Shown piece by piece: positions 1 through 64,000 of a stretch of 64,000 nt of DNA. The notes under the pieces are model-generated. The model made no database searches and was not told the DNA's origin. It was given only the letters and a program-made list of their open reading frames with translations. A program made the translations under genes and the position numbers. The DNA is from Pseudonocardia sp. SCN 73-27 (GTDB taxonomy: Bacteria > Actinomycetota > Actinomycetes > Mycobacteriales > Pseudonocardiaceae), in contig MEGH01000023.1 in the NCBI GenBank assembly GCA_001725415.1, positions 35,806 to 99,805 on the forward strand. Direction: 5' to 3'. The number at the start of each line of letters is the position of its first letter. Position 1 is the first letter of the stretch.

Positions 1-857
1 GGGCGGGGCTGCTCACCAACGACACCCTGGGCCCGTTGCGCGCCAAGCTGTCCGGCGGCCGGGGTGGTGCGCACAAGCAGCGCCGCCAGGCCCCCCGGGG
101 CCGGTACGCCCAGCTCCGCGCGGGCCGGCCCGCGATGCCGACGCGCGGCGGCCCGCCGTCCGTCGGCGGCCACCTCGAACGCCACGGCGTCCTCACCCGC
201 GGAGCGCTGTCGACCGAACGCGGCAAGGGCGGGTTCGCCGCCGTCTACCGGGTGCTCCGCGCGATGGAGGACTCGGGACGGTGCCGGCGCGGGTACGTCG
301 TCGACGGGCTCGGGGCCGCCCAGTTCGCGGTCCCGGGGGCGATCGACCGGCTGCGGGCACTGTCGCGTCCCGACGGGTCGGCAGCCCCGTCCGCTCCGGA
401 CGAGCCGGCCGAGCTCGAGTTCGGCGACGGCCCCACCGGCCCGGGGATGACCCGTCGTGCCGGACGTGGGCGGCAGGAACCGTCCGGCCCGTCGGCCGTC
501 GTGCTCGCCGCCGCCGATCCCGCCCAGCCCTACGGCGCCGCGCTCGACTGGCCGTCGACGGTCGGCGAGTCGTCACACCGGCCCGGCCGCAAGGCGGGCG
601 CGCTGGTGGTGCTCGTCGACGGGGCCCCCGCGCTGTACGTGGAGCGTGGCGGCCGGTCGTTGCTGTCGTTCACCGACGACCGGACGGAGCTCCGCGCCGG
701 GGCCGACGCCTTGGCCGGGGCGGTGCACGAGGGCTGGCTCGGCTCGTTGGCGGTGGAGAAGGCCGACGGGGTGGGCTCGCTCGCGTCGGACCTGACGGAC
801 GTCCTCACCGAGGCGGGATTCCGCGTGACGCCGAAGGGCCTGCGCCTGCGCGCCTGA
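1..857 (+). CDS. lhr: ATP-dependent helicase Lhr, C-terminal part (5' end outside window)
   Basis: The frame is open from the left edge (first full codon at base 3) to a TGA at 855-857, so about 284 C-terminal residues are visible. The start, GLLTNDTLGPLRAKL, and the later ERHGVLTRGAL and FAAVYRVLRAMEDSGR segments resemble the C-terminal Lhr-core and Lhr-CTD region of large actinobacterial Lhr helicases, which unwind RNA:DNA hybrids and are implicated in DNA repair. The helicase motor motifs lie outside the window. In mycobacteria lhr is next to the glycosylase gene nei. Here an Nei-type gene is about 9 kb downstream, separated by lipid, membrane and signalling genes. A family A repeat begins six bases after the stop. 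Confidence 0.85.
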   Translation, partial: AGLLTNDTLGPLRAKLSGGRGGAHKQRRQAPRGRYAQLRAGRPAMPTRGGPPSVGGHLERHGVLTRGALSTERGKGGFAAVYRVLRAMEDSGRCRRGYVVDGLGAAQFAVPGAIDRLRALSRPDGSAAPSAPDEPAELEFGDGPTGPGMTRRAGRGRQEPSGPSAVVLAAADPAQPYGAALDWPSTVGESSHRPGRKAGALVVLVDGAPALYVERGGRSLLSFTDDRTELRAGADALAGAVHEGWLGSLAVEKADGVGSLASDLTDVLTEAGFRVTPKGLRLRA

Positions 858-862
858 CGTGA

Positions 863-927
863 CCGCCGAGTTCGACCGGACACTGCGCCGGACCATGATC
901 GACGCAGTCCGGTGTCGAACTGGGCGG
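863..927. repeat. Family A intergenic inverted repeat, copy 1
   Basis: The arms are CCGCCGAGTTCGAC and GTCGAACTGGGCGG, with an asymmetric centre that contains CCATGATCGA. The element starts six bases after the lhr stop and lies before the next gene on the same strand. The same arms and centre recur at 3993-4056, 40226-40282 and 58248-58312. It could fold as a long imperfect hairpin; no U-tract follows. Confidence 0.75.
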
Positions 928-1004
928 TTGCCCGGTCGGCGACGGCCGCAGCATCCTGGGTTCCCGGCGCGACGCCGCGCCGACCTGCGTTCCGGGAGCG
1001 TCGG

Positions 1005-1964
1005 ATGTCTCGCCGGCCGTCGAGCACGTGCGTGGTGTGGCTCGCGGTCGTCCTGGCAGTCCTGTCCGCGGCGGCGTGCAGCGGCGCGCCGTCCGGCAAC
1101 CGGAGCTTCGACGTCCACTCCCCCGGTGACCTGGCGTTGTCGCCGGACGGGGGCACGGCCTACGTCGTCGACCAGGCCGACGGGGTGGTCCGCGCCGTCG
1201 ACACGGGCAACGGGCGGGAGCGGCTGCCCGTCGACGCCCCGTTCACCGACTCCCTGGCCGCCGACCACGCCGGGACCCGGCTGTTCGCGTTCTCCCGCTC
1301 GGCCGGCGCGGTCACGGAGATCGACCTGCTGTCGATGGCGGTGGTCGCCCGCATCTCCGCGGACGACCCCGTCGCGGTGGCGATCGCGCCCGACGACTCC
1401 CGGGCCTACGTCGCGAGCGGTCGCGGCGGGTCGCTGACGGTCCTGGACCTGGCGTCGGGGGCGGCGGTGGTGCGCCCGGTGGGTGTCTCACCGAGCGACG
1501 TCGTCGCGGCGGGCGGGCACGTGTACGTCGCGCTGGCGGCGACCCGCACCGTCGCGGTGCTCAGCCCCGACGGTGTCGCGGTGGGCGAGGTCCGGCTCCC
1601 GATGAGTGCCGTGACCAGAGGGAACCCGATCCGGATCGCCGTCACCCCCGACGGGTCGACGTTGCTGGCGCTCGACCCGGTGCGCAGCGAGCTGTACGTC
1701 GTCGATCCGCGGTCGTCGGAGCTGCTCTCGACGCTCGGCGCCGCCGAGGGCTCGTCGGAGCTGCGGATGTCGGCGGACGGGGCGCGCGCGTACGTGGTCG
1801 GGACGACGGCGACGGACATCGCGGAGATCGACGTCCGGACCCGGGCCCGGACGACGACGGTGTCGCTGGGGTGCACCCCGGGTGGGATCGCGGAGACGCC
1901 GGACGGCCGTGCGCTGGTCGCGACGTGCCCGGGGCTCGACACCGTCGTGCTGCGGGCGCGGTGA
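1005..1964 (+). CDS. YVTN-type beta-propeller lipoprotein
   Basis: A 319-residue protein. The ATG at 1005 is preferred over the upstream in-frame ATG at 912 because it gives a clean export signal: Arg-Arg, a hydrophobic core VVWLAVVLAVLS, then AAAC as a lipobox-like site. GGGAG stands about 10 bases upstream. The rest is a series of about seven repeats with phrases such as LALSPDGGTAYVVD, IAVTPDGST and AETPDGRAL, the SPDG/TPDG turns of YVTN or Lgl-like beta-propellers. It is probably an exported, lipid-anchored propeller with a binding or scaffold role; no catalytic residues are evident. The ligand cannot be inferred. It stands alone between lhr and the acetoacetyl-CoA synthetase. Confidence 0.75.
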   Translation: MSRRPSSTCVVWLAVVLAVLSAAACSGAPSGNRSFDVHSPGDLALSPDGGTAYVVDQADGVVRAVDTGNGRERLPVDAPFTDSLAADHAGTRLFAFSRSAGAVTEIDLLSMAVVARISADDPVAVAIAPDDSRAYVASGRGGSLTVLDLASGAAVVRPVGVSPSDVVAAGGHVYVALAATRTVAVLSPDGVAVGEVRLPMSAVTRGNPIRIAVTPDGSTLLALDPVRSELYVVDPRSSELLSTLGAAEGSSELRMSADGARAYVVGTTATDIAEIDVRTRARTTTVSLGCTPGGIAETPDGRALVATCPGLDTVVLRAR

Positions 1965-2011
1965 CCCGCTCTTCGGATGACAAGGGGACCGTCGCGTCGG
2001 ATGATCGGGCC

Positions 2012-3982
2012 ATGCGCGACGACGCCCAGGGTCCTGTCATGCGGCGTCCCGCCGCCGATGTCCTCGACACGACCGGGATCGGTCGCTACGTCGGATGGCT
2101 CGCCGCGGAACGGGACCTGCGCTTCGACGACTACGACGCACTCTGGGAGTGGTCCGTCGCGGAGCCGGAGGACTTCTGGGAGTCGATCTGGGACCACTTC
2201 GCCGTCGACGGCGACCACGAGCAGGTGCTGGGCTCGACGGAGATGCCGGGGGCGCAGTGGTTCCCGGGTTCGCGGGTCAACTACGCGCGTCACATGCTGC
2301 GCCACGCCCTGTCCGGCGACGCGGACGACGACGTCGCGATCATCGCCCGCTCCCAGACCCGGGACCCGGTGGAGCTGACGTTCGCCGAGCTGGCCGACCA
2401 GGTCGGGCGGGCGCGAGCCGGGCTGCAGCGGCTGGGGGTGCAGGCCGGCGACCGCGTCGTCGCCTACCTGCCCAACATCCCCGAGGCGCTGGTCGCGTTC
2501 CTGGCGGCGGCGAGCCTGGGGGCGACGTGGGCGTCGTGCGCGCCGGAGTTCGGGTCACGGTCGGTGGTCGACCGGTTCGCGCAGGTCGAGCCGACGGTGC
2601 TGTTGACCGTCGGCGGATACACCCACGGCGCCAAGGCGATCGACAAGAGCACGGAGGTCGCGGCGATCCGGGCGGGCCTGCCGAGCGTGCGGCACGTCGT
2701 CGCGGTGCCGTTCGGTCCGGTCGAGGTGCCGGACGCGATGCCGTGGGGCGATCTCCTCGCCGAGCCCGGCCCGCTCGAGTTCGACCCGGTGCCGTTCGAT
2801 CAGCCGCTCTACGTGCTGTTCTCGTCGGGGACGACGGGCCTGCCCAAGGTGATCGTCCACTCCCACGGCGGCATCCTGCTCGAGCACCTCAAGCTGCACG
2901 CCCTGCATCTCGACACCCGCCCCGGCGACCGGGCCCTCTGGTTCACGACGACGGCCTGGGCGATGTGGAACATCACGATCTCGGCGATGCTCGTCGGCGG
3001 TTCACTGGTGCTGCTCGACGGCAACCCGCTCTACCCGGACCTCGAGGAGCAGTGGCGGATCGTCGCCGAGACGGGGGCGTCGCTGCTCGGGACCAGCCCC
3101 GGCTACCTGATGGCGTGCCGCGCGCAGGGCGTGCGCCCGACCGAGCTGCTCGGCGGCAGCGCCGGGACGCTGCGGCAGATCGGGGTGACGGGTGCGCCAC
3201 TGCCCGCGGAGGCGTTCGACTGGCTCTCCGAGCAGTTCGGCGACGACGTCCTGATCAACTCGATCAGCGGCGGCACCGACGTGTGCAGCGCGTTCGTCGG
3301 CGGCGGGCCGTGGCAGCCGGTGTACCGGGGCGAGATCGCCGGGCCGTGCCTGGGCGTCGACGTCACCGCGTTCGACCCCGACGGCAAGGAGATCGTCGAC
3401 GAGTTGGGCGAGCTGGTGGTGCGGGCGCCGATGCCGTCGATGCCGGTGCGGTTCTGGGACGACCCGGGCGACGAGCGCTACCGCGAGGCCTACTTCGACA
3501 CCTACCCCGGCGTGTGGCGCCATGGGGACTGGGTCATCCGCACGCGGTACCGCAGCTTCGTGGTGACGGGCCGCTCCGACGCGACGCTCAACCGCGGCGG
3601 GGTGCGGCTGGGCACCGCGGAGTTCTACTCCGTGGTCGAGGACCTGCCGGAGATCGACGACAGCCTCGTCGTGCACCTGGAGGATGCCACGGGCGCGACG
3701 TCGGGGAACCTGGTGCTGTTCGTGGTGCTGGACGAGGGCGCCGAGCTCGACGACGCGCTGCGCCAGAAGATCCGCGGCACCCTGCGCGCGGAGCTGTCGC
3801 CGCGGCACGCACCCGACCACATCGCGGCCGTCCCCGCGGTGCCGCGGACCCTGACGGGCAAGAAGCTGGAGAAGCCGATCAAGCAGGTGCTGCTCGGGAA
3901 GGAACCGGGGGACGTCATCAGCGCGGACGCGGTGAGCGACTTCGACGCCGTCGCGGCCTACCGGGACGCGGCTCGCACCTGA
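2012..3982 (+). CDS. Acetoacetyl-CoA synthetase (acetoacetate-CoA ligase)
   Basis: A 656-residue member of the ANL adenylate-forming superfamily that activates acetoacetate to acetoacetyl-CoA with ATP. The AMP-binding P-loop SSGTTGLPK is near residue 270. The N-terminal DYDALWEWSVAEPEDFWESIW block is typical of acetoacetyl-CoA synthetases rather than acetyl-CoA synthetases. The C-terminal lid has PRTLTGKKLEKPIK with the conserved lysine. Length fits the family. The ATG at 2012 is chosen, but the ATG at 2039 is also possible; neither has a strong ribosome binding site. The likely role is ketone-body or leucine breakdown, or salvage of acetoacetate for lipid synthesis. It is followed by a family A repeat shared with the convergent lipoprotein gene. 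Confidence 0.9.
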   Translation: MRDDAQGPVMRRPAADVLDTTGIGRYVGWLAAERDLRFDDYDALWEWSVAEPEDFWESIWDHFAVDGDHEQVLGSTEMPGAQWFPGSRVNYARHMLRHALSGDADDDVAIIARSQTRDPVELTFAELADQVGRARAGLQRLGVQAGDRVVAYLPNIPEALVAFLAAASLGATWASCAPEFGSRSVVDRFAQVEPTVLLTVGGYTHGAKAIDKSTEVAAIRAGLPSVRHVVAVPFGPVEVPDAMPWGDLLAEPGPLEFDPVPFDQPLYVLFSSGTTGLPKVIVHSHGGILLEHLKLHALHLDTRPGDRALWFTTTAWAMWNITISAMLVGGSLVLLDGNPLYPDLEEQWRIVAETGASLLGTSPGYLMACRAQGVRPTELLGGSAGTLRQIGVTGAPLPAEAFDWLSEQFGDDVLINSISGGTDVCSAFVGGGPWQPVYRGEIAGPCLGVDVTAFDPDGKEIVDELGELVVRAPMPSMPVRFWDDPGDERYREAYFDTYPGVWRHGDWVIRTRYRSFVVTGRSDATLNRGGVRLGTAEFYSVVEDLPEIDDSLVVHLEDATGATSGNLVLFVVLDEGAELDDALRQKIRGTLRAELSPRHAPDHIAAVPAVPRTLTGKKLEKPIKQVLLGKEPGDVISADAVSDFDAVAAYRDAART

Positions 3983-3992
3983 CGGCCGTTCA

Positions 3993-4056
3993 CGCCGAGT
4001 TCGACATCAGCCTGGACGCGTCCATGATCGAACCAGCGTGGCGTCGAACTCGGCGG
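3993..4056. repeat. Family A intergenic inverted repeat, copy 2
   Basis: The arms are CGCCGAGTTCGACATCAG and GTCGAACTCGGCGG around a centre containing CCATGATCGAACCAG. It lies exactly in the 84-bp gap between two convergent genes, 11 bases after one stop and 11 bases before the other, which suits a bidirectional transcript end. Confidence 0.8.
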
Positions 4057-4066
4057 GGTTCGGTGC

Positions 4067-4552
4067 TCAGGACCCGAACGCCGACCTCAGCGCGCGCAGG
4101 GCGTCCTGCAGCGAGGCCAGCGCGGGTCCGCACACCGCGGGGTCCGGGGCCGGGCCCTGGCCGGGTGGGAGCAGGCAGCCACCCTTGGTGAGCCGGTCGA
4201 CCGCGCCGTCGACGGAGTTCGCCGCCGCGGTGACCGCGGCCTGCTCGGCGGGGCCGTGGGCAGCGGCGCGGGCGGCGACGGTCGCGTTGGCGACCTCCCG
4301 GACGAACCGCGCGCACTGCGGGTAGACCCGCGTGGCGTCCTGGGTGGCGCACTCGTCCTTGCCGAACACCGTCAGCTTGTCGACGACGTCCGCGCGCTGC
4401 GCGGTCGGAGAGGCGTCGCGGGAGGCCTGGGCCGCGTTCGACGAGGTCTGCGGCGTCTGGGCGCAGCCGGCGGTCAGCGCGGCGACGGCGGCGAGCCCGC
4501 AGAGGAACAGCCGCAGCCGGGGACCGACGGGACCTCGCACAGACACCGGCAC
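4067..4552 (-). CDS. Small secreted lipoprotein, unknown function
   Basis: A 161-residue protein. The N-terminus RLRLFLCGLAAVAALTAGC is a signal peptide ending in a classical lipobox, LTAGC, so it should be anchored outside the membrane. Three GTG codons (4552, 4546, 4540) could start it; 4552 is used because AGGG lies about 8 bases upstream. The mature part has four cysteines in two pairs (DECATQD/YPQC and GGC/AVCGP), which could form two disulfides, and is otherwise Ala-rich and helical. No family was recognised. It is downstream of the YidC paralogue on the same strand, 89 bp away, and may share its transcript. Confidence 0.7.
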   Translation of the reverse strand: MPVSVRGPVGPRLRLFLCGLAAVAALTAGCAQTPQTSSNAAQASRDASPTAQRADVVDKLTVFGKDECATQDATRVYPQCARFVREVANATVAARAAAHGPAEQAAVTAAANSVDGAVDRLTKGGCLLPPGQGPAPDPAVCGPALASLQDALRALRSAFGS

Positions 4553-4641
4553 GGGGTCGACCCTATGCCCGACACCGTTTCCGCCGGCGCCCACCCGCCG
4601 CCGCCCCCGCACGAACGACCCCGGCCCTGACGAACGGCAGC

Positions 4642-5718
4642 TCAGTGCCGCCCACCCTTGCGGGCACCCGGCTTGCGACGGCCCGCGGCCGCCTTCCCCG
4701 ACGTCCCGGCCGGCCGGCGCGGCCCACCGACCCCCGACGACGCCTGTGCCTGACCACCACGACGGGGACCCGCCTGCACGGGCTTGGCGCCGGGCTTGCG
4801 CGTCGGCGTCGCGGGCCTGGACCCGGGTCGTGGCGCGCTGTCCGCAGCCGTCACCGCGGCGGCGGCCCGTTGCTCGGCGAGTTGTTCGTCCTCGCGGTCC
4901 ATCGCCTTGTGGACGAGGTGCTGCTGAACCATCGTCCAGCAGTTGTTGGTCAGCCAGTACAGCAGGATCGCGATCGGGAACGTGAAGAACAGCCCGCCGA
5001 GGATCACGCCGAGCGGGAAGATCCACGGCGTCAGCTTCATGAACCCGGCCATCTGCGCGGCCTGAGTCCCGGGCTCGGGCACCACGGTCTGCGTGGCGAG
5101 CTGCTGGCGCTGCGAGTTGCGCGCGGTGATGTGGGTGGCGACGGCCGCGAGCAGCATCAGCGGCACCGCGACGACGATCACCTCCCAGCGGTCGACGTGC
5201 GTGCCGAAGGAGTCGAGCAGCGACTGGGGCATCCGCACCCACGACGACAGCGGCGCCCCGAAGAGCCGCGCCTCCAGGAAGGAGCGCACCTCGTCGGGAC
5301 CGAAGACGTAGTTGCCGATGGCGGCGTTCTGCTCGAACGTCAGCCCGGGCCGGTTGAAGTAGCGCAGCACGTGCAGCAGCGCGAGGAACACCGGCATCTG
5401 GATGAGCAGCGGCAGGCAGCCGCCCATCATGGAGACGCCGTGCTCCTTCTGGAGCTTCTGGGTCTCCTCGGCCATCTTCTGCTTGTCGCCGGCGTGGCGT
5501 TTGCGGATCTCGGCGAGCTGCGGGGCGATGACGCGCATCCGCCGCCCGGACCGCACCTGCGACAGGAACGGCTTGATCATGACGGCGCGCAGCGTCAGTA
5601 CCAGGAAGACGACCGACAACGCCCAGGCGAACCCGCTCGACGGGCCCAGGACCAGCGCGAACGCCTGGTGCCAGAACCACATGACGGCGGAGACGGGGTA
5701 GTAGAGGAAGTTCAGCAC
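4642..5718 (-). CDS. yidC: YidC/Oxa1-family membrane protein insertase (paralogue)
   Basis: About 358 residues with the Oxa1 core: LNFLYYPVSAVMWFWHQAF at the N-terminus, a membrane segment before the conserved IKPFLSQVRSGRRM positive patch, the helical hairpin QLAEIRKRHAGDKQKMAEE, then MGGCLPLLIQMPVFLALL and two further membrane segments. The tail from about residue 295 is very basic (RRPAGTSGKAAAGRRKPGARKGGRH spans its end), a usual ribosome-contact feature of Oxa1 proteins. It inserts proteins into the cytoplasmic membrane. The GTG at 5718 fits the family N-terminus; an upstream start cannot be excluded. It is not in the rpmH-rnpA-yidC-jag context of the main actinobacterial yidC, so it is probably a second copy. 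Confidence 0.85.
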   Translation of the reverse strand: MLNFLYYPVSAVMWFWHQAFALVLGPSSGFAWALSVVFLVLTLRAVMIKPFLSQVRSGRRMRVIAPQLAEIRKRHAGDKQKMAEETQKLQKEHGVSMMGGCLPLLIQMPVFLALLHVLRYFNRPGLTFEQNAAIGNYVFGPDEVRSFLEARLFGAPLSSWVRMPQSLLDSFGTHVDRWEVIVVAVPLMLLAAVATHITARNSQRQQLATQTVVPEPGTQAAQMAGFMKLTPWIFPLGVILGGLFFTFPIAILLYWLTNNCWTMVQQHLVHKAMDREDEQLAEQRAAAAVTAADSAPRPGSRPATPTRKPGAKPVQAGPRRGGQAQASSGVGGPRRPAGTSGKAAAGRRKPGARKGGRH

Positions 5719-5809
5719 AGCGAACCACGGGGAACGGACACGGAAGGACTCCAGGAGGACCAGGGACGGGGGACACGGGTGTCCCGGCGGTCGGTCCGTG
5801 GAGCAGGCG

Positions 5810-6100
5810 TCAGACCGCCGGGAGCGGTCCCGACGGGGCTCGTGCCCGGGAGTGCCCTGCGGCGTCCGGGTCGTCCTGGCGCGGTGGCGCACTGCGTGAC
5901 CGGGCCTGGCGCAGGGCGCGGGCGGTGACCGCGTGCAGCGGTGCGGCGGCGACGCGCAGGACGGCGGACGCGTGCCGCGCCATCCCCCACGCCCACAGGG
6001 CGGCACCGAGGACACCGATGACGACGCCGGGCTCGCCGGCGAGCAGCGCGTAGCCCAGGACGAGCAGGACGAGTGCCTGCACCATCGGCTCGCCGCGCAT
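5810..6100 (-). CDS. Small membrane protein next to YidC (DUF6412-like)
   Basis: A 96-residue protein with a hydrophobic first half, MVQALVLLVLGYALLAGEP then VVIGVLGAALWAWGMA, probably two membrane segments, and a basic, disordered C-terminus rich in Arg, Ser and Pro. The ATG at 6100 has a strong GAGGGGG ribosome binding site 5 bases upstream, which decides the start over the ATG at 6136. It lies 91 bp upstream of the YidC paralogue on the same strand. From memory such short proteins beside actinobacterial Oxa1 paralogues are filed as DUF6412; that name is not checked. Function unknown, possibly a partner of the insertase. Confidence 0.65.
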   Translation of the reverse strand: MRGEPMVQALVLLVLGYALLAGEPGVVIGVLGAALWAWGMARHASAVLRVAAAPLHAVTARALRQARSRSAPPRQDDPDAAGHSRARAPSGPLPAV

Positions 6101-6144
6101 CGTCACCCCCTCACCGCAGACGACGGTACCGGACACCGCGCGCG

Positions 6145-6783
6145 TCAGGTCGTCAGCAGTCCGCGCCGGTAGGCGGCCGACACGGCGCTGGCACGGTCGC
6201 GGACGTCGAGCTTGGCGTAGATGTGGAGCAGGTGGGTCTTGATCGTCGCCTCGCTGATGAACAGCTTGCGGGCGGCCTCACGGTTGGTGGCACCGCCGGC
6301 GACGAGCTGCAGCACCTCCAGCTCGCGGGCCGACAGTGCCTCCTCGGCGGGGCTGCGGACCTGACCCATGAGCCGGCCGGCGACCGCGGGTGAGAGCACG
6401 GCCTCGCCGCGGTGGGCGGCGCGGACGGCGCGCAGCAGCTCCTCGCGCGGGGTGTCCTTGAGCAGGTAGCCGGTGGCGCCGGCTTCGATGGCGGGCAGGA
6501 CGTCGCGGTCGGTGTCGAACGTCGTCAGCACGAGGACGCGTGGGCCGGACCCGGTGCGGCGCAGCTGCTTGATGGCCTCGACGCCGCCCATGACGGGCAT
6601 CCGCAGGTCCATGAGGACGACGTCGACGGGGTCGTCCGACGCCGCGACCCGCGCCAGCGCCTCGGCGCCGTCGCCCGCCTCCCCGACCACGGCCAAATCC
6701 GGTTCGGCGGACAGCACGCCGCGCAACCCGTCGCGGACCACGGGGTGGTCGTCCACGATCAGGATCCGGATGGGCGGATTCAC
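6145..6783 (-). CDS. NarL/LuxR-type response regulator
   Basis: A 212-residue two-domain regulator. The receiver has the acidic pair D11-D12, the phosphoacceptor D59 in VLMDLRMP and K109 in GYLLKDTP. The C-terminal LuxR helix-turn-helix is LSARELEVLQLVAGGATN through about residue 195. Its ATG overlaps the stop of the kinase gene by four bases (ATGA), so the two are translationally coupled partners. With the ABC genes upstream it forms an operon of ATPase, permease, kinase and regulator, a layout common for envelope-stress or drug-response exporters. A perfect 20-bp palindrome upstream of the operon (9808-9827) is a candidate binding site. Confidence 0.92.
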   Translation of the reverse strand: MNPPIRILIVDDHPVVRDGLRGVLSAEPDLAVVGEAGDGAEALARVAASDDPVDVVLMDLRMPVMGGVEAIKQLRRTGSGPRVLVLTTFDTDRDVLPAIEAGATGYLLKDTPREELLRAVRAAHRGEAVLSPAVAGRLMGQVRSPAEEALSARELEVLQLVAGGATNREAARKLFISEATIKTHLLHIYAKLDVRDRASAVSAAYRRGLLTT

Positions 6784-8027
6784 AGGGTCACCTCCGCCGG
6801 GATCGCCGGCACGCTCGCGCTCAGCGCGGTCCCTTCACCGGGCGCGCTCTCCACCGTCAGCGTGCCCGACACCCGGTGCACGCGTTGCTCCATCGCCGTC
6901 AGCCCGAAGCCACCGCCGGCGCGGTCGGGCGGGTCGAAGCCGCGGCCGTCGTCGCGGACGTCGAGAACCACCACGTCGTCCATGTAGGACAACGTGATGC
7001 CGACGGTCGTCGCGTCGGAATGCTTGGCGACGTTGGCCAGCGCCTCCTGTGCCACCCGGAACAGCGCGACCTCCACGTCGGGCAGCAGTGGCCGGGTCGC
7101 GCCCGTGGTCTCGCGGCGGACCCGGATGCCGGTGGTCTCCGACCAGCGCTCGACGAGGTCGCCCAGCGCCTCGGGCAGCTGCGCGTCCTCCAGCGGTTCG
7201 GGGCGCAGCGCGTCGACCGAGCGGCGGGCCTCGGTGAGGCTCTCCCGGGCCAGGCCGCGGGCGATCCGCATCCGTTCACGGACGTCGGCGTCGGTGGTGG
7301 CGGCGTCGGCGGCCTCGAGCTGGGTGACGATCCCGGTGAGGCCCTGGGCGATCGTGTCGTGGATCTCCCGGGCCATCCGGGTACGTTCGTCCTGCACACC
7401 GGCCTGCCGGGCCTGTGCGACGAGCTGGGCGTGGAGCTGCACGTTCTCCGCCAGCGCCGTCTCGAGCTCGGCGATCATCTTCTTGCGACGTTCGGTCTGC
7501 TGCGCGCTCATCGTGGAGAACCAGACGAACCCGCCCGCGATGAGCGAGTTCCCCAGGATCAGCGCCGCCAACGCCCACCACCAGCCGGGGCTCCACGGCA
7601 GCGCCAGCCGCCCGCCCATCTGGGAGAACGCGGCGCACGCCGCGGCGACGCCGATCGCCGGGCACCGCCACGTCCCGTACAGGTAGCAGGCGGCGTGGCC
7701 GTAGGCGCCGATCGTCATGAATGCGAAGAACGGCGAGAACCAGGTCAACGCGGCCATGAGGACCAGCAGCCCGACCACGTAGACCGCGCCGATCCACGGG
7801 GTGAGGGCGAGGACGGGTCTGCGGACCGACAGCACCACGATCCAGACGAACGCGACCGCGCAGAGCGTGCCGATCCAGGACCAGTCGAGTGTCCCCGGGT
7901 CGTCGCCGAGGGCGACAGCCGTGAGGATCGCGCCGAGCGCGAGGCCGACGAGCGCGGCGAAGCGGTCGATGAAGCTGTCCACCCGCTCCTCGACGGCGTC
8001 GAGACGGTCCTGCTCCCGCGTCGTCAT
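6780..8027 (-). CDS. Sensor histidine kinase, HisKA_3 type
   Basis: A 415-residue membrane kinase. Residues about 20-172 hold five or six hydrophobic segments with almost no extracellular domain, an intramembrane-sensing layout. A short coiled coil follows (AELETALAENVQLHAQLVAQARQ in pieces), then the phosphoacceptor H223 in REIHDTIAQGL and an ATPase domain with DVRDDGRGFD and GGFGLTAMEQR. It belongs to the NarX/DesK/LiaS group. The ATGA overlap with the downstream regulator marks the cognate pair, and the ABC permease stops only 9 bases upstream. The signal is unknown; linkage to an ABC-2 exporter suggests membrane damage or a toxic amphiphile. Confidence 0.9.
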   Translation of the reverse strand: MTTREQDRLDAVEERVDSFIDRFAALVGLALGAILTAVALGDDPGTLDWSWIGTLCAVAFVWIVVLSVRRPVLALTPWIGAVYVVGLLVLMAALTWFSPFFAFMTIGAYGHAACYLYGTWRCPAIGVAAACAAFSQMGGRLALPWSPGWWWALAALILGNSLIAGGFVWFSTMSAQQTERRKKMIAELETALAENVQLHAQLVAQARQAGVQDERTRMAREIHDTIAQGLTGIVTQLEAADAATTDADVRERMRIARGLARESLTEARRSVDALRPEPLEDAQLPEALGDLVERWSETTGIRVRRETTGATRPLLPDVEVALFRVAQEALANVAKHSDATTVGITLSYMDDVVVLDVRDDGRGFDPPDRAGGGFGLTAMEQRVHRVSGTLTVESAPGEGTALSASVPAIPAEVTL

Positions 8028-8035
8028 CGCGCCCC

Positions 8036-8824
8036 CTACTCCCAGCGGAAGAACCTAGTCGCGAGCGCCGCCGTCAGCACGGCCCAGCCCGCGAGGACGA
8101 CCAGGTGCAGCAGCTGCGGCCACCCGCCCGCGGCCGCCGCCTGCAGCGACCCGGCGCCCGCGCCGAGCGGGGTGACGTCGCTGATCCCGCGCAGTACCTC
8201 GGGCATCACGTCACGCGGCAGCCACAGCCCGCCGAAGAACATCAGCGGGAAGAACAGCACGGTGCCGATGGCGTTGCCGGCCCGCCCGCTCGGCGCGACC
8301 GCCGCGACCAGCAGCCCCAGCCCGTAGACGGCGGCGCCGGTGAACAGCAACGCCACCAGGTACGCGAGCGGCGACTGCGGGAACGGCACCCCGAACGCCA
8401 GCCGGGCCACGACCAGCACGAGGACCGTCGACACCAGGGTGACGCCCATCATCGTGGCCATGATCGCGAGCAGCAGCGTCTGCGGGCGGACCGGCGTGGT
8501 CCGCATGCGGCGCAGCACACCCTGCTCGCGGTAGGTCGCCACCACGGCGGGCAGCCCCTGCACCGCCGACGTCGACAGCACCATGGCGACGATGATCGGC
8601 GTGTAGACGTCGATCAGCCGTGGCCCGCCCGGCGCGAGCGGCTCCTTGAACGACGGGATCAGCCCCAGCACGAGGAGCAGTACCGTCGGGAAGGCGAGTG
8701 TGAAGAAGGCGCCGACCCGGTCGCGGGCGAACAGCCGCGACTCCGACAGCGTCAGGGCGGCGAGCCCGGCGAACGGTCCGCGGCTGCGCCGGCGCGCGGT
8801 GGTCGGCACGGTGGTGGTGGTCAT
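8036..8824 (-). CDS. ABC-2 type exporter permease
   Basis: A 262-residue integral membrane protein with about six hydrophobic segments: FFTLAFPTVLLLVLGLIP, PIIVAMVLSTSAVQGLP, LLAIMATMMGVTLVSTVLVLVVAR in part, YLVALLFTGAAVYGLGLL, IGTVLFFPLMFFGGLWLP, and a last one near the C-terminus. The FGGLWLPRDVMPEVLRGISDVTPL block before the last segment is typical of ABC-2 (DrrB-like) permeases, which carry drugs, lipids or polysaccharides out of the cell. Its ATG overlaps the stop of the ATPase gene by four bases, so the two subunits are made together. Confidence 0.9.
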   Translation of the reverse strand: MTTTTVPTTARRRSRGPFAGLAALTLSESRLFARDRVGAFFTLAFPTVLLLVLGLIPSFKEPLAPGGPRLIDVYTPIIVAMVLSTSAVQGLPAVVATYREQGVLRRMRTTPVRPQTLLLAIMATMMGVTLVSTVLVLVVARLAFGVPFPQSPLAYLVALLFTGAAVYGLGLLVAAVAPSGRAGNAIGTVLFFPLMFFGGLWLPRDVMPEVLRGISDVTPLGAGAGSLQAAAAGGWPQLLHLVVLAGWAVLTAALATRFFRWE

Positions 8825-9729
8825 CGGGTCCCCTCCCCCGTGAGCGCGACGAACGCGTCGTCGAGCCGTGGCTGGGTGACGCGCAGCTCCGCGGCGATGA
8901 TCCGCTCGTGCGCGAGTGCGGTGGTGACGGTGGCGAGGACGTCGCCGGTGCCGGTGATCTCGACCCGGCCGTCGCGGTGCGTGACGACGGACCCGACCTC
9001 GGGCAGCGCCCGCAGCATGTCCTCGTCGACCGGCTCGGACGGCCGGAACCGGATCACCTGCGGCGCCCGGGTGCGCTCCACCAGCCCGGACGGGGTGTCG
9101 ATGGCGACGACCCGCCCCGCGTCGATGAGCGCGATCCGGTCGCAGAGCCGCTCGGCCTCCTCCATGAAGTGCGTGACCAGCACGACCGTGACGCCGTCGT
9201 CGCGGATCTGCTCGACCAGCTCCCAGGTGTGCCTGCGCGACTGCGGGTCCAGCCCCGTCGTCAGCTCGTCGAGCACCGCGACCCGGGGCCGGCCGAGCAG
9301 CGCCAGCACGATCGCCAGCCGCTGCTGCTGCCCGCCCGACAGGTTCCCGAACCGGGTGTCGCGCTGCCGCGCCAGGTTCAGCCTGTCGACGAGCGCGTCG
9401 CCGTCGGCGGGGTCGTCGTAGAACGTGGAGTACAGCGAGACGGCCTCCGCGACCGTCATGCGCTCGGGCAGCTTGCTGTCCTGCAGCTGCACGCCGAGCA
9501 CCTGGCGCAGCGCGACCACGTCGTGCTGCGGGTCGAGCCCCAGCACCCGGATCGTGCCGCCGTCGGGGACGCGCAGGCCCTCGACGCACTCGACCGTCGT
9601 CGTCTTGCCGGCCCCGTTCGGGCCCAGCACGCCGAAGATCTCCCCCTCCTGCACCTCGAAGGACACGTCGGCCACGGCGACATGCTCACCGTAGCGCTTC
9701 TGCAGGCCGTTGACCTCGATGACCGTCAT
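8821..9729 (-). CDS. ABC exporter ATP-binding protein
   Basis: A 302-residue ATPase. Walker A is GPNGAGKTT near residue 36-44, the Q-loop is near VQLQD, the signature is LSGGQQQRL, and the D-loop region reads LDELTTGLDP, where the usual Walker B DEPT is DELT. The switch His is in LVTHFMEEAERLCDR. A C-terminal extension of about 80 residues with MLRALPEVGSVV and QPRLDDAFVALTG is the DrrA-type regulatory tail. The ATG at 9729 is chosen because MTVIEVNGLQKRYG is the family start; no good ribosome binding site precedes it. It opens the four-gene exporter and two-component operon. Confidence 0.92.
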   Translation of the reverse strand: MTVIEVNGLQKRYGEHVAVADVSFEVQEGEIFGVLGPNGAGKTTTVECVEGLRVPDGGTIRVLGLDPQHDVVALRQVLGVQLQDSKLPERMTVAEAVSLYSTFYDDPADGDALVDRLNLARQRDTRFGNLSGGQQQRLAIVLALLGRPRVAVLDELTTGLDPQSRRHTWELVEQIRDDGVTVVLVTHFMEEAERLCDRIALIDAGRVVAIDTPSGLVERTRAPQVIRFRPSEPVDEDMLRALPEVGSVVTHRDGRVEITGTGDVLATVTTALAHERIIAAELRVTQPRLDDAFVALTGEGTR

Positions 9730-9807
9730 GCATGAAGCGTGTCGCGACGGCGGCGCCGGCGGATCGGACGCGAGGCTGCCCTGCCCGCCGTCCGTGGTGG
9801 ATGAGCC

Positions 9808-9827
9808 GGTCAACCGATCGGTTGACC
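9808..9827. promoter_or_regulatory. Perfect 20-bp palindrome, candidate operator
   Basis: GGTCAACCGATCGGTTGACC is a perfect dyad centred between 9817 and 9818, about 88 bp upstream of the ABC ATPase start. The length and symmetry suit a site for a dimeric regulator: the operon's own NarL-type regulator would be the simplest candidate, a TetR-type protein the alternative. No TetR gene is nearby. Binding is inference. Confidence 0.55.
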
Positions 9828-9845
9828 CGACCCTGTGCGCGGCCT

Positions 9846-9873
9846 GGTCGCTATGGCGACCTCAGCCGCTCAC
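9846..9873. repeat. Family B palindrome, decayed copy
   Basis: Read on the minus strand this is GTGAGCGGC, a short diverged inner arm, then GCCATAGCGACC; the far arm has been lost. It matches the left arm and loop of the complete family B palindromes at 23325, 29423 and 47139. Confidence 0.5.
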
Positions 9874-9894
9874 GAGGGCTGACCTGCGAGGTTC

Positions 9895-9948
9895 GCGCGC
9901 AACCTCATTGCTGTTCTCCCGTCGCGGAACAGCAATGAGGTTGCGCGC
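9895..9948. repeat. Long perfect hairpin (22-bp arms) in a divergent gap
   Basis: The arms 9895-9916 and 9927-9948 are perfect reverse complements, beginning GCGCGCAACC and ending GGTTGCGCGC, with a 10-nt loop. It sits between divergently transcribed genes (exporter operon to the left, glycosylase to the right), so it cannot be an ordinary terminator for either gene. A stem of this length is unusual even in GC-rich DNA. Confidence 0.75.
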
Positions 9949-9996
9949 CAATGGTGGCGGGAGGCGCGGGGCGGCGTGGCGGGATACCGTCGGAGC

Positions 9997-10851
9997 GTGC
10001 CCGAGGGCGACACCGTCTTCCTCGCCGGGAAGCGGCTGCACGCCGCCCTCGCCGGCAAGCTGCTGCTGCGCGGCGAGCTCCGCCACCCCCGCTGGGCCGA
10101 GTACGACCTGGCCGGGCTGACCGTCACGGGAGTGAAGAGCGTCGGCAAGCATCTCTTCACGCGCTTCGACGACGGCACCAGCCTGCACAGCCACTTCCGG
10201 ATGGACGGCTCCTGGCACCTCTACAAGCCGGGGATGCGCTGGCGCCGACCGGATCACGAGGCCCGCGCGGTGCTGGGCGTCGAGGAACGGGTGGCGGTGG
10301 GGTTCGCGCTGCACGACCTCGAACTGCTCCCCACCGACGACGAGGACCGGCTGGTCGGCCACCTCGGCCCCGACCTCCTCGACCCCGCCTGGGACGACGA
10401 GATGGCCGCGGAGGCGTTGCGCCGCTTCACCTCCCGGCCCGACCACGAGGTGGGCCTGGTGCTGCTGGAGCAGCGGGTGATGGCCGGCGTCGGCAACCTC
10501 TACAAGACGGAGGCGTGTTTTCTGCTGGGCGTCTCGCCGTGGACGAAGGTCCGCGACCTGGCCGAACCGGCGGAGGTGATCACGTTGTCGCGCAAGCTGT
10601 TGCTGGCCAACGCCGACCGACCCGAGCAGACGACGACGGGGTCGACACGGATGGGCGAGGCGCACTGGGTGTTCGAGCGCGGCGGGCGGGAGTGCCGGCG
10701 CTGCGGCACCCGGATCCTGACGGCGAACCAGGGCGACGGCGTCTACGCGCGCATCGCGTACTGGTGCCCGCACTGCCAGCCCGGACCTGCACCGGCGCCG
10801 ATGCCCCGCCCGTCGCGCCGCCGCACCGGCCCCGGCTCCCGACGGTACTGA
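9997..10851 (+). CDS. nei: Fpg/Nei-family DNA glycosylase (Nei2-like)
   Basis: A 284-residue base excision repair enzyme with beta/delta lyase activity. The GTG at 9997 is certain for functional reasons: it makes Pro2 and Glu3 (PEGDTV) the processed N-terminus, the catalytic pair of the family. SVGKHLFTRFDDG carries the conserved lysine, and HSHFRMDGSWHLY resembles mycobacterial Nei2 (Rv3297). The helix-two-turn-helix GVGNLYKTEACFL is present. A zinc finger of the form C-x2-C-x16-C-x2-C lies at about residues 232-260. A stretch of about 20 basic and proline residues follows the finger. It removes oxidised pyrimidines or similar lesions. It stands alone, divergent from the exporter operon. Confidence 0.92.
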   Translation: MPEGDTVFLAGKRLHAALAGKLLLRGELRHPRWAEYDLAGLTVTGVKSVGKHLFTRFDDGTSLHSHFRMDGSWHLYKPGMRWRRPDHEARAVLGVEERVAVGFALHDLELLPTDDEDRLVGHLGPDLLDPAWDDEMAAEALRRFTSRPDHEVGLVLLEQRVMAGVGNLYKTEACFLLGVSPWTKVRDLAEPAEVITLSRKLLLANADRPEQTTTGSTRMGEAHWVFERGGRECRRCGTRILTANQGDGVYARIAYWCPHCQPGPAPAPMPRPSRRRTGPGSRRY

Positions 10852-10867
10852 GCCGCACGACACACGA

Positions 10868-10901
10868 CAGCGCCCGCCCCGGTGAACCGGAGCGGGCGCT
10901 G
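10868..10901. terminator. Bidirectional hairpin terminator between convergent genes
   Basis: CAGCGCCCGC (10868-10877) pairs with GCGGGCGCTG (10892-10901), and inner CCGG/CCGG extends the stem around a TGAA loop. It lies between the glycosylase stop (10851) and the pspA stop (10916) and can serve both genes. No U-run, as usual in high-GC actinobacteria. Confidence 0.75.
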
Positions 10902-10915
10902 CGTGGAAATGCCGA

Positions 10916-11734
10916 TCAGTTGGTGCCGGGCTGCTTCTGGATCGACGGACCCGTCTGCGGCTGGGCCGGCGCCGGAGCGGTCTGCCCCGAGGTGACCTCG
11001 CCTGCGACCGGGGTGCCGTGCAGCGACGCGCGGATCTGCTCGAGGCGGCTTGCCCCGGCCATGTCCACGGTCGACTGCTGGACCTCGAGCATGCGGCCCT
11101 GCACCGAGTTCTGCGCGAGCTCCGCCGACCCGAGGGCGTTGGCGTAGCGACGCTCGATCTTCTCGCGGACCTCCTCCAGCGACGGGGTGTTGCCCGGCGC
11201 GGAGAGCTCGCTCATCTGCCGCAGCGACGCCGCAGCCTGCTCCTGCATCTTGGCCTGCTCGAGCTGGCTGAGCAGCTTGGTGCGCTCGGCGATCTTCTGC
11301 TGCAGCATCATCGAGTTGCGCTCGACGGCCTGCTTGGCCTGCTGCGCCGCGCCGATCGACTGGTCGTGCAACGTCTTCAGGTCCTCGACCGACTGCTCGG
11401 CCGTGACCAGCTGCGTGGCGAAAGCCTGGGCGGACTGCTCGTACTGCCCGGCCTTCTGCTCGTCGCCGCTCGCCCGCGCCTGGTCGGCCAGGACGAGCGC
11501 CTGACGCGCCGACGCCTGCAGCTTCTCGATCTCCCCGAGCTGCCGATTGAGCTTCATCTCGAGCTGGCGCTGGTTGCCGATGACGGCCGCCGCCTGCTGC
11601 GAGAGAGCCTGATGCTGACGCTGGGCGTCCTCGATGGCCTGCTGGATCTGCACCTTCGGGTCGGCGTACTCGTCGACCTTCGACGAGAACAGCGCCATCA
11701 GGTAGTTCCAGGCCTTCGCGAAACCGTTGGCCAT
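10916..11734 (-). CDS. pspA: PspA/IM30 (Vipp1) family envelope-protection protein
   Basis: A 272-residue, mostly coiled-coil protein. It begins [32 protein letters not shown], with the amphipathic N-terminal helix and the DPxxxIQQAI pattern of PspA. Long heptad-rich helices follow ([18 protein letters not shown] and others), then a Gln/Pro/Ala-rich tail of about 45 residues. PspA forms ESCRT-III-like assemblies on damaged inner membrane and limits proton leak. It follows clgR on the same strand, as in Mycobacterium (Rv2745c-Rv2744c), so regulation by ClgR is likely. The Rv2743c-like membrane partner is absent. A convergent terminator closes the gene. Confidence 0.92.
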
Positions 11735-12067
11735 CTGCTCCGCCTTACCTCCGAGTGCGACACCGATCAGTCACCGCGCCGTTCCGGACATCTGCCCCGG
11801 TGCGCGCTGCGGCCCCCATCGTGGCACCGCGCACGACCGATGTGCCAGCGCGGGACGACGATATCGGGGATCGTCCGGAGGCCGCCGTCCGGGCGACCCG
11901 GGGGCCAGGCTACCGAATCCCGGGACATCCCGGAGGCCGGGCGCCGACGCACACCACCAGCACGAATCCGGCAGGCCCGCCGCTGCGGGCGGACGGGTAC
12001 CCGTGCGGGGGCGCACGCCCGCGGAGATCCGGTGGAAGATCAGGCGGCGCCTGTCACGCTGCGACGA
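11735..12067. other. Gene-free 333-bp spacer between clgR and pspA
   Basis: No supportable gene was found. On the minus strand GGAAC at 11785-11781 is followed after 17 bases by GTGTC, a weak fit to an ECF sigma (SigE-type) promoter, 27 to 51 bases upstream of the pspA ATG. TGGCAC and GTGCCA lie as an inverted pair around 11821-11846. No clear ClgR box was seen. The length suggests that pspA has its own promoter rather than only reading through from clgR. Confidence 0.4.
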
Positions 12068-12439
12068 TCAGGCTGCGGCGCTGACACTCGCGACCGGCGA
12101 GGCCGGGGCCGCGACCGGCTGCGGGCTGACGACGGCGGACGCGGAGCCCGCGATCCGAAGGTCGGCGTGGCGCTGGCCGATCGGCACGATCATCTGCGGC
12201 CGCATCGACTGGACCATCTCCTCGGCCGCCGCGGTCAACAGGTCGGGCAACGAGATGTCGAGCGCCTCGCAGATCGACGCCAGCAGCTCGCTGGACGCCT
12301 CCTTGACGCCGCGTTCGACCTCGGAGAGGTAGCCGAGGCTGACCCGGGCCTGCCGGGACACCTCGCGCAGCGTCCGGCGGCGGGCGGTCCGGGCGCGCCG
12401 AAGGCTGCCGCCGATCGCCTCACGCAGCAGCACAGCCAT
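12068..12439 (-). CDS. clgR: ClgR-type XRE transcriptional regulator
   Basis: A 123-residue regulator with a helix-turn-helix at about residues 14-62: [39 protein letters not shown] in overlapping pieces, the typical ClgR recognition helix. The C-terminus [13 protein letters not shown] then an Ala/Val/Ser-rich tail ends in alanines, like the degradation-prone C-terminus of ClgR proteins, which are Clp substrates. ClgR activates clp protease genes and pspA under envelope stress. The ATG at 12439 is set by GAGGAGGG nine bases upstream. It lies downstream of pgsA and upstream of pspA, as in mycobacteria; the cinA gene often found between pgsA and clgR in other actinobacteria is absent. Confidence 0.88.
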
Positions 12440-12648
12440 GCGACCCTCCTCGTCCACACGTGCCGCGACCCCCGCCGGTCGCCCCGAACGGGCGGGCCTG
12501 TGGAACCGCGCCCGGGTCGCGGACGACCCGGTGGCCTCACCGTACCGACTGGGGGCGTGCCGCGTCGCCTGCCGGGCCGGTCGGACGTGTCCGCCGAGGG
12601 CGAACACCGCCCGGCCGAGGGACGTCGCCGCCGGTGGGGAACCCGGGT

Positions 12649-13269
12649 TCAGGGCACCTCGTCGTGTACCGCGGCGCGGGCGGCGCGACGCAGCTTGATC
12701 GCGCGCACGACGTAGTCGACGCCGGTCGCGACGGTGAGGACCAGTGCGAGCCCGAGAACGGCCCAGCGCAGGCCCGTCAGGGTGGCCGACGGGCCGAGCA
12801 GCTCCTCCAACGGCAGCACGTACAGCCCGATCGCGAGGCTCTGCACGAACGTCTTCGCCTTGCCCCCGCGGCTCGCGGCGATCACGCCGTGCCGGATCAC
12901 CCAGAACCGCAGCAACGTGATCGCGACCTCGCGGCCGATGATGACGATCGTCACCCACCACGGCATCAGGTCGAGCAGCGACAGCCCGACCCAGGCGGCG
13001 CCGGTGAGGGCCTTGTCGGCGATGGGGTCGGCGACCGCGCCGAAGTCCGTGACCAGCCCGCGGCTGCGGGCGAGCTGCCCGTCGAGCCGGTCGGTGATCG
13101 CGGCGACGGCGAACACCCCCGCGGCGACGAGCCGCCACGCGACGGAGTGCCCGTCGTCGACGAACAGCACGACGAGGAAGACAGGGACGAGCAGCAGCCG
13201 GACGACGGTGAGGACGTTGGCGATGTTGAGCACCGGCGGCGACGACGCGTCCGCCGGTGACGTGCTCAT
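12649..13269 (-). CDS. pgsA: CDP-alcohol phosphatidyltransferase, PgsA type
   Basis: A 206-residue membrane enzyme that should transfer a phosphatidyl group from CDP-diacylglycerol to glycerol-3-phosphate, the first step to phosphatidylglycerol. The signature DGxxAR-x8-GxxxDxxxD is present in [17 protein letters not shown] followed by [10 protein letters not shown]. About five membrane segments surround it, and [16 protein letters not shown]-like residues ([15 protein letters not shown]) match PgsA. The ATG at 13269, with GAGG six bases before it, is preferred over 13314. It follows rimO with 13 bases between, so they are co-transcribed. Substrate specificity is inferred from synteny with mycobacterial pgsA3. 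Confidence 0.9.
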
Positions 13270-13282
13270 CGCCGGCCTCGCG

Positions 13283-14770
<1,488 letters not shown>

Positions 14771-14800
14771 GTACCACAGGGTATCCCGGGCCCATTGATC

Positions 14801-14806
14801 TATTCT
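14801..14806 (+). promoter_or_regulatory. Probable -10 box for leaderless argA
   Basis: TATTCT is a good actinobacterial -10 hexamer, and the argA GTG at 14815 lies eight bases after it, where transcription would begin. No ribosome binding site is present. This suggests a leaderless mRNA. Confidence 0.5.
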
Positions 14807-14814
14807 GACCCGTC

Positions 14815-15315
14815 GTGGCAGACGTGCTCGTCCGGCGGGCCCGGACCGCCGACGTGACGATGATCAAGACCCTCGTGGACGGCTACGCGGGCCGTGTCCT
14901 GCTGGCCAAGGAGATCATCACTCTCTACGAGGCGGTGCAGGAGTTCCTGGTCGCGGAGGTCGACGGGAAGGTCGTCGGCTGCGGGGCGCTGCACGTCCTG
15001 TGGGAGGACCTTGGCGAGATCCGCACCGTCGCCGTCGACCCGGCGACGCTCGGGCGCGGCGTCGGGCACGCGATCGTCGCGGCCCTCATCGACGGCGCCC
15101 GCGAGCTGGGACTGCGGCGGCTGTTCGTGCTGACGTTCGAGAAGCACTTCTTCGGCAAGCACGGCTTCGCCGAGATCGACGGCACCCCCGTCTCGCAGGA
15201 GGTGTTCGCCGCGATGCTGCGCTCCTACGACACCGGCGTCGCCGAGTTCCTCGACCTGGCACACGTCAAGCCGAACACCCTCGGCAACGTGCGGATGCTG
15301 CTCAACCTGCAATAA
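14815..15315 (+). CDS. argA: Amino-acid N-acetyltransferase (N-acetylglutamate synthase, ArgA type)
   Basis: A 166-residue GNAT enzyme that acetylates glutamate as the first step of arginine synthesis. [21 protein letters not shown] opens the fold; [27 protein letters not shown] contains the acetyl-CoA-binding R/QxxGxG/A loop as [23 protein letters not shown] is characteristic of mycobacterial-type ArgA (Rv2747), which also lies beside ftsK and pgsA. The GTG at 14815 follows a -10 box by eight bases with no ribosome binding site, so the message is probably leaderless. It is divergent from rimO and followed after 9 bases by an AraC-type regulator that may share the transcript. Confidence 0.9.
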
Positions 15316-15324
15316 CCTGCGGTC

Positions 15325-16128
15325 GTGGCGGGCGACGAGCTGGTCTGGCGGCGGCCGCCCCCTCCCCTGCGTCCCTACGTCGACCTCTGCTCCGGCTACC
15401 GGATGTCGGCCACTCCGCCGGGCACGCACCAGGGTGTCCCGGGCGCGCACCTGACGTTCCTGTTCTGTCTCGACGGCAGCGTCGACGTGCTGGAGAAACC
15501 CGACCCCGCGCACGGGCCCGGCAGTTTCGACGTGATGGTCGCCGGCCTGCACGACCGGCCCGCCGTGATGGCGCAGGGCCCCGCCCAGACGGGCATCCAG
15601 CTGCGGCTGACGTGGCGCGGTGCCCGGGTGCTGTTCGGGGCGCCCGCGGCGGTGCTGGCGGGCGACGTCGTCGACCTGCGGGCGCTGCTCGGTGCCCGGG
15701 CGGGCCGGCTGCTGGAGCGACTGGCCGAGGCGCCGACCTGGGCGGCCCGGTTCGCGCTGCTCGACGGCGCGCTGGCTCGGCTGGCGGCCGACTCCCCCCG
15801 CGGCGAGCCGGCCCCGGAGGTCGGCCGGGCCTGGGACCTGCTGATCGCCTCCGGTGGGACGACGCGCGTCGAGGAACTGGCCCGTGACGTCGGCTGGAGC
15901 CGTCGACACCTGGCGAACCGGTTCACCGCGGAGTTGGGCGTCGGCCCGAAGACCGCGGCCCGGGTGATCCGCTTCGAACGGGCCTGCGACCTGCTGCGCT
16001 CCCCGCCCCGCCCCGCGCTCGCCGACGTGGCCGCCACCTGCGGCTACGCCGACCAGCCGCACCTGGCCCGCGACTTCCGCGACCTCGCCGGCCTGACCGC
16101 GACGGAGTGGTTGCGCGAGCGCCCGTGA
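15325..16128 (+). CDS. AraC-family transcriptional regulator
   Basis: A 267-residue regulator. The last about 100 residues hold the double helix-turn-helix: TTRVEELARDVGWSRRHLANRF, then ADVAATCGYADQPHLARDFRDLAG, with the AraC signature. The N-terminal about 150 residues carry PYVDLCSGYRMS and HLTFLFCLDGSVDVL, like the DUF6597-type sensing domains. The effector is unknown. The GTG start at 15325 lies 9 bases after argA. Its TGA stop (16126-16128) is inside the arm of a family B palindrome, so transcription probably ends right at this gene. Confidence 0.85.
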   Translation: MAGDELVWRRPPPPLRPYVDLCSGYRMSATPPGTHQGVPGAHLTFLFCLDGSVDVLEKPDPAHGPGSFDVMVAGLHDRPAVMAQGPAQTGIQLRLTWRGARVLFGAPAAVLAGDVVDLRALLGARAGRLLERLAEAPTWAARFALLDGALARLAADSPRGEPAPEVGRAWDLLIASGGTTRVEELARDVGWSRRHLANRFTAELGVGPKTAARVIRFERACDLLRSPPRPALADVAATCGYADQPHLARDFRDLAGLTATEWLRERP

Positions 16129-16164
16129 GCGGCGTTATTGGCTATAGCCAATAACGCCACTCAC
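16125..16164. repeat. Family B palindrome, copy 1
   Basis: A 40-bp near-perfect palindrome with one mismatch between arms: GTGAGCGGCGTTATTGGC, TATA centre, then GCCAATAACGCCACTCAC. The AraC gene's TGA stop lies within the left arm. The outer arms and TATA centre match the other copies, but the inner stem differs on both sides in a compensatory way. Confidence 0.85.
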
Positions 16165-16239
16165 GAGGGGCGCAGCCCTGCCTGTCGCGCCGCGCACCCC
16201 GGGTGTGCGCCCCGGCCGCCGCGGGGCCAGGATCGGACC

Positions 16240-16713
16240 GTGTTCCGGATCGTGCTGCTGACCCCCGAGATCCCGCAGAACGCCGGGGCGATCATCCGGC
16301 TCGCGGCCAACACCGGCGCGCAGCTGCACCTCGTCGAGCCGCTCGGGTTCTCCCTCGACGCCCGCCACGTCCGCCGCGCGGGCCTCGACTACCACGAGCT
16401 GGCCGACGTCCGGGTGCACCGCGACCTCGACGCCGCCTGGGCGGAGCTGCTGCCCGCCCGCGTGCACGCCTTCACCACGACCGGCGCCGACCACCACACC
16501 GAGGTCGGCTACGAGCCGGGCGACGTGCTGCTGTTCGGCCGGGAGTCGACGGGACTGCCCGCCGACGTCCAGGACTCACCGCAGGTCACACACAGGGTGC
16601 GGCTGCCGATGGTACCGGGGTCGCGGTCGCTGAACCTCGCCAACGCCGTGTCGGTCGCGGTCTACGAGGCGTGGCGGCACCACGACTTCGCCGGGGCGCG
16701 TCAGCCCTTGTAG
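16240..16713 (+). CDS. trmL: tRNA (cytidine/uridine-2'-O-)-methyltransferase, TrmL type
   Basis: A 157-residue SPOUT methyltransferase predicted to methylate the ribose of nucleotide 34 in tRNA(Leu). It begins FRIVLLTPEIPQNAGAIIRLAANTGAQLHLVEPLGF in overlapping pieces, has LFGRESTGLP (motif 2) and RLPMVPGSRSLNLANAVSVAVYEAWRH (knotted SAM-binding motif 3). Length is exact for TrmL. The GTG at 16240 has AGGA eight bases before it. Its 3' end overlaps the convergent YceI gene by 13 bases, leaving no room for a terminator between the stops. Confidence 0.9.
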   Translation: MFRIVLLTPEIPQNAGAIIRLAANTGAQLHLVEPLGFSLDARHVRRAGLDYHELADVRVHRDLDAAWAELLPARVHAFTTTGADHHTEVGYEPGDVLLFGRESTGLPADVQDSPQVTHRVRLPMVPGSRSLNLANAVSVAVYEAWRHHDFAGARQPL

Positions 16714-17573
16714 ACGGCCTGGACGTCGAGCTCGATCTCGATCGTCGAGCCCACGACGGGCACGCCACGCGAGAGCACCTGCTGCCAGTTGAGGGTGAAG
16801 TGCTCGCGGTGCAGCTCGGTGGTGGCCAGCACCCCGGCGCGGACGCCGTTCCACTCCTGGGTGCCGAGGAACATGGTGTCGAGCTGGACGTCGCTGGTGA
16901 GGCCGTGGAGCGTCAGCTCGCCGTCGACCAGCCAGTTGTTGCCGGTGCGGCGGGTGAAGCGGGTGCTGGTGAAGCGCAGCTGCGGGAAGCGCTCGACGTC
17001 GAGGAAGTCGGCCGAGCGCAGGTGCGCGTCGCGGGCCTCGACGTTGGTGTCGACGCTCGCCGCGTCGATCACGACCTCGACCATCGAGTCCTCGAAGGGC
17101 TCCTCGATGTGCACGGTGCCGCGGAAGTCGTTGAACCGGCCGTAGACCTTGGACAGTGCGATGTGGCGGGCGACGAACCGGACCGAGGAGTGGTCGGAGT
17201 CGATCTCGTAGACGCCGGGCGCCGGCGGTTCGAGACTGGGGTCGGGGAGCATCGTGATGTCGCCGAGCTCGGCGTGGCGACCCCACTCGACCTCGACCGA
17301 GTTGGCGACGCTCTGGAAGCCGCCGTACTCGGCGCGGACCCGGTAGTCGCCGGGGACGACGGCGGCGGTGAAGTAGCCGAACGGGTCGCTGTCGGAGTGG
17401 GCGACGCGGCGGTTGGACCGGTCGAAGACCGAGATCTCGGCGCCCGGCACGGGCCGGCCGTCCTCGTCACGAATCTGGCCGCTGAGCAGCCCACCGGTGA
17501 GCGGGATCGGCATGAGCGCGCTGCGGGCCGCACCGCGCCCGGATCCAGCCCCCCGGCGCTTGAAACCGAACAT
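16701..17573 (-). CDS. YceI-domain protein with N-terminal carboxypeptidase regulatory-like domain
   Basis: A 290-residue protein without a signal peptide. Residues about 28-95 (LSGQIRDEDGRPVPGAEISV, then FGYFTAAVVPGDYRVRAEYGGF) form a carboxypeptidase-D-regulatory beta-sandwich. Residues about 118-288 form a YceI lipocalin-like barrel: GVYEIDSDHSSVRFVARHI, FNDFRGTVHI, SADFLDVERFPQLRFTST and the LTLHGLT strand. YceI proteins bind isoprenoid-type lipids. The ATG at 17573 is supported by AAAGGG seven bases upstream. Most YceI proteins are single-domain and exported; this one is fused and appears cytoplasmic. It is convergent with trmL and downstream of ftsK. Confidence 0.85.
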   Translation of the reverse strand: MFGFKRRGAGSGRGAARSALMPIPLTGGLLSGQIRDEDGRPVPGAEISVFDRSNRRVAHSDSDPFGYFTAAVVPGDYRVRAEYGGFQSVANSVEVEWGRHAELGDITMLPDPSLEPPAPGVYEIDSDHSSVRFVARHIALSKVYGRFNDFRGTVHIEEPFEDSMVEVVIDAASVDTNVEARDAHLRSADFLDVERFPQLRFTSTRFTRRTGNNWLVDGELTLHGLTSDVQLDTMFLGTQEWNGVRAGVLATTELHREHFTLNWQQVLSRGVPVVGSTIEIELDVQAVYKG

Positions 17574-17726
17574 GCGACACCCTTTCGCCCAAACGGCGGA
17601 CGGTGTCCGCGCGACCGGCTCCACGATGACACGAGGCGTAGTCACTCACCTGTCGAATCGTGCGAGATCCCACACATTGGCGACGCAGAGTAGCCGAGAG
17701 TGACGGCCGGACCCGAACGGGTTATC

Positions 17727-20309
17727 TCACTCGTCGATCTCGTCGTCCGGGCCGGGGCCGCCGCCGCGCATCAGCCAGATGACGTTCTCCAGCTCGTCGG
17801 GCTTGATCAGCACGTCGCGCGCCTTCGAGCCCTCGGACGGGCCGACGACGCCACGCGTCTCCAGCAGGTCCATGAGCCGACCGGCCTTGGCGAAGCCGAC
17901 GCGGAGCTTGCGCTGCAGCATCGACGTCGACCCGAACTGCGACGTCACGATCAGCTCGGTGGCCTGCACGAGCAGCTCGAGGTCGTCGCCGATGTCGGCG
18001 TCGATCTCCTTCTTCTCGCCCGCCTTCTGCGCGGTGACGCCCTCGGTGTAGCTGGGCTCCGCCTGGTCCTTGGTGAACCCGACGACGTCGGCGATCTCCT
18101 CGTCGGACACGTAGGCGCCCTGCATGCGGACCGGCTTGCCCGCACCCATCGGCAGGTACAGCCCGTCGCCCATGCCGATCAGCTTCTCGGCGCCCGGCTG
18201 GTCGAGGATGACCCGGCTGTCGGTCAGCGACGACGTCGCGAACGCCAGCCGCGACGGCACGTTCGTCTTGATCAGGCCGGTGACGACGTCGACCGACGGC
18301 CGCTGCGTCGCCAGCACCAGATGGATGCCTGCAGCACGCGCCTTCTGCGTGATCCGCACGACCGCGTCCTCGACGTCACGCGGCGCCGTCATCATGAGGT
18401 CGGCCAGCTCGTCGACGATGCACAGGATGTACGGGTAGGGCCGGTACTCCCGCTCGGACCCCAGCGGCGCCGTGATCTCGCCGGAGCGGACCTTGCGGTT
18501 GAAGTCGTCGACATGGCGGACCTTGTTGGCCTGCATGTCCTGGTAGCGCTGCTCCATCTCCTCCACCAGCCAGGTCAGCGCCGAGGCCGCCTTCTTGGGC
18601 TGGGTGATGATGGGGGTGATCAGGTGCGGGATGCCCTCGTAGGGCGTCAGCTCGACCATCTTCGGGTCGATGAGGATCATGCGCACCTCCTCGGGCGTGG
18701 CCCGGGAGAGCAGCGAGACGAGCATCGAGTTGACGAAGCTCGACTTGCCGGAACCCGTGGAGCCCGCCACCAGCAGGTGCGGCATCTTCGCCAGGTTCGC
18801 GCAGAGGAAGTGGCCCTCGATGTCCTTGCCGAGGCCGATGACCATGGGGTGCTGCTCGTTGCGCGCGTTGGCCGAGCGCAGCACGTCGCCGAGGCGGACC
18901 ATCTCGCGGTCGGTGTTGGGCACCTCGATGCCGACGGCCGACTTGCCCGGGATGGGCGCCAGCAGTCGCACGTTGTCGGTGGCGACGGCGTAGGCGATGT
19001 TGCGGGTGAGCTGCGTGATCTTCTCGACCTTCACCGCGGGGCCGAGCTCGATCTCGTAGCGGGTGACCGTCGGGCCGCGGGTGAAGCCGGTGACCTGCGC
19101 GTCGACGTTGAACTGGTCGAGCACGCCGGTGATCGCCTCGATCATGGCGTCGTTCGCACTGCTGCGGGTCTTCGGCACCGGGCCGGTGGGCAGCATGTCC
19201 GGTGGCGGGAGCTTGTACTCGGTCTCGCCGATCGGCTCGCGGATCGCCAGCGACATCTGCTCGCCCGTGGGCGGGTTGTCGGGCTCCGACGCGGGCTCGA
19301 TGACGCGGATCGGCTTGCGCGGCACCCGCTTCGGTGGCGCAGGCTCGTCCTCCGCCTCCTGGGACACAGCCTCCCGGGACACAGCCTCCGGTTCCGGCGG
19401 CGCCTCGTCCTCGCGGTAGGCGTCCGCGGCGCTCTGCCGGCGACGAGACGGGCGCCGCAGCCGCGCCGGGGCGGGCTCGTCGTCGCGCTGCTCCTCCTCC
19501 GCGGCGCCGGCCTCGACCTCGTCGGCGTCGTCCTCGGCGTCGTCGACCGGCTTGCCCATCAGACGACGCACCCGGTTGGGCAGCTCGCGCACCGGCGTCC
19601 CGGTGAGGACCAGGAAGCCGTAGCCGGTGAGCAGCACCAGCACCGGGACGGCGACGAACGCGCTCAGCCCGCTGGCCAGCGGCGTCCCCGCCAGGTACCC
19701 GAGCCCGCCACCGGCGCCCGACCACTGGCCCGGCTCCGTCGGCGACCCCGAGAACAGGTGCACCAACCCGAGCACGCCCAGGACCATCAGCAACGTGCCC
19801 ACCGCGACCCGTGGCCGCGACTCCGGGTTGGCCTCCGTGGTCATCAGCACGATGCCGACGACCACCAGCAGCAGCGGCAGCAGCACTCCCGGCGTCCCGA
19901 ACACGGCTCCGACCGCGGCGGAGAACCCGCGCCCGACCGGGCCGCCCGCGCCCCACCAGATCCCGGCCGCCGAGATGACGGCCAGCACGATGAACCCGAC
20001 ACCCAGGCCGTCGCGACGGTGCGCCGGGTCGATCTCGCGGGTCCGCCCGGCCGCCTTGCCGGCCGACCTCCCCAGCTTGACGACGCCACGACCGACCGCG
20101 TCGATGCCCTTGTCGATGAGGTCGGGGCTCTTCTTCGCCGGAGCGGGCTTGCGCGCCGCGGGCCTGCGCGCCGACGAACCGCCACGCGACGAACCGCCGC
20201 GGGACGACGAGCCGCTGCGGGAACGCGAGGAGCCGGAGGATGTACGTCCCGACCCGGCGGCCGCCCGCGTCGTTCCGCGGGCACCACCGGTCGACGCTCC
20301 TCCTGCCAT
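17727..20309 (-). CDS. ftsK: DNA translocase FtsK
   Basis: An 860-residue FtsK/SpoIIIE translocase that pumps chromosome ends through the closing septum. The order is a Ser/Arg/Gly-rich N-terminal tail (about 1-60), four hydrophobic segments at about 95-240 ([32 protein letters not shown] and others), a charged linker rich in Glu, Pro and Ala, the alpha-beta motor with Walker [10 protein letters not shown] and Walker [14 protein letters not shown], and a C-terminal winged-helix gamma domain ([20 protein letters not shown]) that reads KOPS. The ATG at 20309 is favoured; no clear ribosome binding site precedes it. Confidence 0.95.
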
Positions 20310-20443
20310 GTCCGACACGGTAACCGGGCCGGACCCCCGAACCGGGGACCGACGCACCCCCACCCGGTGGCGGACCTTTCGGCCCTCCCATCCCATCTCG
20401 GGCACGCGTACCGTCCGGGCCCCGTCGGACAGGGAGGTAGCAG

Positions 20444-20785
20444 ATGCACACGTTCATCGAGCTGTGGAAGCCGCGGCCCGCCTGGCTCGCGCTCGGCGCC
20501 GACGAGAGGCAGGCCTACCTCGACAAGGTCGGGCCCGCGATCGGCCAGCTGCTCGCCGCCGGCGTCGAGATCGTCGGCTGGGGCAGGATCGAGGACGAGC
20601 CCGACGGGCACACCGGCACCGGCCACCGCTGGGTCGCGGTCTGGCGGATGCCGTCACCCGACGAGGTCACCCTGCTGCGCGACCTCGTCGCCGGGGCCGG
20701 CTGGTACGACTACTTCGAGCAGGTCAACGTCGTGTCAGAGCTCGCAGATCCGGAGGCGGCGCTGCGCGACCACGTGACGGTCTGA
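20444..20785 (+). CDS. Small conserved protein (DUF6616-like), unknown function
   Basis: A 113-residue protein starting [29 protein letters not shown] in overlapping pieces, followed by [14 protein letters not shown] and [19 protein letters not shown]. The layout of short beta strands and helices suggests a dimeric ferredoxin-like alpha/beta barrel fold, as in muconolactone-isomerase-like proteins. I associate the sequence with DUF6616 from memory, unverified. AGGGAGG lies about 7 bases before the ATG. It is divergent from ftsK and convergent with the DUF2249-cupin gene. Confidence 0.65.
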
Positions 20786-20842
20786 CCGCACCGGCTCGCC
20801 GGGCCCGGGCCGTCACGGCGCCGGGCCGGCCCGCGCTGCGCC

Positions 20843-21457
20843 TCAGCGCGCGGGCCGAGGCGGCGCCGGGTCGAGCACGAGTGCCTCCCGCCGCCGGTGC
20901 ACGGTGAGGTAGCGCAGGCCGTCGGGGCCCGCGTCGAAGGCCCGTCGCGACCGCCGGGGCAGCCACAGCAGCGCGCCGGCGTGCAGCTCGACCGTCCCGG
21001 TCTCGGTGGTGACCGTCCCGGTCCCGTCGAGGACGGCGAGGAGGACGTCGAGGTCGGGGCCTCGATGGGTGTCGATGCGTCCGCCCGCGCGCAGCCGCAC
21101 GACGTTGGAGTCCAGGTCCCGCTCGCGCATCCGCAGCGCCCACTCGACACCGGCGGCGTTCCGGGTGTCCTCGGCGTCGCGGGCCGGGCCGGCCGGGGAC
21201 ACGTCGCCCACGATGCGGGGCAGCGAGGTCTCCGCGAGCCGCTCGATGCGCACCCGCCACTCGGGGCCGCGTTCGAGGTACTCCCAACCGAAGCTGCCGG
21301 CATGGTCGGTCTCGAACTCGTCGCGCAGGTGCCTGGGGTCGTGGTTGTTGACGAGGACGAACGACTCGCCCACGGCCAGTTCGTCGAACGCACGGAAGAT
21401 CGTCGGGTGCTTGTCGGGCTTGCGCAGGGGCCGGACGTCGAGCTCGATGAGAGGCAT
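20843..21457 (-). CDS. DUF2249 plus cupin domain protein
   Basis: A 204-residue protein. Residues about 1-78 (PLIELDVRPLRKPDKHPTIF, VLVNNHDPRHLRDEFE, FGWEYLERGPEWRVRI) are a DUF2249 domain, which elsewhere occurs with hemerythrins, NO-stress proteins and iron-sulfur regulators. Residues about 115-195 (VVRLRAGGRIDTHRG, TVELHAGALLWLPRRSRR) are a cupin barrel. It is divergent from the cysteine-rich regulator at 21538, with a 25-bp inverted repeat overlapping its start region. A role in nitrosative or oxidative stress is inferred from domain company only. Confidence 0.8.
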   Translation of the reverse strand: MPLIELDVRPLRKPDKHPTIFRAFDELAVGESFVLVNNHDPRHLRDEFETDHAGSFGWEYLERGPEWRVRIERLAETSLPRIVGDVSPAGPARDAEDTRNAAGVEWALRMRERDLDSNVVRLRAGGRIDTHRGPDLDVLLAVLDGTGTVTTETGTVELHAGALLWLPRRSRRAFDAGPDGLRYLTVHRRREALVLDPAPPRPAR

Positions 21458-21463
21458 GCCGGG

Positions 21464-21488
21464 TTTATACAACCGAGCGTTGTGTAAA
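21464..21488. promoter_or_regulatory. 25-bp operator-like inverted repeat between divergent genes
   Basis: TTTATACAAC (21464-21473), five spacer bases, GTTGTGTAAA (21479-21488): ten-base half sites with one mismatch, markedly AT-rich against the surroundings. It begins 7 bases from the cupin gene's start and overlaps possible -10 elements in both directions (TATAAA on minus, TAAAAT at 21485-21490 on plus). The adjacent helix-turn-helix regulator is the obvious candidate ligand. Confidence 0.7.
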
Positions 21489-21496
21489 ATCGAGCC

Positions 21497-21541
21497 ATGG
21501 CGATCCGGATCGCATCCGACGGCCCCTCCGCCGCGCCGTGA
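21497..21541 (+). CDS. Possible 14-codon leader peptide overlapping the regulator start
   Basis: ATG at 21497 opens MAIRIASDGPSAAP and ends at TGA 21539-21541, which overlaps the regulator's GTG (21538) as GTGA. The ATG lies 7 bases after TAAAAT, so it could be the first codon of a leaderless transcript whose termination feeds ribosomes to the GTG. The regulator's own upstream bases have no ribosome binding site. The peptide may have no role beyond coupling. Confidence 0.35.
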   Translation: MAIRIASDGPSAAP

Positions 21542-22200
21542 GCGGGCGTCGCGGCGAGGTCTTCGAGCTGCTGCGTGCCGCCGGGACGCCCCTCGGTGTC
21601 GCCGACATCGCGCAGCGCCTCGACGTGCACCCCAACACCGTCCGCTTCCATCTCGACGCCCTCGCCGCCGACGGCCGTGCCGAGCGTGTCGCCGCCCCTC
21701 CCACGGGCCCCGGCCGCCCACCCCTCGCCTACCGGGCCCGCCCCGGCATGGACCCCACCGGCCCCCGCAACTACCCGCTGCTCGCCGGTGCCCTCGCCGG
21801 CGCCGTCGCCGCGGGACCCGACCCGGTCGCGACCGCGACCGAGGCCGGTCGCCGCTGGGGCGCGCAGCTCGTCCCCGGCACACCGCACCCGCCCACCGAC
21901 AGCGGCTCGGCTGGACCCGCCGGCTCCGTCTCGGCGCTCGTCGCGGTGCTCGACGACGCCGGGTTCGCCCCCCGCTGGCCCTCCCCGCTCGCCGACGACG
22001 CGATCGGCCTGCGGCACTGCCCGTTCCTCGAGGTCGTGCACGACGCCGCCGACGTCGTCTGCTCCCTGCACCTCGGTCTCATGCGCGGGGTGGCCGCGGC
22101 GCTGGACGTGCCCGTCGCCGTGGAGCGGCTCGAACCGTTCGCCGCCCCCGACGAGTGCCTCGCACACCTGTCGTTCTCACACCGGAAGGACCTGGCCTGA
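21538..22200 (+). CDS. Cysteine-rich winged helix-turn-helix regulator (COG2345/SufR-like)
   Basis: A 220-residue regulator. The N-terminal winged helix is RRGEVFELLRAAGTPLGVADIAQRLDVHPNTVRFHLDAL in overlapping pieces, with a wing around PTGPGRPPLAYR. The C-terminal part has RHCPFLEVVHD, VVCSLHLGLMRG and DECLAHLSF, giving three cysteines (C-x13-C-x31-C) in the positions where SufR-like members of this family ligate an iron-sulfur cluster. It should therefore respond to iron-sulfur state, oxygen or NO (inference). It probably binds the inverted repeat at 21464-21488 and controls both itself and the DUF2249-cupin gene. Its TGA overlaps the next gene's ATG. Confidence 0.78.
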   Translation: MSGRRGEVFELLRAAGTPLGVADIAQRLDVHPNTVRFHLDALAADGRAERVAAPPTGPGRPPLAYRARPGMDPTGPRNYPLLAGALAGAVAAGPDPVATATEAGRRWGAQLVPGTPHPPTDSGSAGPAGSVSALVAVLDDAGFAPRWPSPLADDAIGLRHCPFLEVVHDAADVVCSLHLGLMRGVAAALDVPVAVERLEPFAAPDECLAHLSFSHRKDLA

Positions 22201-22631
22201 TGCCCGCAGCACCGGCCGTCGCCGTCGCCCTCACCTTCGTCTGGCTCGGGATGGTGCTGGCCATCTCGTTCCTCGAGGCACCGCTCAAGTTCCGGGCGCC
22301 CGACGTCACGATCAGGATCGGGCTGGGCATCGGGAGACTGGTCTTCACGGCGCTCAACGCCGTCGAGACGGTCCTGGCCGCCGGCTTGGTCGTCACCGCG
22401 GTGATCGTCGCGCCTCCGACCACGGCCGCTGTCGCCGGAGCGGTCGCCGTGGCGGTGCTGCTGATCCAGCTCGCCGCGGTCCGGCCGCGGCTCACCCGCA
22501 GGTCGAACGCCGTGCTCGCCGGCGCCGGGTCCGACGCACCCCGCTCCCACGCGCACCTCGTCTACGTGGCGTTCGAGATCGTCAAGGTCGCGGCGCTCGT
22601 CGTCGCCGGCGTCGCGCTGCTGGCGGGCTGA
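22200..22631 (+). CDS. Four-segment membrane protein, unknown function
   Basis: A 143-residue protein with hydrophobic segments AVAVALTFVWLGMVLAIS, VLAAGLVVTAVIVA, TAAVAGAVAVAVLLIQLAAV and AALVVAGVALLAG, and a conserved loop FLEAPLKFRAPDVTIRIGLG. It starts in the regulator's stop codon (TGATG), so it is coupled to it. Proteins with this loop occur beside regulators of this type, but the function is not known to me. A 5'-truncated relative lies downstream at 22984-23328. Confidence 0.7.
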   Translation: MPAAPAVAVALTFVWLGMVLAISFLEAPLKFRAPDVTIRIGLGIGRLVFTALNAVETVLAAGLVVTAVIVAPPTTAAVAGAVAVAVLLIQLAAVRPRLTRRSNAVLAGAGSDAPRSHAHLVYVAFEIVKVAALVVAGVALLAG

Positions 22632-22636
22632 TCCCT

Positions 22637-22978
22637 GTGGCCGCCGACCCGATCTCCCTCGACGTCCTCGCCGACGAGCAGCTCGCCGCGGCGCGCCGCG
22701 CGTCCGCGGGCCGCAGCGCCCGCACCGTCCACGGTGGCAGCGACGCCACACTGCGGCAGACGCTGCTCGCCATCGCCGCGGGCCACGGCCTCGCCGAGCA
22801 CGGCAACCCCGGCGAGGCGACGCTGCTCGTGCTGCGCGGCCGCATCGAGCTCGGCACGAGCGGCGGGCCGGTCACCGGGGTCGCCGGCGACCTGCTCGTC
22901 ATCCCGCCGGAGCAGCACGACCTGCGGGCCGTCGAGGACTCCGCGGTCCTGCTGACGACCGTCGCCCGCCCAGGCTGA
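22637..22978 (+). CDS. Small cupin-domain protein
   Basis: A 113-residue single-domain cupin: GHGLAEHGNPGEATLLVLRGRIELGTSGGP in overlapping pieces is cupin motif 1, and GDLLVIPPEQHDLRAVEDSAVL is motif 2. The metal-ligand pattern is incomplete: His in EHGNPGE and EQHDL are present, but only one histidine of the usual HxH pair. The GTG at 22637 lies 5 bases after the membrane protein stop. It probably works with the DUF2249-cupin protein under the same regulator. It sits between the complete and the truncated copies of the membrane gene. Confidence 0.72.
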   Translation: MAADPISLDVLADEQLAAARRASAGRSARTVHGGSDATLRQTLLAIAAGHGLAEHGNPGEATLLVLRGRIELGTSGGPVTGVAGDLLVIPPEQHDLRAVEDSAVLLTTVARPG

Positions 22979-22983
22979 CCGTC

Positions 22984-23328
22984 AGGCTGAAGTTCCGGGC
23001 GCCCGACGTCACGGTCAAGATCGGGCTGGGCATCGGGCGGCTGGTGTTCAAGGCGCTCAACGCCGTCGAGACGCTGCTGGCGATCGGGCTCGTGGTGACC
23101 GCCGTTGTCGTGGCGCCGCCGACCCTCGCCGCCGTCGCCGGAGCGGTGGCCGTGGCTGTGCTGCTCGTGCAGTTGGGCGCGGTCCGGCCACTGCTGACGC
23201 GCCGGTCGAACGCAGCGCTCGCAGGCTCCGACGCGCCCCGCTCCCACGCGCACCTCGTCTATGTCGCACTGGAGGTCGTGAAGGTGGCGGCGCTCGTCGT
23301 CGCCGGAGTTGCACTGCTTGGGTCGTGA
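22984..23328 (+). pseudogene. 5'-truncated duplicate of the 22200-22631 membrane protein gene
   Basis: From LKFRAPDVTVKIGLG to the stop this frame matches the upstream gene; by my count 98 of 113 aligned residues are the same, with one two-residue deletion. The first about 27 codons, including the initial membrane segment, are missing and are replaced by the end of the cupin gene. The first usable start codon is a GTG at 23044, inside the conserved region. Most changes are conservative, so a short product might still be made, but it looks like the remnant of a tandem duplication. The TGA stop lies inside a family B palindrome. Confidence 0.75.
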
Positions 23329-23363
23329 GCGGCAATAGTCGCCCCAGCGACCATTGCCGCTCA
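23325..23363. repeat. Family B palindrome, copy 2
   Basis: GTGAGCGGCAATAGTCGC, a CCCCA loop, then GCGACCATTGCCGCTCA: one mismatch between arms. It contains the TGA of the upstream plus-strand gene and ends 7 bases from the stop of the convergent small gene, so it can end transcripts from both sides. Confidence 0.82.
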
Positions 23364-23369
23364 GCGGGT

Positions 23370-23555
23370 TTACGGCAGGGCCCGGAAGATCACGCAGGGC
23401 TCCTCGTAGCGGGCGGCCTCGACCGCCCAGAGGGCCTCGATCTGCTCGGCGCGGGCGGGGTACTCGGCGATCATCACCGCGACCTCCTCCGTCGACGGCT
23501 GCAGGCCGGCGGCGGAGAGCAGGGCGGGGACGACGACCGTGGGATCAGCGCTCAT
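23370..23555 (-). CDS. AtzG/GatC-like small amidase partner
   Basis: A 61-residue helical protein: SADPTVVVPALLSAAGLQPS, EEVAVMIAEYPARAEQIEAL, then ARYEEPCVIFRALP. Size, helical layout and the terminal E-E-P-x-V-I-F-R-A-L-P resemble AtzG and other DUF4089-type small subunits that bind and stabilise amidase-signature enzymes such as AtzE, themselves related to GatC. GAAGGAG lies 7 bases upstream of the ATG. It is the last gene of the operon, 23 bases after the amidase at 23579-24976, its likely partner. Assignment is by pattern; no search was possible. Confidence 0.6.
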   Translation of the reverse strand: MSADPTVVVPALLSAAGLQPSTEEVAVMIAEYPARAEQIEALWAVEAARYEEPCVIFRALP

Positions 23556-23578
23556 GGTGTCTCCTTCGACCAGTGGGG

Positions 23579-24976
23579 TCAGGCCGCGACGGCGTTTCCG
23601 ACCATGGCCGGGACGTGGGTGTGCCAGTCGGTGCGCAGCTGGAACGCGTGCCCGGCGGCGAGGACGGCGGCCTCCTCGAACGGGCGCCCGACGATCTGCA
23701 TGCCCAGCGGCAGGCCCTCGCGGGTGTAGCCCATCGGCACCGACATGGCCGGGTTGCCGGTCGCGTTCCAGTACGGGGTGTGCACGGCCCCGGAGATCTG
23801 CTCGAACGTCAGCTTCTCCAGCGCGGGCGCCCCACCCGCCGACGTCGGCGTCACGATGAGGTCGACCTGGGTGAACAGCTCGGCGACGAGCTTCTGCCCG
23901 ACCCGGCGCACGCGCTGGGCCTGGGCGAAGTCGCCCGCGGTGATCAGTGCGCCGGTGGCGACGGCCATGCGGGTGCCGGAGCCGTAGTCGGCCCAGCGTT
24001 CCCGTAGGTCGGGGCGGTGGTAGGCGTATGCCTCGCCGAGGAAGCCGATCATCGTCGACGACGACAGCTCCTTGTAGAGCGGCAGCTCGACCGGGACGAC
24101 GGTCGCGCCGGCGGCGGTCAGCTCGGCCGTCGCGGCGGCGAGGACCTCCTCCAGCGCGGGGTCGGTCAGGTCGGACGCGGTCAGCAGCGGGTCGACGCCG
24201 ATCCGGACGCCTTCCAGCGACCCCGTCAGCCCGGAGACGTAGTCGTCGACGGGACGGTCGACGGAACAGGCGTCGCGGGCATCGTGACCTGCGAGGACGG
24301 TGAGCATCGCGGCGCAGTCGGCGGCGGTGCGGGCCATCGGGCCGATGTGGTCGTAGCTGTAGCCCAGCGGGACGCAGCCGTACTTGGGCACGCGACCGAA
24401 GGTCTGCTTGAGCCCGGTGATGCCGCAGCTGGTAGCCGGGTAGCGGATACTGCCGCCGGTGTCGGTGCCCAGCCCGCCGAGGAACATGCCTGCGGCGACG
24501 CCGTTGCCGGTGCCGGAGCTGGAGCCGCCCGGGTAGTGGTCGGTGTTCCACGGGTTGCGCGGGACCGGGAACGGCTTCTCGACGTCCGGGATGCCGATGG
24601 CGTACTCCATCGTCGTGAGCTTCCCGGTGACCACCGCGCCCGCGGCGCGCAGCCGGGCGACGACGGGCGCGTCGCCCATGGTCCCCCAGTCGCGGTCGAG
24701 GATGAGGCTCTGCGCGGTGGTCTCGCCCTCGTCGGTGGCGATGATGTCCTTGACGCCCACCGGGATCCCGTGCAGCGGGCCCTTGTCGACGCCCGCGGCG
24801 AGCTCCTCGTCTGCCTTGGCGGCGGCGGCCAGAGCGGTCTCGTCGAAACGCTGGAGGTAGACGCCGAGGGCCTCGTCGTGGGCGTCGGCGAGGGCGTAGC
24901 CGGCCCGGGTGAGCTCGACCGAGGTGGTCTCACCGGACCGCAAGGCGGCCGCGGCGTCGGTGATCGAGAGATACAT
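23579..24976 (-). CDS. Amidase-signature hydrolase 1
   Basis: A 465-residue amidase. The Ser-cisSer-Lys triad is K76 (GVKDII), S152 (GGSSSG) and nucleophile S176 (TDTGGSIR), with the standard 24-residue spacing of the serines. The N-terminus ITDAAAALRSGETTSVELTR is the usual helical start. It cleaves an amide or related C-N bond; the substrate is unknown. The ATG at 24976 has GAGGAG at good spacing. It lacks any fused helical subunit, and a 61-residue AtzG-like gene follows directly. It starts 10 bases after amidase 2. Confidence 0.9.
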   Translation of the reverse strand: MYLSITDAAAALRSGETTSVELTRAGYALADAHDEALGVYLQRFDETALAAAAKADEELAAGVDKGPLHGIPVGVKDIIATDEGETTAQSLILDRDWGTMGDAPVVARLRAAGAVVTGKLTTMEYAIGIPDVEKPFPVPRNPWNTDHYPGGSSSGTGNGVAAGMFLGGLGTDTGGSIRYPATSCGITGLKQTFGRVPKYGCVPLGYSYDHIGPMARTAADCAAMLTVLAGHDARDACSVDRPVDDYVSGLTGSLEGVRIGVDPLLTASDLTDPALEEVLAAATAELTAAGATVVPVELPLYKELSSSTMIGFLGEAYAYHRPDLRERWADYGSGTRMAVATGALITAGDFAQAQRVRRVGQKLVAELFTQVDLIVTPTSAGGAPALEKLTFEQISGAVHTPYWNATGNPAMSVPMGYTREGLPLGMQIVGRPFEEAAVLAAGHAFQLRTDWHTHVPAMVGNAVAA

Positions 24977-24986
24977 CTGCTTCTCC

Positions 24987-26423
24987 TCAGTGAACGGCGC
25001 CGAGGACCGGCGGCCGGCGCAGGTGGTGGTCGGTTGCGGCCTGGTAGGCGGTGCCGAGGGCGAAGAGCGTCGCCTCGTCACGCGGGTGTCCGACGAGTTG
25101 CATGCTCACCGGCAGCCCGTCGACCAGGCCGGACGGCAGCACCAGGGCGGGGCTGCCGGTGAGGTTGAACGGGACGGTGGTGCGGCACGCGGCCTCCAGC
25201 CACGGCACCTCACGACCGCCGAGGTCGGACGTCATCGACGGCGCGATCAGCGGCGGCAGCGACGTCATCGCCGGGGTGACGAGCGCGTCGCAGCCCGCCA
25301 TGGCGTCCTCGAGCTCGCGCATGAACAGCGGCCGCAGCCGCAGCGCCCGCAGGTAGTCGGCGGCGCTGACGAAGGGCGCGGCGCCGAGCAGGGAGGCGCC
25401 CATCTCGTCGCGGTCCTCGATGAGGTCGGCGTGCTCCTCGTGCAGCGAGAGCATCTCCGCGTAGATGATCCACCAGCTCGCGACGGCGGCGAGGTCGAAC
25501 GTCGGCAGCTCGACGTCGACGATCTCGACGCCGGTGGCGGCCAGTTCGGCGAGCGCGGTCTCGTGCGCGGCCGCGACGGCAGGGTGCATCTCCTGCTCGA
25601 GGAACCCGCGCGGCCTCGCGACCCGCATGCCGGTGACGTCGCGGCCGATCGCGGCGGCGAACGGGGTGTCCTCCAGTGGGATCGACGTCGGGTCGCGCGG
25701 ATCGGGCCCGGCGATGACGTCGAGCATCAGTGCGCAGTCGGCGACGCTTCGCGCCATCGGCCCGGCGTGGTCCATCGTCCACGACAGGCCCATGACGCCG
25801 TGTCGCGGAACGCGGCCGTGGGTGGCCTTGATCCCGGTCAGCCCGCAGAACGACGCCGGGATGCGGATGGAGCCGCCGGTGTCGGTGCCGATCGCGAGCG
25901 GCACCTGGCCGAGCGCCAGTGCTGCCCCGGACCCGGACGACGACCCACCCGTCGTGCGGGTCGGGTCCCACGGGTTGCGGGTGGGCCCGAAGGTGCGGTT
26001 GACCGCGCCGCCGCAGGCGAACTCGAACGTCGAGAGCTTGGCGACCAGGACGCCGCCGGCCTCGTGGAGCCGGGCGGCGAGCGCGGCGTCCTCGGTGGGG
26101 ACGAAGTCGCGGTAGAGCGACGAGCCGCCGGTCGTCGTGATGCCCGCGGTGGCGACGATGTCCTTGAGCCCGAACGGGACGCCCTCCAGCGGGCGGGCGG
26201 TGCCGGCGGCCCAGCGGGCGTCGGACTCCGCTGCCGCGGCGCGCGCCTGGTCGGCGAGCAGGAGCAGGACGGCGTTGTGCGCGTCGTCGGTGGCGGCGAT
26301 CCGGGCCAGGCAGGCGTCGACGGCCTGGCTCGGTGTGGCCTCGCCGGCGGCGAAGGCAGCCAACAACTCCGTGGCGGTCAGGTCGGCCAGATCCGTCGAT
26401 TTCCGAGACAGGACGCCGGTCAC
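24987..26423 (-). CDS. Amidase-signature hydrolase 2
   Basis: A 478-residue amidase with triad K87 (GLKDIV), S161 (GGSSSG) and S185 (TDTGGSIR). LTATELLAAFAAGEATPSQAVD starts the enzyme and PLEGVPFGLKD the catalytic core. GTG start overlaps the stop of the MFS gene (GTGA), so its translation depends on that of the transporter, whose C-terminal tail resembles an amidase small subunit. About 35% longer segments than amidase 1 around residues 250-340 suggest a different substrate pocket, a judgement by eye. It belongs to the same operon. Confidence 0.9.
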   Translation of the reverse strand: MTGVLSRKSTDLADLTATELLAAFAAGEATPSQAVDACLARIAATDDAHNAVLLLLADQARAAAAESDARWAAGTARPLEGVPFGLKDIVATAGITTTGGSSLYRDFVPTEDAALAARLHEAGGVLVAKLSTFEFACGGAVNRTFGPTRNPWDPTRTTGGSSSGSGAALALGQVPLAIGTDTGGSIRIPASFCGLTGIKATHGRVPRHGVMGLSWTMDHAGPMARSVADCALMLDVIAGPDPRDPTSIPLEDTPFAAAIGRDVTGMRVARPRGFLEQEMHPAVAAAHETALAELAATGVEIVDVELPTFDLAAVASWWIIYAEMLSLHEEHADLIEDRDEMGASLLGAAPFVSAADYLRALRLRPLFMRELEDAMAGCDALVTPAMTSLPPLIAPSMTSDLGGREVPWLEAACRTTVPFNLTGSPALVLPSGLVDGLPVSMQLVGHPRDEATLFALGTAYQAATDHHLRRPPVLGAVH

Positions 26424-27802
26424 GACCGGCCCCCGTTCGCGATCCACGCCGACGCCGTCGCCGGTTCTGTCACGGGTTCGGTGTAGGGCAACGGCAGGGC
26501 GCGCAACCGCATCAGGTCCGGGTGGTAGCCGGTGTAGGTGGCGTGGGCCTGGGCGATCCGGTCGGGCGCCAGGGTGATGTCCTGGGCCGCCGCGATCGCG
26601 GCGAACCCGTCGAGGTCAGGCAGGGGCACGACTACCTCCGATACGAGGACCGGCCGGCGGGTCTCGCCGACCGTGAACAACAGGACGAGAGCGACCACGA
26701 GCAGACCTGTGGTCCCCCACAGGGCGCCGTGCAGGCCGCCGACGGCGATGCCGACGCCCGCGAGCAGGCCGCCGGCGAGCATCCCGACGTCGCTCGCGAT
26801 GCGGTACGCGGCGAGCCCGGCCTCGGGGTCGGGCGCGAGGTCGACCGTCATCGCCGCGGGGATGACCCACGTGGCGCCGACGACGACTCCCGCCGCGAGG
26901 GCGCCGAGCCCGAACCCGACGGGCCCGGCGACGGCGGTGAGCGCGACCGTTGCGAGCAGTCCCCAGGCCAGGGCGAGCGCGAGGGGCACGAAGCGGCCGC
27001 GGCGGTCGGTGAAGCGGGCGCCGTAGTGCATGACGGCGACGTCGGTGATCGCGAGGGCGAACAGCGCCACGCCCAGCGGCACCCACGCCATCCCGAGCTC
27101 CTCGCCGAGCAGCGGGATGATCGTCATCGCCAGCCCGGACCGCAGGGCCTGGCCGATCCCGGACAGCACGAGCGACGCCCAGGCCCGGGCCCCGCGCACC
27201 CCCAGTCCGCGGGGCAGGCCCAGCCGTGGCCGCGCCGCCGAGCGCAGCCGGGGCGCGAACACCCAGGCGGCGAGGGCGCCGAGCAGGTTGACCGCGGCAC
27301 ACACCCCGAAGAGCAGGCGCAGCCCGTCGACACCCGGCCGTAGGGCGACGACGAGCCCGCCGCCGAGCGGGCCCGTCGCGATCCCCGCGAACCAGGCGGC
27401 GTTGAACGAGCCGATGGCACCGCCTCGCTGGTGGGCGCGGGCCAGCCGGACCGCCGCCTGGACACCGCCGCCCATGAACAGCGCGCCGCCGAACCCCTGC
27501 AGCACCCGGGCCAGGCCGACGACGACCCAGTCCGTCGTGACCGCCGAGAGCAGCGACCCGATCCCGAACACGAGCATCGAGACCGTCAGCGCGATCCGGG
27601 AGTCGAGCCGGGGCACGTACCGGGTGCCGAGGAAGTCGACGAGCAGCAGCGACAGCCCCATCGAGGCGACGACGTACGCCGCCCACTCGGGCCGGGCGCC
27701 GAGCCCGACGACCAGCAGTGCCGTGAAGGGCGCGGTGAGCCCGAACCCGATCCCGGCGACGACGACGAGCGCGTGGAAGGTGCGCCGCGGGCTCGCGGTC
27801 AC
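26420..27802 (-). CDS. MFS transporter with C-terminal GatC/AtzG-like tail
   Basis: A 460-residue protein. Residues 1 to about 385 are a twelve-segment major facilitator: FHALVVVAGIGFGLTAPFTAL, the loop DFLGTRYVPRLDSR, GLARVLQGFGGALFMGGG, then the second half from GIGQALRSGLAMTIIP. The last about 67 residues (394-460) are soluble: DLDGFAAIAAAQDITLAPDR, HPDLMRLRALPL, PYTEPVTEPATASAWI. MFS proteins normally end soon after segment 12. The tail resembles the small helical subunits that accompany amidases, with its EPV-x-EPA ending. It is joined on both sides by GTGA overlaps to amidases 3 and 2. Whether it imports substrate or exports product is unknown. Confidence 0.82.
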   Translation of the reverse strand: MTASPRRTFHALVVVAGIGFGLTAPFTALLVVGLGARPEWAAYVVASMGLSLLLVDFLGTRYVPRLDSRIALTVSMLVFGIGSLLSAVTTDWVVVGLARVLQGFGGALFMGGGVQAAVRLARAHQRGGAIGSFNAAWFAGIATGPLGGGLVVALRPGVDGLRLLFGVCAAVNLLGALAAWVFAPRLRSAARPRLGLPRGLGVRGARAWASLVLSGIGQALRSGLAMTIIPLLGEELGMAWVPLGVALFALAITDVAVMHYGARFTDRRGRFVPLALALAWGLLATVALTAVAGPVGFGLGALAAGVVVGATWVIPAAMTVDLAPDPEAGLAAYRIASDVGMLAGGLLAGVGIAVGGLHGALWGTTGLLVVALVLLFTVGETRRPVLVSEVVVPLPDLDGFAAIAAAQDITLAPDRIAQAHATYTGYHPDLMRLRALPLPYTEPVTEPATASAWIANGGRS

Positions 27803-29382
27803 GCCTGCGCGACAGCAGCAGGCGAGCCGGTGCCCGGCATCACTCCGACCGCCGCCTCGACGACCGCCCCCGCGCGGAAGGTGCGTGCGTCCTCCCAGTG
27901 CGGCGCGACGATCTGGATCGACGCCGGCATCCCCGTCGCCGGGTCGACGCCGCTGGGAACGGCCAGCGACGGGTGCCCCGACAGGTTGGTGACGCACGTG
28001 TTGGCGACCATGGTCGTGCCCCGCGACAGGATCTCCGGGTCCTCGGCCGGGCGGTCGAGCAGCACCGGCGCGACCTGCGGCGTCGTCGGCGTGACGAGCA
28101 GGTCGCACGTCTGCAGGGCGACGTCGATCTCCGCGGTGAGCGCGCGGCGGAGGTTGGCGGCCTTGGCGAAGTACGTCGAGAAGTAGCTGTCGTGCAGGTA
28201 GCGGCCCGCGAGCAGCCACACCTTGAAGAACGGCGGGAACGAGTCGGCCTCGAGCCGGCGCACCATCGCGAACGCATGCGTGCGCTCGACGTCGACCTCG
28301 CCGAGGTGGGAGTAGCCGGCGCCGTCGGCCTGCACCCCCATCCAGCCGAGGTGGATCAGCATCGCGGTCTCGATCGCCCACGCGTCGGCCCACAGCGGGA
28401 TCGACACCGGGACGACGGTCGCGCCCGCGTCCTCCAGCGCCGAACAGGAGTCGCGGAACGCGGCGAGCACGCCGGGTTCGCACAGATCCTCGCCGGTGCC
28501 CTCGGCGACGACACCGATCGTCATGCCGGCGACGCCGTCACCCAACACTTCCGCCGCGCGGGTCGGTGAAGGAGTGCCCCGGACCCACTGCGGGTCCCGG
28601 TCGGAGTGGCCGCTCATCACGTCGAGCATCCGCGCGGTCAGCTCGACCGTGGACCCGATGGGGCACACCGAGTCGATGGTGTGGTCCATGTAGGTCAGAC
28701 CGTGGCTCGGGACGAGCCCCTGGGTGCCCTTGATCGAGACGACACCGTTGAACGCCGCCGGGATCCGCGCCGAGCCGCCCTCGTCGACACCGATCGCGAG
28801 GTCGACGGCACCGGAGCGGACCGCCGATCCCGACCCGCCCGACGATCCTCCCGACGACCGCGACGGATCGACGGCGTTGCGGGCCGGGCCGAACCAGGAC
28901 GACTCCCCCGTGCCCGACGTCGAGAAGTCGTCGAGGTTGGTCTTGCCCGTGATGGACGCGCCCGCGTCGAGCAGCCGGGACACGACGACCGCGTCGGTCG
29001 TCGGGGTGTAGCTCAGGCTGCGCGACGCGTTGGTGATCGGGATGCCCGCGACGGCCAGGTTGTCCTTGACGCCCACCGTCATCCCGGCGAGCGGGCCCTC
29101 GGCGGAACCGGTGATGCGGCAGCGCCGGACGAATGCGTGGAAGGGGTCGTCGGCGTGCGACGGCGGGGCGCCCGGGTCGCGGTCGGTGTGGGTCAGCGGC
29201 GGCATCGGGGCGTGCAGCTCGTCGAGCCGGTCCATCCCGGCGAGGATGCCGTCGAGGACGTCGGCGTACTGCTCCGACTCGCGCGGGGTGAGGTGCATGA
29301 ACTCGGCGGCGCCGAGCTCGGCGACCTGCTCCGGTGTGGGACGGCGGACGAAGCCACGGATCCTGTTGCGCGGCATGGCCAT
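27799..29382 (-). CDS. Amidase-signature hydrolase 3 with N-terminal helical domain
   Basis: A 527-residue amidase with triad K106 (GVKDNL), S180 (GGSSGGS) and S204 (VDEGGSAR); the nucleophile motif reads DEGGS as in nitrile-hydratase-linked Rhodococcus amidases. Residues about 14-60 (TPEQVAELGAAEFMHLTPRE, YADVLDGILAGMDRLDEL) form an added helical domain placed like the N-terminal domain of those enzymes and like a fused GatC. AGGAGG lies at ideal spacing before the ATG at 29382, the best ribosome binding site of the operon. It follows the binding-protein gene across a perfect family B palindrome. Substrate unknown. Confidence 0.88.
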   Translation of the reverse strand: MAMPRNRIRGFVRRPTPEQVAELGAAEFMHLTPRESEQYADVLDGILAGMDRLDELHAPMPPLTHTDRDPGAPPSHADDPFHAFVRRCRITGSAEGPLAGMTVGVKDNLAVAGIPITNASRSLSYTPTTDAVVVSRLLDAGASITGKTNLDDFSTSGTGESSWFGPARNAVDPSRSSGGSSGGSGSAVRSGAVDLAIGVDEGGSARIPAAFNGVVSIKGTQGLVPSHGLTYMDHTIDSVCPIGSTVELTARMLDVMSGHSDRDPQWVRGTPSPTRAAEVLGDGVAGMTIGVVAEGTGEDLCEPGVLAAFRDSCSALEDAGATVVPVSIPLWADAWAIETAMLIHLGWMGVQADGAGYSHLGEVDVERTHAFAMVRRLEADSFPPFFKVWLLAGRYLHDSYFSTYFAKAANLRRALTAEIDVALQTCDLLVTPTTPQVAPVLLDRPAEDPEILSRGTTMVANTCVTNLSGHPSLAVPSGVDPATGMPASIQIVAPHWEDARTFRAGAVVEAAVGVMPGTGSPAAVAQA

Positions 29383-29422
29383 GAGGAACCTCCTGGGTGG
29401 GAACGGGAGTGGAAGGGCCCTC

Positions 29423-29462
29423 GTGAGTGGCAATGGTCGCTATAGCGACCATTGCCACTCAC
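29423..29462. repeat. Family B palindrome, copy 3 (perfect 40 bp)
   Basis: GTGAGTGGCAATGGTCGCTA followed by its exact reverse complement. It lies inside the amidase operon, 20 bases after the binding-protein stop and 40 bases before the amidase 3 start on the transcribed strand. There it could protect the upstream message and reduce reading into the amidase genes. Confidence 0.9.
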
Positions 29463-29482
29463 AGGGCGGGCCCGGGCCGAGC

Positions 29483-31108
29483 TCAGCCCGAGTCGGAGAC
29501 CGAGATCGTCGTGAGGTCGGCGAACCACGACTGCGGCTGCACGAAGCCCTGGACGTTCGACGACAGGACGCGCGGGTTCTTGTCGTTCACGACGACCAGC
29601 CACGGCGAGTCCTTGCCCAGCACCTGCGCGACCTGGGCGTAGACGTCGGAACGTTCCTTGTCGTCGAGCACCGTGCGCGCCTTGGCCAGCAGGGCGTCGA
29701 CCTCGGGGCTGGAGTACTTGCCCGCGTTGGCCGAGGACTGCGAGCCGAACCAGCTCGTCCAGAAGCCTTCCTGCTGGAACGACAGCGAGATGTTCATGGC
29801 GTCGGCGTCGTCGGGGATGTTGCCGACGAAGAAGTCGTTCAGCATCGCCGCCCACTCGATGGGCTTGAGCTCGACCTTCACCCCGATCGCGGCCAGGTCG
29901 GCCTGCAGCGCGGTGTTCATCGGGGTCGGGACCATGTTCCCGGACCCGCTCGTCGGGTAGGACAGCGTCATCGTGAAGCCGTCGGGGTAGCCGGCCTCGG
30001 CGAGCATCTGCTTGGCCTTGGCCGGATCGTAGCCGTAGACCTCGCTCTCCGGGCGGAAGGACGCGTCGGCCTTCGGGGTGTAGCCGAGCGCGGGCTCGGC
30101 GGTGCCCTTGAGGATGTTGTCCACCAGCGACTGCCGGTTGATCGCCCAGTTCAGCGCCTCACGGACCTTGACGTTGTCGAACGGGGCCTTGCGCATGTTG
30201 TAGACCCACGGCCAGATGTGGTTGTAGGAGTTCGTCAGCACCTGGAAGCCCTGGCTCTCGAGGCTGGGTACGTCGTCCGGCGGCGGGACCTCGATCCAGT
30301 TGACCTCGCCGGAGCGCAGCGCCGCGGTGCGGGCAGTGGGGTCCGGGATGGGGCGCAGGATGACCTTGTCGAGCTTCGGCGCGCCGTTCCAGTAGGTCTC
30401 GTTCCTGGTCATGACCAGGCGCTGGCCACGTTCGAGGGACTCGAACTTGAACGGCCCCGTCCCGACGGGCTTCTCCGCGAACCCCTGGTTGCCCTCGGCC
30501 TGGATCGCGGTGGGGCTGCCGAAGTACACGGTCGCGAGGTCGACGGGCAGGTACGACCACGGCCCGTTGGTGTTGATGACGATGGTCATGTCGTCGACCT
30601 TGGAGAAGTTCTTGATCCCCGCGATCGAGAGTCCGCCCTGGGCGTTGAGCTCCTGGTAGAACTGCGGGCTCGACTTGTCCGCGTAGCGGCCCAGGTTGAA
30701 GATGGCCGCGTCGGCATTCCACGGGGTGCCGTCGTGGAAGGTGACGCCGGGGCGGAGCTTGAACGTCCAGCTCGTCAGGTCGGCGTTGGGCGTCCACGAC
30801 TCGGCGAGGTCCGGCTCGATCGTCGGGATCTTCGAACCGTCGGTCAGGTCGAACTTCGTGAGGCCGTCGAAGAGCTGGTTGGCGACGAACCGCAGCCCCT
30901 CGTAGCCCTGACCCTGCGCGAGCCCGGTGTCGAGGACGGGGATGTCGCTCGCCGTCATGCCGATGACCAGAGTGTTCGCTCCCGCGCCCCCACCCGACGT
31001 GGCGCTGCCGCCGCACGCCGTGAGGACCAGGGTCAGGGCCGTCAGCAGGGCCGTGGCCGCGGTGGACAGCAGCCGTCGTCTGCGGCGGGGTGGACTGGTA
31101 CTGGACAC
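29483..31108 (-). CDS. ABC transporter substrate-binding lipoprotein, family 5 (oligopeptide/nickel type)
   Basis: A 541-residue extracytoplasmic binding protein. The N-terminus RRRRRLLSTAATALLTALTLVLTACGG has a twin-arginine-rich start, a hydrophobic core and the lipobox LTAC. The family 5 pattern is clear: ESWTPNADLTSWTFKLRPGVTFHDGTPWNADAAIFN in pieces, VKVREALNWAINRQSLV, YGYDPAKAKQMLAEAGYPDG. GTG at 31108 with GAGAGGAA seven bases upstream is preferred over the ATG at 31135, which has none. It should deliver a peptide-sized ligand to the permeases upstream. The ligand is not deducible from sequence. Confidence 0.92.
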   Translation of the reverse strand: MSSTSPPRRRRRLLSTAATALLTALTLVLTACGGSATSGGGAGANTLVIGMTASDIPVLDTGLAQGQGYEGLRFVANQLFDGLTKFDLTDGSKIPTIEPDLAESWTPNADLTSWTFKLRPGVTFHDGTPWNADAAIFNLGRYADKSSPQFYQELNAQGGLSIAGIKNFSKVDDMTIVINTNGPWSYLPVDLATVYFGSPTAIQAEGNQGFAEKPVGTGPFKFESLERGQRLVMTRNETYWNGAPKLDKVILRPIPDPTARTAALRSGEVNWIEVPPPDDVPSLESQGFQVLTNSYNHIWPWVYNMRKAPFDNVKVREALNWAINRQSLVDNILKGTAEPALGYTPKADASFRPESEVYGYDPAKAKQMLAEAGYPDGFTMTLSYPTSGSGNMVPTPMNTALQADLAAIGVKVELKPIEWAAMLNDFFVGNIPDDADAMNISLSFQQEGFWTSWFGSQSSANAGKYSSPEVDALLAKARTVLDDKERSDVYAQVAQVLGKDSPWLVVVNDKNPRVLSSNVQGFVQPQSWFADLTTISVSDSG

Positions 31109-31175
31109 AGGGGTTCCTCTCGGGGCAGGGGTCATCGCCCGGCGGCGCCGCTGCCGTCGGAAAGAAGGGGTGAGC

Positions 31176-32114
31176 TCAGCCCGTGGTGGCGGGTGTCTTC
31201 ACGTGCACGCACGCCGCGGCGTGTGCGGGCGCCACCGGGATGAGCGCGGGCCACTCGCCCGCGCAGACGTCCTCGGCGACCGGACAGCGGGTCCGGAACC
31301 CGCATCCCGACGGCGGGTCGGCCGGGCTGGGCAGCTCGCCGTGCAGGACGATCCGCTCGCGGCCCTGGCCGGGCGTCGCCGAGAGCAGCGCCGTCGTGTA
31401 CGGGTGCTGCGGGGCGTCCCACAGCCGTTCCGCCGACGCCACCTCCACGACCCGGCCCAGATACATGACGGCGACGCGGTCGGAGATGTGCTCGACGACG
31501 GCCAGGTCGTGGGAGATGAACAGGAACGCGACGCCGGTCTCGTGCTGCAGGTCGGCGAGCAGGTTGAGCACCTGCGCCTGGACACTCTTGTCCAGCGCCG
31601 ACACCGCCTCGTCGCACACCACGAGGTCCGGCGACGTCGACAGCGCCCGCGCGATCGCGACGCGCTGCAGCTGGCCGCCGGAGAGCTCGTGCGGGAAGCG
31701 TTCGCTCTGCGCGGCGGTGAGGCCGACCCGGTCGAGCAGCGCCAGCACCCTCGGTCCGCGTTCGGCGCGGGCGACGCCGTGCGCGCGCAGGTTGAACTCG
31801 ATCGAGCTGCGGACGGTGAGCCGCGGGTTGAGCGAGGTCTGCGGGTTCTGCGGGACGACCTGCAGCCGGGCCCGCAGCGCGCGCAGCTGCGTACGGTTCA
31901 TCGCGGGGATCGACTCGCCGTCGAACGTGACGTCGCCGGAGTCGGGCGCGAGCAGCCCGAGCAGGATCTTGCCGGTCGTCGACTTGCCGCAGCCCGACTC
32001 CCCGACGACGCCGAGCGTCTCGCCGCGGTTCACGGTGAGCGAGACGTCGGCGACCGCGCGGACGCCGTTGCCGAACGTCTTGTTCAGGCCGGTGGCCTCC
32101 AGCAGCGCGCTCAT
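31176..32114 (-). CDS. Oligopeptide-type ABC transporter ATPase (DppF/OppF-like)
   Basis: A 312-residue ATPase: Walker A GESGCGKST, Q-loop VVPQNPQTSLNPRL, signature LSGGQLQR, Walker B LVVCDEAVSALD, switch His in FISHDLAVVEHI. The C-terminal oligopeptide/dipeptide domain has four cysteines (GCGFRTRCPVAEDVC and AAACVHV), as in the Dpp/Opp ATPases that carry an iron-sulfur cluster. The ATG overlaps the stop of the partner ATPase (ATGA). It energises the family 5 importer. Distance to the binding-protein gene is 67 bases. Confidence 0.93.
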   Translation of the reverse strand: MSALLEATGLNKTFGNGVRAVADVSLTVNRGETLGVVGESGCGKSTTGKILLGLLAPDSGDVTFDGESIPAMNRTQLRALRARLQVVPQNPQTSLNPRLTVRSSIEFNLRAHGVARAERGPRVLALLDRVGLTAAQSERFPHELSGGQLQRVAIARALSTSPDLVVCDEAVSALDKSVQAQVLNLLADLQHETGVAFLFISHDLAVVEHISDRVAVMYLGRVVEVASAERLWDAPQHPYTTALLSATPGQGRERIVLHGELPSPADPPSGCGFRTRCPVAEDVCAGEWPALIPVAPAHAAACVHVKTPATTG

Positions 32115-33109
32115 GCGGCCCGCTCCCCCACCGTCGTGTTGACGACGGGGCACGCCGCCGACCGGTCCGGCGCGACGTCGACCAGCGGCGGGTCCTGCTC
32201 GTGGCACGACGGCCGCGCCTGCGGGCACCGCGGCGCGAACGCGCAACCGGCCGGGAAGGCCCCGACCGGTGGGGGGGCCCCGACGATCGAGCGCAGGTGC
32301 CCGCGCTCGACGCCCGGCGTGGGCAGCGCGGCCAGCAGGCCCGCGGTGTAGGGGTGCTTCGGGTCGCCCAGCACCTGCGCGGCCGGCCCCTCCTCGACGA
32401 GCTTGCCCGCGTACATGACGCCGATCCGGCCGCCGAAGTCGCGGGCGACGCCGACGTCGTGGGTGACCATCAGGACCGCAGTGCCCGACCGCTGCTGCAG
32501 CTCGACGATCAGCTCCAGGATCTGGGCCTGCACCGTGACGTCGAGTGCGGTGGTGGGCTCGTCGGCGATGAGCACCTGCGGGTCGCAGCTGACCGCGATC
32601 GCGATGACCGCGCGCTGACGCATGCCGCCCGAGAGCTGGTGGGGGTAGCTGTCGGCGACGCGCTTCGGGTCGGGGATGCCGACCATCGCCAGCAGCTCCT
32701 CCGCCCGGCGCCGCGCGGCCGGCTTCGTCGTCTCGACACCGTGCACGTTGAGCACCTCGACGAGCTGCGCACCGATGCGCCGCAACGGGTCCAGCGCACC
32801 CGTCGGGTCCTGCGGGATGAGCGCGACCTGGCCGCCGCGCAGGCTGCGCAGCTCCGAGCCGGACATCCCGAGCAGCTCCATGCCGTTCATCGTGACGCTG
32901 CCGCCGAGCTTCGCCGACGCCCCGTAGAGCTGCATGATCGACCGGGCGGTGACCGACTTCCCGCTGCCCGACTCCCCCAGCAGCATCATCGTCTCGCCAC
33001 GGCGCAGCGTGAACGAGACGCCGCGGACGACGTCGACGCTGCGGTGCCGGGACACGAACGTCGTGGTCAGGCTGGTGACCTGGAGAGGGGCTACCGACGA
33101 GGTGCTCAC
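32111..33109 (-). CDS. Oligopeptide-type ABC transporter ATPase (DppD/OppD-like)
   Basis: A 332-residue ATPase: Walker A GESGSGKS, Q-loop LIPQDPTGALDPL, signature LSGGMRQR, Walker B VLIADEPTTALD, switch His VTHDVGVARDFGG. The C-terminal domain again has the cysteine set (GCAFAPRCPQARPSC and AACPVV). GTG start overlaps the permease stop by four bases. It is the first of two ATPases in the operon and pairs with the DppF-like one to drive the two permeases. Confidence 0.93.
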   Translation of the reverse strand: MSTSSVAPLQVTSLTTTFVSRHRSVDVVRGVSFTLRRGETMMLLGESGSGKSVTARSIMQLYGASAKLGGSVTMNGMELLGMSGSELRSLRGGQVALIPQDPTGALDPLRRIGAQLVEVLNVHGVETTKPAARRRAEELLAMVGIPDPKRVADSYPHQLSGGMRQRAVIAIAVSCDPQVLIADEPTTALDVTVQAQILELIVELQQRSGTAVLMVTHDVGVARDFGGRIGVMYAGKLVEEGPAAQVLGDPKHPYTAGLLAALPTPGVERGHLRSIVGAPPPVGAFPAGCAFAPRCPQARPSCHEQDPPLVDVAPDRSAACPVVNTTVGERAA

Positions 33110-33999
33110 GCCCGGGCCTCCGATCGGACGTCGAGCAGGTCGCGCAGGCCGTCGCCGAGGACGTTGAACGCCACCGACGCGACCAGGATCGCGATCGCGG
33201 GGATCGCCGCCAGGAACGGCGCCGTGTAGATGTACTGCGTGTGGTCGCTGACCATGAGCCCCCACTCGGCCGTCGGCGGCGAGACGCCCAGGCCCAGGAA
33301 GCTCAGGCCCGCGGCGTAGACGATCGACAGCCCGATCAGCGCGGTGCAGTAGACGACGACCGGCGGCGCGACGTTGGGCAGCACCTGCCGCGTCGCGATC
33401 GCCAGCCGCGACGCCCCGCTTGCCCGGGCCGCGTCCATGTAGTCGAGGTCGGCCAGCCGGCGGGTCTCGGTCTCTGCGACGCGGGCGACCGGCGGCACCA
33501 GGATCACCGCCAGCGCGATGATCGAGTTGGAGATGCCCGACCCCAGCGCCGCGGCGATCGCGATCGCCAGCAGCACCGCGGGGAAGGCGTAGAAGACGTC
33601 GAGCGTCCGCATGATCGAGCGGTGCCCCCACTTGCCCGCGAGGCCCGCCGTCACCCCCAGCGCGGTGCCGACGACCGCGGCGAACAACACCGGGACCAGG
33701 CCTGCGAGCAGCGAGAGCCGGGTGCCGTCGACGATGCGGGCGAACACGTCGCGGCCCTGGCCGTCGGTCCCCAGGATGTGCCCGGCGGTCCCGACGGGCA
33801 GCAGCCGCCGCGCCGCGTCGCCCGCGTTCGGGTCGCCGACGAGGAACGGCCCGACGATCGCGACCAGCACGATCAGGCCGACGACGCCGGCGGCGATCCG
33901 GGCGGACACGGTCATCCGGCGCCTGCGCCGCGTGGTGGTGGTCGGGGGCGCCGCGCTCTCCGGGAGAGCGCTCGTGGTGGCGTCGATGGTGGCGGTCAC
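33106..33999 (-). CDS. Oligopeptide-type ABC permease (DppC-like)
   Basis: A 297-residue permease. A disordered Thr/Arg-rich N-terminus is followed by the first membrane segment (VVGLIVLVAIVGPFLV), the loop HILGTDGQGRDVFARIVDGTR that is a hallmark of DppC/OppC, and five further segments. The EAA-type loop is around DYMDAARASGASRLAIATRQVLPN, which docks on the ATPases. GTG start. It lies 25 bases after the DppB-like gene and overlaps the DppD-like gene by four bases. Confidence 0.92.
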   Translation of the reverse strand: MTATIDATTSALPESAAPPTTTTRRRRRMTVSARIAAGVVGLIVLVAIVGPFLVGDPNAGDAARRLLPVGTAGHILGTDGQGRDVFARIVDGTRLSLLAGLVPVLFAAVVGTALGVTAGLAGKWGHRSIMRTLDVFYAFPAVLLAIAIAAALGSGISNSIIALAVILVPPVARVAETETRRLADLDYMDAARASGASRLAIATRQVLPNVAPPVVVYCTALIGLSIVYAAGLSFLGLGVSPPTAEWGLMVSDHTQYIYTAPFLAAIPAIAILVASVAFNVLGDGLRDLLDVRSEARA

Positions 34000-34024
34000 G
34001 GGGGACTCCTCGACTCGGGCGGGA

Positions 34025-34969
34025 TCAGGCGCGGATTCGGGGGTCGACCAGCCCGTGCAGGGCGTCGACGACCAGGTTGAGCATCACGAAGGCCAGCGCC
34101 GAGACGAGGACACCCGCCTGGATCACCGGCAAGTCGCGCTGAGTGATCGACTGGTAGACCAGCAGGCCGATCCCCGGCCAGGCGAAGACCGCCTCGACGA
34201 AGATGACGCCACCGAGCAGGTAGCCGATCTGCAGGCCCGCGACCGTCAGCAGCGACGGCACGGTGTTGTGGAAGGCGTGGAGCATGACGCGGCGGTGCGA
34301 CAGTCCCCGCGCGGTCAGCGCCTCCACGAAATCCATGCTCATCACGTCGAGCACCGACGAGCGGAACATCCGCGCGATGATCCCCGCGGGAACCAGCGCG
34401 GCTGTGACCGCCGGCAGGATCAGATGGTTGAACAGGTCGACGAAGCCGCCCCCACCGTTCGCGGCGTACATGCCGCTCACCGGGAACAACCCCGCCCCGG
34501 CGGCCAGATAGATGATCAGCAGCAGACCGATCGAGTACTGCGGCACCGAGATCGAGAACAACGCCAACGCATTGCCCAGCCGGGCCAGGACGCCGGTGCG
34601 GCGCAGCGCGGTCAGCGCACCTACCGCGACGCCCAGCACGATCGCGATGACCGCGGCGGCGGCGCTGAGGATCAGGGTGTTCGCGAGCGCGTCCAGCACC
34701 ATCGGGGCGACGTCGCTGCGGCGCGCGATCGACGTCCCCAGGTCGCCGGTGAGCGTGTGGCCCAGCCACTTCACGTACTGCACCGGCCACGGGTCGTTCA
34801 GGCCGAGCCGCTCGGTGAGGGCCGCGCGGGCCTCGGGCGAGCCCGTCGGCCCCAGCAGGGACGCGACCGGGTCACCTGGGATGATCTTGATGGTGATGAA
34901 GATGACGATCGAGACCCCGAACAGGATCGGGATCGCCATCAGCAGCCGCTTGCCGACGTAGCTCGCCAT
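34025..34969 (-). CDS. Oligopeptide-type ABC permease (DppB-like)
   Basis: A 314-residue permease. It starts YVGKRLLMAIPILFGVSIVIF with the next block IKIIPGDPVASLLG, and has RLGLNDPWPVQYVKWLGHTLTGDLG, both standard for DppB/OppB. The EAA loop is near DFVEALTARGLSHRRVMLHAFHN. About six membrane segments. Its ATG overlaps the stop of the GntR regulator (ATGA), so the regulator gene is the first gene of this operon rather than a separate unit. Confidence 0.93.
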   Translation of the reverse strand: MASYVGKRLLMAIPILFGVSIVIFITIKIIPGDPVASLLGPTGSPEARAALTERLGLNDPWPVQYVKWLGHTLTGDLGTSIARRSDVAPMVLDALANTLILSAAAAVIAIVLGVAVGALTALRRTGVLARLGNALALFSISVPQYSIGLLLIIYLAAGAGLFPVSGMYAANGGGGFVDLFNHLILPAVTAALVPAGIIARMFRSSVLDVMSMDFVEALTARGLSHRRVMLHAFHNTVPSLLTVAGLQIGYLLGGVIFVEAVFAWPGIGLLVYQSITQRDLPVIQAGVLVSALAFVMLNLVVDALHGLVDPRIRA

Positions 34970-35781
34970 CAGTGCTCACCCGCCCGGTCGTCGATCGGGG
35001 CGGCGAAGGGCACCGTCCGGTGTGCCGGGCCGCCGCGGCCGAACGCCCGCAGCATCCCGTGGCGCGGCAGCTGCGCCATCAACGTCAACCGGTCGCCACG
35101 GACGCGGGAGATCGCGTACTCCAGCGGGCGTCCGTAGCTGTCGCGCAGCATCCGCTCGAACAGCATCAGCGGCGCACCCGGCGCGACGTCGAGCAGCTCG
35201 GCCACCAGCTCATCGGCGAGGATCGCCTCGACGGCCTGGTCGGCCACCCCGAACTCGAAGCCCGCCATCTCGTACAGCGCGTACCACTCGTCGACGGTCC
35301 GGGCGCGCTCCACCACCGCGAGCAGCTCCGTCGGCACGTACGCCGTCGCGCAGTAGTACGGCTCGTCGCCCAGCACCGTCAGGTACTCGACGACGCCGAC
35401 CTGCCCGCCGCGCTCGATGCCCAGCCGCTCCGCCACCCGCGGCGCCGCGACCTCGCAGCTCGCCGACAGGATGCGGTGCGACACGCGCTCCCGCTCGGGC
35501 TCCGGGCCGTGCAGGTGCGTGAAGCTGTGCCGCACCTTCGACGCCACCGCGAACGTCCCCGTGCCCTGGACGCGCTTGACGAGGCCCTCGTCGCGCAGCA
35601 TCGCCAGCGCATCGCGGACGACCTGCCGGCTCGCGGAGAACGACAGCATCAGCTCGGTCTCGCCCGGTAGCGCGCCGGCCGGGAACTCCTCGTGGACGAT
35701 CGCCGCCCGGAGCAGATCCCGGACACGACGCGCGGCACTCGAGCGGCGAACCGTTCGGGGGTGCATCCTCGCCTCGGTCAT
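34969..35781 (-). CDS. GntR-family regulator with UTRA effector domain (HutC type)
   Basis: A 270-residue regulator. The winged helix is RRVRDLLRAAIVHEEFPAGALPGETELMLSFSASRQVVRDAL in overlapping pieces, followed by MLRDEGLVKRVQGTGTF. The C-terminal UTRA domain (about 95-245) ends with LFERMLRDSYGRPLEYAISRVRGDRLTL, the typical ligand-pocket strand set. Such regulators release DNA when they bind the substrate or a metabolite of the operon. It leads the ten-gene amide operon and is coupled to the first permease by ATGA. ATG at 35781 or 35766 is possible; neither has a ribosome binding site. Inverted repeats upstream are candidate operators. Confidence 0.88.
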   Translation of the reverse strand: MTEARMHPRTVRRSSAARRVRDLLRAAIVHEEFPAGALPGETELMLSFSASRQVVRDALAMLRDEGLVKRVQGTGTFAVASKVRHSFTHLHGPEPERERVSHRILSASCEVAAPRVAERLGIERGGQVGVVEYLTVLGDEPYYCATAYVPTELLAVVERARTVDEWYALYEMAGFEFGVADQAVEAILADELVAELLDVAPGAPLMLFERMLRDSYGRPLEYAISRVRGDRLTLMAQLPRHGMLRAFGRGGPAHRTVPFAAPIDDRAGEH

Positions 35782-35855
35782 GCATACAACGGTGAGGAGT
35801 GCGCGTGTCACCCGACAGAGGGATCCGGTAACGCGGCTGTTAAGCCGGTTGCCCG

Positions 35856-35917
35856 GTTGTCGTCATGCCGTCCGACCTGCGACAACGGTATACACAACGC
35901 CTGTTCCGCCGGTTGTG
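35856..35917. promoter_or_regulatory. Candidate GntR operator region
   Basis: Two inverted pairs occur upstream of the GntR operon: GTTGTCG (35856-35862) with CGACAAC (35880-35886), and CACAAC (35893-35898) with GTTGTG (35912-35917). A GGTATAC palindromic core lies between them, and a further ACAACGG stands at 35786 near the start codon. Repeated GTTGT/ACAAC half sites in a 180-bp promoter gap suggest regulator binding; not proven. Confidence 0.4.
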
Positions 35918-35925
35918 TCGGCGAA

Positions 35926-35955
35926 CCGCCGGAACCCCCTACGGGGCTCCGGCGG
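35926..35955 (-). terminator. Hairpin terminator after rnj
   Basis: The 13-base arms CCGCCGGAACCCC (35926-35938) and GGGGCTCCGGCGG (35943-35955) pair with a single mismatch around a 4-base loop. The hairpin starts 6 bases after the rnj stop on the minus strand, separating rnj from the GntR operon. Confidence 0.75.
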
Positions 35956-35961
35956 CGTACG

Positions 35962-38741
<2,780 letters not shown>

Positions 38742-38818
38742 TCATGACCGTACCTGCGTGCGTGCGGATCCGGGCCGTCGACCGGCTGCGTGCGCCGCTG
38801 GTCACAACGGCGGCTGCG

Positions 38819-39451
38819 TCAGAGGCCGCGACCCGACTTCCGGTAGCCGTCCAGGTCCGCCGCCGCACCCTCCAACTCCACCCGGCATGCCTCCCGGCCG
38901 AACGCGTGCAGGACCAGCTCCGCGGGCTCCCCGACGAGCGTCACCATCCCCGGGCCCGTCCGCACCACCTGCACCGCGCCGTCGCCCCGGCGCACCACCA
39001 CACCCACCGGGCTGCGCCGGAACAACAACCGGCCCATCCGGCCCAGCAACGTCCACAACGCCTCGTCGCGCACGCCGTCCGGCGGCCGCGGCTCCCACCC
39101 CGGCTCACCCCGGCGCACGTCCTCGTGATGGACGAAGAACTCCGCGCCGTTCGCGAACTCGTCCACCTTCCCCACTCTGTACGGCGACCACGCCGGCGGG
39201 CCCTCACGCAGGTCGTCGATCATCTCCTGCCACGGCGTGTCCGCGTAGCCGTGCATCGCCCGTTCCGTGATCGGCGCCAACGCCGACACCACGATCCCCG
39301 GCGCCGCCCACGGCTGCCGCTCCCGCACCAGCAGGTGCGCCAACAGGTCACGTGTCGTCCAGCCGTCGCACAACGTCGGCCGGTCCGGGCCCGACCGGTC
39401 CAGCTCGTCGCACAGTGCCGCTCGTTCAGTGGTCGCGAGGCTCACGGTCAC
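38819..39451 (-). CDS. Mycothiol-dependent maleylpyruvate isomerase-like protein (TIGR03085 type)
   Basis: A 210-residue DinB/YfiT-fold protein. TLCDGWTTRDLLAHLLVRERQPWAAPGIVVSALAPITER (in overlapping pieces) is typical of the actinobacterial TIGR03085 subgroup, and FFVHHEDVRRGEPGWEPR carries the metal-binding His-His-x-Asp motif. Members bind a divalent metal and probably use mycothiol as thiol partner. The substrate is unknown. GTG at 39451 or 39445 can start it. It is divergent, across 57 bp, from a second protein of the same superfamily. Confidence 0.78.
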   Translation of the reverse strand: MTVSLATTERAALCDELDRSGPDRPTLCDGWTTRDLLAHLLVRERQPWAAPGIVVSALAPITERAMHGYADTPWQEMIDDLREGPPAWSPYRVGKVDEFANGAEFFVHHEDVRRGEPGWEPRPPDGVRDEALWTLLGRMGRLLFRRSPVGVVVRRGDGAVQVVRTGPGMVTLVGEPAELVLHAFGREACRVELEGAAADLDGYRKSGRGL

Positions 39452-39508
39452 CGAACCTAGCCGTCCCGGGCCGTGCGCACCGCCCGGGCTGTTGGTTGGG
39501 TGGACCGC

Positions 39509-40213
39509 ATGGATGACGCCGCCCCCGCCTTCGGGCTCGACCGGCAGATCGACACCCTCAGCCGTGACGGCGCCCGCCTCGCCGCCACCGTCCGTCGCGA
39601 CCCCGCCGCGCGGCTGCGCTCCTGCCCCGACTGGACAGGTGCCGACCTCCTCGCCCACGTCTGCGCCTTCGCCCGCTGGGTGAACGACCTCCTGTCCGGT
39701 GGTTCGGCCGCCCGCGAGCTCCCCGCCGTGACCACCGCCGACGCCGACGCGACCTGGGACGACGACCTCGCCCGCCTCGTCGGCGTCCTCCGCACCACCC
39801 CGCCCGACGCACCCGCCCCCAACTGGGCCGTCTCCCCCGACACCGTCGCCTTCTGGCAACGACGCGCCGCCCACGAGCTCGCCGTCCACCGCTGGGACGC
39901 CGAGACCGCCGGCGACGCCGATCCCACGCCCATCGACGCCGACGTCGCCGCGGACGGGGTCGACGAGTTCTTCGACGTCTTCGTCGCGACGGGCCTCGCC
40001 GCCGGGATGGTGCCCTCCACCGCCGCCACCCTCGCCGTCGAGCTCACCGACCGCGGCGCCCGACGGTCGGTCGACCTGCCCGAGGCCGGTCCCGTCACGA
40101 CGATCCGCGGCACCGCCGAGGACGTCCTGCTCGCCGTCTGGGGCCGCCGCCCCCTGCTGTCCCTGCACACCGGGGGCGACCCGACGCTCCTGCAGCACTG
40201 GCCGACGATCTGA
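39509..40213 (+). CDS. Maleylpyruvate isomerase family mycothiol-dependent enzyme
   Basis: A 234-residue protein with an N-terminal mycothiol-dependent (MDMPI_N) DinB-like domain, LRSCPDWTGADLLAHVCAFARWVNDLL in pieces, and the metal motif AAHELAVHRWDAE (H-x3-H plus D). The C-terminal about 90 residues, LAVELTDRGARRSVDLPEAG through TAEDVLLAVWGRRPL, are the MDMPI_C sterol-carrier-like domain. It may isomerise or detoxify an electrophile with mycothiol. ATG at 39509 fits the family; a GTG three codons upstream is possible. A family A repeat starts 13 bases after the stop. Confidence 0.8.
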   Translation: MDDAAPAFGLDRQIDTLSRDGARLAATVRRDPAARLRSCPDWTGADLLAHVCAFARWVNDLLSGGSAARELPAVTTADADATWDDDLARLVGVLRTTPPDAPAPNWAVSPDTVAFWQRRAAHELAVHRWDAETAGDADPTPIDADVAADGVDEFFDVFVATGLAAGMVPSTAATLAVELTDRGARRSVDLPEAGPVTTIRGTAEDVLLAVWGRRPLLSLHTGGDPTLLQHWPTI

Positions 40214-40225
40214 CCCCGCTCGCGC

Positions 40226-40282
40226 CCGCCGACCCAGACTGGTTTCGAGCCCGCGTCGCCGGCCTGATGTCGAACTCGGCGT
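40226..40282. repeat. Family A intergenic inverted repeat, copy 3 (diverged)
   Basis: The right half, CTGATGTCGAACTCGGCG, matches the arm of copy 2 read in reverse; the left half keeps CCGCCGA and CTGGTTTCGAG but is shortened. It lies between the convergent isomerase-like gene and thyX. Confidence 0.6.
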
Positions 40283-40363
40283 GGTCGGGCGCCGGCTGCC
40301 GCGACCGGACGTGGGCAGTCCGGCCGCAGGGCGCCCGTCCGGCTTTCGCCCCGTTCCGGCGGG

Positions 40364-41116
40364 TCAGCCCTCGGTGACGAAGGGGCTCGAGGCGATCTCG
40401 GAGCCGTCGTCGAGCTTCTGGATCTCGAAGTCGTTGAACACGTTGGGGACCTCGCGCTGCAGCTGGCGCAGGCACTCGACGGCCAGCTCGCGGATCTCGA
40501 CGTCGGCGTGCTCGGAGGCGCGCATGGCGATGAAGTGCCGCCAGGCGCGGTAGTTGCCGGTGACGACGATGCGGGTCTCGGTGGCGTTGGGCAGGATCGC
40601 GCGGGCGGCCTGCCGGGCCTGCTTGCGCCGCAGCGTGGCGTTGGGGACGTCGGCGAAGCGCTTCTCGAGGCCGGCGAGCAGGTCGGTGTAGGCCTGGACG
40701 GCGTCCTGCGCGGCCTTCTCGAACATGGCGTGCAGCTCGGGGTCGTCGCCGATGACGTCGGGCTCGACCATCGCGGCGTCGCGCTCGGGGACGTAGCGCT
40801 GCGAGAGCTGGGAGTAGGAGAAGTGGCGGTGCCGGATCAGCTCGTGGGTGAGCGACCGGGAGATGCCGGTGAGGTAGAAGCTGACGGTGCCGTGCTCGAG
40901 CACGGAGAGGTGGCCGACCTCGAGGATGTGCCGCAGGTAGCCCGCGTTGGTGGCGGTGGCGGGGTTGGGCTTGGTCCACGACTGGTAGCAGGCACGACCG
41001 GCGAACTCGGCGAGCGCCTGCCCGCCGTCGGCATCGGTACTCCAGGGGACGTCGGACGGCGGGAAGAACTGGGTCTTCGCGACGAGCTGGACGCCCAGGC
41101 GCACGATCTCCGGCAT
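40364..41116 (-). CDS. thyX: FAD-dependent thymidylate synthase
   Basis: A 250-residue flavin enzyme that makes dTMP from dUMP with methylenetetrahydrofolate and NADPH. The ThyX motif RHR-x7-S is at residues 95-105 ([11 protein letters not shown]), followed by [11 protein letters not shown], and the C-terminal [19 protein letters not shown] block binds nucleotide. Length is normal. On the minus strand TACGCT (41128-41123) lies six bases before the ATG without a ribosome binding site, suggesting a leaderless message. In many actinobacteria thyX lies between dapB and dapA, as it does here with inserted genes on both sides. Confidence 0.95.
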
Positions 41117-41186
41117 ACGGGCAGCGTAACCGGGCCCACCGACACTCCCGTCCGAGACCCCGGCGAGCAGGTGCTGTCAGAATTTG

Positions 41187-41215
41187 TTGCGATGACATCA
41201 GCGTGACGCCATAGT
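41187..41215 (+). promoter_or_regulatory. Promoter of the ribbon-helix-helix gene (leaderless)
   Basis: TTGCGA (41187-41192), 17-base spacer, CATAGT (41210-41215); the ATG follows six bases later at 41222, at the expected start of transcription, with no ribosome binding site. TGACATC in the spacer and GATGTCA just after the ATG form an inverted pair that could be bound by the gene's own product. Confidence 0.55.
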
Positions 41216-41221
41216 GGTGTC

Positions 41222-41809
41222 ATGGATGTCAGTCAGTACGTAGCGCAGCTGCGGGAGGACCTTGCCTCCGCCGCGGCCGCCGGCGACGAGCAGACCCGGC
41301 GCACGGCCGCCCTGCTCGGCGCGGCGATCGAGCCGGCCGCTCGGCTGGCCGTCATGAACGCCTTGTCCGACCTGGCCGCCGAGGTCACGGCGTCGCTGGG
41401 CGACCGGGTCGTCGAGGTGCGCCTCGACGGCCGCGACGTGCGGGTCGTCGTCACCGGCGAGGAGCACGACCACGCGCACGAGCCGGAGCCCGAGCCGGCG
41501 CCCCCACCCCCGCCCCCGCCCGGCGCGGACGCGGGCGACATCAGCCGCATCACGTTGCGGCTCGTCGAGCAGATCAAGGGCCAGGCCGAGCAGGCCGCAG
41601 CGGCGCAGGGTGTCTCGCTCAACTCGTGGGTGGCCCAGGCGGTGCAGGGCGCGCTGTCGGGCCGCAACGACTGGGGCCGCGGCAACGTCGACCGGGGCAG
41701 CTGGGACCGCGGCGGCTGGGACCGGGGCGACCGCGGCGACCGCGGGGGTCGTGGCCGCGGCGGCCGCCCCGACGACGGACGCCGCGTCCGCGGCTGGGTG
41801 CAGGGGTGA
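41222..41809 (+). CDS. HicB/Arc-like ribbon-helix-helix protein with Arg-Gly-rich tail
   Basis: A 195-residue protein in four parts: an N-terminal helical region (1-75, SQYVAQLREDLASAAAAGDEQ then LDGRDVRVVVTGE), a Glu/Pro linker with a run of prolines (about 83-100), a ribbon-helix-helix segment (SRITLRLVEQIKGQAEQAA, VSLNSWVAQAVQGAL, about 108-147), and a tail of repeated W-D-R-G and R-G-G units (about 150-195). The RHH part could bind DNA and the RGG-like tail RNA or DNA. It is followed four bases after its stop by the DUF4097 gene, an association I recall from other actinobacteria. No toxin partner is evident. Confidence 0.7.
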   Translation: MDVSQYVAQLREDLASAAAAGDEQTRRTAALLGAAIEPAARLAVMNALSDLAAEVTASLGDRVVEVRLDGRDVRVVVTGEEHDHAHEPEPEPAPPPPPPPGADAGDISRITLRLVEQIKGQAEQAAAAQGVSLNSWVAQAVQGALSGRNDWGRGNVDRGSWDRGGWDRGDRGDRGGRGRGGRPDDGRRVRGWVQG

Positions 41810-41813
41810 CGCG

Positions 41814-42830
41814 ATGAGCGACGAGAACGAGGTCCCGGACCTGAGCAAGAGCAGCCCGATCGACGACGACCAGGAGTCCGACGAGCTGCAGCTCGGCCGT
41901 GAGGAACGCTGGTCGGCCAGCGGCCCTGCAGAGCTCGAGCTGACCGTCGACATCGGCTCGGTCCGCGTCGAGCTGTCCGACACCACCGAGGTGTGGGTCG
42001 AGGTCCGCCACGAGCCGCAGGGCGGCAACACCTGGACCAACGGCATCGCGGGCCTGGTCAACTGGATCGGCACGGCGACGAGCCGCGGCGGGTTCGACCG
42101 GATGCAGGGCGGGTTCCCGGCGGGCATGCCGTCGTTCGACGGCGGCAGCGAGGAGCTTGCCGCCCAGGCGGTGGCGGCCACGGAGATCCGCTGGTCGGCG
42201 ACGTCGCGCCGGCTGGTGGTGCGCTCGCCGCAGGAGATGCCGTTGCGGATGATCCCGCTGGCGGTGACGGTGCGGGCGCCGGTGGCGTCGCGGCACGCCG
42301 TCCGGACGGGCGCTGGTGACGTCTCGGTGACCGGCCGGGCCGGCTGGGGCGCGGTGCGCACCGGGTCGGGCGAGGTGCGGCTGGAGGAGACGGGCGGCGA
42401 CGTCGACGTCACGACCGGGTCGGGCGACGTCGATCTCGGGCCGGTGTCGGGGCGCGCGAAGGTGCGTACGGGGTCGGGCCGGATCGCGGTGGCGTCGCTG
42501 GGTGGTCCGAGCCAGGTGAAGTCGGGCAGCGGCGACGTGGAGCTCGGTGAGGTGACGGGCGACCTGGGCGTCCGCACCGGGTCGGGCGAGGTCCGGGTGT
42601 CCGACGCGGTGGCGGGCTCGCTCGACCTGACGACGGGCTCGGGCGGCATCCGGATCGGCGTGCACCCGGGTGTGGCGGCGGAGCTGGACCTGTCGTCGGG
42701 GACGGGCCGGGCGCGCAGCGAGCTGGAGGTCGGCGGGGTCGCCCCGCAGCAGGCTCCCGCGTTGCGCATCCACGGCCGTGCCGGAACGGGCGATGTCGTG
42801 GTGACGCGGGCGGCGACCGCCGGCGTCTGA
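41814..42830 (+). CDS. DUF4097 beta-strand repeat protein
   Basis: A 338-residue protein. After an acidic N-terminus and a first strand region (ELELTVDIGSVRVELSDTTEVWVEV in pieces), the C-terminal half is built of short repeats with the phrase RTGSGEV/TTGSGDV/KSGSGDV (about eight copies), which form the beta-solenoid of DUF4097 proteins. No signal peptide or membrane segment is seen, so it is likely cytoplasmic. Its function is unknown; related proteins are sometimes associated with anti-sigma or signalling genes. It is co-transcribed with the ribbon-helix-helix gene and ends at a strong hairpin. Confidence 0.78.
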   Translation: MSDENEVPDLSKSSPIDDDQESDELQLGREERWSASGPAELELTVDIGSVRVELSDTTEVWVEVRHEPQGGNTWTNGIAGLVNWIGTATSRGGFDRMQGGFPAGMPSFDGGSEELAAQAVAATEIRWSATSRRLVVRSPQEMPLRMIPLAVTVRAPVASRHAVRTGAGDVSVTGRAGWGAVRTGSGEVRLEETGGDVDVTTGSGDVDLGPVSGRAKVRTGSGRIAVASLGGPSQVKSGSGDVELGEVTGDLGVRTGSGEVRVSDAVAGSLDLTTGSGGIRIGVHPGVAAELDLSSGTGRARSELEVGGVAPQQAPALRIHGRAGTGDVVVTRAATAGV

Positions 42831-42867
42831 GACAGCAGCCGGGCGGGAGCCCGGCTCCCCGGCGGGG

Positions 42868-42900
42868 ACCCGGTCGCTCTCGGGGGAGCAGCGACCGGGT
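42868..42900. terminator. Bidirectional hairpin terminator
   Basis: ACCCGGTCGCT (42868-42878) pairs perfectly with AGCGACCGGGT (42890-42900) around an 11-base loop. It lies between the DUF4097 stop (42830) and the stop of the convergent YcaQ-type gene (42986). A smaller GC hairpin around 42838-42854 precedes it. Confidence 0.75.
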
Positions 42901-42985
42901 TCTCGCGCGTCGGGACGACCCGCCGGTTGACACCATGCAGGCTCCGAGCACCCGGAAACGGGCCTCCTGTCGAACCGAGGCAGGA

Positions 42986-44236
42986 TCAGGACGGCGGCCG
43001 GGATCCGCGTCGGTGCGCGCGGACCTCGCGGTCGAGAGCCGGCGCCAGCGCGCCCCGCTCCCCGACGACGAGGTCGTCGAGGCCCAGCCAGTCGGCCATG
43101 AGGCGCAGCTCGACAGCGAGCTCGGCGGCGACGCGGGGCTCGTCGACACCCGGTTCGACGAAGGCACCCTTGACCCGCAGCGTTCCGGTGGCCCGGTCGG
43201 ACTTGAGGTCGACGCGCGCCACCAGCCTGCCGTCGAGCAGGAAGGGGAAGACGTAGTAGCCGAACTCGCGCTTGGGTTCGGGCACGTAGATCTCGATGCG
43301 GTAGCGGAACCCGAAGATGCGTTCGGCGCGGGCGCGTTCCCAGATCAACGGGTCGAACGGGCAGAGCAGCGCGCGCCCGGTGACCTGCCGGGGCACCCGG
43401 GCGGCGGGGTCGCGGAACGCCGGCCGCTTCCATCCGCGGACACTCACGGGCTCGACCTCGCCCGCGTCCACGAGCTCGGCGAGGGCGCGGCTGTTGCGGT
43501 CGGGCCCGAGGCGGTAGTAGTCGCGCAGCTCGGGTTCGGTGGCGATGCCCAGCGCGGCGACGGCCTTGCGGACGAGCCGGCGTGCCGCCTCGTCGTCCGC
43601 GACGGGCGGGGCACCGAGCACGGCGGCCGGGAAGACACGTTCGGGCAGGTCGTAGAGGCGCTGGAAGTGGACGCGGGTGCCGGTGGTGAGCTCGCCGACG
43701 CCGAACAGGTACTCGCAGATGCGTTTGACGTCGGACCGGTCCCACCAGGTGGCCCCGGGCGGGCGCGGCGTGGACCGGCCGCCGAGCGCGTTCTCCAGCG
43801 TCCCGGCACCGACGGGGCCGAGCTCCTTGACGGCGGCCAGCACATCGGCCACCAGCTGCGGCTCGCGCTCGACGAGCGGGCCGTAGTGCTTCCACCAGCC
43901 GCGGCGTTTGGCGCCCGAGAGCAGCAGCGGCCAGTCCTCGACGGGCAGCAGGCACGCCTCGTGCGCCCAGTACTCGGCGAGCAGCCGGGGGCGCCGGGCC
44001 GAGTGCGACCAGGCCGCATCGTCGACCAGCTCGCGCGGGTAGGCGCCGAGGCGGGCGAACAGCGGCATGTAGTGCGCACGGACCGCGACGTTGACCGAGT
44101 CGAGCTGCAGCAGGTGCAGCCGGCCGAGGACGCGCTGCAGGTGCCGCCGCGTCACGGCGCCGGCAGGGCGCCCGTCGGCAAAACCCTGGGCAGCGAGCAC
44201 CGTGCGGCGGGCGACGTCGGCACCGATCTCGGTCAC
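42986..44236 (-). CDS. YcaQ/AlkX-type DNA glycosylase (HTH_42 winged-helix family)
   Basis: A 416-residue protein of three winged helices. The catalytic loop LLQLDSVNVAVRAHYMP has Q44-L45-D46, the Q-x-D form found in YcaQ-type glycosylases that unhook interstrand crosslinks, as opposed to Q-x-Q in AlkZ. LLAEYWAHEACLLP, WWDRSDVKRICEYLF and LLCPFDPLIWERARAERIFGF are family blocks. In AlkZ the paralogue protects the producer of azinomycin. GTG start overlaps the stop of the EamA transporter gene by four bases, so a glycosylase and an exporter-like protein are made together. A self-resistance or genotoxin-defence role is a possibility, not shown. Confidence 0.85.
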   Translation of the reverse strand: MTEIGADVARRTVLAAQGFADGRPAGAVTRRHLQRVLGRLHLLQLDSVNVAVRAHYMPLFARLGAYPRELVDDAAWSHSARRPRLLAEYWAHEACLLPVEDWPLLLSGAKRRGWWKHYGPLVEREPQLVADVLAAVKELGPVGAGTLENALGGRSTPRPPGATWWDRSDVKRICEYLFGVGELTTGTRVHFQRLYDLPERVFPAAVLGAPPVADDEAARRLVRKAVAALGIATEPELRDYYRLGPDRNSRALAELVDAGEVEPVSVRGWKRPAFRDPAARVPRQVTGRALLCPFDPLIWERARAERIFGFRYRIEIYVPEPKREFGYYVFPFLLDGRLVARVDLKSDRATGTLRVKGAFVEPGVDEPRVAAELAVELRLMADWLGLDDLVVGERGALAPALDREVRAHRRGSRPPS

Positions 44237-45225
44237 TCCCGGATGGTGTCACCCCGGTCCGACAGTTCCGGTGCAGGCTCGGGCGCCGGAGGTCGTCGTT
44301 CGGACGCGACGACCAGCACCACCGCGGCGACCACGATCAGCCCGCCGACGATCTGCAGCGGGGTGAACCGCTCCCCCACGACGACGACGCCGAGCAGCAC
44401 CGCGATGACGGGGTTGACGTAGGCATAGGTCGCGACCGTCGACACCGGCAGCCGGTTGAGCGTGTAGGCGAACGCGCTGAACCCGAGGCAGGATGCGATC
44501 AGCGCCATGTACACCCACGCCCACCAGGTGCCGGCGGGCAGCGAGCCGGCGTCGAGCCGGTCGCCCTTGCCGAACCCGACGGCCAGCAGGATCAGCCCAC
44601 CGATCGTCATCTGGACGGCGACGAGGGTGAGCGGGTTGGTCGGCGTCGCCATCTTCGTCGCAGAGAAAGTGCCGACGGCCCAGCCCAGCCCGGCCAGCAG
44701 CACGACCCACGGCCCCCACCAGGCGTGCCCGGACACCCCTGCCGACCCCTCCGACGCGCCCGCGAGGAGCAGGACGGCCAGCCCGACGATGCCGATCGCG
44801 ACGCCGAGGAACGTCGCGGGCCGCGGCCGGTCGCCGGTGGCCCGGCGCAGCACCACGATCCACAGCGGTACCGACGCGATCAGCAGCGCCGCGAGGCCCG
44901 ACGACACGTTCTCCTGCCCGAGCGTCACGAGCCCGTTGCCCCAGGCGGGCAGCAGCAGCCCGGTGAGCGCGCAGGTGAGGAACTGCGCCCGGGTGAGCCG
45001 GAACGCGGACGGTCCGCGGAAGGCGAGGACCAGCAGGGTCATGGCGAGGCCGCCGACGAGGAATCGGAAACCGCCGGTGAGCAGGGGCGGGACGTGGGCG
45101 ATGACCAGCCGGTTGCCGAGGTAGGTCGACCCCCACACGACGTAGACGACGACCATCGCGATCCACGCGGCGCCCGGCCGGTCGGTCCGCTGCACGGTCG
45201 CGGGATCGGCCTCGACACTGCTCAC
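44233..45225 (-). CDS. EamA-family (drug/metabolite superfamily) transporter
   Basis: A 330-residue membrane protein with ten hydrophobic segments in two EamA repeats. The first repeat has VVYVVWGSTYLGNRLVI and LLTGGFRFLVGGLAM, the second GLGWAVGTFSATKMA and YTLNRLPVSTVATYAYVNPVIAVLLG in pieces. Members export amino acids, nucleosides or drugs. GTG start at 45225, divergent from the GNAT gene. It is coupled by GTGA to the YcaQ-type glycosylase, which hints that both may deal with one toxic compound. Substrate unknown. Confidence 0.88.
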   Translation of the reverse strand: MSSVEADPATVQRTDRPGAAWIAMVVVYVVWGSTYLGNRLVIAHVPPLLTGGFRFLVGGLAMTLLVLAFRGPSAFRLTRAQFLTCALTGLLLPAWGNGLVTLGQENVSSGLAALLIASVPLWIVVLRRATGDRPRPATFLGVAIGIVGLAVLLLAGASEGSAGVSGHAWWGPWVVLLAGLGWAVGTFSATKMATPTNPLTLVAVQMTIGGLILLAVGFGKGDRLDAGSLPAGTWWAWVYMALIASCLGFSAFAYTLNRLPVSTVATYAYVNPVIAVLLGVVVVGERFTPLQIVGGLIVVAAVVLVVASERRPPAPEPAPELSDRGDTIRE

Positions 45226-45320
45226 CGGTCGGACGTTGCCATAGCGAAGCAGTCAGGCGCGAGGTCGATTCCGGTGACCCCGGACTCATCGGGCGACGAG
45301 GCGACGGGTATCCATGCGCC

Positions 45321-45869
45321 ATGGCAATCGCCGCGGTCCGCCCTGCACAGCTCTCCGACGTCGACGAGATCGTCCGGATCCAGTCGGTGACATGGCAGGC
45401 CGCCTACGCCGGTCTGGTGCCCGACGAGGCGATGGCGCAGCTGGCCGGCCCGGAGGCACGGCAGGCGTGGACCGACGCGGTCGCGGCCGCCGCCGACGGG
45501 GCACCGGGTGACAACACCTTCCACGTCCTGGTCGCGACGGAGGGTGAGTGGACGGTCGGGTTCTGTGCCGCCGCGGGCTACCGCGGTGAGGGCGGGTCGA
45601 TCGCGGAGGTCAGCACGCTGCTCGTCGAGCCCCGGTGGGGGCGGCGCGGGCACGGCGGCCGGCTGCTGGCGCACGCGGCGAAGGCGTTGCGCGACCGCGG
45701 GGCCGACCGCGGGCGGGCGTGGGTCCCGGAGGCCGACGCCGCGTCGCTGCGGTTCTACGCGACGGCCGGCTGGGAGCCCGACGGCGCCGTCCGCACCCTC
45801 GACACCGGCGATGGCGCGATCCGGGAGGTCCGCCTCGCCGGGCCGCTCGACCTGGCCCTGAGCGACTGA
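45321..45869 (+). CDS. GNAT-family N-acetyltransferase
   Basis: A 182-residue acetyltransferase. VRPAQLSDVDEIVRIQSVTWQAAYAGLVP is the N-terminal GNAT strand and helix in the form common to actinobacterial small-molecule or protein acetyltransferases. The acetyl-CoA loop is RWGRRGHGGRLLAHA, and ADAASLRFYATAGWEPDG the C-terminal beta-bulge motif. Substrate unknown. No ribosome binding site precedes the ATG; TATCCA lies 9 bases upstream, so it may be leaderless. Its stop is 4 bases from the convergent dapB stop. Confidence 0.85.
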   Translation: MAIAAVRPAQLSDVDEIVRIQSVTWQAAYAGLVPDEAMAQLAGPEARQAWTDAVAAAADGAPGDNTFHVLVATEGEWTVGFCAAAGYRGEGGSIAEVSTLLVEPRWGRRGHGGRLLAHAAKALRDRGADRGRAWVPEADAASLRFYATAGWEPDGAVRTLDTGDGAIREVRLAGPLDLALSD

Positions 45870-45872
45870 TCG

Positions 45873-47178
<1,306 letters not shown>

Positions 47179-47264
47179 AGAGGGTCCCACTCGTCACGTT
47201 CCGGACACGGCGTCCGTCCACCTGGCGAGGCCGTCTCGACGACGCAGCCCGGACCCCGGTCCGC

Positions 47265-48599
47265 TCACAGGAGCTCCTTCAGCGGGGCCGGGAGGTCGTC
47301 GACGTCGTCGAACGGGCCGACCACCGCCGCCGTCAGGGGCTGCGACAGCAGGTCGCGGGCGACGGCGGCGACCTCGTCGGCCGTCACCGCGGCGATGCCG
47401 TCGAGGCTCTCGGCGAGGCTGCGCTGGCGGCCGTGGTCGAGCTCGGAGCGGCCGATCCGGTTCATCCGCGACGGCGTGTCCTCGCTGCCCAGGACCAGTC
47501 CCCCGCGCAGCGAACCCTGCGCACGGACCAGCTCGGCCGTGGTGAGCCCGTCGGCGGCGACGTCGGTGAGGACGTCGCGCACGACGCCCGCGACCTCGCC
47601 GAGCCGCTCCGGCGCGCACCCGGCGTAGACCGAGAGGCTCCCGACATCGGCGTAGGAGGCCGTCGACGAGTACACCGAGTACGCCAGCCCTCGCTGCTCG
47701 CGGACCTGCTGGAACAGCCGCGACGACAGCCCGCCGCCCAGCGCGGCGTTGAGCACCGCGAGGGCCCGCCTGCGGGGGTCGTGGCGGTCGATGCCCGGGA
47801 CGCCGAGCAGCAGGTGGGCCTGCTCGGTGTCGTCGCCGTGCAGGACGACGGACCCGGTCACGGCCGGATGGGTACCGCCACGCCGCGGCGGCACCGGCGA
47901 CGCACCGTCGCCCGTCCGCTCCGCCGCCGCCGACAGTGCCGCGCCGGCCAGGTCGGCCAGATGACCGTGCGACAGGTTCCCCGCCGCGGCGACGACCATC
48001 CGCGGCGTCGTGTACTCGCTGCGCCAGAACGCGTGCAGCGTCTCGCGGCTCATGCCGCGGATCGACTCCTCGGACCCGACGATCGGCAGCCCCAGCGGAT
48101 GGCCGCCGAAGAGGGCCTCGTCGAACAGCTCGCCGAGCAGGTCCTCGGGGTCGTCGTCGCGCATCGCGATCTCCTCGAGCACGACGCCGCGCTCGAGCTC
48201 GGTGTCGGCGTGCGCGAGCCGGGCGTCCGTGACGACGTCGGCCAGCAGGTCGATCGCGAGTGCCACGTCGGTGTCGAGGACGTGGGCGTAGTAGCAGGTG
48301 TGCTCCTTGGCGGTGAACGCGTTGAGCTCGCCGCCGACGGCGTCGATCTCCTCCGCGATCCCCGACGCGGTGCGCCGCTGCGTGCCCTTGAACAGCAGGT
48401 GCTCGAGGAAGTGGGCGGCGCCCGCCTGCTCGGGCGTCTCGTCGCGCGACCCGATGCCGATCCAGATGCCCAGCGACACCGACCGGACCCCGGGCACGGT
48501 CTCGGTCACGAGCCGGATGCCACCGGGAAGTTCCGACCGCAAGACGCCGGGGGCGGGTGCATCCGCACCCGCCCCCGGCGTCCGAACCCTTGTCGTCAC
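47265..48599 (-). CDS. pepR: M16-family zinc protease (processing-peptidase-like)
   Basis: A 444-residue metallopeptidase of the pitrilysin/MPP group. The inverted zinc motif HxxEH is H63-F-L-E66-H67, the third ligand is the Glu in [20 protein letters not shown], and the C-terminal half has the [24 protein letters not shown] block in pieces. GTG start overlaps the pnp stop by four bases. The rpsO-pnp-pepR order is standard in actinobacteria. Its physiological substrate is not established. Confidence 0.92.
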
Positions 48600-50842
48600 T
48601 CGGCCTCGGCGGCCGCGGCGACGGGCTCACCCTCGGCGGGAGCGTCGGCGGCAGCCGCCGCCTCCTCCTGCACCGGGACGAGGCTGATCTTGCCGCGGTT
48701 GTCGATGTCGGTGACCTCGACGCGCAGCTTGTCGCCCACCTTGACGACGTCCTCGACCTTGCCGATGCGCTTGCCGTTGCCCAGCTTCGAGATGTGGACG
48801 AGGCCGTCCTTCCCGGGGACCAGCGAGACGAAGGCGCCGAAGGCGGCGGTCTTGACGACCGTGCCCAGGAACCGCTCGCCGATCTTCGGCAGCTGCGGGT
48901 TGGCGATGGCGTTGATCATGCCGATCGCCGCCTCCGCGGACGGGCCGTCGGCCGCACCGACGTAGATGGTGCCGTCGTCCTCGATCGAGATGTCCGCGCC
49001 GGTCTGCTCGGTGATCGAGTTGATCATCTTGCCCTTCGGGCCGATGACCTCGCCGATCTTGTCGACCGGGACCTTGATCGCGGTGACGCGAGGCGCGTAG
49101 GTGCTCATCTCGTCGGGGCCGTCGATGGCCTCGCCGAGGACCTCGAGGATCGTCAGACGCGCGTCCTTCGCCTGGTTCAGGGCGGCGGCGAGCACCTCCG
49201 ACGGGATGCCGTCGAGCTTGGTGTCGAGCTGCAGCGCGGTGACGAACTCCGAGGTGCCGGCGACCTTGAAGTCCATGTCGCCGAACGCGTCCTCGGCACC
49301 GAGGATGTCGGTCAGCGCCACGTACGTGGCCTTGCCGTCGACCTCGTCGGAGACGAGGCCCATCGCGATGCCCGCGACGGCGGCCTTCAGCGGCACACCG
49401 GCATTGAGCAGCGACATCGTCGACGCACAGACCGAGCCCATCGAGGTGGACCCGTTGGAGCCCAGCGCCTCCGACACCTGACGGATGGCGTAGGGGAACT
49501 CCTCGCGCGTGGGCAGCACGGGCAGCAGGGCCCGCTCGGCCAGGGCGCCGTGGCCGATCTCGCGACGCTTCGGCGAGCCGACGCGGCCGGTCTCACCGGT
49601 CGAGTACGGCGGGAAGTTGTAGTGGTGCAGGTAGCGCTTGTGCGTCTCCGGCCCCAGCGAGTCGATCTGCTGCTCCATGCGCAGCATGTTCAGCGTGGTG
49701 ACACCCATGATCTGGGTCTCGCCGCGCTCGAACAGCGCCGAGCCGTGGGCCCGCGGGACGACCTCGACCTCGGCCGAGAGCGGCCGGATGTCGGTGAGGC
49801 CACGACCGTCGATGCGCACCTGGTCGGTGAGGATGCGACGGCGCACGAGCTTCTTGTTCAGCGACCGGAACGCGGCGCCGAGCTCCTTCTCGCGACCCTC
49901 GAACTTCTCGGCCAGCGAGGACAGCACGGCGGCCTTGACCTCGTCGAGCTTCGACTCGCGCTCCTGCTTGCCGGCGATGGTCAGCGCGGCAGCCAGGTCG
50001 GCGCCCGCGGCAGCCTCGACAGCCTCGAACGCGTCGGGCTGGTAGGCCGGGAACGTCGGGAACGAGCCGGTGGGCTTGGCGGCGACGTCGGCCAGCTGCT
50101 GCTGCGCGACGCACAGGCTGCGGATGAACGGCTTGGCCGCCTCCAGGCCCTGCGCGACGACCTGCTCGGTGGGCGCCTGCGCGCCACCGGCGACGAGCTC
50201 GACCGTCTCGGTGGTGGCCTCGGCCTCCACCATCATGATCGCGACGTCGTCACCGACGACGCGGCCCGCGACGACCATGTCGAACACGGCGCGGTCGAGG
50301 TCCTCCCACTGCGGGAAGGCGACCCACTGGCCGTCGATCAGCGCGACGCGGACGCCGCCGATCGGGCCCGAGAAGGGCAGGCCGGCGAGCTGGGTCGACG
50401 CCGAGGCGGCGTTGATGGCCAGCGCGTCGTAGGGGTCCTTGGGGTCGAGCGACAGGACCGTGACGACGATCTGGATCTCGTTGCGCAAGCCGTCGACGAA
50501 CGACGGGCGCAGCGGCCGGTCGATGAGGCGGCAGGTGAGGATCGCGTCGGTACCCGGGCGGCCCTCGCGGCGGAAGAACGAGCCGGGGATCTTGCCGATC
50601 GCGTACATGCGCTCTTCGACGTCGACCGTCAGCGGGAAGAAGTCGAACTGGTCCTTCGGCTGCTTCGAGGCCGTGGTGGCCGACAGCAGCATGGTCTCGT
50701 CGTCGAGGTAGGCGACGACGGAGCCGGCGGCCTGCCGGGCGAGCCGGCCGGTCTCGAACCGGACGGTGCGGGTCCCGAAGGACCCGTTGTCGATGACGGC
50801 GGTGGTCTCGTGCACGCCGTCGTCGGTGATGGGATCGGTCAT
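48596..50842 (-). CDS. pnp: Polyribonucleotide nucleotidyltransferase (PNPase)
   Basis: A 748-residue phosphorolytic 3'-exoribonuclease. Two RNase PH-like domains (first with [23 protein letters not shown] in pieces, second with [22 protein letters not shown] and [19 protein letters not shown]) flank a helical linker; a KH domain ([18 protein letters not shown]) and an S1 domain ([31 protein letters not shown] in pieces) follow. A short Ala/Glu-rich tail ends the protein. Complete and of normal length. GAGGAG lies 12 bases before the ATG. It may also be transcribed from the rpsO promoter. Confidence 0.96.
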
Positions 50843-51079
50843 GAAGTGGGGTGTCTCCTCGTAGGGGGCACCTGGCCACCACGACGCGGGCGATCCTCGG
50901 CGGAGCCGGTCTTCGATCGAAGCGCCCGGGGACGCCTTCCGACCGGGTCGGGGCGGGTCCGGGAGCCACTACCGAGGACCGGCGGATACGTCCTGGGCGC
51001 GATGGCGTGGTGCGTTGTCGTGTCGCGCGGGTGCGCAACGGGTTCAGTTGTGGGGGCGGTCGGTGAGGACCGCCGGTCC

Positions 51080-51104
51080 GCCCGGGACCCGTGGGGCCCC
51101 GGGC
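51080..51104 (-). terminator. Hairpin after rpsO
   Basis: GCCCGGG (51080-51086) pairs with CCCGGGC (51098-51104), with inner GC pairs possible, starting 10 bases after the rpsO stop on the minus strand. It may end part of the rpsO transcripts before the 240-base leader of pnp. Confidence 0.6.
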
Positions 51105-51114
51105 GGGGGATGGG

Positions 51115-51384
51115 TCAGCGGCGCAGACCCAGGCGCTCGATGAGCGAGCGGTAGCGCGCGATGTCGACCGACGCCAGGTACTTCAGCAGCCGGCGACGAC
51201 GGCCGACCATGAGCAGCAGGCCGCGACGGGAGTGGTGGTCGTGCTTGTGCTGCTTGAGGTGCTCGGTCAGGTCGCTGATCCGCTTGGTCAGCAGCGCGAC
51301 CTGCGCCTCGGGCGAACCGGTGTCACCCTCGTGCACGCCGTAGGCGTCGAGGATGGTCTTCTTCTCTGCTGCGGCGAGAGCCAC
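51115..51384 (-). CDS. rpsO: 30S ribosomal protein S15
   Basis: An 89-residue protein, the standard S15 length. [32 protein letters not shown] (in pieces), [25 protein letters not shown] and the end [12 protein letters not shown] are all canonical. It binds 16S rRNA in the platform. GTG at 51384 is set by GAGGAG nine bases upstream and by the family length. It precedes pnp by 272 bases; the gap holds a hairpin and the pnp leader. Confidence 0.97.
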
Positions 51385-51573
51385 GGGTGGTACTCCTCGG
51401 TGTTCTGTCCGTGAGGGTGCTCGCCCGGTCGGAGACGACCGGCGGCGGGGAGGTCCGGGTCGGCCGCCACGAACCACAGCCGTACCCGAGGAGCAAGGTT
51501 ACCAGTGCAGGCGGTTCCGCTGCCCCCGGCCCCACTCCCGCGGGCCACCGGCCCCGGAGCACGTGCGTGCTGG

Positions 51574-52299
51574 TCAGCGGGGCTGCACCGCCGCGATGCG
51601 CAGGACGTCGGCCAGCTCCGGGAAGGCCGGGTCGAGCAGTGCCGCGGCGGCGACGAGCCGGGCCGCCCCGGTGACGGAGCGCAGCGCGTCGGCGGCGACG
51701 TGTCGCGGTCCGGCCGCCATGATGCCGATCCCCGCGGGGACGACGGCGACCGCAACGTCACCGTCGCCGGGAGGAGCCTGGGCCGGCCGCAACGGGATGA
51801 CCCGGCCGCCCTCCGGGGGCGCGGTGCGCGCCGATCCGGTCCGGCGACCACCGACCCGGCCGGCGGTCCCGCACGCGCCGGCCTTGCCGACGCCGGGGCC
51901 CACGCCGGGGCCGACACCCGGGCCCACGCCGGGGCCGGGGCCGACGCCTGCATCGGTGCCGCCGGAGGGATTCGAGGCCGACCACGACGGCCGCGCCGCA
52001 CCGACGTCGGCGAGCAGGGCGTCGGCGGCCGTCTTCGAGGGCGGCGTGGGCGGGACGCGGGCGTCGAGCAGCATGAGCCTGCCGAGCACGGCCGGGTCGC
52101 CGATCTTGACCCGTCGCCCGCTGACCAGCTGGCTGAGCATCGCGGGGCTCAGCCCGAGCGCGCGGGCGAGCCGGCCCTGGGTGACACCCAGCCCACCGGT
52201 GATCCGGCGGACCCGCTCCCCCACCGGCTCGCCGTAGAGCTCGCGCTGCCGCTCCCGCGCGGCGGCGATGCGCTCGGCATCGGATCGTTCGTCGGTCAT
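51574..52299 (-). CDS. XRE-like DNA-binding protein with GVGPG repeats
   Basis: A 241-residue protein. Residues about 24-75 are a helix-turn-helix: GEPVGERVRRITGGLGVTQGRLARALGLSPAMLSQLVSGRR in overlapping pieces. Residues about 112-135 are tandem GVGPG units, encoded by nearly identical 12 to 18-base GC repeats around 51895-51950, probably a flexible linker prone to length change. The C-terminal about 70 residues are hydrophobic-helical (VAADALRSVTGAARLVAAAALL, PAFPELADVLRIAAV). The target is unknown. An inverted-repeat cluster just upstream may be its own operator. It lies between ribF and rpsO, not part of the usual order. Confidence 0.75.
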   Translation of the reverse strand: MTDERSDAERIAAARERQRELYGEPVGERVRRITGGLGVTQGRLARALGLSPAMLSQLVSGRRVKIGDPAVLGRLMLLDARVPPTPPSKTAADALLADVGAARPSWSASNPSGGTDAGVGPGPGVGPGVGPGVGPGVGKAGACGTAGRVGGRRTGSARTAPPEGGRVIPLRPAQAPPGDGDVAVAVVPAGIGIMAAGPRHVAADALRSVTGAARLVAAAALLDPAFPELADVLRIAAVQPR

Positions 52300-52345
52300 G
52301 ATCGGATGCTGGCAGCAGCAGGCCGGGTTCGTGGCCGTTTCGGGC

Positions 52346-52375
52346 AAGTCCCCCGGATCAGGGACTTCGGGGGAC
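52346..52375. promoter_or_regulatory. Two overlapping, mutually exclusive inverted repeats
   Basis: AAGTCCC (52346-52352) can pair with GGGACTT (52361-52367), or GTCCCCCG (52348-52355) with CGGGGGAC (52368-52375). The two pairings share bases and cannot form together. The element lies 47-76 bases upstream of the XRE-like gene. It may be a double operator or an RNA switch in the leader. Confidence 0.45.
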
Positions 52376-52519
52376 ACCTGACGGGTCTCCAGCCGGCCCG
52401 CGCGGCCCCAGCCGGAGCCCCGCGACGTTCTCGTCGGCGTCGATCCGACCCCGGGATCGACATCCCCCTCGGCCTTGCGGGGGCATCCGCCTGGAACCAC
52501 GCGGACTCCGCAGGACCCG

Positions 52520-53449
52520 TCAGGCGCCCCCCAGCAGCTCCCGCGTCCGCGTGACGTCGAGGTGCATCTGCTCCACCAGTGCCTCGATGCCGTCGTAGCG
52601 CTCCATGCCGCGCAGCCGGTGCGTGAACTCCACCGACACCTCGTGGCCGTAGAAGTCCTCGTCGACGTCGAGGACGTAGGCCTCGACGGTGCGCTGCCGC
52701 CCCGAGAACGTCGGGTTGGTGCCGACGGACACCGCCGCGGGCAGCGACCGCTCCCCGATGACGAACCGCCCCGCGTAGACGCCGTCGGCGGGCAGGGCCG
52801 TCCAGGGCGGGGAGGCGACGTTGGCCGTCGGGAACCCGAGCTCGCGGCCACGCCGGTCGCCGTGGACGACGACGCCGTCGATCCGGTGCGGCCTGCCGAG
52901 CACGGCGGCGGCGGTCTCGACGTCGCCGGCGTCGATGCAGGCCCGCACGAACGTCGACGACAGGGTCACCGAGTCGTCGCTGACCAACCGCAGGCCCTCC
53001 ACGATGAAGCCGAAGCGGCGGCCCAGGTCGGCGAGCATCGCGACGTCGCCCTCGGCCTTGTGCCCGAACGTGAAGTTGTCGCCGACGACGACCACCGCGG
53101 CATGCAGCCGGTCGACGAGGACCTCGTGCACGAACTCGGCGGGCGAGCGCCGCGACAGCTCGGCGGTGAAGGGCAGCACGCAGAACGCGTCGACCCCGAG
53201 CCCGGCGATCAGGTCGGCACGCCGCGCGAGGCTGGTGAGCCGCGCCGGATGACTGCCCGGCCGCACCAGTTCCGACGGGTGCGGGTCGAAGGTGACCAGC
53301 ACCGTCGGCAGGCCGCGCTCACGGCCGAGCGCGACCGCACGGTCGATGAGTTCCTGGTGTCCCCGGTGGACGCCGTCGAAGATGCCGATCGTCACGACAC
53401 TCCGGCCCCAGCCGGTCGGCACCGCTTCAAGGCCCCGCCAGCGCTGCAC
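52520..53449 (-). CDS. ribF: Bifunctional riboflavin kinase/FMN adenylyltransferase
   Basis: A 309-residue enzyme that makes FMN and then FAD. The N-terminal adenylyltransferase has VVTIGIFDGVHRGHQELI and the later VVVVGDNFTFGHKAEGD and VSSTFVR-like SSTFVRACI blocks; the C-terminal riboflavin kinase has GRELGFPTANV and GVYAGRFV and ends with VEFTHRLRGMERYDGIEALVEQ in pieces. Length is normal. GTG start. It is 10 bases downstream of truB, the usual truB-ribF pair. Confidence 0.95.
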   Translation of the reverse strand: MQRWRGLEAVPTGWGRSVVTIGIFDGVHRGHQELIDRAVALGRERGLPTVLVTFDPHPSELVRPGSHPARLTSLARRADLIAGLGVDAFCVLPFTAELSRRSPAEFVHEVLVDRLHAAVVVVGDNFTFGHKAEGDVAMLADLGRRFGFIVEGLRLVSDDSVTLSSTFVRACIDAGDVETAAAVLGRPHRIDGVVVHGDRRGRELGFPTANVASPPWTALPADGVYAGRFVIGERSLPAAVSVGTNPTFSGRQRTVEAYVLDVDEDFYGHEVSVEFTHRLRGMERYDGIEALVEQMHLDVTRTRELLGGA

Positions 53450-53459
53450 GGTCCGAAGC

Positions 53460-54374
53460 CTACGGGCCGTCCGGCGCGGGCCCGCTCCCGGCCGGGGTCA
53501 GGACGACGACGGGCCGTGCGGCACCGTCGCGTTCGGCGACGAGACCGACCGCGTGCCCGTCGGGGGCGAACACGCCGTAGGTGCCGTCGATGCCCGCGAC
53601 GGGCAGGGGTCGGCCGTGGGAGAGGTCGGTGGCCGTGTCGGCGTCGGCGTCGCGGCGTGGGAAGGCGGTGGCGACAGCGGCGTCGAGGTCGAGCGAGAGC
53701 ACCGGGTCGGTCTCCAGGACCTCGAGGGTGCGTGCGTGGTCGAGGGTGAACGGGCCGACCATGGTGCGGCGCAACGCCGTCAGGTGCCCGCCGACGCCGA
53801 GTGCGGCGCCGAGGTCACGGGCCAGCGCCCGGACGTAGGTGCCCGAGGAGCAGGAGACGGTGACGTCGAGATCGGTGACGGCCGCCGATTCGGGGGAACC
53901 CCGGCGCAGCGCGTCGAGGGTGAACTCCGAGACCGTGACGGGCCGCGCCGGGATGACGACGTCCTCCCCCGCCCGGACGCGGGCGTAGGCGCGCTTGCCG
54001 TCGATCTTCACGGCGCTGACGGAGCTCGGGACCTGCTCGATCGCGCCGGTCAGCGCGGCCATCCCGGCCCGGATCGCGTCCTCGGCGACGGCCGAGGCAT
54101 CGGCGCCCCCGGTGGCTTCACCCTCGGCGTCGTCGGTGGTGGTCGAGGCGCCGAGGCGGATGGTCGCGGTGTAGGCCTTGGTGTCGAGCGCGAGGTGGCC
54201 GAGCAGCTTCGTGCCGCGGTCCACCCCGCAGACGAGCACGCCCGTCGCCATGGGATCGAGCGTCCCGGCGTGACCGATCTTGCGTGTGCGCAGGATGCGG
54301 CGCAGCCGGGCCACCACGTCGTGCGAGGTGAACCCCGCGGGCTTGTCGACGATCACGAGTCCGGGAGTCGGCAC
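53460..54374 (-). CDS. truB: tRNA pseudouridine(55) synthase
   Basis: A 304-residue pseudouridine synthase for U55 in the tRNA T-loop. The start GLVIVDKPAGFTSHDVVARL, the catalytic D40 in GHAGTLDPMATGVL and the SSGTYVRALARDLG block are present, followed by a PUA-like C-terminal domain (ARPVVVLTPAG). GTG at 54374 with AAGGA about 10 bases upstream. In the usual order it follows dinF; here a response regulator, dctA and a kinase lie between them. Confidence 0.95.
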   Translation of the reverse strand: MPTPGLVIVDKPAGFTSHDVVARLRRILRTRKIGHAGTLDPMATGVLVCGVDRGTKLLGHLALDTKAYTATIRLGASTTTDDAEGEATGGADASAVAEDAIRAGMAALTGAIEQVPSSVSAVKIDGKRAYARVRAGEDVVIPARPVTVSEFTLDALRRGSPESAAVTDLDVTVSCSSGTYVRALARDLGAALGVGGHLTALRRTMVGPFTLDHARTLEVLETDPVLSLDLDAAVATAFPRRDADADTATDLSHGRPLPVAGIDGTYGVFAPDGHAVGLVAERDGAARPVVVLTPAGSGPAPDGP

Positions 54375-54399
54375 GGCGGGCCATCCTTCCCGGTGCCGT

Positions 54400-55059
54400 T
54401 CAGACGTCGAGCCGGTACCCCACCCCGCGCACTGTGCGCACCGCGTCCGGGCGGCCGAGCTTGGCGCGCAGTGTCGCGACGTGGGCCTCCAGGGTGCGTT
54501 CCAGGCCCGGGCCGGGACCGCCCCACACCTCGTCGAGGAGCGCGGCCCGGTCGACGACCGCACCCTCACGGCGGGCGAGCGCGGCGAGCAGGTCGAACTC
54601 CTTGCGCGCCAACGCCACCACCTCGCCGTCGACGAGCACCTCGCGACGTGCCAGGTCGATCTCGACGTCGCCGGCCCGGATCGCCGGCGCGACCCCGAGC
54701 CCGCGGCTGCGGCGCAGCACGGCGTCGATGCGCGCCAACAGTTCCTCGAGCAGGAACGGCTTCACGATGTAGTCGTCGGCGCCGCTGCGCAGCCCGCTCA
54801 CCCGCGCCTCGACGGCTCCCCGCCCGGTGACGGCGATGATCGGCACCCGCGACACCTCGCGGATGCCGCGGCAGACCCCGAGGCCGTCGCGGTCGGGCAG
54901 GCCCATGTCGAGCAGCACGACGTCGGGCTCGTCGTCGCCGACGGCCGTGAGCGCCTCGGCGCCGCTGGTCACGTGCCGGACGCGGAAACCGGCCCCCACC
55001 AGGGCCCGCCGGAGTGCGTCACCCGCGACCTCGTCGTCCTCGACGAGCAGTGCCCGCAC
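54400..55059 (-). CDS. OmpR-type response regulator beside dctA
   Basis: A 219-residue regulator: receiver with E7-D8-D9, phosphoacceptor D51 (VLLDMGLPDRDG), K100 (DDYIVKPF), and a C-terminal winged helix (EFDLLAALARREGAVV, LERTLEAHVATLRAKLGRP, VRTVRGVGYRL). It is divergent from dctA with 131 bases between. No cognate kinase of the EnvZ/PhoR type is adjacent; the only nearby kinase is the DcuS/CitA-type one downstream of dctA, a family that usually works with a different regulator class. GTG start; 25 bases upstream of truB on the same strand. Confidence 0.9.
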   Translation of the reverse strand: MRALLVEDDEVAGDALRRALVGAGFRVRHVTSGAEALTAVGDDEPDVVLLDMGLPDRDGLGVCRGIREVSRVPIIAVTGRGAVEARVSGLRSGADDYIVKPFLLEELLARIDAVLRRSRGLGVAPAIRAGDVEIDLARREVLVDGEVVALARKEFDLLAALARREGAVVDRAALLDEVWGGPGPGLERTLEAHVATLRAKLGRPDAVRTVRGVGYRLDV

Positions 55060-55190
55060 CCTTCGCCGCCTTCCTCCGGGGACGTCCCGTTCTGCCGAAC
55101 CTCAAGAACTGCTCAATCATGACACCGCAGCCGTCGACATGGTGCGCGTCACATTCCTACCTTCCTGCCAACGACGTCGAGGAGGACGGC

Positions 55191-56636
55191 ATGACCGAAG
55201 CAGCGACGCAGGCGCCACCGCGCAGACGTTTCTGGACACAGCTGTGGTTCTGGGTGATCGTCGGCATCGTCGCCGGGATCGTCCTCGGCATCGTCGCGCC
55301 GGCCGCGGCGAAGGAGACCAAGTGGCTCGCCGACGCGTTCATCCAGCTCATCAAGGTGATCGTCGGCCCGGTCATCTTCTGCACGGTGATCGTGGGCATC
55401 GCGTCGCTGGGCAACCTCGCCCGCGCCGGGGGCCTCGCGCTGCGGGCCCTGGGCTACTTCCTGCTGGCGACGATCGTCGCGCTGACGATCGGCCTGATCG
55501 CGGCCAACGTCGTGAAGCCGGGTGCGGGCTTCACCGGTGAGCCGTCGCAGGCCCAGCTCGACCAGGCGGCCGGTCAGATCCAGCAGGGCCAGACCGACTC
55601 CGGGTTCATCGCGTTCCTCACCAACGACCTGCTCCCCAAGAGCTTCCTGGGCCCGTTCGTCGACAACAAGGTCCTGCAGGTCCTGGTGCTGGCGATCCTG
55701 ACGGCGTGCGCGATCAGCGCGCTGGCCGCGCCGCTGCGCAAGCGGCTCGTCGGCGGCGTCGAGGCCCTGTCGAAGGTGATCTTCGGCATCATCAAGCTGA
55801 TCATGTGGCTGGCGCCGCTCGCCGCGTTCGGCGGCATGGCCTACACGGTCGCCATGTTCGGGTCGGCGTCGCTGAAGAACCTCGGCGTCCTGATGCTGAC
55901 GTTCTGGGTGACGTGCGCGATCTTCGTGTTCGTCGTGCTCGGCGCGGTCTCGGCGTGGGCCGGGTTCTCGATCCTCAAGGTCATCCGGCTCATCAAGGAC
56001 GAGCTGCTGATCATCCTCGGCACCTCGTCGTCGGAGTCGGTCCTGCCCCGGCTGCTCACCAAGCTGGAGTCGGCCGGCGCGTCGCGCCAGACCGTCGGCC
56101 TGGTCATCCCGACCGGTTACTCGTTCAACCTCGACGGCACCTGCATCTACCTGACCCTGGGTGCGCTGTTCATCATCCAGGCGGGCAACGAGTCCCTGCC
56201 GATCGGCGCGCAGATCGGCCTCGCGCTGCTCATGGTTCTGACGTCGAAGGGTGCCGCCGGCATCACCGGCGCCGGCCTGGTCACGCTGGCCGCGTCGCTG
56301 CAGGCCTTCGGCGGGGAGTTCTTCACCCCCGAGGCCATCGCGATCGGCATCGCGGTCATCATCGGCATCGACCGCGTCATGAGCGAGGGCCGCGCCGTCA
56401 CCAACTGCATCGGCAACGTGGTCGCGACGCTCGTCATCGCCCGCTGGCAGAACGAGCTCGACCGCGACCGGCTGCGCGCCGTGCTCGACGACCCGTCGCT
56501 GGTGGCCGCCGACATGGAGTACCACCACGGCGGCGGTGCGGCGCGTGACGAGGAGGACGAGGTCACGCTCGAGAAGGTCACCGCCGAGGCCGGGGACGCC
56601 GGGGACAAGGCGGCGGTCGGCAGCGGGACACGCTGA
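55191..56636 (+). CDS. dctA: C4-dicarboxylate:cation symporter
   Basis: A 481-residue transporter of the dicarboxylate/amino acid:cation symporter family. Eight hydrophobic segments, the serine-rich re-entrant loop TSSSESVLPRLL, the signature GYSFNLDGTCIYLTLGALFI in pieces, the second hairpin TSKGAAGITGAGLVTLAASL and the DRVMSEGRAVTNCIGN cation site are all present, the pattern of DctA rather than GltP. The C-terminal about 55 residues are acidic and disordered. AGGAGG precedes the ATG. It should import succinate, fumarate or malate. It is followed after 33 bases by the sensor kinase on the same strand. Confidence 0.92.
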   Translation: MTEAATQAPPRRRFWTQLWFWVIVGIVAGIVLGIVAPAAAKETKWLADAFIQLIKVIVGPVIFCTVIVGIASLGNLARAGGLALRALGYFLLATIVALTIGLIAANVVKPGAGFTGEPSQAQLDQAAGQIQQGQTDSGFIAFLTNDLLPKSFLGPFVDNKVLQVLVLAILTACAISALAAPLRKRLVGGVEALSKVIFGIIKLIMWLAPLAAFGGMAYTVAMFGSASLKNLGVLMLTFWVTCAIFVFVVLGAVSAWAGFSILKVIRLIKDELLIILGTSSSESVLPRLLTKLESAGASRQTVGLVIPTGYSFNLDGTCIYLTLGALFIIQAGNESLPIGAQIGLALLMVLTSKGAAGITGAGLVTLAASLQAFGGEFFTPEAIAIGIAVIIGIDRVMSEGRAVTNCIGNVVATLVIARWQNELDRDRLRAVLDDPSLVAADMEYHHGGGAARDEEDEVTLEKVTAEAGDAGDKAAVGSGTR

Positions 56637-56669
56637 CCGTCCGGCCGGGGCCCTTGCGAGGATCGGACG

Positions 56670-58244
56670 ATGCGCCGACGTCGCGGGTCCCGGCTGGTCC
56701 GCCAGCTCCTGGTCCTCCAGGTGGTGACGGTGCTGCTCACCGTCGGCGGGCTGGCCGCGCTGGGCGTGTGGGGGGCCCGCGCGGCCGCCGACGACGGCGC
56801 CGCCGCCCTCACCCTGGCCACCGCACGGGCTACGGCCGTCGATCCGGCGGTCGTCGCCGCACTGTCCGCCCCCGATCCGTCCGCCACGCTGCAGCCGCTC
56901 ACCCAGCAGATCCAGCTGCAGACGGGCACCGCGTTCGTCGTGGTCATGACCGTCGACGGGATCCGGTTCTCCCATGCCGACCCCGCCCGCATCGGCGAGC
57001 GCTACATCGGCACCATCGCCCCCGCCGCGGCGGGCGGGACCGTCAGCGAGACCTACGTCGGCACGCTGGGGCCGTCGGTGCGGTCGGTCGTGCCGGTCCG
57101 GGCGGGCGACGGCCGGGTCGTCGGCCTCGTGGCCGTAGGCCAGCTGACGACGCGCATCGGCGACCAGGTCGTCGCCTGGCTGCCCGCCATCATCGGGACG
57201 GCCGCGGGCGCGGCCGTGCTCGGCGCGGTGCTCGCGTGGCTGCTGGCGCGGCGGGTGCGCCGGCAGACCCTCGGCCTGGAGCCCGAGGAGATCGCCGCCG
57301 CCTATGCCCACCACGATGCCGTGCTGCACGCCGTGCGGGAGGGGCTGCTCGTCGTCGACCCCGGAGGGCGGGTGGTCGTCGTGAACGCCGAGGCCCGGGC
57401 GCTGCTCGGGCTGCCGCCGGGTCCGCTGGAGGGCCGGGGGCTGGCGGAGCTGGGCGTCGACCCGGCGGTCCGCGAGATCGTCGGTCAGCACGGCGAGGTC
57501 CGCGACGCGCTCGCCCTCGCCGGGGAACGCGTCCTGCTGGTCAACCGCACCCCCGCCGGTCCCGCCGCGGGCACGGGGACGGCCGTCGTGACCCTGCGCG
57601 ACCGCACCGAGCTGGCCGCTGCCGTCCGCGAACGCGACGACGCCCGCGGCCGCGCCGAGGCCATGGCGGGGCAGGCCCACGAGTTCGCCAACCGCATGCA
57701 GACGGTCCTCACGCTCGTCCAGCTCGGCAGCACCGACGACGCCCTGCACGCCGGGTCGGCCGCCGTGCGCGGGGCGCGGGGCCCGGTCGACGACGTCGCC
57801 GTCGGCGACCCCGTCCTCGCCGCGGTGCTGGCCGACAAGGGCTGGGCCGCCACCGACCGCGGTGTCGACCTGCACGTCGACGACGACACCGAACCCGGTC
57901 CGTGGGCGCCCGACGACCTGCTCACGATCCTGGGGAACCTGCTCGACAACGCCCTCGACGCCGTCGCCGCCGTCCCGGCCGGGCAGCGCTGCATCGCGGT
58001 CGCTCTCGCCGACGACGCCGCGGGCCGGACGATCGAGGTGCGCGACACCGGACCCGGCATCCCGTCGTCGGCGCGCGCCGAGGTGTTCACCCGGGGCTGG
58101 TCGACGAAGCGTTCCGAGCCGGGGCGTCCGCGCGGGATCGGGCTGGCACTGGTCGCGCGGGTCGTGACGCGGCTCGGCGGCACAGTCGACGTCATCGACG
58201 CCACCCCGGGCACGTGCATGCGCGTCCACCTGCCGCGCCCCTGA
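56670..58244 (+). CDS. Sensor histidine kinase, DcuS/CitA type
   Basis: A 524-residue kinase. One membrane segment (about 11-35), an extracytoplasmic PDC/sCache ligand domain (about 36-168, including TAFVVVMTVDGIRFSHADP), a second segment (about 170-193), a cytoplasmic PAS-like domain (VREGLLVVDPGGRVVVVNAEA), then phosphoacceptor H337 in AHEFANRMQTVLTL and an ATPase with NLLDNALDAV, DTGPGIP and RGIGLALV. This is the layout of DcuS/CitA citrate and C4-dicarboxylate sensors. It is co-transcribed with dctA. The expected CitB-type regulator is missing; the divergent OmpR-type regulator may stand in. A family A repeat begins 4 bases after the stop. Confidence 0.88.
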   Translation: MRRRRGSRLVRQLLVLQVVTVLLTVGGLAALGVWGARAAADDGAAALTLATARATAVDPAVVAALSAPDPSATLQPLTQQIQLQTGTAFVVVMTVDGIRFSHADPARIGERYIGTIAPAAAGGTVSETYVGTLGPSVRSVVPVRAGDGRVVGLVAVGQLTTRIGDQVVAWLPAIIGTAAGAAVLGAVLAWLLARRVRRQTLGLEPEEIAAAYAHHDAVLHAVREGLLVVDPGGRVVVVNAEARALLGLPPGPLEGRGLAELGVDPAVREIVGQHGEVRDALALAGERVLLVNRTPAGPAAGTGTAVVTLRDRTELAAAVRERDDARGRAEAMAGQAHEFANRMQTVLTLVQLGSTDDALHAGSAAVRGARGPVDDVAVGDPVLAAVLADKGWAATDRGVDLHVDDDTEPGPWAPDDLLTILGNLLDNALDAVAAVPAGQRCIAVALADDAAGRTIEVRDTGPGIPSSARAEVFTRGWSTKRSEPGRPRGIGLALVARVVTRLGGTVDVIDATPGTCMRVHLPRP

Positions 58245-58247
58245 ACC

Positions 58248-58312
58248 CCGCCGAGCTCGACGTCAGGCTGGTTCGATCATGGTCGGGGGCAGTCTGGTGT
58301 CGAAATCGGCGG
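58248..58312. repeat. Family A intergenic inverted repeat, copy 4
   Basis: The arms are CCGCCGAGCTCGACGTCAG and CTGGTGTCGAAATCGGCGG, and the centre has GGTTCGATCATGG. It is close to the reverse complement of copies 1 and 2. It lies between the convergent kinase and dinF genes. Confidence 0.8.
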
Positions 58313-58352
58313 TTCGGAGGGCGGCCTCGGAGCGCTCGCCGGGGCCGCCGGG

Positions 58353-59702
58353 TCAGGGGCGGACCGCGCCTGCGACGGCCCAGCGGCCCGAACGAGTCCG
58401 CGTCGTCACCGCCACCAGCCGGCCGAGCATGAACAGCGCCAGCCCGGCCCAGATGCCCGCGAGCCCCCACCCGAACACCAGCGACAGCCAGATCAGCGGC
58501 AGGAACCCCAGCGCCGCCGAGAGCAGCGTCGTCGTCCGCAGGTAGGCGGCGTCACCGGCGCCGAGGAGCACCCCGTCGAGGGCGAACACGAGCCCGCCGA
58601 CGGGCTGCAGCGCCACGAAGAACCACCACGCGATCGGCACGACGGCCAGCACTGCGGCGTCCTGCGTGAACACCCCGGGCAGCACGAAGAACAGCACCGC
58701 GAACACGACGCCGCACAGGCAGCCGATGACCGTGCCGTAGCGGGCGATCTGCCCCGCCACCGCCTTGGCGCGGTCCACTCCCCCGGCGCCCAGCGCCGAC
58801 CCGATCAGCGCCTGCGCGGCGATCGCCACGGCGTCGAGGGTGAGCGACTGGAACACCCACAGCTGCAGCACGATCTGGTGCGCCGCGACCGACGGGGCGC
58901 CGAACCGGGCGGCGACGGCCGTCGCCGACAGGAAGCACGCCTGGAAGGCGAGGCTGCGCAGCACCAGGTCGCGGCCCAGGCCGAGCTGGGCCCGGATGAG
59001 CGTCCAGTGCGGGCGCAGCCCCACCGGTTCGTCGGCGGGGGCGGCAGCCTTCTCCCGCAACAGCGCGGCGAGGAACAGCCCGGCGACGACGACCTGCGCG
59101 CCGACGTTCGCGACCGCCGAGCCCTCCAGTCCCCAGCCCTCCCATCCGCCGACGCCGTGCACCAGCATCGGGCACGCGACCGCGGAGAGCCCGTTGCCGG
59201 CCAGGACGTAGCGCATCGGCCGGACCGTGTCGTGGACGCCGCGCATCCATCCGTTGCCCGCCAACGTGACCAGCACCAGCGGCGCCCCGAACAGCGCGAT
59301 CCGCAGCCACGACACGGCGGCGTCGGCGATCTCGTCGGACCCGCCGAGCACGCCCGCCACGGGCGCCGCCACCAGCTGCCCCACGACGAGCACGACGAGG
59401 CCGACGGCGAGCGCCAGCCACGTCGCCTGCACGCCCTCGCCGACGGCCGCGGAACGCCGCCCGGCGCCGTGCAGCCGGGCCGCGCGGGCCGTCGTGCCGT
59501 AGGACAGGAACGTCAGCTGGCTGGTGACCTGCGCGAACATCACCCCGGCGACGGCGAGCCCGGCCAGCGGCAACGCGCCGAGGCTGCCCACCACCGCGGT
59601 GTCGACGAGCACGTACAGCGGCTCGGCCGCCAGCACCGGCAGCGCGGGCAGCGCCAGCCGGACGATCTCGCGCGGAGGGACGCGGTGTTCGGGCCCGCTC
59701 AT
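58353..59702 (-). CDS. dinF: MATE-family efflux transporter, DinF type
   Basis: A 449-residue membrane protein with twelve hydrophobic segments in two MATE halves. LPALPVLAAEPLYVLVDTAVVGSLGALPLAGLAVAG (in pieces) is the MatE N-terminal block and QIVLQLWVFQSLTLDAVAIAAQALIGSALG the mirrored one in the second half. Members export cationic drugs or toxins with sodium or proton influx. The ATG overlaps the nrnA stop by four bases. The infB-rbfA-nrnA-dinF order is standard for actinobacteria. It ends convergent to the kinase gene with a family A repeat between. Confidence 0.93.
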   Translation of the reverse strand: MSGPEHRVPPREIVRLALPALPVLAAEPLYVLVDTAVVGSLGALPLAGLAVAGVMFAQVTSQLTFLSYGTTARAARLHGAGRRSAAVGEGVQATWLALAVGLVVLVVGQLVAAPVAGVLGGSDEIADAAVSWLRIALFGAPLVLVTLAGNGWMRGVHDTVRPMRYVLAGNGLSAVACPMLVHGVGGWEGWGLEGSAVANVGAQVVVAGLFLAALLREKAAAPADEPVGLRPHWTLIRAQLGLGRDLVLRSLAFQACFLSATAVAARFGAPSVAAHQIVLQLWVFQSLTLDAVAIAAQALIGSALGAGGVDRAKAVAGQIARYGTVIGCLCGVVFAVLFFVLPGVFTQDAAVLAVVPIAWWFFVALQPVGGLVFALDGVLLGAGDAAYLRTTTLLSAALGFLPLIWLSLVFGWGLAGIWAGLALFMLGRLVAVTTRTRSGRWAVAGAVRP

Positions 59703-60697
59703 CCCGCGGGGGTCAGCGCAGCGCACAGCCGGGCGAGGACCTCGTCCGGGCCGCCGTCGAGGGTCACGCCGGCGGCGCGCGGGTGCCCGCCGCCACCCAG
59801 GCCGACGGCCGCCGCGGCGACGTCGACGGTGCGCGAACGCATCGACACCGACCACCGGCGCGGCCCGACCTGCTTGAGGACGGCGGCGACGTCGGCCTCC
59901 GAGGTGGTGCGCAGCAGGTCGACGACCCCGTCGACCTCCTCGACGCGATAGCGCTCCATCACCTCCACGGGCACGACGGCCGAGACGAACCCGCGCCCAC
60001 CGGCCGCCGACGCGTCGAGGGTGGCGCCGTGCAGGACACCGGCGAGGGCGTCGAGCCAGCCGAACGGGTGGTCGCCGTTGATGGGCCGCAGCACGGCCTC
60101 GACGTCGACTCCCGCCTCCAGCAGGTCGGCCGCCATCCGGTGCGCCGCAGGGCCCGCGGTGCGGAAGCCGACGGTGTCGGTGACCAGACCCGCGTACAGG
60201 CAGGTGGCGACGACGGTGTCGATCGGCGCGCCCATCTCCGCGAGCAGCCGGTGCACGAGCACGACCGTGGCCTCGGCCGCCGGATCGAGGATGCGGACGT
60301 CACCGAACCCGGGGTTGGACGCGTGATGGTCGATGAGCACCGACGCGCGGGCCGCGGCGAGCCGGTCGAGCAGCGAACCGAGCCGCTCCGGCGCGGCCGT
60401 GTCGCACATGACCAGCAGCTCCGGCTCGGCCGGCACGGCCTCGGGCGGGACCAGCAGGCCGAGCGCGTCGAGCGGACGCAGCGACTCCGGCGCGTGCGCG
60501 GGCGCCGCGAACGACACCCGCACCCGCGCACCGCGCCGGGACAGCACGGTACCCAGCGCGAGCGCGCTCCCGAGGGAGTCCGCGTCGGGCTGCACGTGCG
60601 CGACGAGCGTGACGTCGCGTGCGGGCGCCAGCAGCGCGGCTGCGGCCGAGACGGCCGAGGCCACGTCCGTGGACGGCGGTCGGGCCGTGGCGGTCAT
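59699..60697 (-). CDS. nrnA: DHH-family phosphoesterase (NrnA type, oligoribonuclease / pAp or c-di-AMP breakdown)
   Basis: A 332-residue enzyme. DHH-domain motifs are HVQPDADSLGSALAL, MCDTAA, LIDHHASNPGFG and GLVTDTVGF; the C-terminal DHHA1 domain ends with AAVGLGGGGHPRAAGVTL. In mycobacteria the equivalent protein degrades short RNA, pAp and cyclic dinucleotides. The normal DHH motif is present (here DHH in LIDHH). Start overlaps rbfA's stop by one base (TGATG). Confidence 0.92.
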   Translation of the reverse strand: MTATARPPSTDVASAVSAAAALLAPARDVTLVAHVQPDADSLGSALALGTVLSRRGARVRVSFAAPAHAPESLRPLDALGLLVPPEAVPAEPELLVMCDTAAPERLGSLLDRLAAARASVLIDHHASNPGFGDVRILDPAAEATVVLVHRLLAEMGAPIDTVVATCLYAGLVTDTVGFRTAGPAAHRMAADLLEAGVDVEAVLRPINGDHPFGWLDALAGVLHGATLDASAAGGRGFVSAVVPVEVMERYRVEEVDGVVDLLRTTSEADVAAVLKQVGPRRWSVSMRSRTVDVAAAAVGLGGGGHPRAAGVTLDGGPDEVLARLCAALTPAG

Positions 60698-61146
60698 CAG
60701 GACTCGTCGTCGTCGGCGCGGGGCGCCCGGTACGGGTCGGCCTCGCCCGCCGGCTGCGCGCCTGCGGCGAGCCGGGCCACCTCGGCGTCGGACGCGCGGG
60801 TGCGGGCGAGCAGCTCCTCCATGCGGCGCGCCTCGTCGGGCACCGCGTCGAGGACGAACGCGAGGCTCGGGGTGTGCCGGATCCCGGTCTGCTGCCCGAC
60901 CTTGGACCGCAGCACACCGGCGGCGCTGGCCAGCGCGGCCGCGGCGCCCGCCGTGTCGGGGTCCTCGTCGACGCTGCTGCCCAGCACCGTGTAGAAGACG
61001 GTCGCCTCCCGCAGGTCACCGGTCACGCGGGCGTCGGTGATCGTCACCATCGCCAGCCGCGGGTCCTTGACCTCGTGTTCCAGCGCGTCGGCGACGATCT
61101 GGGAGATGCGCTTGGCGAGCCGCCGCGCGCGGGCCTGGTCGACCAT
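60697..61146 (-). CDS. rbfA: Ribosome-binding factor A
   Basis: A 149-residue KH-fold factor that helps mature the 30S subunit. [39 protein letters not shown] (in pieces) and [21 protein letters not shown] are the conserved parts. The first of two nearby ATGs (61161) is part of ATGAGGAGA, which acts as ribosome binding site for the second at 61146, so the latter is chosen. An acidic C-terminal tail of about 30 residues follows the fold. Overlaps nrnA by one base. Confidence 0.94.
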
Positions 61147-61203
61147 CTCCGCTCTCCTCATGTCGTGCCGCGCGCCGGGGCGCGCGACCTACAGCGTCGG
61201 TCC

Positions 61204-61497
61204 TCAGTCCTCCGGGCCCATGATGCGGGTTCGGGCCGAGAGAAGCTCTATCTCGGGTCGGGACGCGACGAGCCGCTCACAGCGGTCGAGCACCTCCACG
61301 ACATGTGCGTGGTCGGCCGCGACGCACGCGACCCCGACCAGCGCCCGCCTGTGCAGGTCCTGGTCGCCGGCCTCGGCGGCGGCGACCTCGAACCTACGGC
61401 GCAGCTCGGCGACGATCGGCCTCACGACCGACCGCTTCTCCTTGAGCGAGTGGACGTCCCCGAGCAGGACGTCGAGCTCCAGCGCTCCGACGTACAT
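61204..61497 (-). CDS. ylxP: DUF503/YlxP family protein
   Basis: A 97-residue protein of the YlxP type: [41 protein letters not shown] in overlapping pieces, then [22 protein letters not shown]. Small ferredoxin-like proteins of this family are encoded between infB and rbfA in many Gram-positive bacteria and are linked with ribosome maturation. ATG at 61497 fits the family N-terminus; the GTG at 61512 would lie in the preceding hairpin. Exact function not known. Confidence 0.88.
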
Positions 61498-61509
61498 GCG
61501 TACGACCCG

Positions 61510-61545
61510 CACCGGCGGCGGCCCCGTGAGGAGCCGCCGCCGGTG
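61510..61545 (-). terminator. Strong hairpin between infB and ylxP
   Basis: CACCGGCGGCGGC (61510-61522) is the exact reverse complement of GCCGCCGCCGGTG (61533-61545), with a 10-base loop. It begins 7 bases after the infB stop and ends 12 bases before the ylxP start. Within this operon it would act as a partial terminator or a 3'-end protector of infB mRNA. Confidence 0.6.
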
Positions 61546-61552
61546 AACCGGG

Positions 61553-64000
61553 TCAGACCCTCGGCTTCTCGCGCATCTCGAAGGTCTCGACGACGTCGCC
61601 GACCTTGATGTCGCTGTAGTTGCCGAGCGTGAAACCGCACTCGAAGCCCTCGCGGACCTCGACCACGTCGTCCTTGAAGCGCCGCAGCGAGCTGATCGGC
61701 AGGTTCTCCGCGATGACGACGTTGTCGCGCAGCAGACGCCCGCGGGCGTTGCGGCGGATCTCGCCGGACATCACGAGACAACCGGCGATCGTGCCGACGC
61801 GCGAGGACTTGAAGACCTCGCGGACCTCGGCGCGACCCAGCTCGACCTCCTCGAACTCGGGCTTGAGCATGCCCTTGAGCGCGGCCTCGATCTCCTCGAT
61901 GGCCTGGTAGATCACGGTGTAGTACCGGATCTCCACGCCCTCGCGGTTGGCCAGCTCGGTCGCCTTGCCCTCGGCCCGGACGTTGAAGCCCAGGACGATG
62001 ACGTTGTCGGCGATCGCGAGGTTGATGTCGCCCTCGGTGATGCCGCCGACGCCGCGGTGGATGACGCGGAGCTCGACCTCGTCGCCCACCTCGATCTTCA
62101 TGAGCGCGTCCTCGAGGGCCTCGACGGTACCCGAGTTGTCACCCTTGATGATCAGGTTGAGCTGGCTGGTCTCCTTCAGCGCGGCGTCGAGGTCCTCGAG
62201 GCTGACGCGCTTGCGGCGGCTGGCCAGCTCGGCGTTGCGCTCACGGGCGCGGCGCCGGTCGGCGATCTGGCGGGCCACCCGGTCCTCGTCGACGACGAGG
62301 AACGTGTCGCCCGCGCCGGGGACCGACGTCAGACCGATGACCTGGACCGGACGCGACGGGTAGGCCTCGTCGATGTCCTCGCCGTACTCGTCGACCATCC
62401 GCCGGACGCGTCCGGAGGCGTCGCCCGCGACGATCGAGTCGCCGACCCGCAGCGTGCCGCGCTGGACCAGCACGGTGGCGACGGGACCGCGGCCACGGTC
62501 GAGGTGACCCTCGATCGTGACGCCCTGCGCGTCCATGTTCGGGTTGGCGCGCAGGTCGAGCGCCGCGTCGGCGGTGAGCAGGATCGCCTCGAGCAGCTGC
62601 TCGATGTTGATGTTCTGGCGCGCCGAGATGTCGACGAACATCGTGTCGCCGCCGTACTCCTCGGCGACCAGGCCGTACTCGGTGAGCTGCTGGCGGATCT
62701 TGGCGGGGTTGGCCCCCTCCTTGTCGATCTTGTTCACCGCGACCACGATCGGCACGTCGGCCGCCTGGGCGTGGTTGATCGCCTCCACCGTCTGCGGCAT
62801 CACGCCGTCGTCGGCCGCGACCACGATGACCGCGATGTCCGTCGACTTCGCACCACGGGCACGCATGGCGGTGAACGCCTCGTGACCCGGGGTGTCGATG
62901 AAGGTGATGAGCCGCTCGTGGCCCTCCAGCTCCGTGGCCACCTGGTAGGCGCCGATGTGCTGGGTGATGCCGCCGGCCTCGGTCTCGATGACGTTGGTCT
63001 TGCGGATCGTGTCCAGCAGTCGGGTCTTACCGTGGTCGACGTGACCCATGACGGTCACGACCGGCGGCCGGACCTCGAGGTCGTCCTCGTCGCCCTCGTC
63101 CTCGCCGTAGGAGATCGAGAAGCTGTCGAGCAGCTCGCGGTCCTCCTCCTCCGGGCTGACGACCTGGACGACGTAGTTCATCTCGGTGCCGAGCAGCTCG
63201 AGCACCTCGTCGGACACCGACTGCGTGGCGGTGACCATCTCGCCCAGGTGGAACAGCACCTGGACCAGCGACGCCGGGTTGGCGTTGATCTTGTCGGCGA
63301 AGTCGGTCAGCGAGGCGCCGCGCGCCAGCCGGATCGTCTCGCCCGAGCCCTTCGGAAGGCGGACGCCGCCGACCGAGGGGGCCTGCATGGCGTCGTACTC
63401 CTGGCGCTTCTGCCGCTTCGACTTGCGGCCCTTGCGGGCCGGACCGCCGGGACGACCGAACGCACCCGCGGCACCGCCGCGGCCACGGGCACCGCCACCG
63501 CCGCCACCGGGACGACCGCGGAAGCCACCACCGGCAGGGGCACCGCCACCACCGGGACCGCCGCCACCGGGACGGAAGCCACCGCCGCCACCACCGGGAC
63601 GACCGCCGCCACCGGGGCCACCACGACCGCCACCCGGACCACCGGGACGACCGCCGCCGGGGCCGCCACGACCACCCGCGCCGGGACGCGGCGCGGCGGG
63701 ACGGGCGGGCATCATGCCCGGGTTCGGGCGCGGCGGCATGTTGCCGGGCGACGGCGGGCGGGGCCCACCACGACCGGCCTCACCACCGGGCCGCGGGCCG
63801 GGGCGCGGACCGCCCTGACCGGGAGCGCCGGGACGGGGACCGCCCTGGCCGGGTGCCTGGCCGCCACCCTGCTGCGGGGGCGGGCCGGGGCGCGGCGCGG
63901 CCGGACGCGGCGGGGCGCCGGAGCCGACACCGAACGGGTTGTTGCCGACGCGTGGGGTACGCGGGCCGGGCTTGGGCGCCTGCGGGCGCGGCGGGACCGT
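61553..64000 (-). CDS. infB: Translation initiation factor IF-2 (N-terminus outside window)
   Basis: The frame is open to the right edge; about 815 C-terminal residues are visible. Domains from C to N: domain IV, a second beta barrel ending [19 protein letters not shown]; domains II-III with [15 protein letters not shown]; the GTPase with G1 [17 protein letters not shown]3 [18 protein letters not shown]4 [10 protein letters not shown]; and an N-terminal low-complexity part of more than 200 residues made of Gly, Pro and Arg repeats (GGGRPGG-like units), with [20 protein letters not shown] before it. IF-2 places initiator tRNA on the 30S subunit. The Gly/Pro/Arg-rich extension is typical of actinobacteria. 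Confidence 0.96.

Follow-up and report, generated by a model that had tools for sequence, protein, structure and literature searches.

The locus described here lies in a 64,000-nucleotide stretch of DNA from Pseudonocardia sp. SCN 73-27 (hereafter the window), and raises the question of what three amidases, an ABC importer, an MFS transporter and a 61-aa protein do together. A preliminary description had called the set a 'ten-gene' operon, although its own gene list comes to eleven; all of them lie on one strand, as it had stated, here the minus strand, from 35781 down to 23370. We read the set, with a probability of about 0.6, as an organic-nitrogen scavenging operon with AtzEG-like amidases and a nested, dual-product gene for a transporter and an amidase subunit. 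Its features are as follows.

34969..35781, minus strand: GntR/UTRA (HutC-like) regulator, gntR (Pfam UTRA 6.7e-24, GntR 1.5e-13)
34025..34969, minus strand: ABC importer permease 1, perm1 (BPD_transp_1 1.4e-34)
33106..33999, minus strand: ABC importer permease 2, perm2 (BPD_transp_1 1.5e-25)
32111..33109, minus strand: ABC ATPase 1, atp1 (ABC_tran, oligo_HPY; GTGA overlap with perm2)
31176..32114, minus strand: ABC ATPase 2, atp2 (ABC_tran, oligo_HPY; ATGA overlap with ATPase 1)
29483..31135 (alternative start 31108), minus strand: family 5 solute-binding lipoprotein, SBP (SBP_bac_5 1.3e-91)
29423..29462, no strand: perfect palindrome of 40 bp between SBP and amidase 3
27799..29382, minus strand: amidase 3 with a fused N-terminal GatC-like domain at about residues 31-67 (Amidase 2.5e-85)
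26420..27802, minus strand: MFS transporter, long form of 460 aa, the last 69 codons being the amidase-2 partner module (MFS_1 3.3e-22)
26420..26629, minus strand: nested start GTG at 26629, with GGAGGTAGTC before the start; predicted free 69-aa amidase-2 small subunit
24987..26423, minus strand: amidase 2 (Amidase 8.9e-111)
23579..24976, minus strand: amidase 1 (Amidase 1.1e-93)
23370..23555, minus strand: AtzG-like small subunit of 61 aa, predicted partner of amidase 1

The gene families named at the outset agree with these Pfam assignments (UTRA and GntR, BPD_transp_1, ABC_tran and oligo_HPY, SBP_bac_5, Amidase, MFS_1). Six 4-base ATGA/GTGA overlaps had also been reported; the start and stop coordinates give four (perm2/atp1, atp1/atp2, amidase 3/MFS and MFS/amidase 2) and one overlap of a single base (gntR/perm1). 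The preliminary description mentioned neither the palindrome nor the nested start at 26629, and it did not recognise amidase 3 as GatC-like at its N terminus or the 61-aa protein as AtzG-like.

The gene set is a conserved unit that recurs across genera, more than expected by chance. Near-complete copies were found in Pseudonocardia dioxanivorans CB1190, three Amycolatopsis and one Nocardia, the nearest copies keeping the gene order; in other genomes the block is rearranged or diverged. The SBP of CB1190 is 91% identical to that of the window. Amidase 1 occurs in 23 of 298 genomes of the order, its own genome included (E<=1e-100). One flanking gene (35962-37743), which the first reading named rnj, is conserved in 59 of the 62 genomes of the genus, and FtsK (17727-20405) stands on the other side. 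In the two genomes with the closest rnj (G023 and G077) the window matches on both sides of the site and the block is absent between them. Together with the whole, order-keeping copies in other genera, this supports the suggestion of one catabolic unit that behaves as a block. A plasmid search with the MFS gave no match. Our literature search, like the preliminary description, came upon no described pathway with this gene set, and searches on CB1190 amidases and on AtzG/GatC-MFS combinations returned nothing on this block among the matches listed. Most loci were gathered by searching with amidase 1 or 2, which would miss modules or AtzG genes lying elsewhere, and three pairs of entries (L021/L129, L096/L133, L123/L197) are the same genomes, each counted once.

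At the head of the block, a GntR/UTRA repressor would sense a pathway compound; against the HutC model TIGR02018 the regulator scores 80.7 bits, below the cut-off of 220. A single transcript is not assured, as the 40-bp palindrome lies between SBP and amidase 3. CB1190 (42 bp) and G127 (18-bp arms) have a hairpin at the corresponding position, and none was seen in the SBP-amidase 3 gap of the three Amycolatopsis and the Nocardia; the palindrome possibly forms a hairpin for processing or attenuation. We rejected it as a specific GntR operator because its core is a genome-wide repeat: with as many as 2 mismatches allowed, it matches 100 times forward and 98 times in reverse, where a control pattern matches 1 and 0 times.

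All three amidases belong to PF01425 (287.6, 371.5 and 315.1 bits, cut-off 27) and carry the Lys, GGSS and DxGGS motifs (Lys76/GGSS150/Ser176, Lys87/159/Ser185, Lys106/178/Ser204). These are the patterns that we take to mark the triad, and on them the earlier call of a full Lys, cis-Ser, Ser triad in each enzyme stands. Against the AtzE models TIGR02715 and PRK09201 (cut-offs 425.75 and 461), amidase 1 scores 250.2 and 264.6, amidase 2 276.3 and 285.6, and amidase 3 166.7 and 166, all below the cut-offs. The best PDB match of amidase 3 is 3a1i/3a1k 'Amidase' (residues 38-519, E 1.1e-77), presumably a Rhodococcus enzyme with an N-terminal helical domain; unlike that enzyme, amidase 3 sits in a three-amidase transport block and falls below the cut-off of the subfamily model PRK07235 (412.9, cut-off 545). 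The MFS and the 61-aa protein had been taken as separate, unrelated parts. The enzymes, rather than being bare amidases, look like three GatCA/AtzEG-like modules: each seems, on sequence, to have a GatC/AtzG-class small partner, apparently supplied in three ways, as a separate gene (amidase 1), as an N-terminal fusion (amidase 3) and as the last part of the MFS gene (amidase 2).

Kinship of these partners was assessed by profile comparison, each with 60 permutations as the null. The amidase-3 N terminus scored 39.5 against GatC (null maximum 17.7, P=92) and the 61-aa family 27.2 against true AtzG (PF13318) members (null maximum 17.7, P=78). The module at the end of the MFS gene scored 23.1 against the 61-aa family (null maximum 16.2), 21.4 against the amidase-3 N terminus (18.2) and 18.6 against AtzG, only just above the null maximum of 16.3; it was within the null against GatC (1/60), as was the 61-aa family against the amidase-3 N terminus (4/60), in a test that is itself blind to the relation of true AtzG to GatC (15/60). 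Partner kinship thus appears strong for amidase 3 and the 61-aa protein and weak for the module.

Pfam and NCBIfam scans named no family for the small proteins. None of 17 members of the 61-aa family and none of 19 members of the module family matched Pfam AtzG-like (PF13318) or GatC at E<=10, and PDB profile searches with the two families gave chance-level matches only (best E 0.074 and 0.4). The amidase-3 N terminus reached 18.1 bits against Pfam GatC (PF02686, cut-off 23) and is the second GatC match of the whole genome (E 0.0196), a GatC over the cut-off being encoded elsewhere (G000:C8); for the amidase 3 of G127, G147, L125 and L136 no second GatC match was obtained at E<=0.5. PF13318 matched in 45 of the 62 genus genomes at E<=10, matches that we rejected as real AtzG and take as chance because none exceeded the cut-off and 9 of 14 control genomes also matched. 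A 61-aa profile built from 4 seeds picked up 13 more ORFs in loci that amidase 1 had retrieved (three of the 16 AtzG-like ORFs listed are seeds); the 61-aa protein does lie beside an amidase-signature gene, an association partly built in, as the loci were fetched by amidase. Among 80 amidase-2-type loci, 49 have an upstream ORF matching the module, the 61-aa family, AtzG or GatC (E<0.05), 17 from the genomes that built the module profile and 32 others from several phyla; 28 of the 80 lack any such small ORF.

The first AtzG profile did not detect the tail of the MFS, and its nature was recognised from standalone genes. Wherever the module was found (19/19 genomes, alignment A3) it lies directly 5' of amidase 2, whether the MFS is fused to it, encoded separately or not adjacent; six of 26 mapped loci, the more distant ones, are without it. 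Standalone copies occur in L095, L133-L136 and L139. In eight related genomes the module is in frame with the MFS, itself an MFS_1 member (79.3 against 33.4 bits). We rejected two further candidates for fusion, L131, where the MFS reads in a different frame and stops earlier, and L132, where no MFS was found beside the module; L138, in which the module is in frame with an amidohydrolase rather than an MFS, was also left out.

All eight fused genes retain a conserved internal in-frame start, an ATG or GTG at one position with GGAGR upstream. A Shine-Dalgarno match of at least 5 nt precedes 8/8 nested starts, against 2/195 other in-frame ATG/GTG codons in the 400 codons upstream; the same test misses ordinary starts, finding at least 5 nt at 6 of 11 annotated window starts (perm1, perm2, atp1, amidase 3, amidase 1 and the 61-aa gene). 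As the fused genomes are related, 8/8 does not stand for eight independent events; their amidase-2 tree holds 7, L140 (a MAG) being left out for frame changes in its MFS and amidase 2. The predicted free form has 69 aa in seven of them and 70 in one, and the standalone genes of L095, L135 and L139 encode the same 69 aa length. In 8/8 the module stop overlaps the amidase-2 start as ATGA or GTGA (in the window TGA on GTG, giving GTGA). In the window no Shine-Dalgarno sequence was found for amidase 2 itself, and we predict that its translation is coupled to that of the nested small subunit. Our literature search found no description of the nesting and no report of either protein form, the long MFS or the free module.

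These features suggest how the block may work. Amides would enter through the family-5 ABC importer and be split by three amidase-signature enzymes, each of which would form a GatCA/AtzEG-like module together with a small helical partner. The separate 61-aa protein would serve amidase 1, amidase 3 would carry its partner within its own N-terminal part, and amidase 2 would bind the 69-aa protein encoded in frame by the last part of the MFS gene. The nested frame comes with a separate ribosome-binding site and start codon and ends in a stop that overlaps the start of amidase 2, so that the free partner and amidase 2 would be made together; since no stop separates MFS and module, a second product would be the MFS with a partner tail. 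One gene thus probably yields both a free and a transporter-tethered helper, and we infer that the tail, on the cytoplasmic side, would hold amidase 2 to the transporter through the partner. The block holds no further catabolic enzyme, so the MFS most likely exports the released acid; it could act as an importer instead. It is a more tentative idea, at somewhat less than even odds, that the two proteins are made by design and that their ratio sets how much amidase 2 is membrane-docked or free, in a tunable transporter-enzyme assembly.

The arrangement can be compared with several known systems. According to PMC6219798, AtzG is the obligate non-catalytic partner of AtzE, AtzE is reported to need this small partner for solubility, and proteobacterial atzGEH clusters occur with ABC transporters and amidases. 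As in AtzE-AtzG (1-carboxybiuret hydrolase and its small subunit), an amidase-signature gene adjoins a short gene for a predicted GatC-like partner here, and ABC transporters and further amidases stand alongside, as in atzG-atzE-atzH clusters. Unlike AtzE-AtzG, the block has amidases below the AtzE cut-offs, small proteins without a PF13318 match and one partner nested in an MFS gene; unlike atzG-atzE-atzH, it shows no AtzH (DUF3225) among the Pfam matches of its eleven proteins. The GatCA core of the transamidosome likewise joins a GatA-type amidase to a small subunit, to which the GatC-like N terminus of amidase 3 corresponds, whereas no GatB family appears among the block's Pfam matches and the over-cut-off GatC lies outside it.

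For the transporter fusion, the nearest parallel is LplT-Aas, an MFS transporter and a cytoplasmic enzyme using its cargo, encoded by separate genes in many bacteria and as one ORF in some; PMC11416262 describes natural fusions as uncharacterised and a constructed fusion as harming LplT expression. There the whole enzyme is fused; here the fusion would take in no more than the small partner of the enzyme, which has a nested start. Cas11b, produced from an internal start of cas8b (PMC11899642), is alike in that a small complex subunit arises by in-frame internal initiation inside a larger gene, and differs in that the proteins are unrelated and no transporter is involved. Our results suggest that amidase-signature enzymes are commonly accompanied by GatC/AtzG-type partners, which the family models in use often miss, and that one such partner has become part of a transporter gene without losing its ribosome-binding site. 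Amidases of the AtzE-like type may need such an overlooked 60-70-aa partner for solubility. Should both products be made, the gene would show how part of a soluble enzyme pool can be anchored to a transporter by simple, natural means.

A plainer account gives a role to the free 69-aa subunit alone: the MFS stop would have been lost by drift in one group, leaving a harmless tail without docking. The fully kept nested Shine-Dalgarno and start fit this, as do relatives with an unfused module or no adjoining MFS. Fusion is limited to related genomes, and G127, in which the MFS and module genes overlap in different frames, falls inside the fused group; fusion is therefore not essential, and was either gained twice or gained once and lost once. 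The linkers bear on both accounts: their sequence is not conserved, but over seven lengths in eight genomes (11, 12, 14, 18, 18, 30, 49 and 89 codons) the frame has stayed open, holding no stop where the other two frames hold 5 (4 and 1), codon-position GC (0.80, 0.66, 0.84) is consistent with coding, and several linkers are proline-rich. We consider this plainer account unlikely. Far less probable still is a role of the tail as a domain regulating the MFS, unrelated to the amidase. The tail is in the MFS frame in the window, Pfam names no domain there and its kinship to AtzG is weak; against this, L133, L135, L136 and L139 encode the module separately, immediately 5' of amidase 2 and with no adjoining MFS, and GatC/AtzG-like ORFs lie upstream of many amidase-2-type enzymes in other phyla. 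In L136 another MFS occurs further downstream.

The remaining alternative concerns the substrate and would make the block an ordinary peptide or opine uptake operon with added amidases, in which several enzymes attack several bonds of a single compound. The best scores of SBP and permease 2 are against glutathione, nickel and dipeptide importers, and the three amidases are only 30-37% identical to one another, which fits that account; the importer scores are nevertheless far below curated cut-offs, and amidase number varies beside the same kind of importer, which leaves us doubtful of it. The preliminary description had proposed one catabolic system for a compound with several different amide or C-N bonds. 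We retain the single system and treat the single compound as one possibility only. The scavenging operon that we favour would act on a range of amides, which fits better than one molecule with an amidase number running from 1 to at least 14: one such amidase stands beside the importer in relatives L137 and L197, and the array of G147, its last amidase cut by the contig end, holds at least 14, made up of twelve tandem amidase-1 copies with amidase 2 and amidase 3.

The operon proposed in the preliminary description is real, and the gene families and intact amidase motifs assigned to it were borne out by family assignment and by a motif check. It consists of eleven genes next to rnj, in the order gntR, perm1, perm2, atp1, atp2, SBP (the family-5 solute-binding lipoprotein), ami3, MFS, ami2, ami1 and the gene for a 61-aa protein, and start and stop coordinates give four 4-base overlaps and a single 1-base overlap. 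As a catabolic operon the block is a further example of a familiar type; its interest lies in the small partners of its amidases.

35781 to 23370, minus strand: the proposed amide uptake and hydrolysis block
29423 to 29462: perfect 40-bp palindrome between SBP and ami3
26420 to 26629, minus strand: last 69 codons of the MFS gene (the module), proposed small partner of amidase 2, with a nested GTG start at 26629

Based on family roles, and because the block holds no further catabolic genes, we propose that amides would be imported and then hydrolysed by three partner-dependent amidases, with the ammonia retained and the acid exported by the MFS protein. AtzE is reported to be insoluble without its small partner AtzG (PMC6219798), and partner function for the small proteins here is therefore a sound analogy, not a demonstration. 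Two hints at the substrate come from elsewhere: an amidohydrolase (PF01979) precedes the module-amidase-2 pair in a Chloroflexota MAG (L138), and Frankiales RYN_161 has a carbon-nitrogen hydrolase after SBP.

The C-terminal ~69 residues of the MFS protein correspond to a separate 66-74-aa gene in other genomes, standing alone in G127, Frankiales RYN_135, Modestobacter, Paractinoplanes and two Acidimicrobiia MAGs. Amidase 2 is immediately preceded by the module in 19/19 genomes of the module alignment, most of these loci having been fetched by amidase 2 itself. Evidence from more distant amidase-2 relatives likewise fits the predicted partner role of the module. A partner-like ORF (ending ≤1.2 kb upstream, E<0.05 to the module, the 61-aa family, AtzG or GatC) was found in 49 of 80 loci, of which 17 belong to genomes that supplied the module profile and 32 to others; three loci had such an ORF downstream only and 28 had none.

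Within the MFS gene, the module is in frame in eight genomes, and its nested start occupies one aligned position in all of them (ATG in three, GTG in five), with GGAGR upstream in each. A correctly spaced SD match of ≥5 nt precedes 8/8 nested starts, compared with 2/195 other in-frame ATG/GTG codons and 49/3136 codons of any kind in the 400 codons upstream. The same match occurs at 6/6 standalone module genes and at 6/11 annotated starts of the window block. Because the window MFS and amidase 2 genes have no SD of their own by this test, and the start of each overlaps the preceding stop, the nested SD is the predicted natural entry point for translation of module and amidase 2. The free module is predicted to have 70 aa in Pseudofrankia and 69 aa in the other seven genomes; the long form in the window would have 460 aa.

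Between the conserved V(G/R)ET and the nested start, the linker varies in the eight fused genomes (11, 12, 14, 18, 18, 30, 49 and 89 codons) and is always in frame. It contains no in-frame stop, compared with 4 and 1 in the other two frames, and its GC content by codon position (0.80, 0.66, 0.84 over 209 codons) is consistent with coding sequence. The two genes adjoin yet remain separate in five genomes, where the MFS gene either stops short of the module or runs into its start out of frame. In the amidase-2 tree, the seven usable fused genomes form one supported group with the unfused G127 inside it. The eighth (L140 1796-4738, a Pseudonocardia MAG) was excluded; frame changes, which may be assembly errors, interrupt both its MFS and its amidase 2 gene. 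In the Chloroflexota MAG (L138 7533-9185), a 69-aa module lies in frame behind the amidohydrolase, with AGGAG ahead of its candidate start, and may represent another, independent instance of such nesting.

What is new here is this nested, predicted dual-product MFS/subunit gene, for which no description was found in the literature searched, as judged from search results. Partial precedents exist. LplT-Aas is a reported MFS-enzyme fusion (PMC11416262), the transporter being joined there to an enzyme and here to an amidase-partner module; that source describes the natural fusions as uncharacterised and a constructed fusion as impairing LplT expression. Cas11b is reported as a small subunit made from an internal start (PMC11899642), as predicted for the 69-aa module.

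The partner of amidase 1 would be the 61-aa protein. A profile built on four starting sequences added 13 ORFs from the fetched loci (its list of 16 includes three of the seeds), and family members adjoin amidase-1-type genes, an association partly built in since the loci were fetched by amidase 1. The protein has no match to Pfam AtzG-like, but against 12 above-cut-off PF13318 members from other genomes hhalign aligned 52 columns with probability 78 and score 27.2, where 60 column permutations reached at most 17.7. Amidase 3 appears to carry its partner as an N terminus, which matched GatC in profile comparison (probability 92, score 39.5, null maximum 17.7). Of 15 genomes searched for GatC, every one has a true GatC above cut-off, and five gave an additional hit at E≤0.5. 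Coordinates place four of the additional hits at the N terminus of amidase 3 (window genome 0.0196, CB1190 0.0279, Nocardia 0.0474, Kineococcus 0.381), the remaining one being in G373 (0.281); amidase 3 of G127, G147, L125 and L136 gave no second match at this threshold.

The module itself scored above the null maximum against the 61-aa family (23.1, maximum 16.2) and the amidase-3 N terminus (21.4, 18.2), and barely so against AtzG (18.6, 16.3). Profile comparison gave no link between module and GatC (1/60 permutations as high), nor between the amidase-3 N terminus and AtzG (19/60) or the 61-aa family (4/60); it also fails to connect true AtzG with GatC (15/60). Since several pairs fail to link, a GatC-class origin common to all three small partners is a point that we infer. 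Pfam recognised neither of the two small-partner families scanned, and GatC/AtzG-like subunits near amidases may thus be under-annotated. Short ORFs of this kind lie upstream of amidase-2-type genes in many phyla (L142-L204).

SBP matches at E≤1e-80 occur in 6/62 genomes of the genus, and amidase 1 (E≤1e-100) and amidase 2 (E≤1e-110) in 23/298 and 5/298 genomes of the order, own genome included throughout. Within the genus a near-identical block is complete in the window genome and Pseudonocardia dioxanivorans CB1190, next to rnj in each case; the G081 contig shows it from rnj as far as SBP, where the contig ends. The rnj genes closest to the window's are in G023 (98%) and G077 (95%), where DNA matching window 20.9-23.3 kb is followed by rnj with the block absent. 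In G033 an ftsK stretch lies ~400 bases from rnj. On these grounds the block appears to be gained or lost as a whole at the rnj site. In CB1190, however, the DNA left of the block has no match to the window's.

Mapping of 26 loci (the nearest amidase-2 relatives and a few distant ones) found all eleven genes in order in three Amycolatopsis, Nocardia sp. alder85J and CB1190, and rearranged or partial copies in Pseudofrankia, Kineococcus, a Modestobacter MAG, Paractinoplanes, Frankiales MAGs and Acidimicrobiia MAGs. The module is present in 20 of these loci and absent from L141, L142, L150, L181, L189 and L203. A more distant cluster in G035 has similar parts (ABC, AtzG, amidase, AtzG, amidase, MFS, GntR), as do others in G348 and G092.

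The Frankiales RYN_135 MAG (G147:C6 ~171531-190643; JAOPUZ010000042.1; L096/L121/L122) shows a striking local expansion. Twelve tandem amidase-1-type genes, 50-79% identical pairwise and all with the Lys/GGSS/DxGGS motifs, follow an importer of the same kind as the block's; the array also holds amidase 2, two AtzG-like genes and an amidase 3 interrupted by the contig end.

The palindrome between SBP and ami3 looks like a dispersed intergenic hairpin: at ≤2 mismatches its core is matched 100 times forward and 98 times reverse across the genome, compared with 1 and 0 for a control pattern, and CB1190 has a 42-bp version in the same place.
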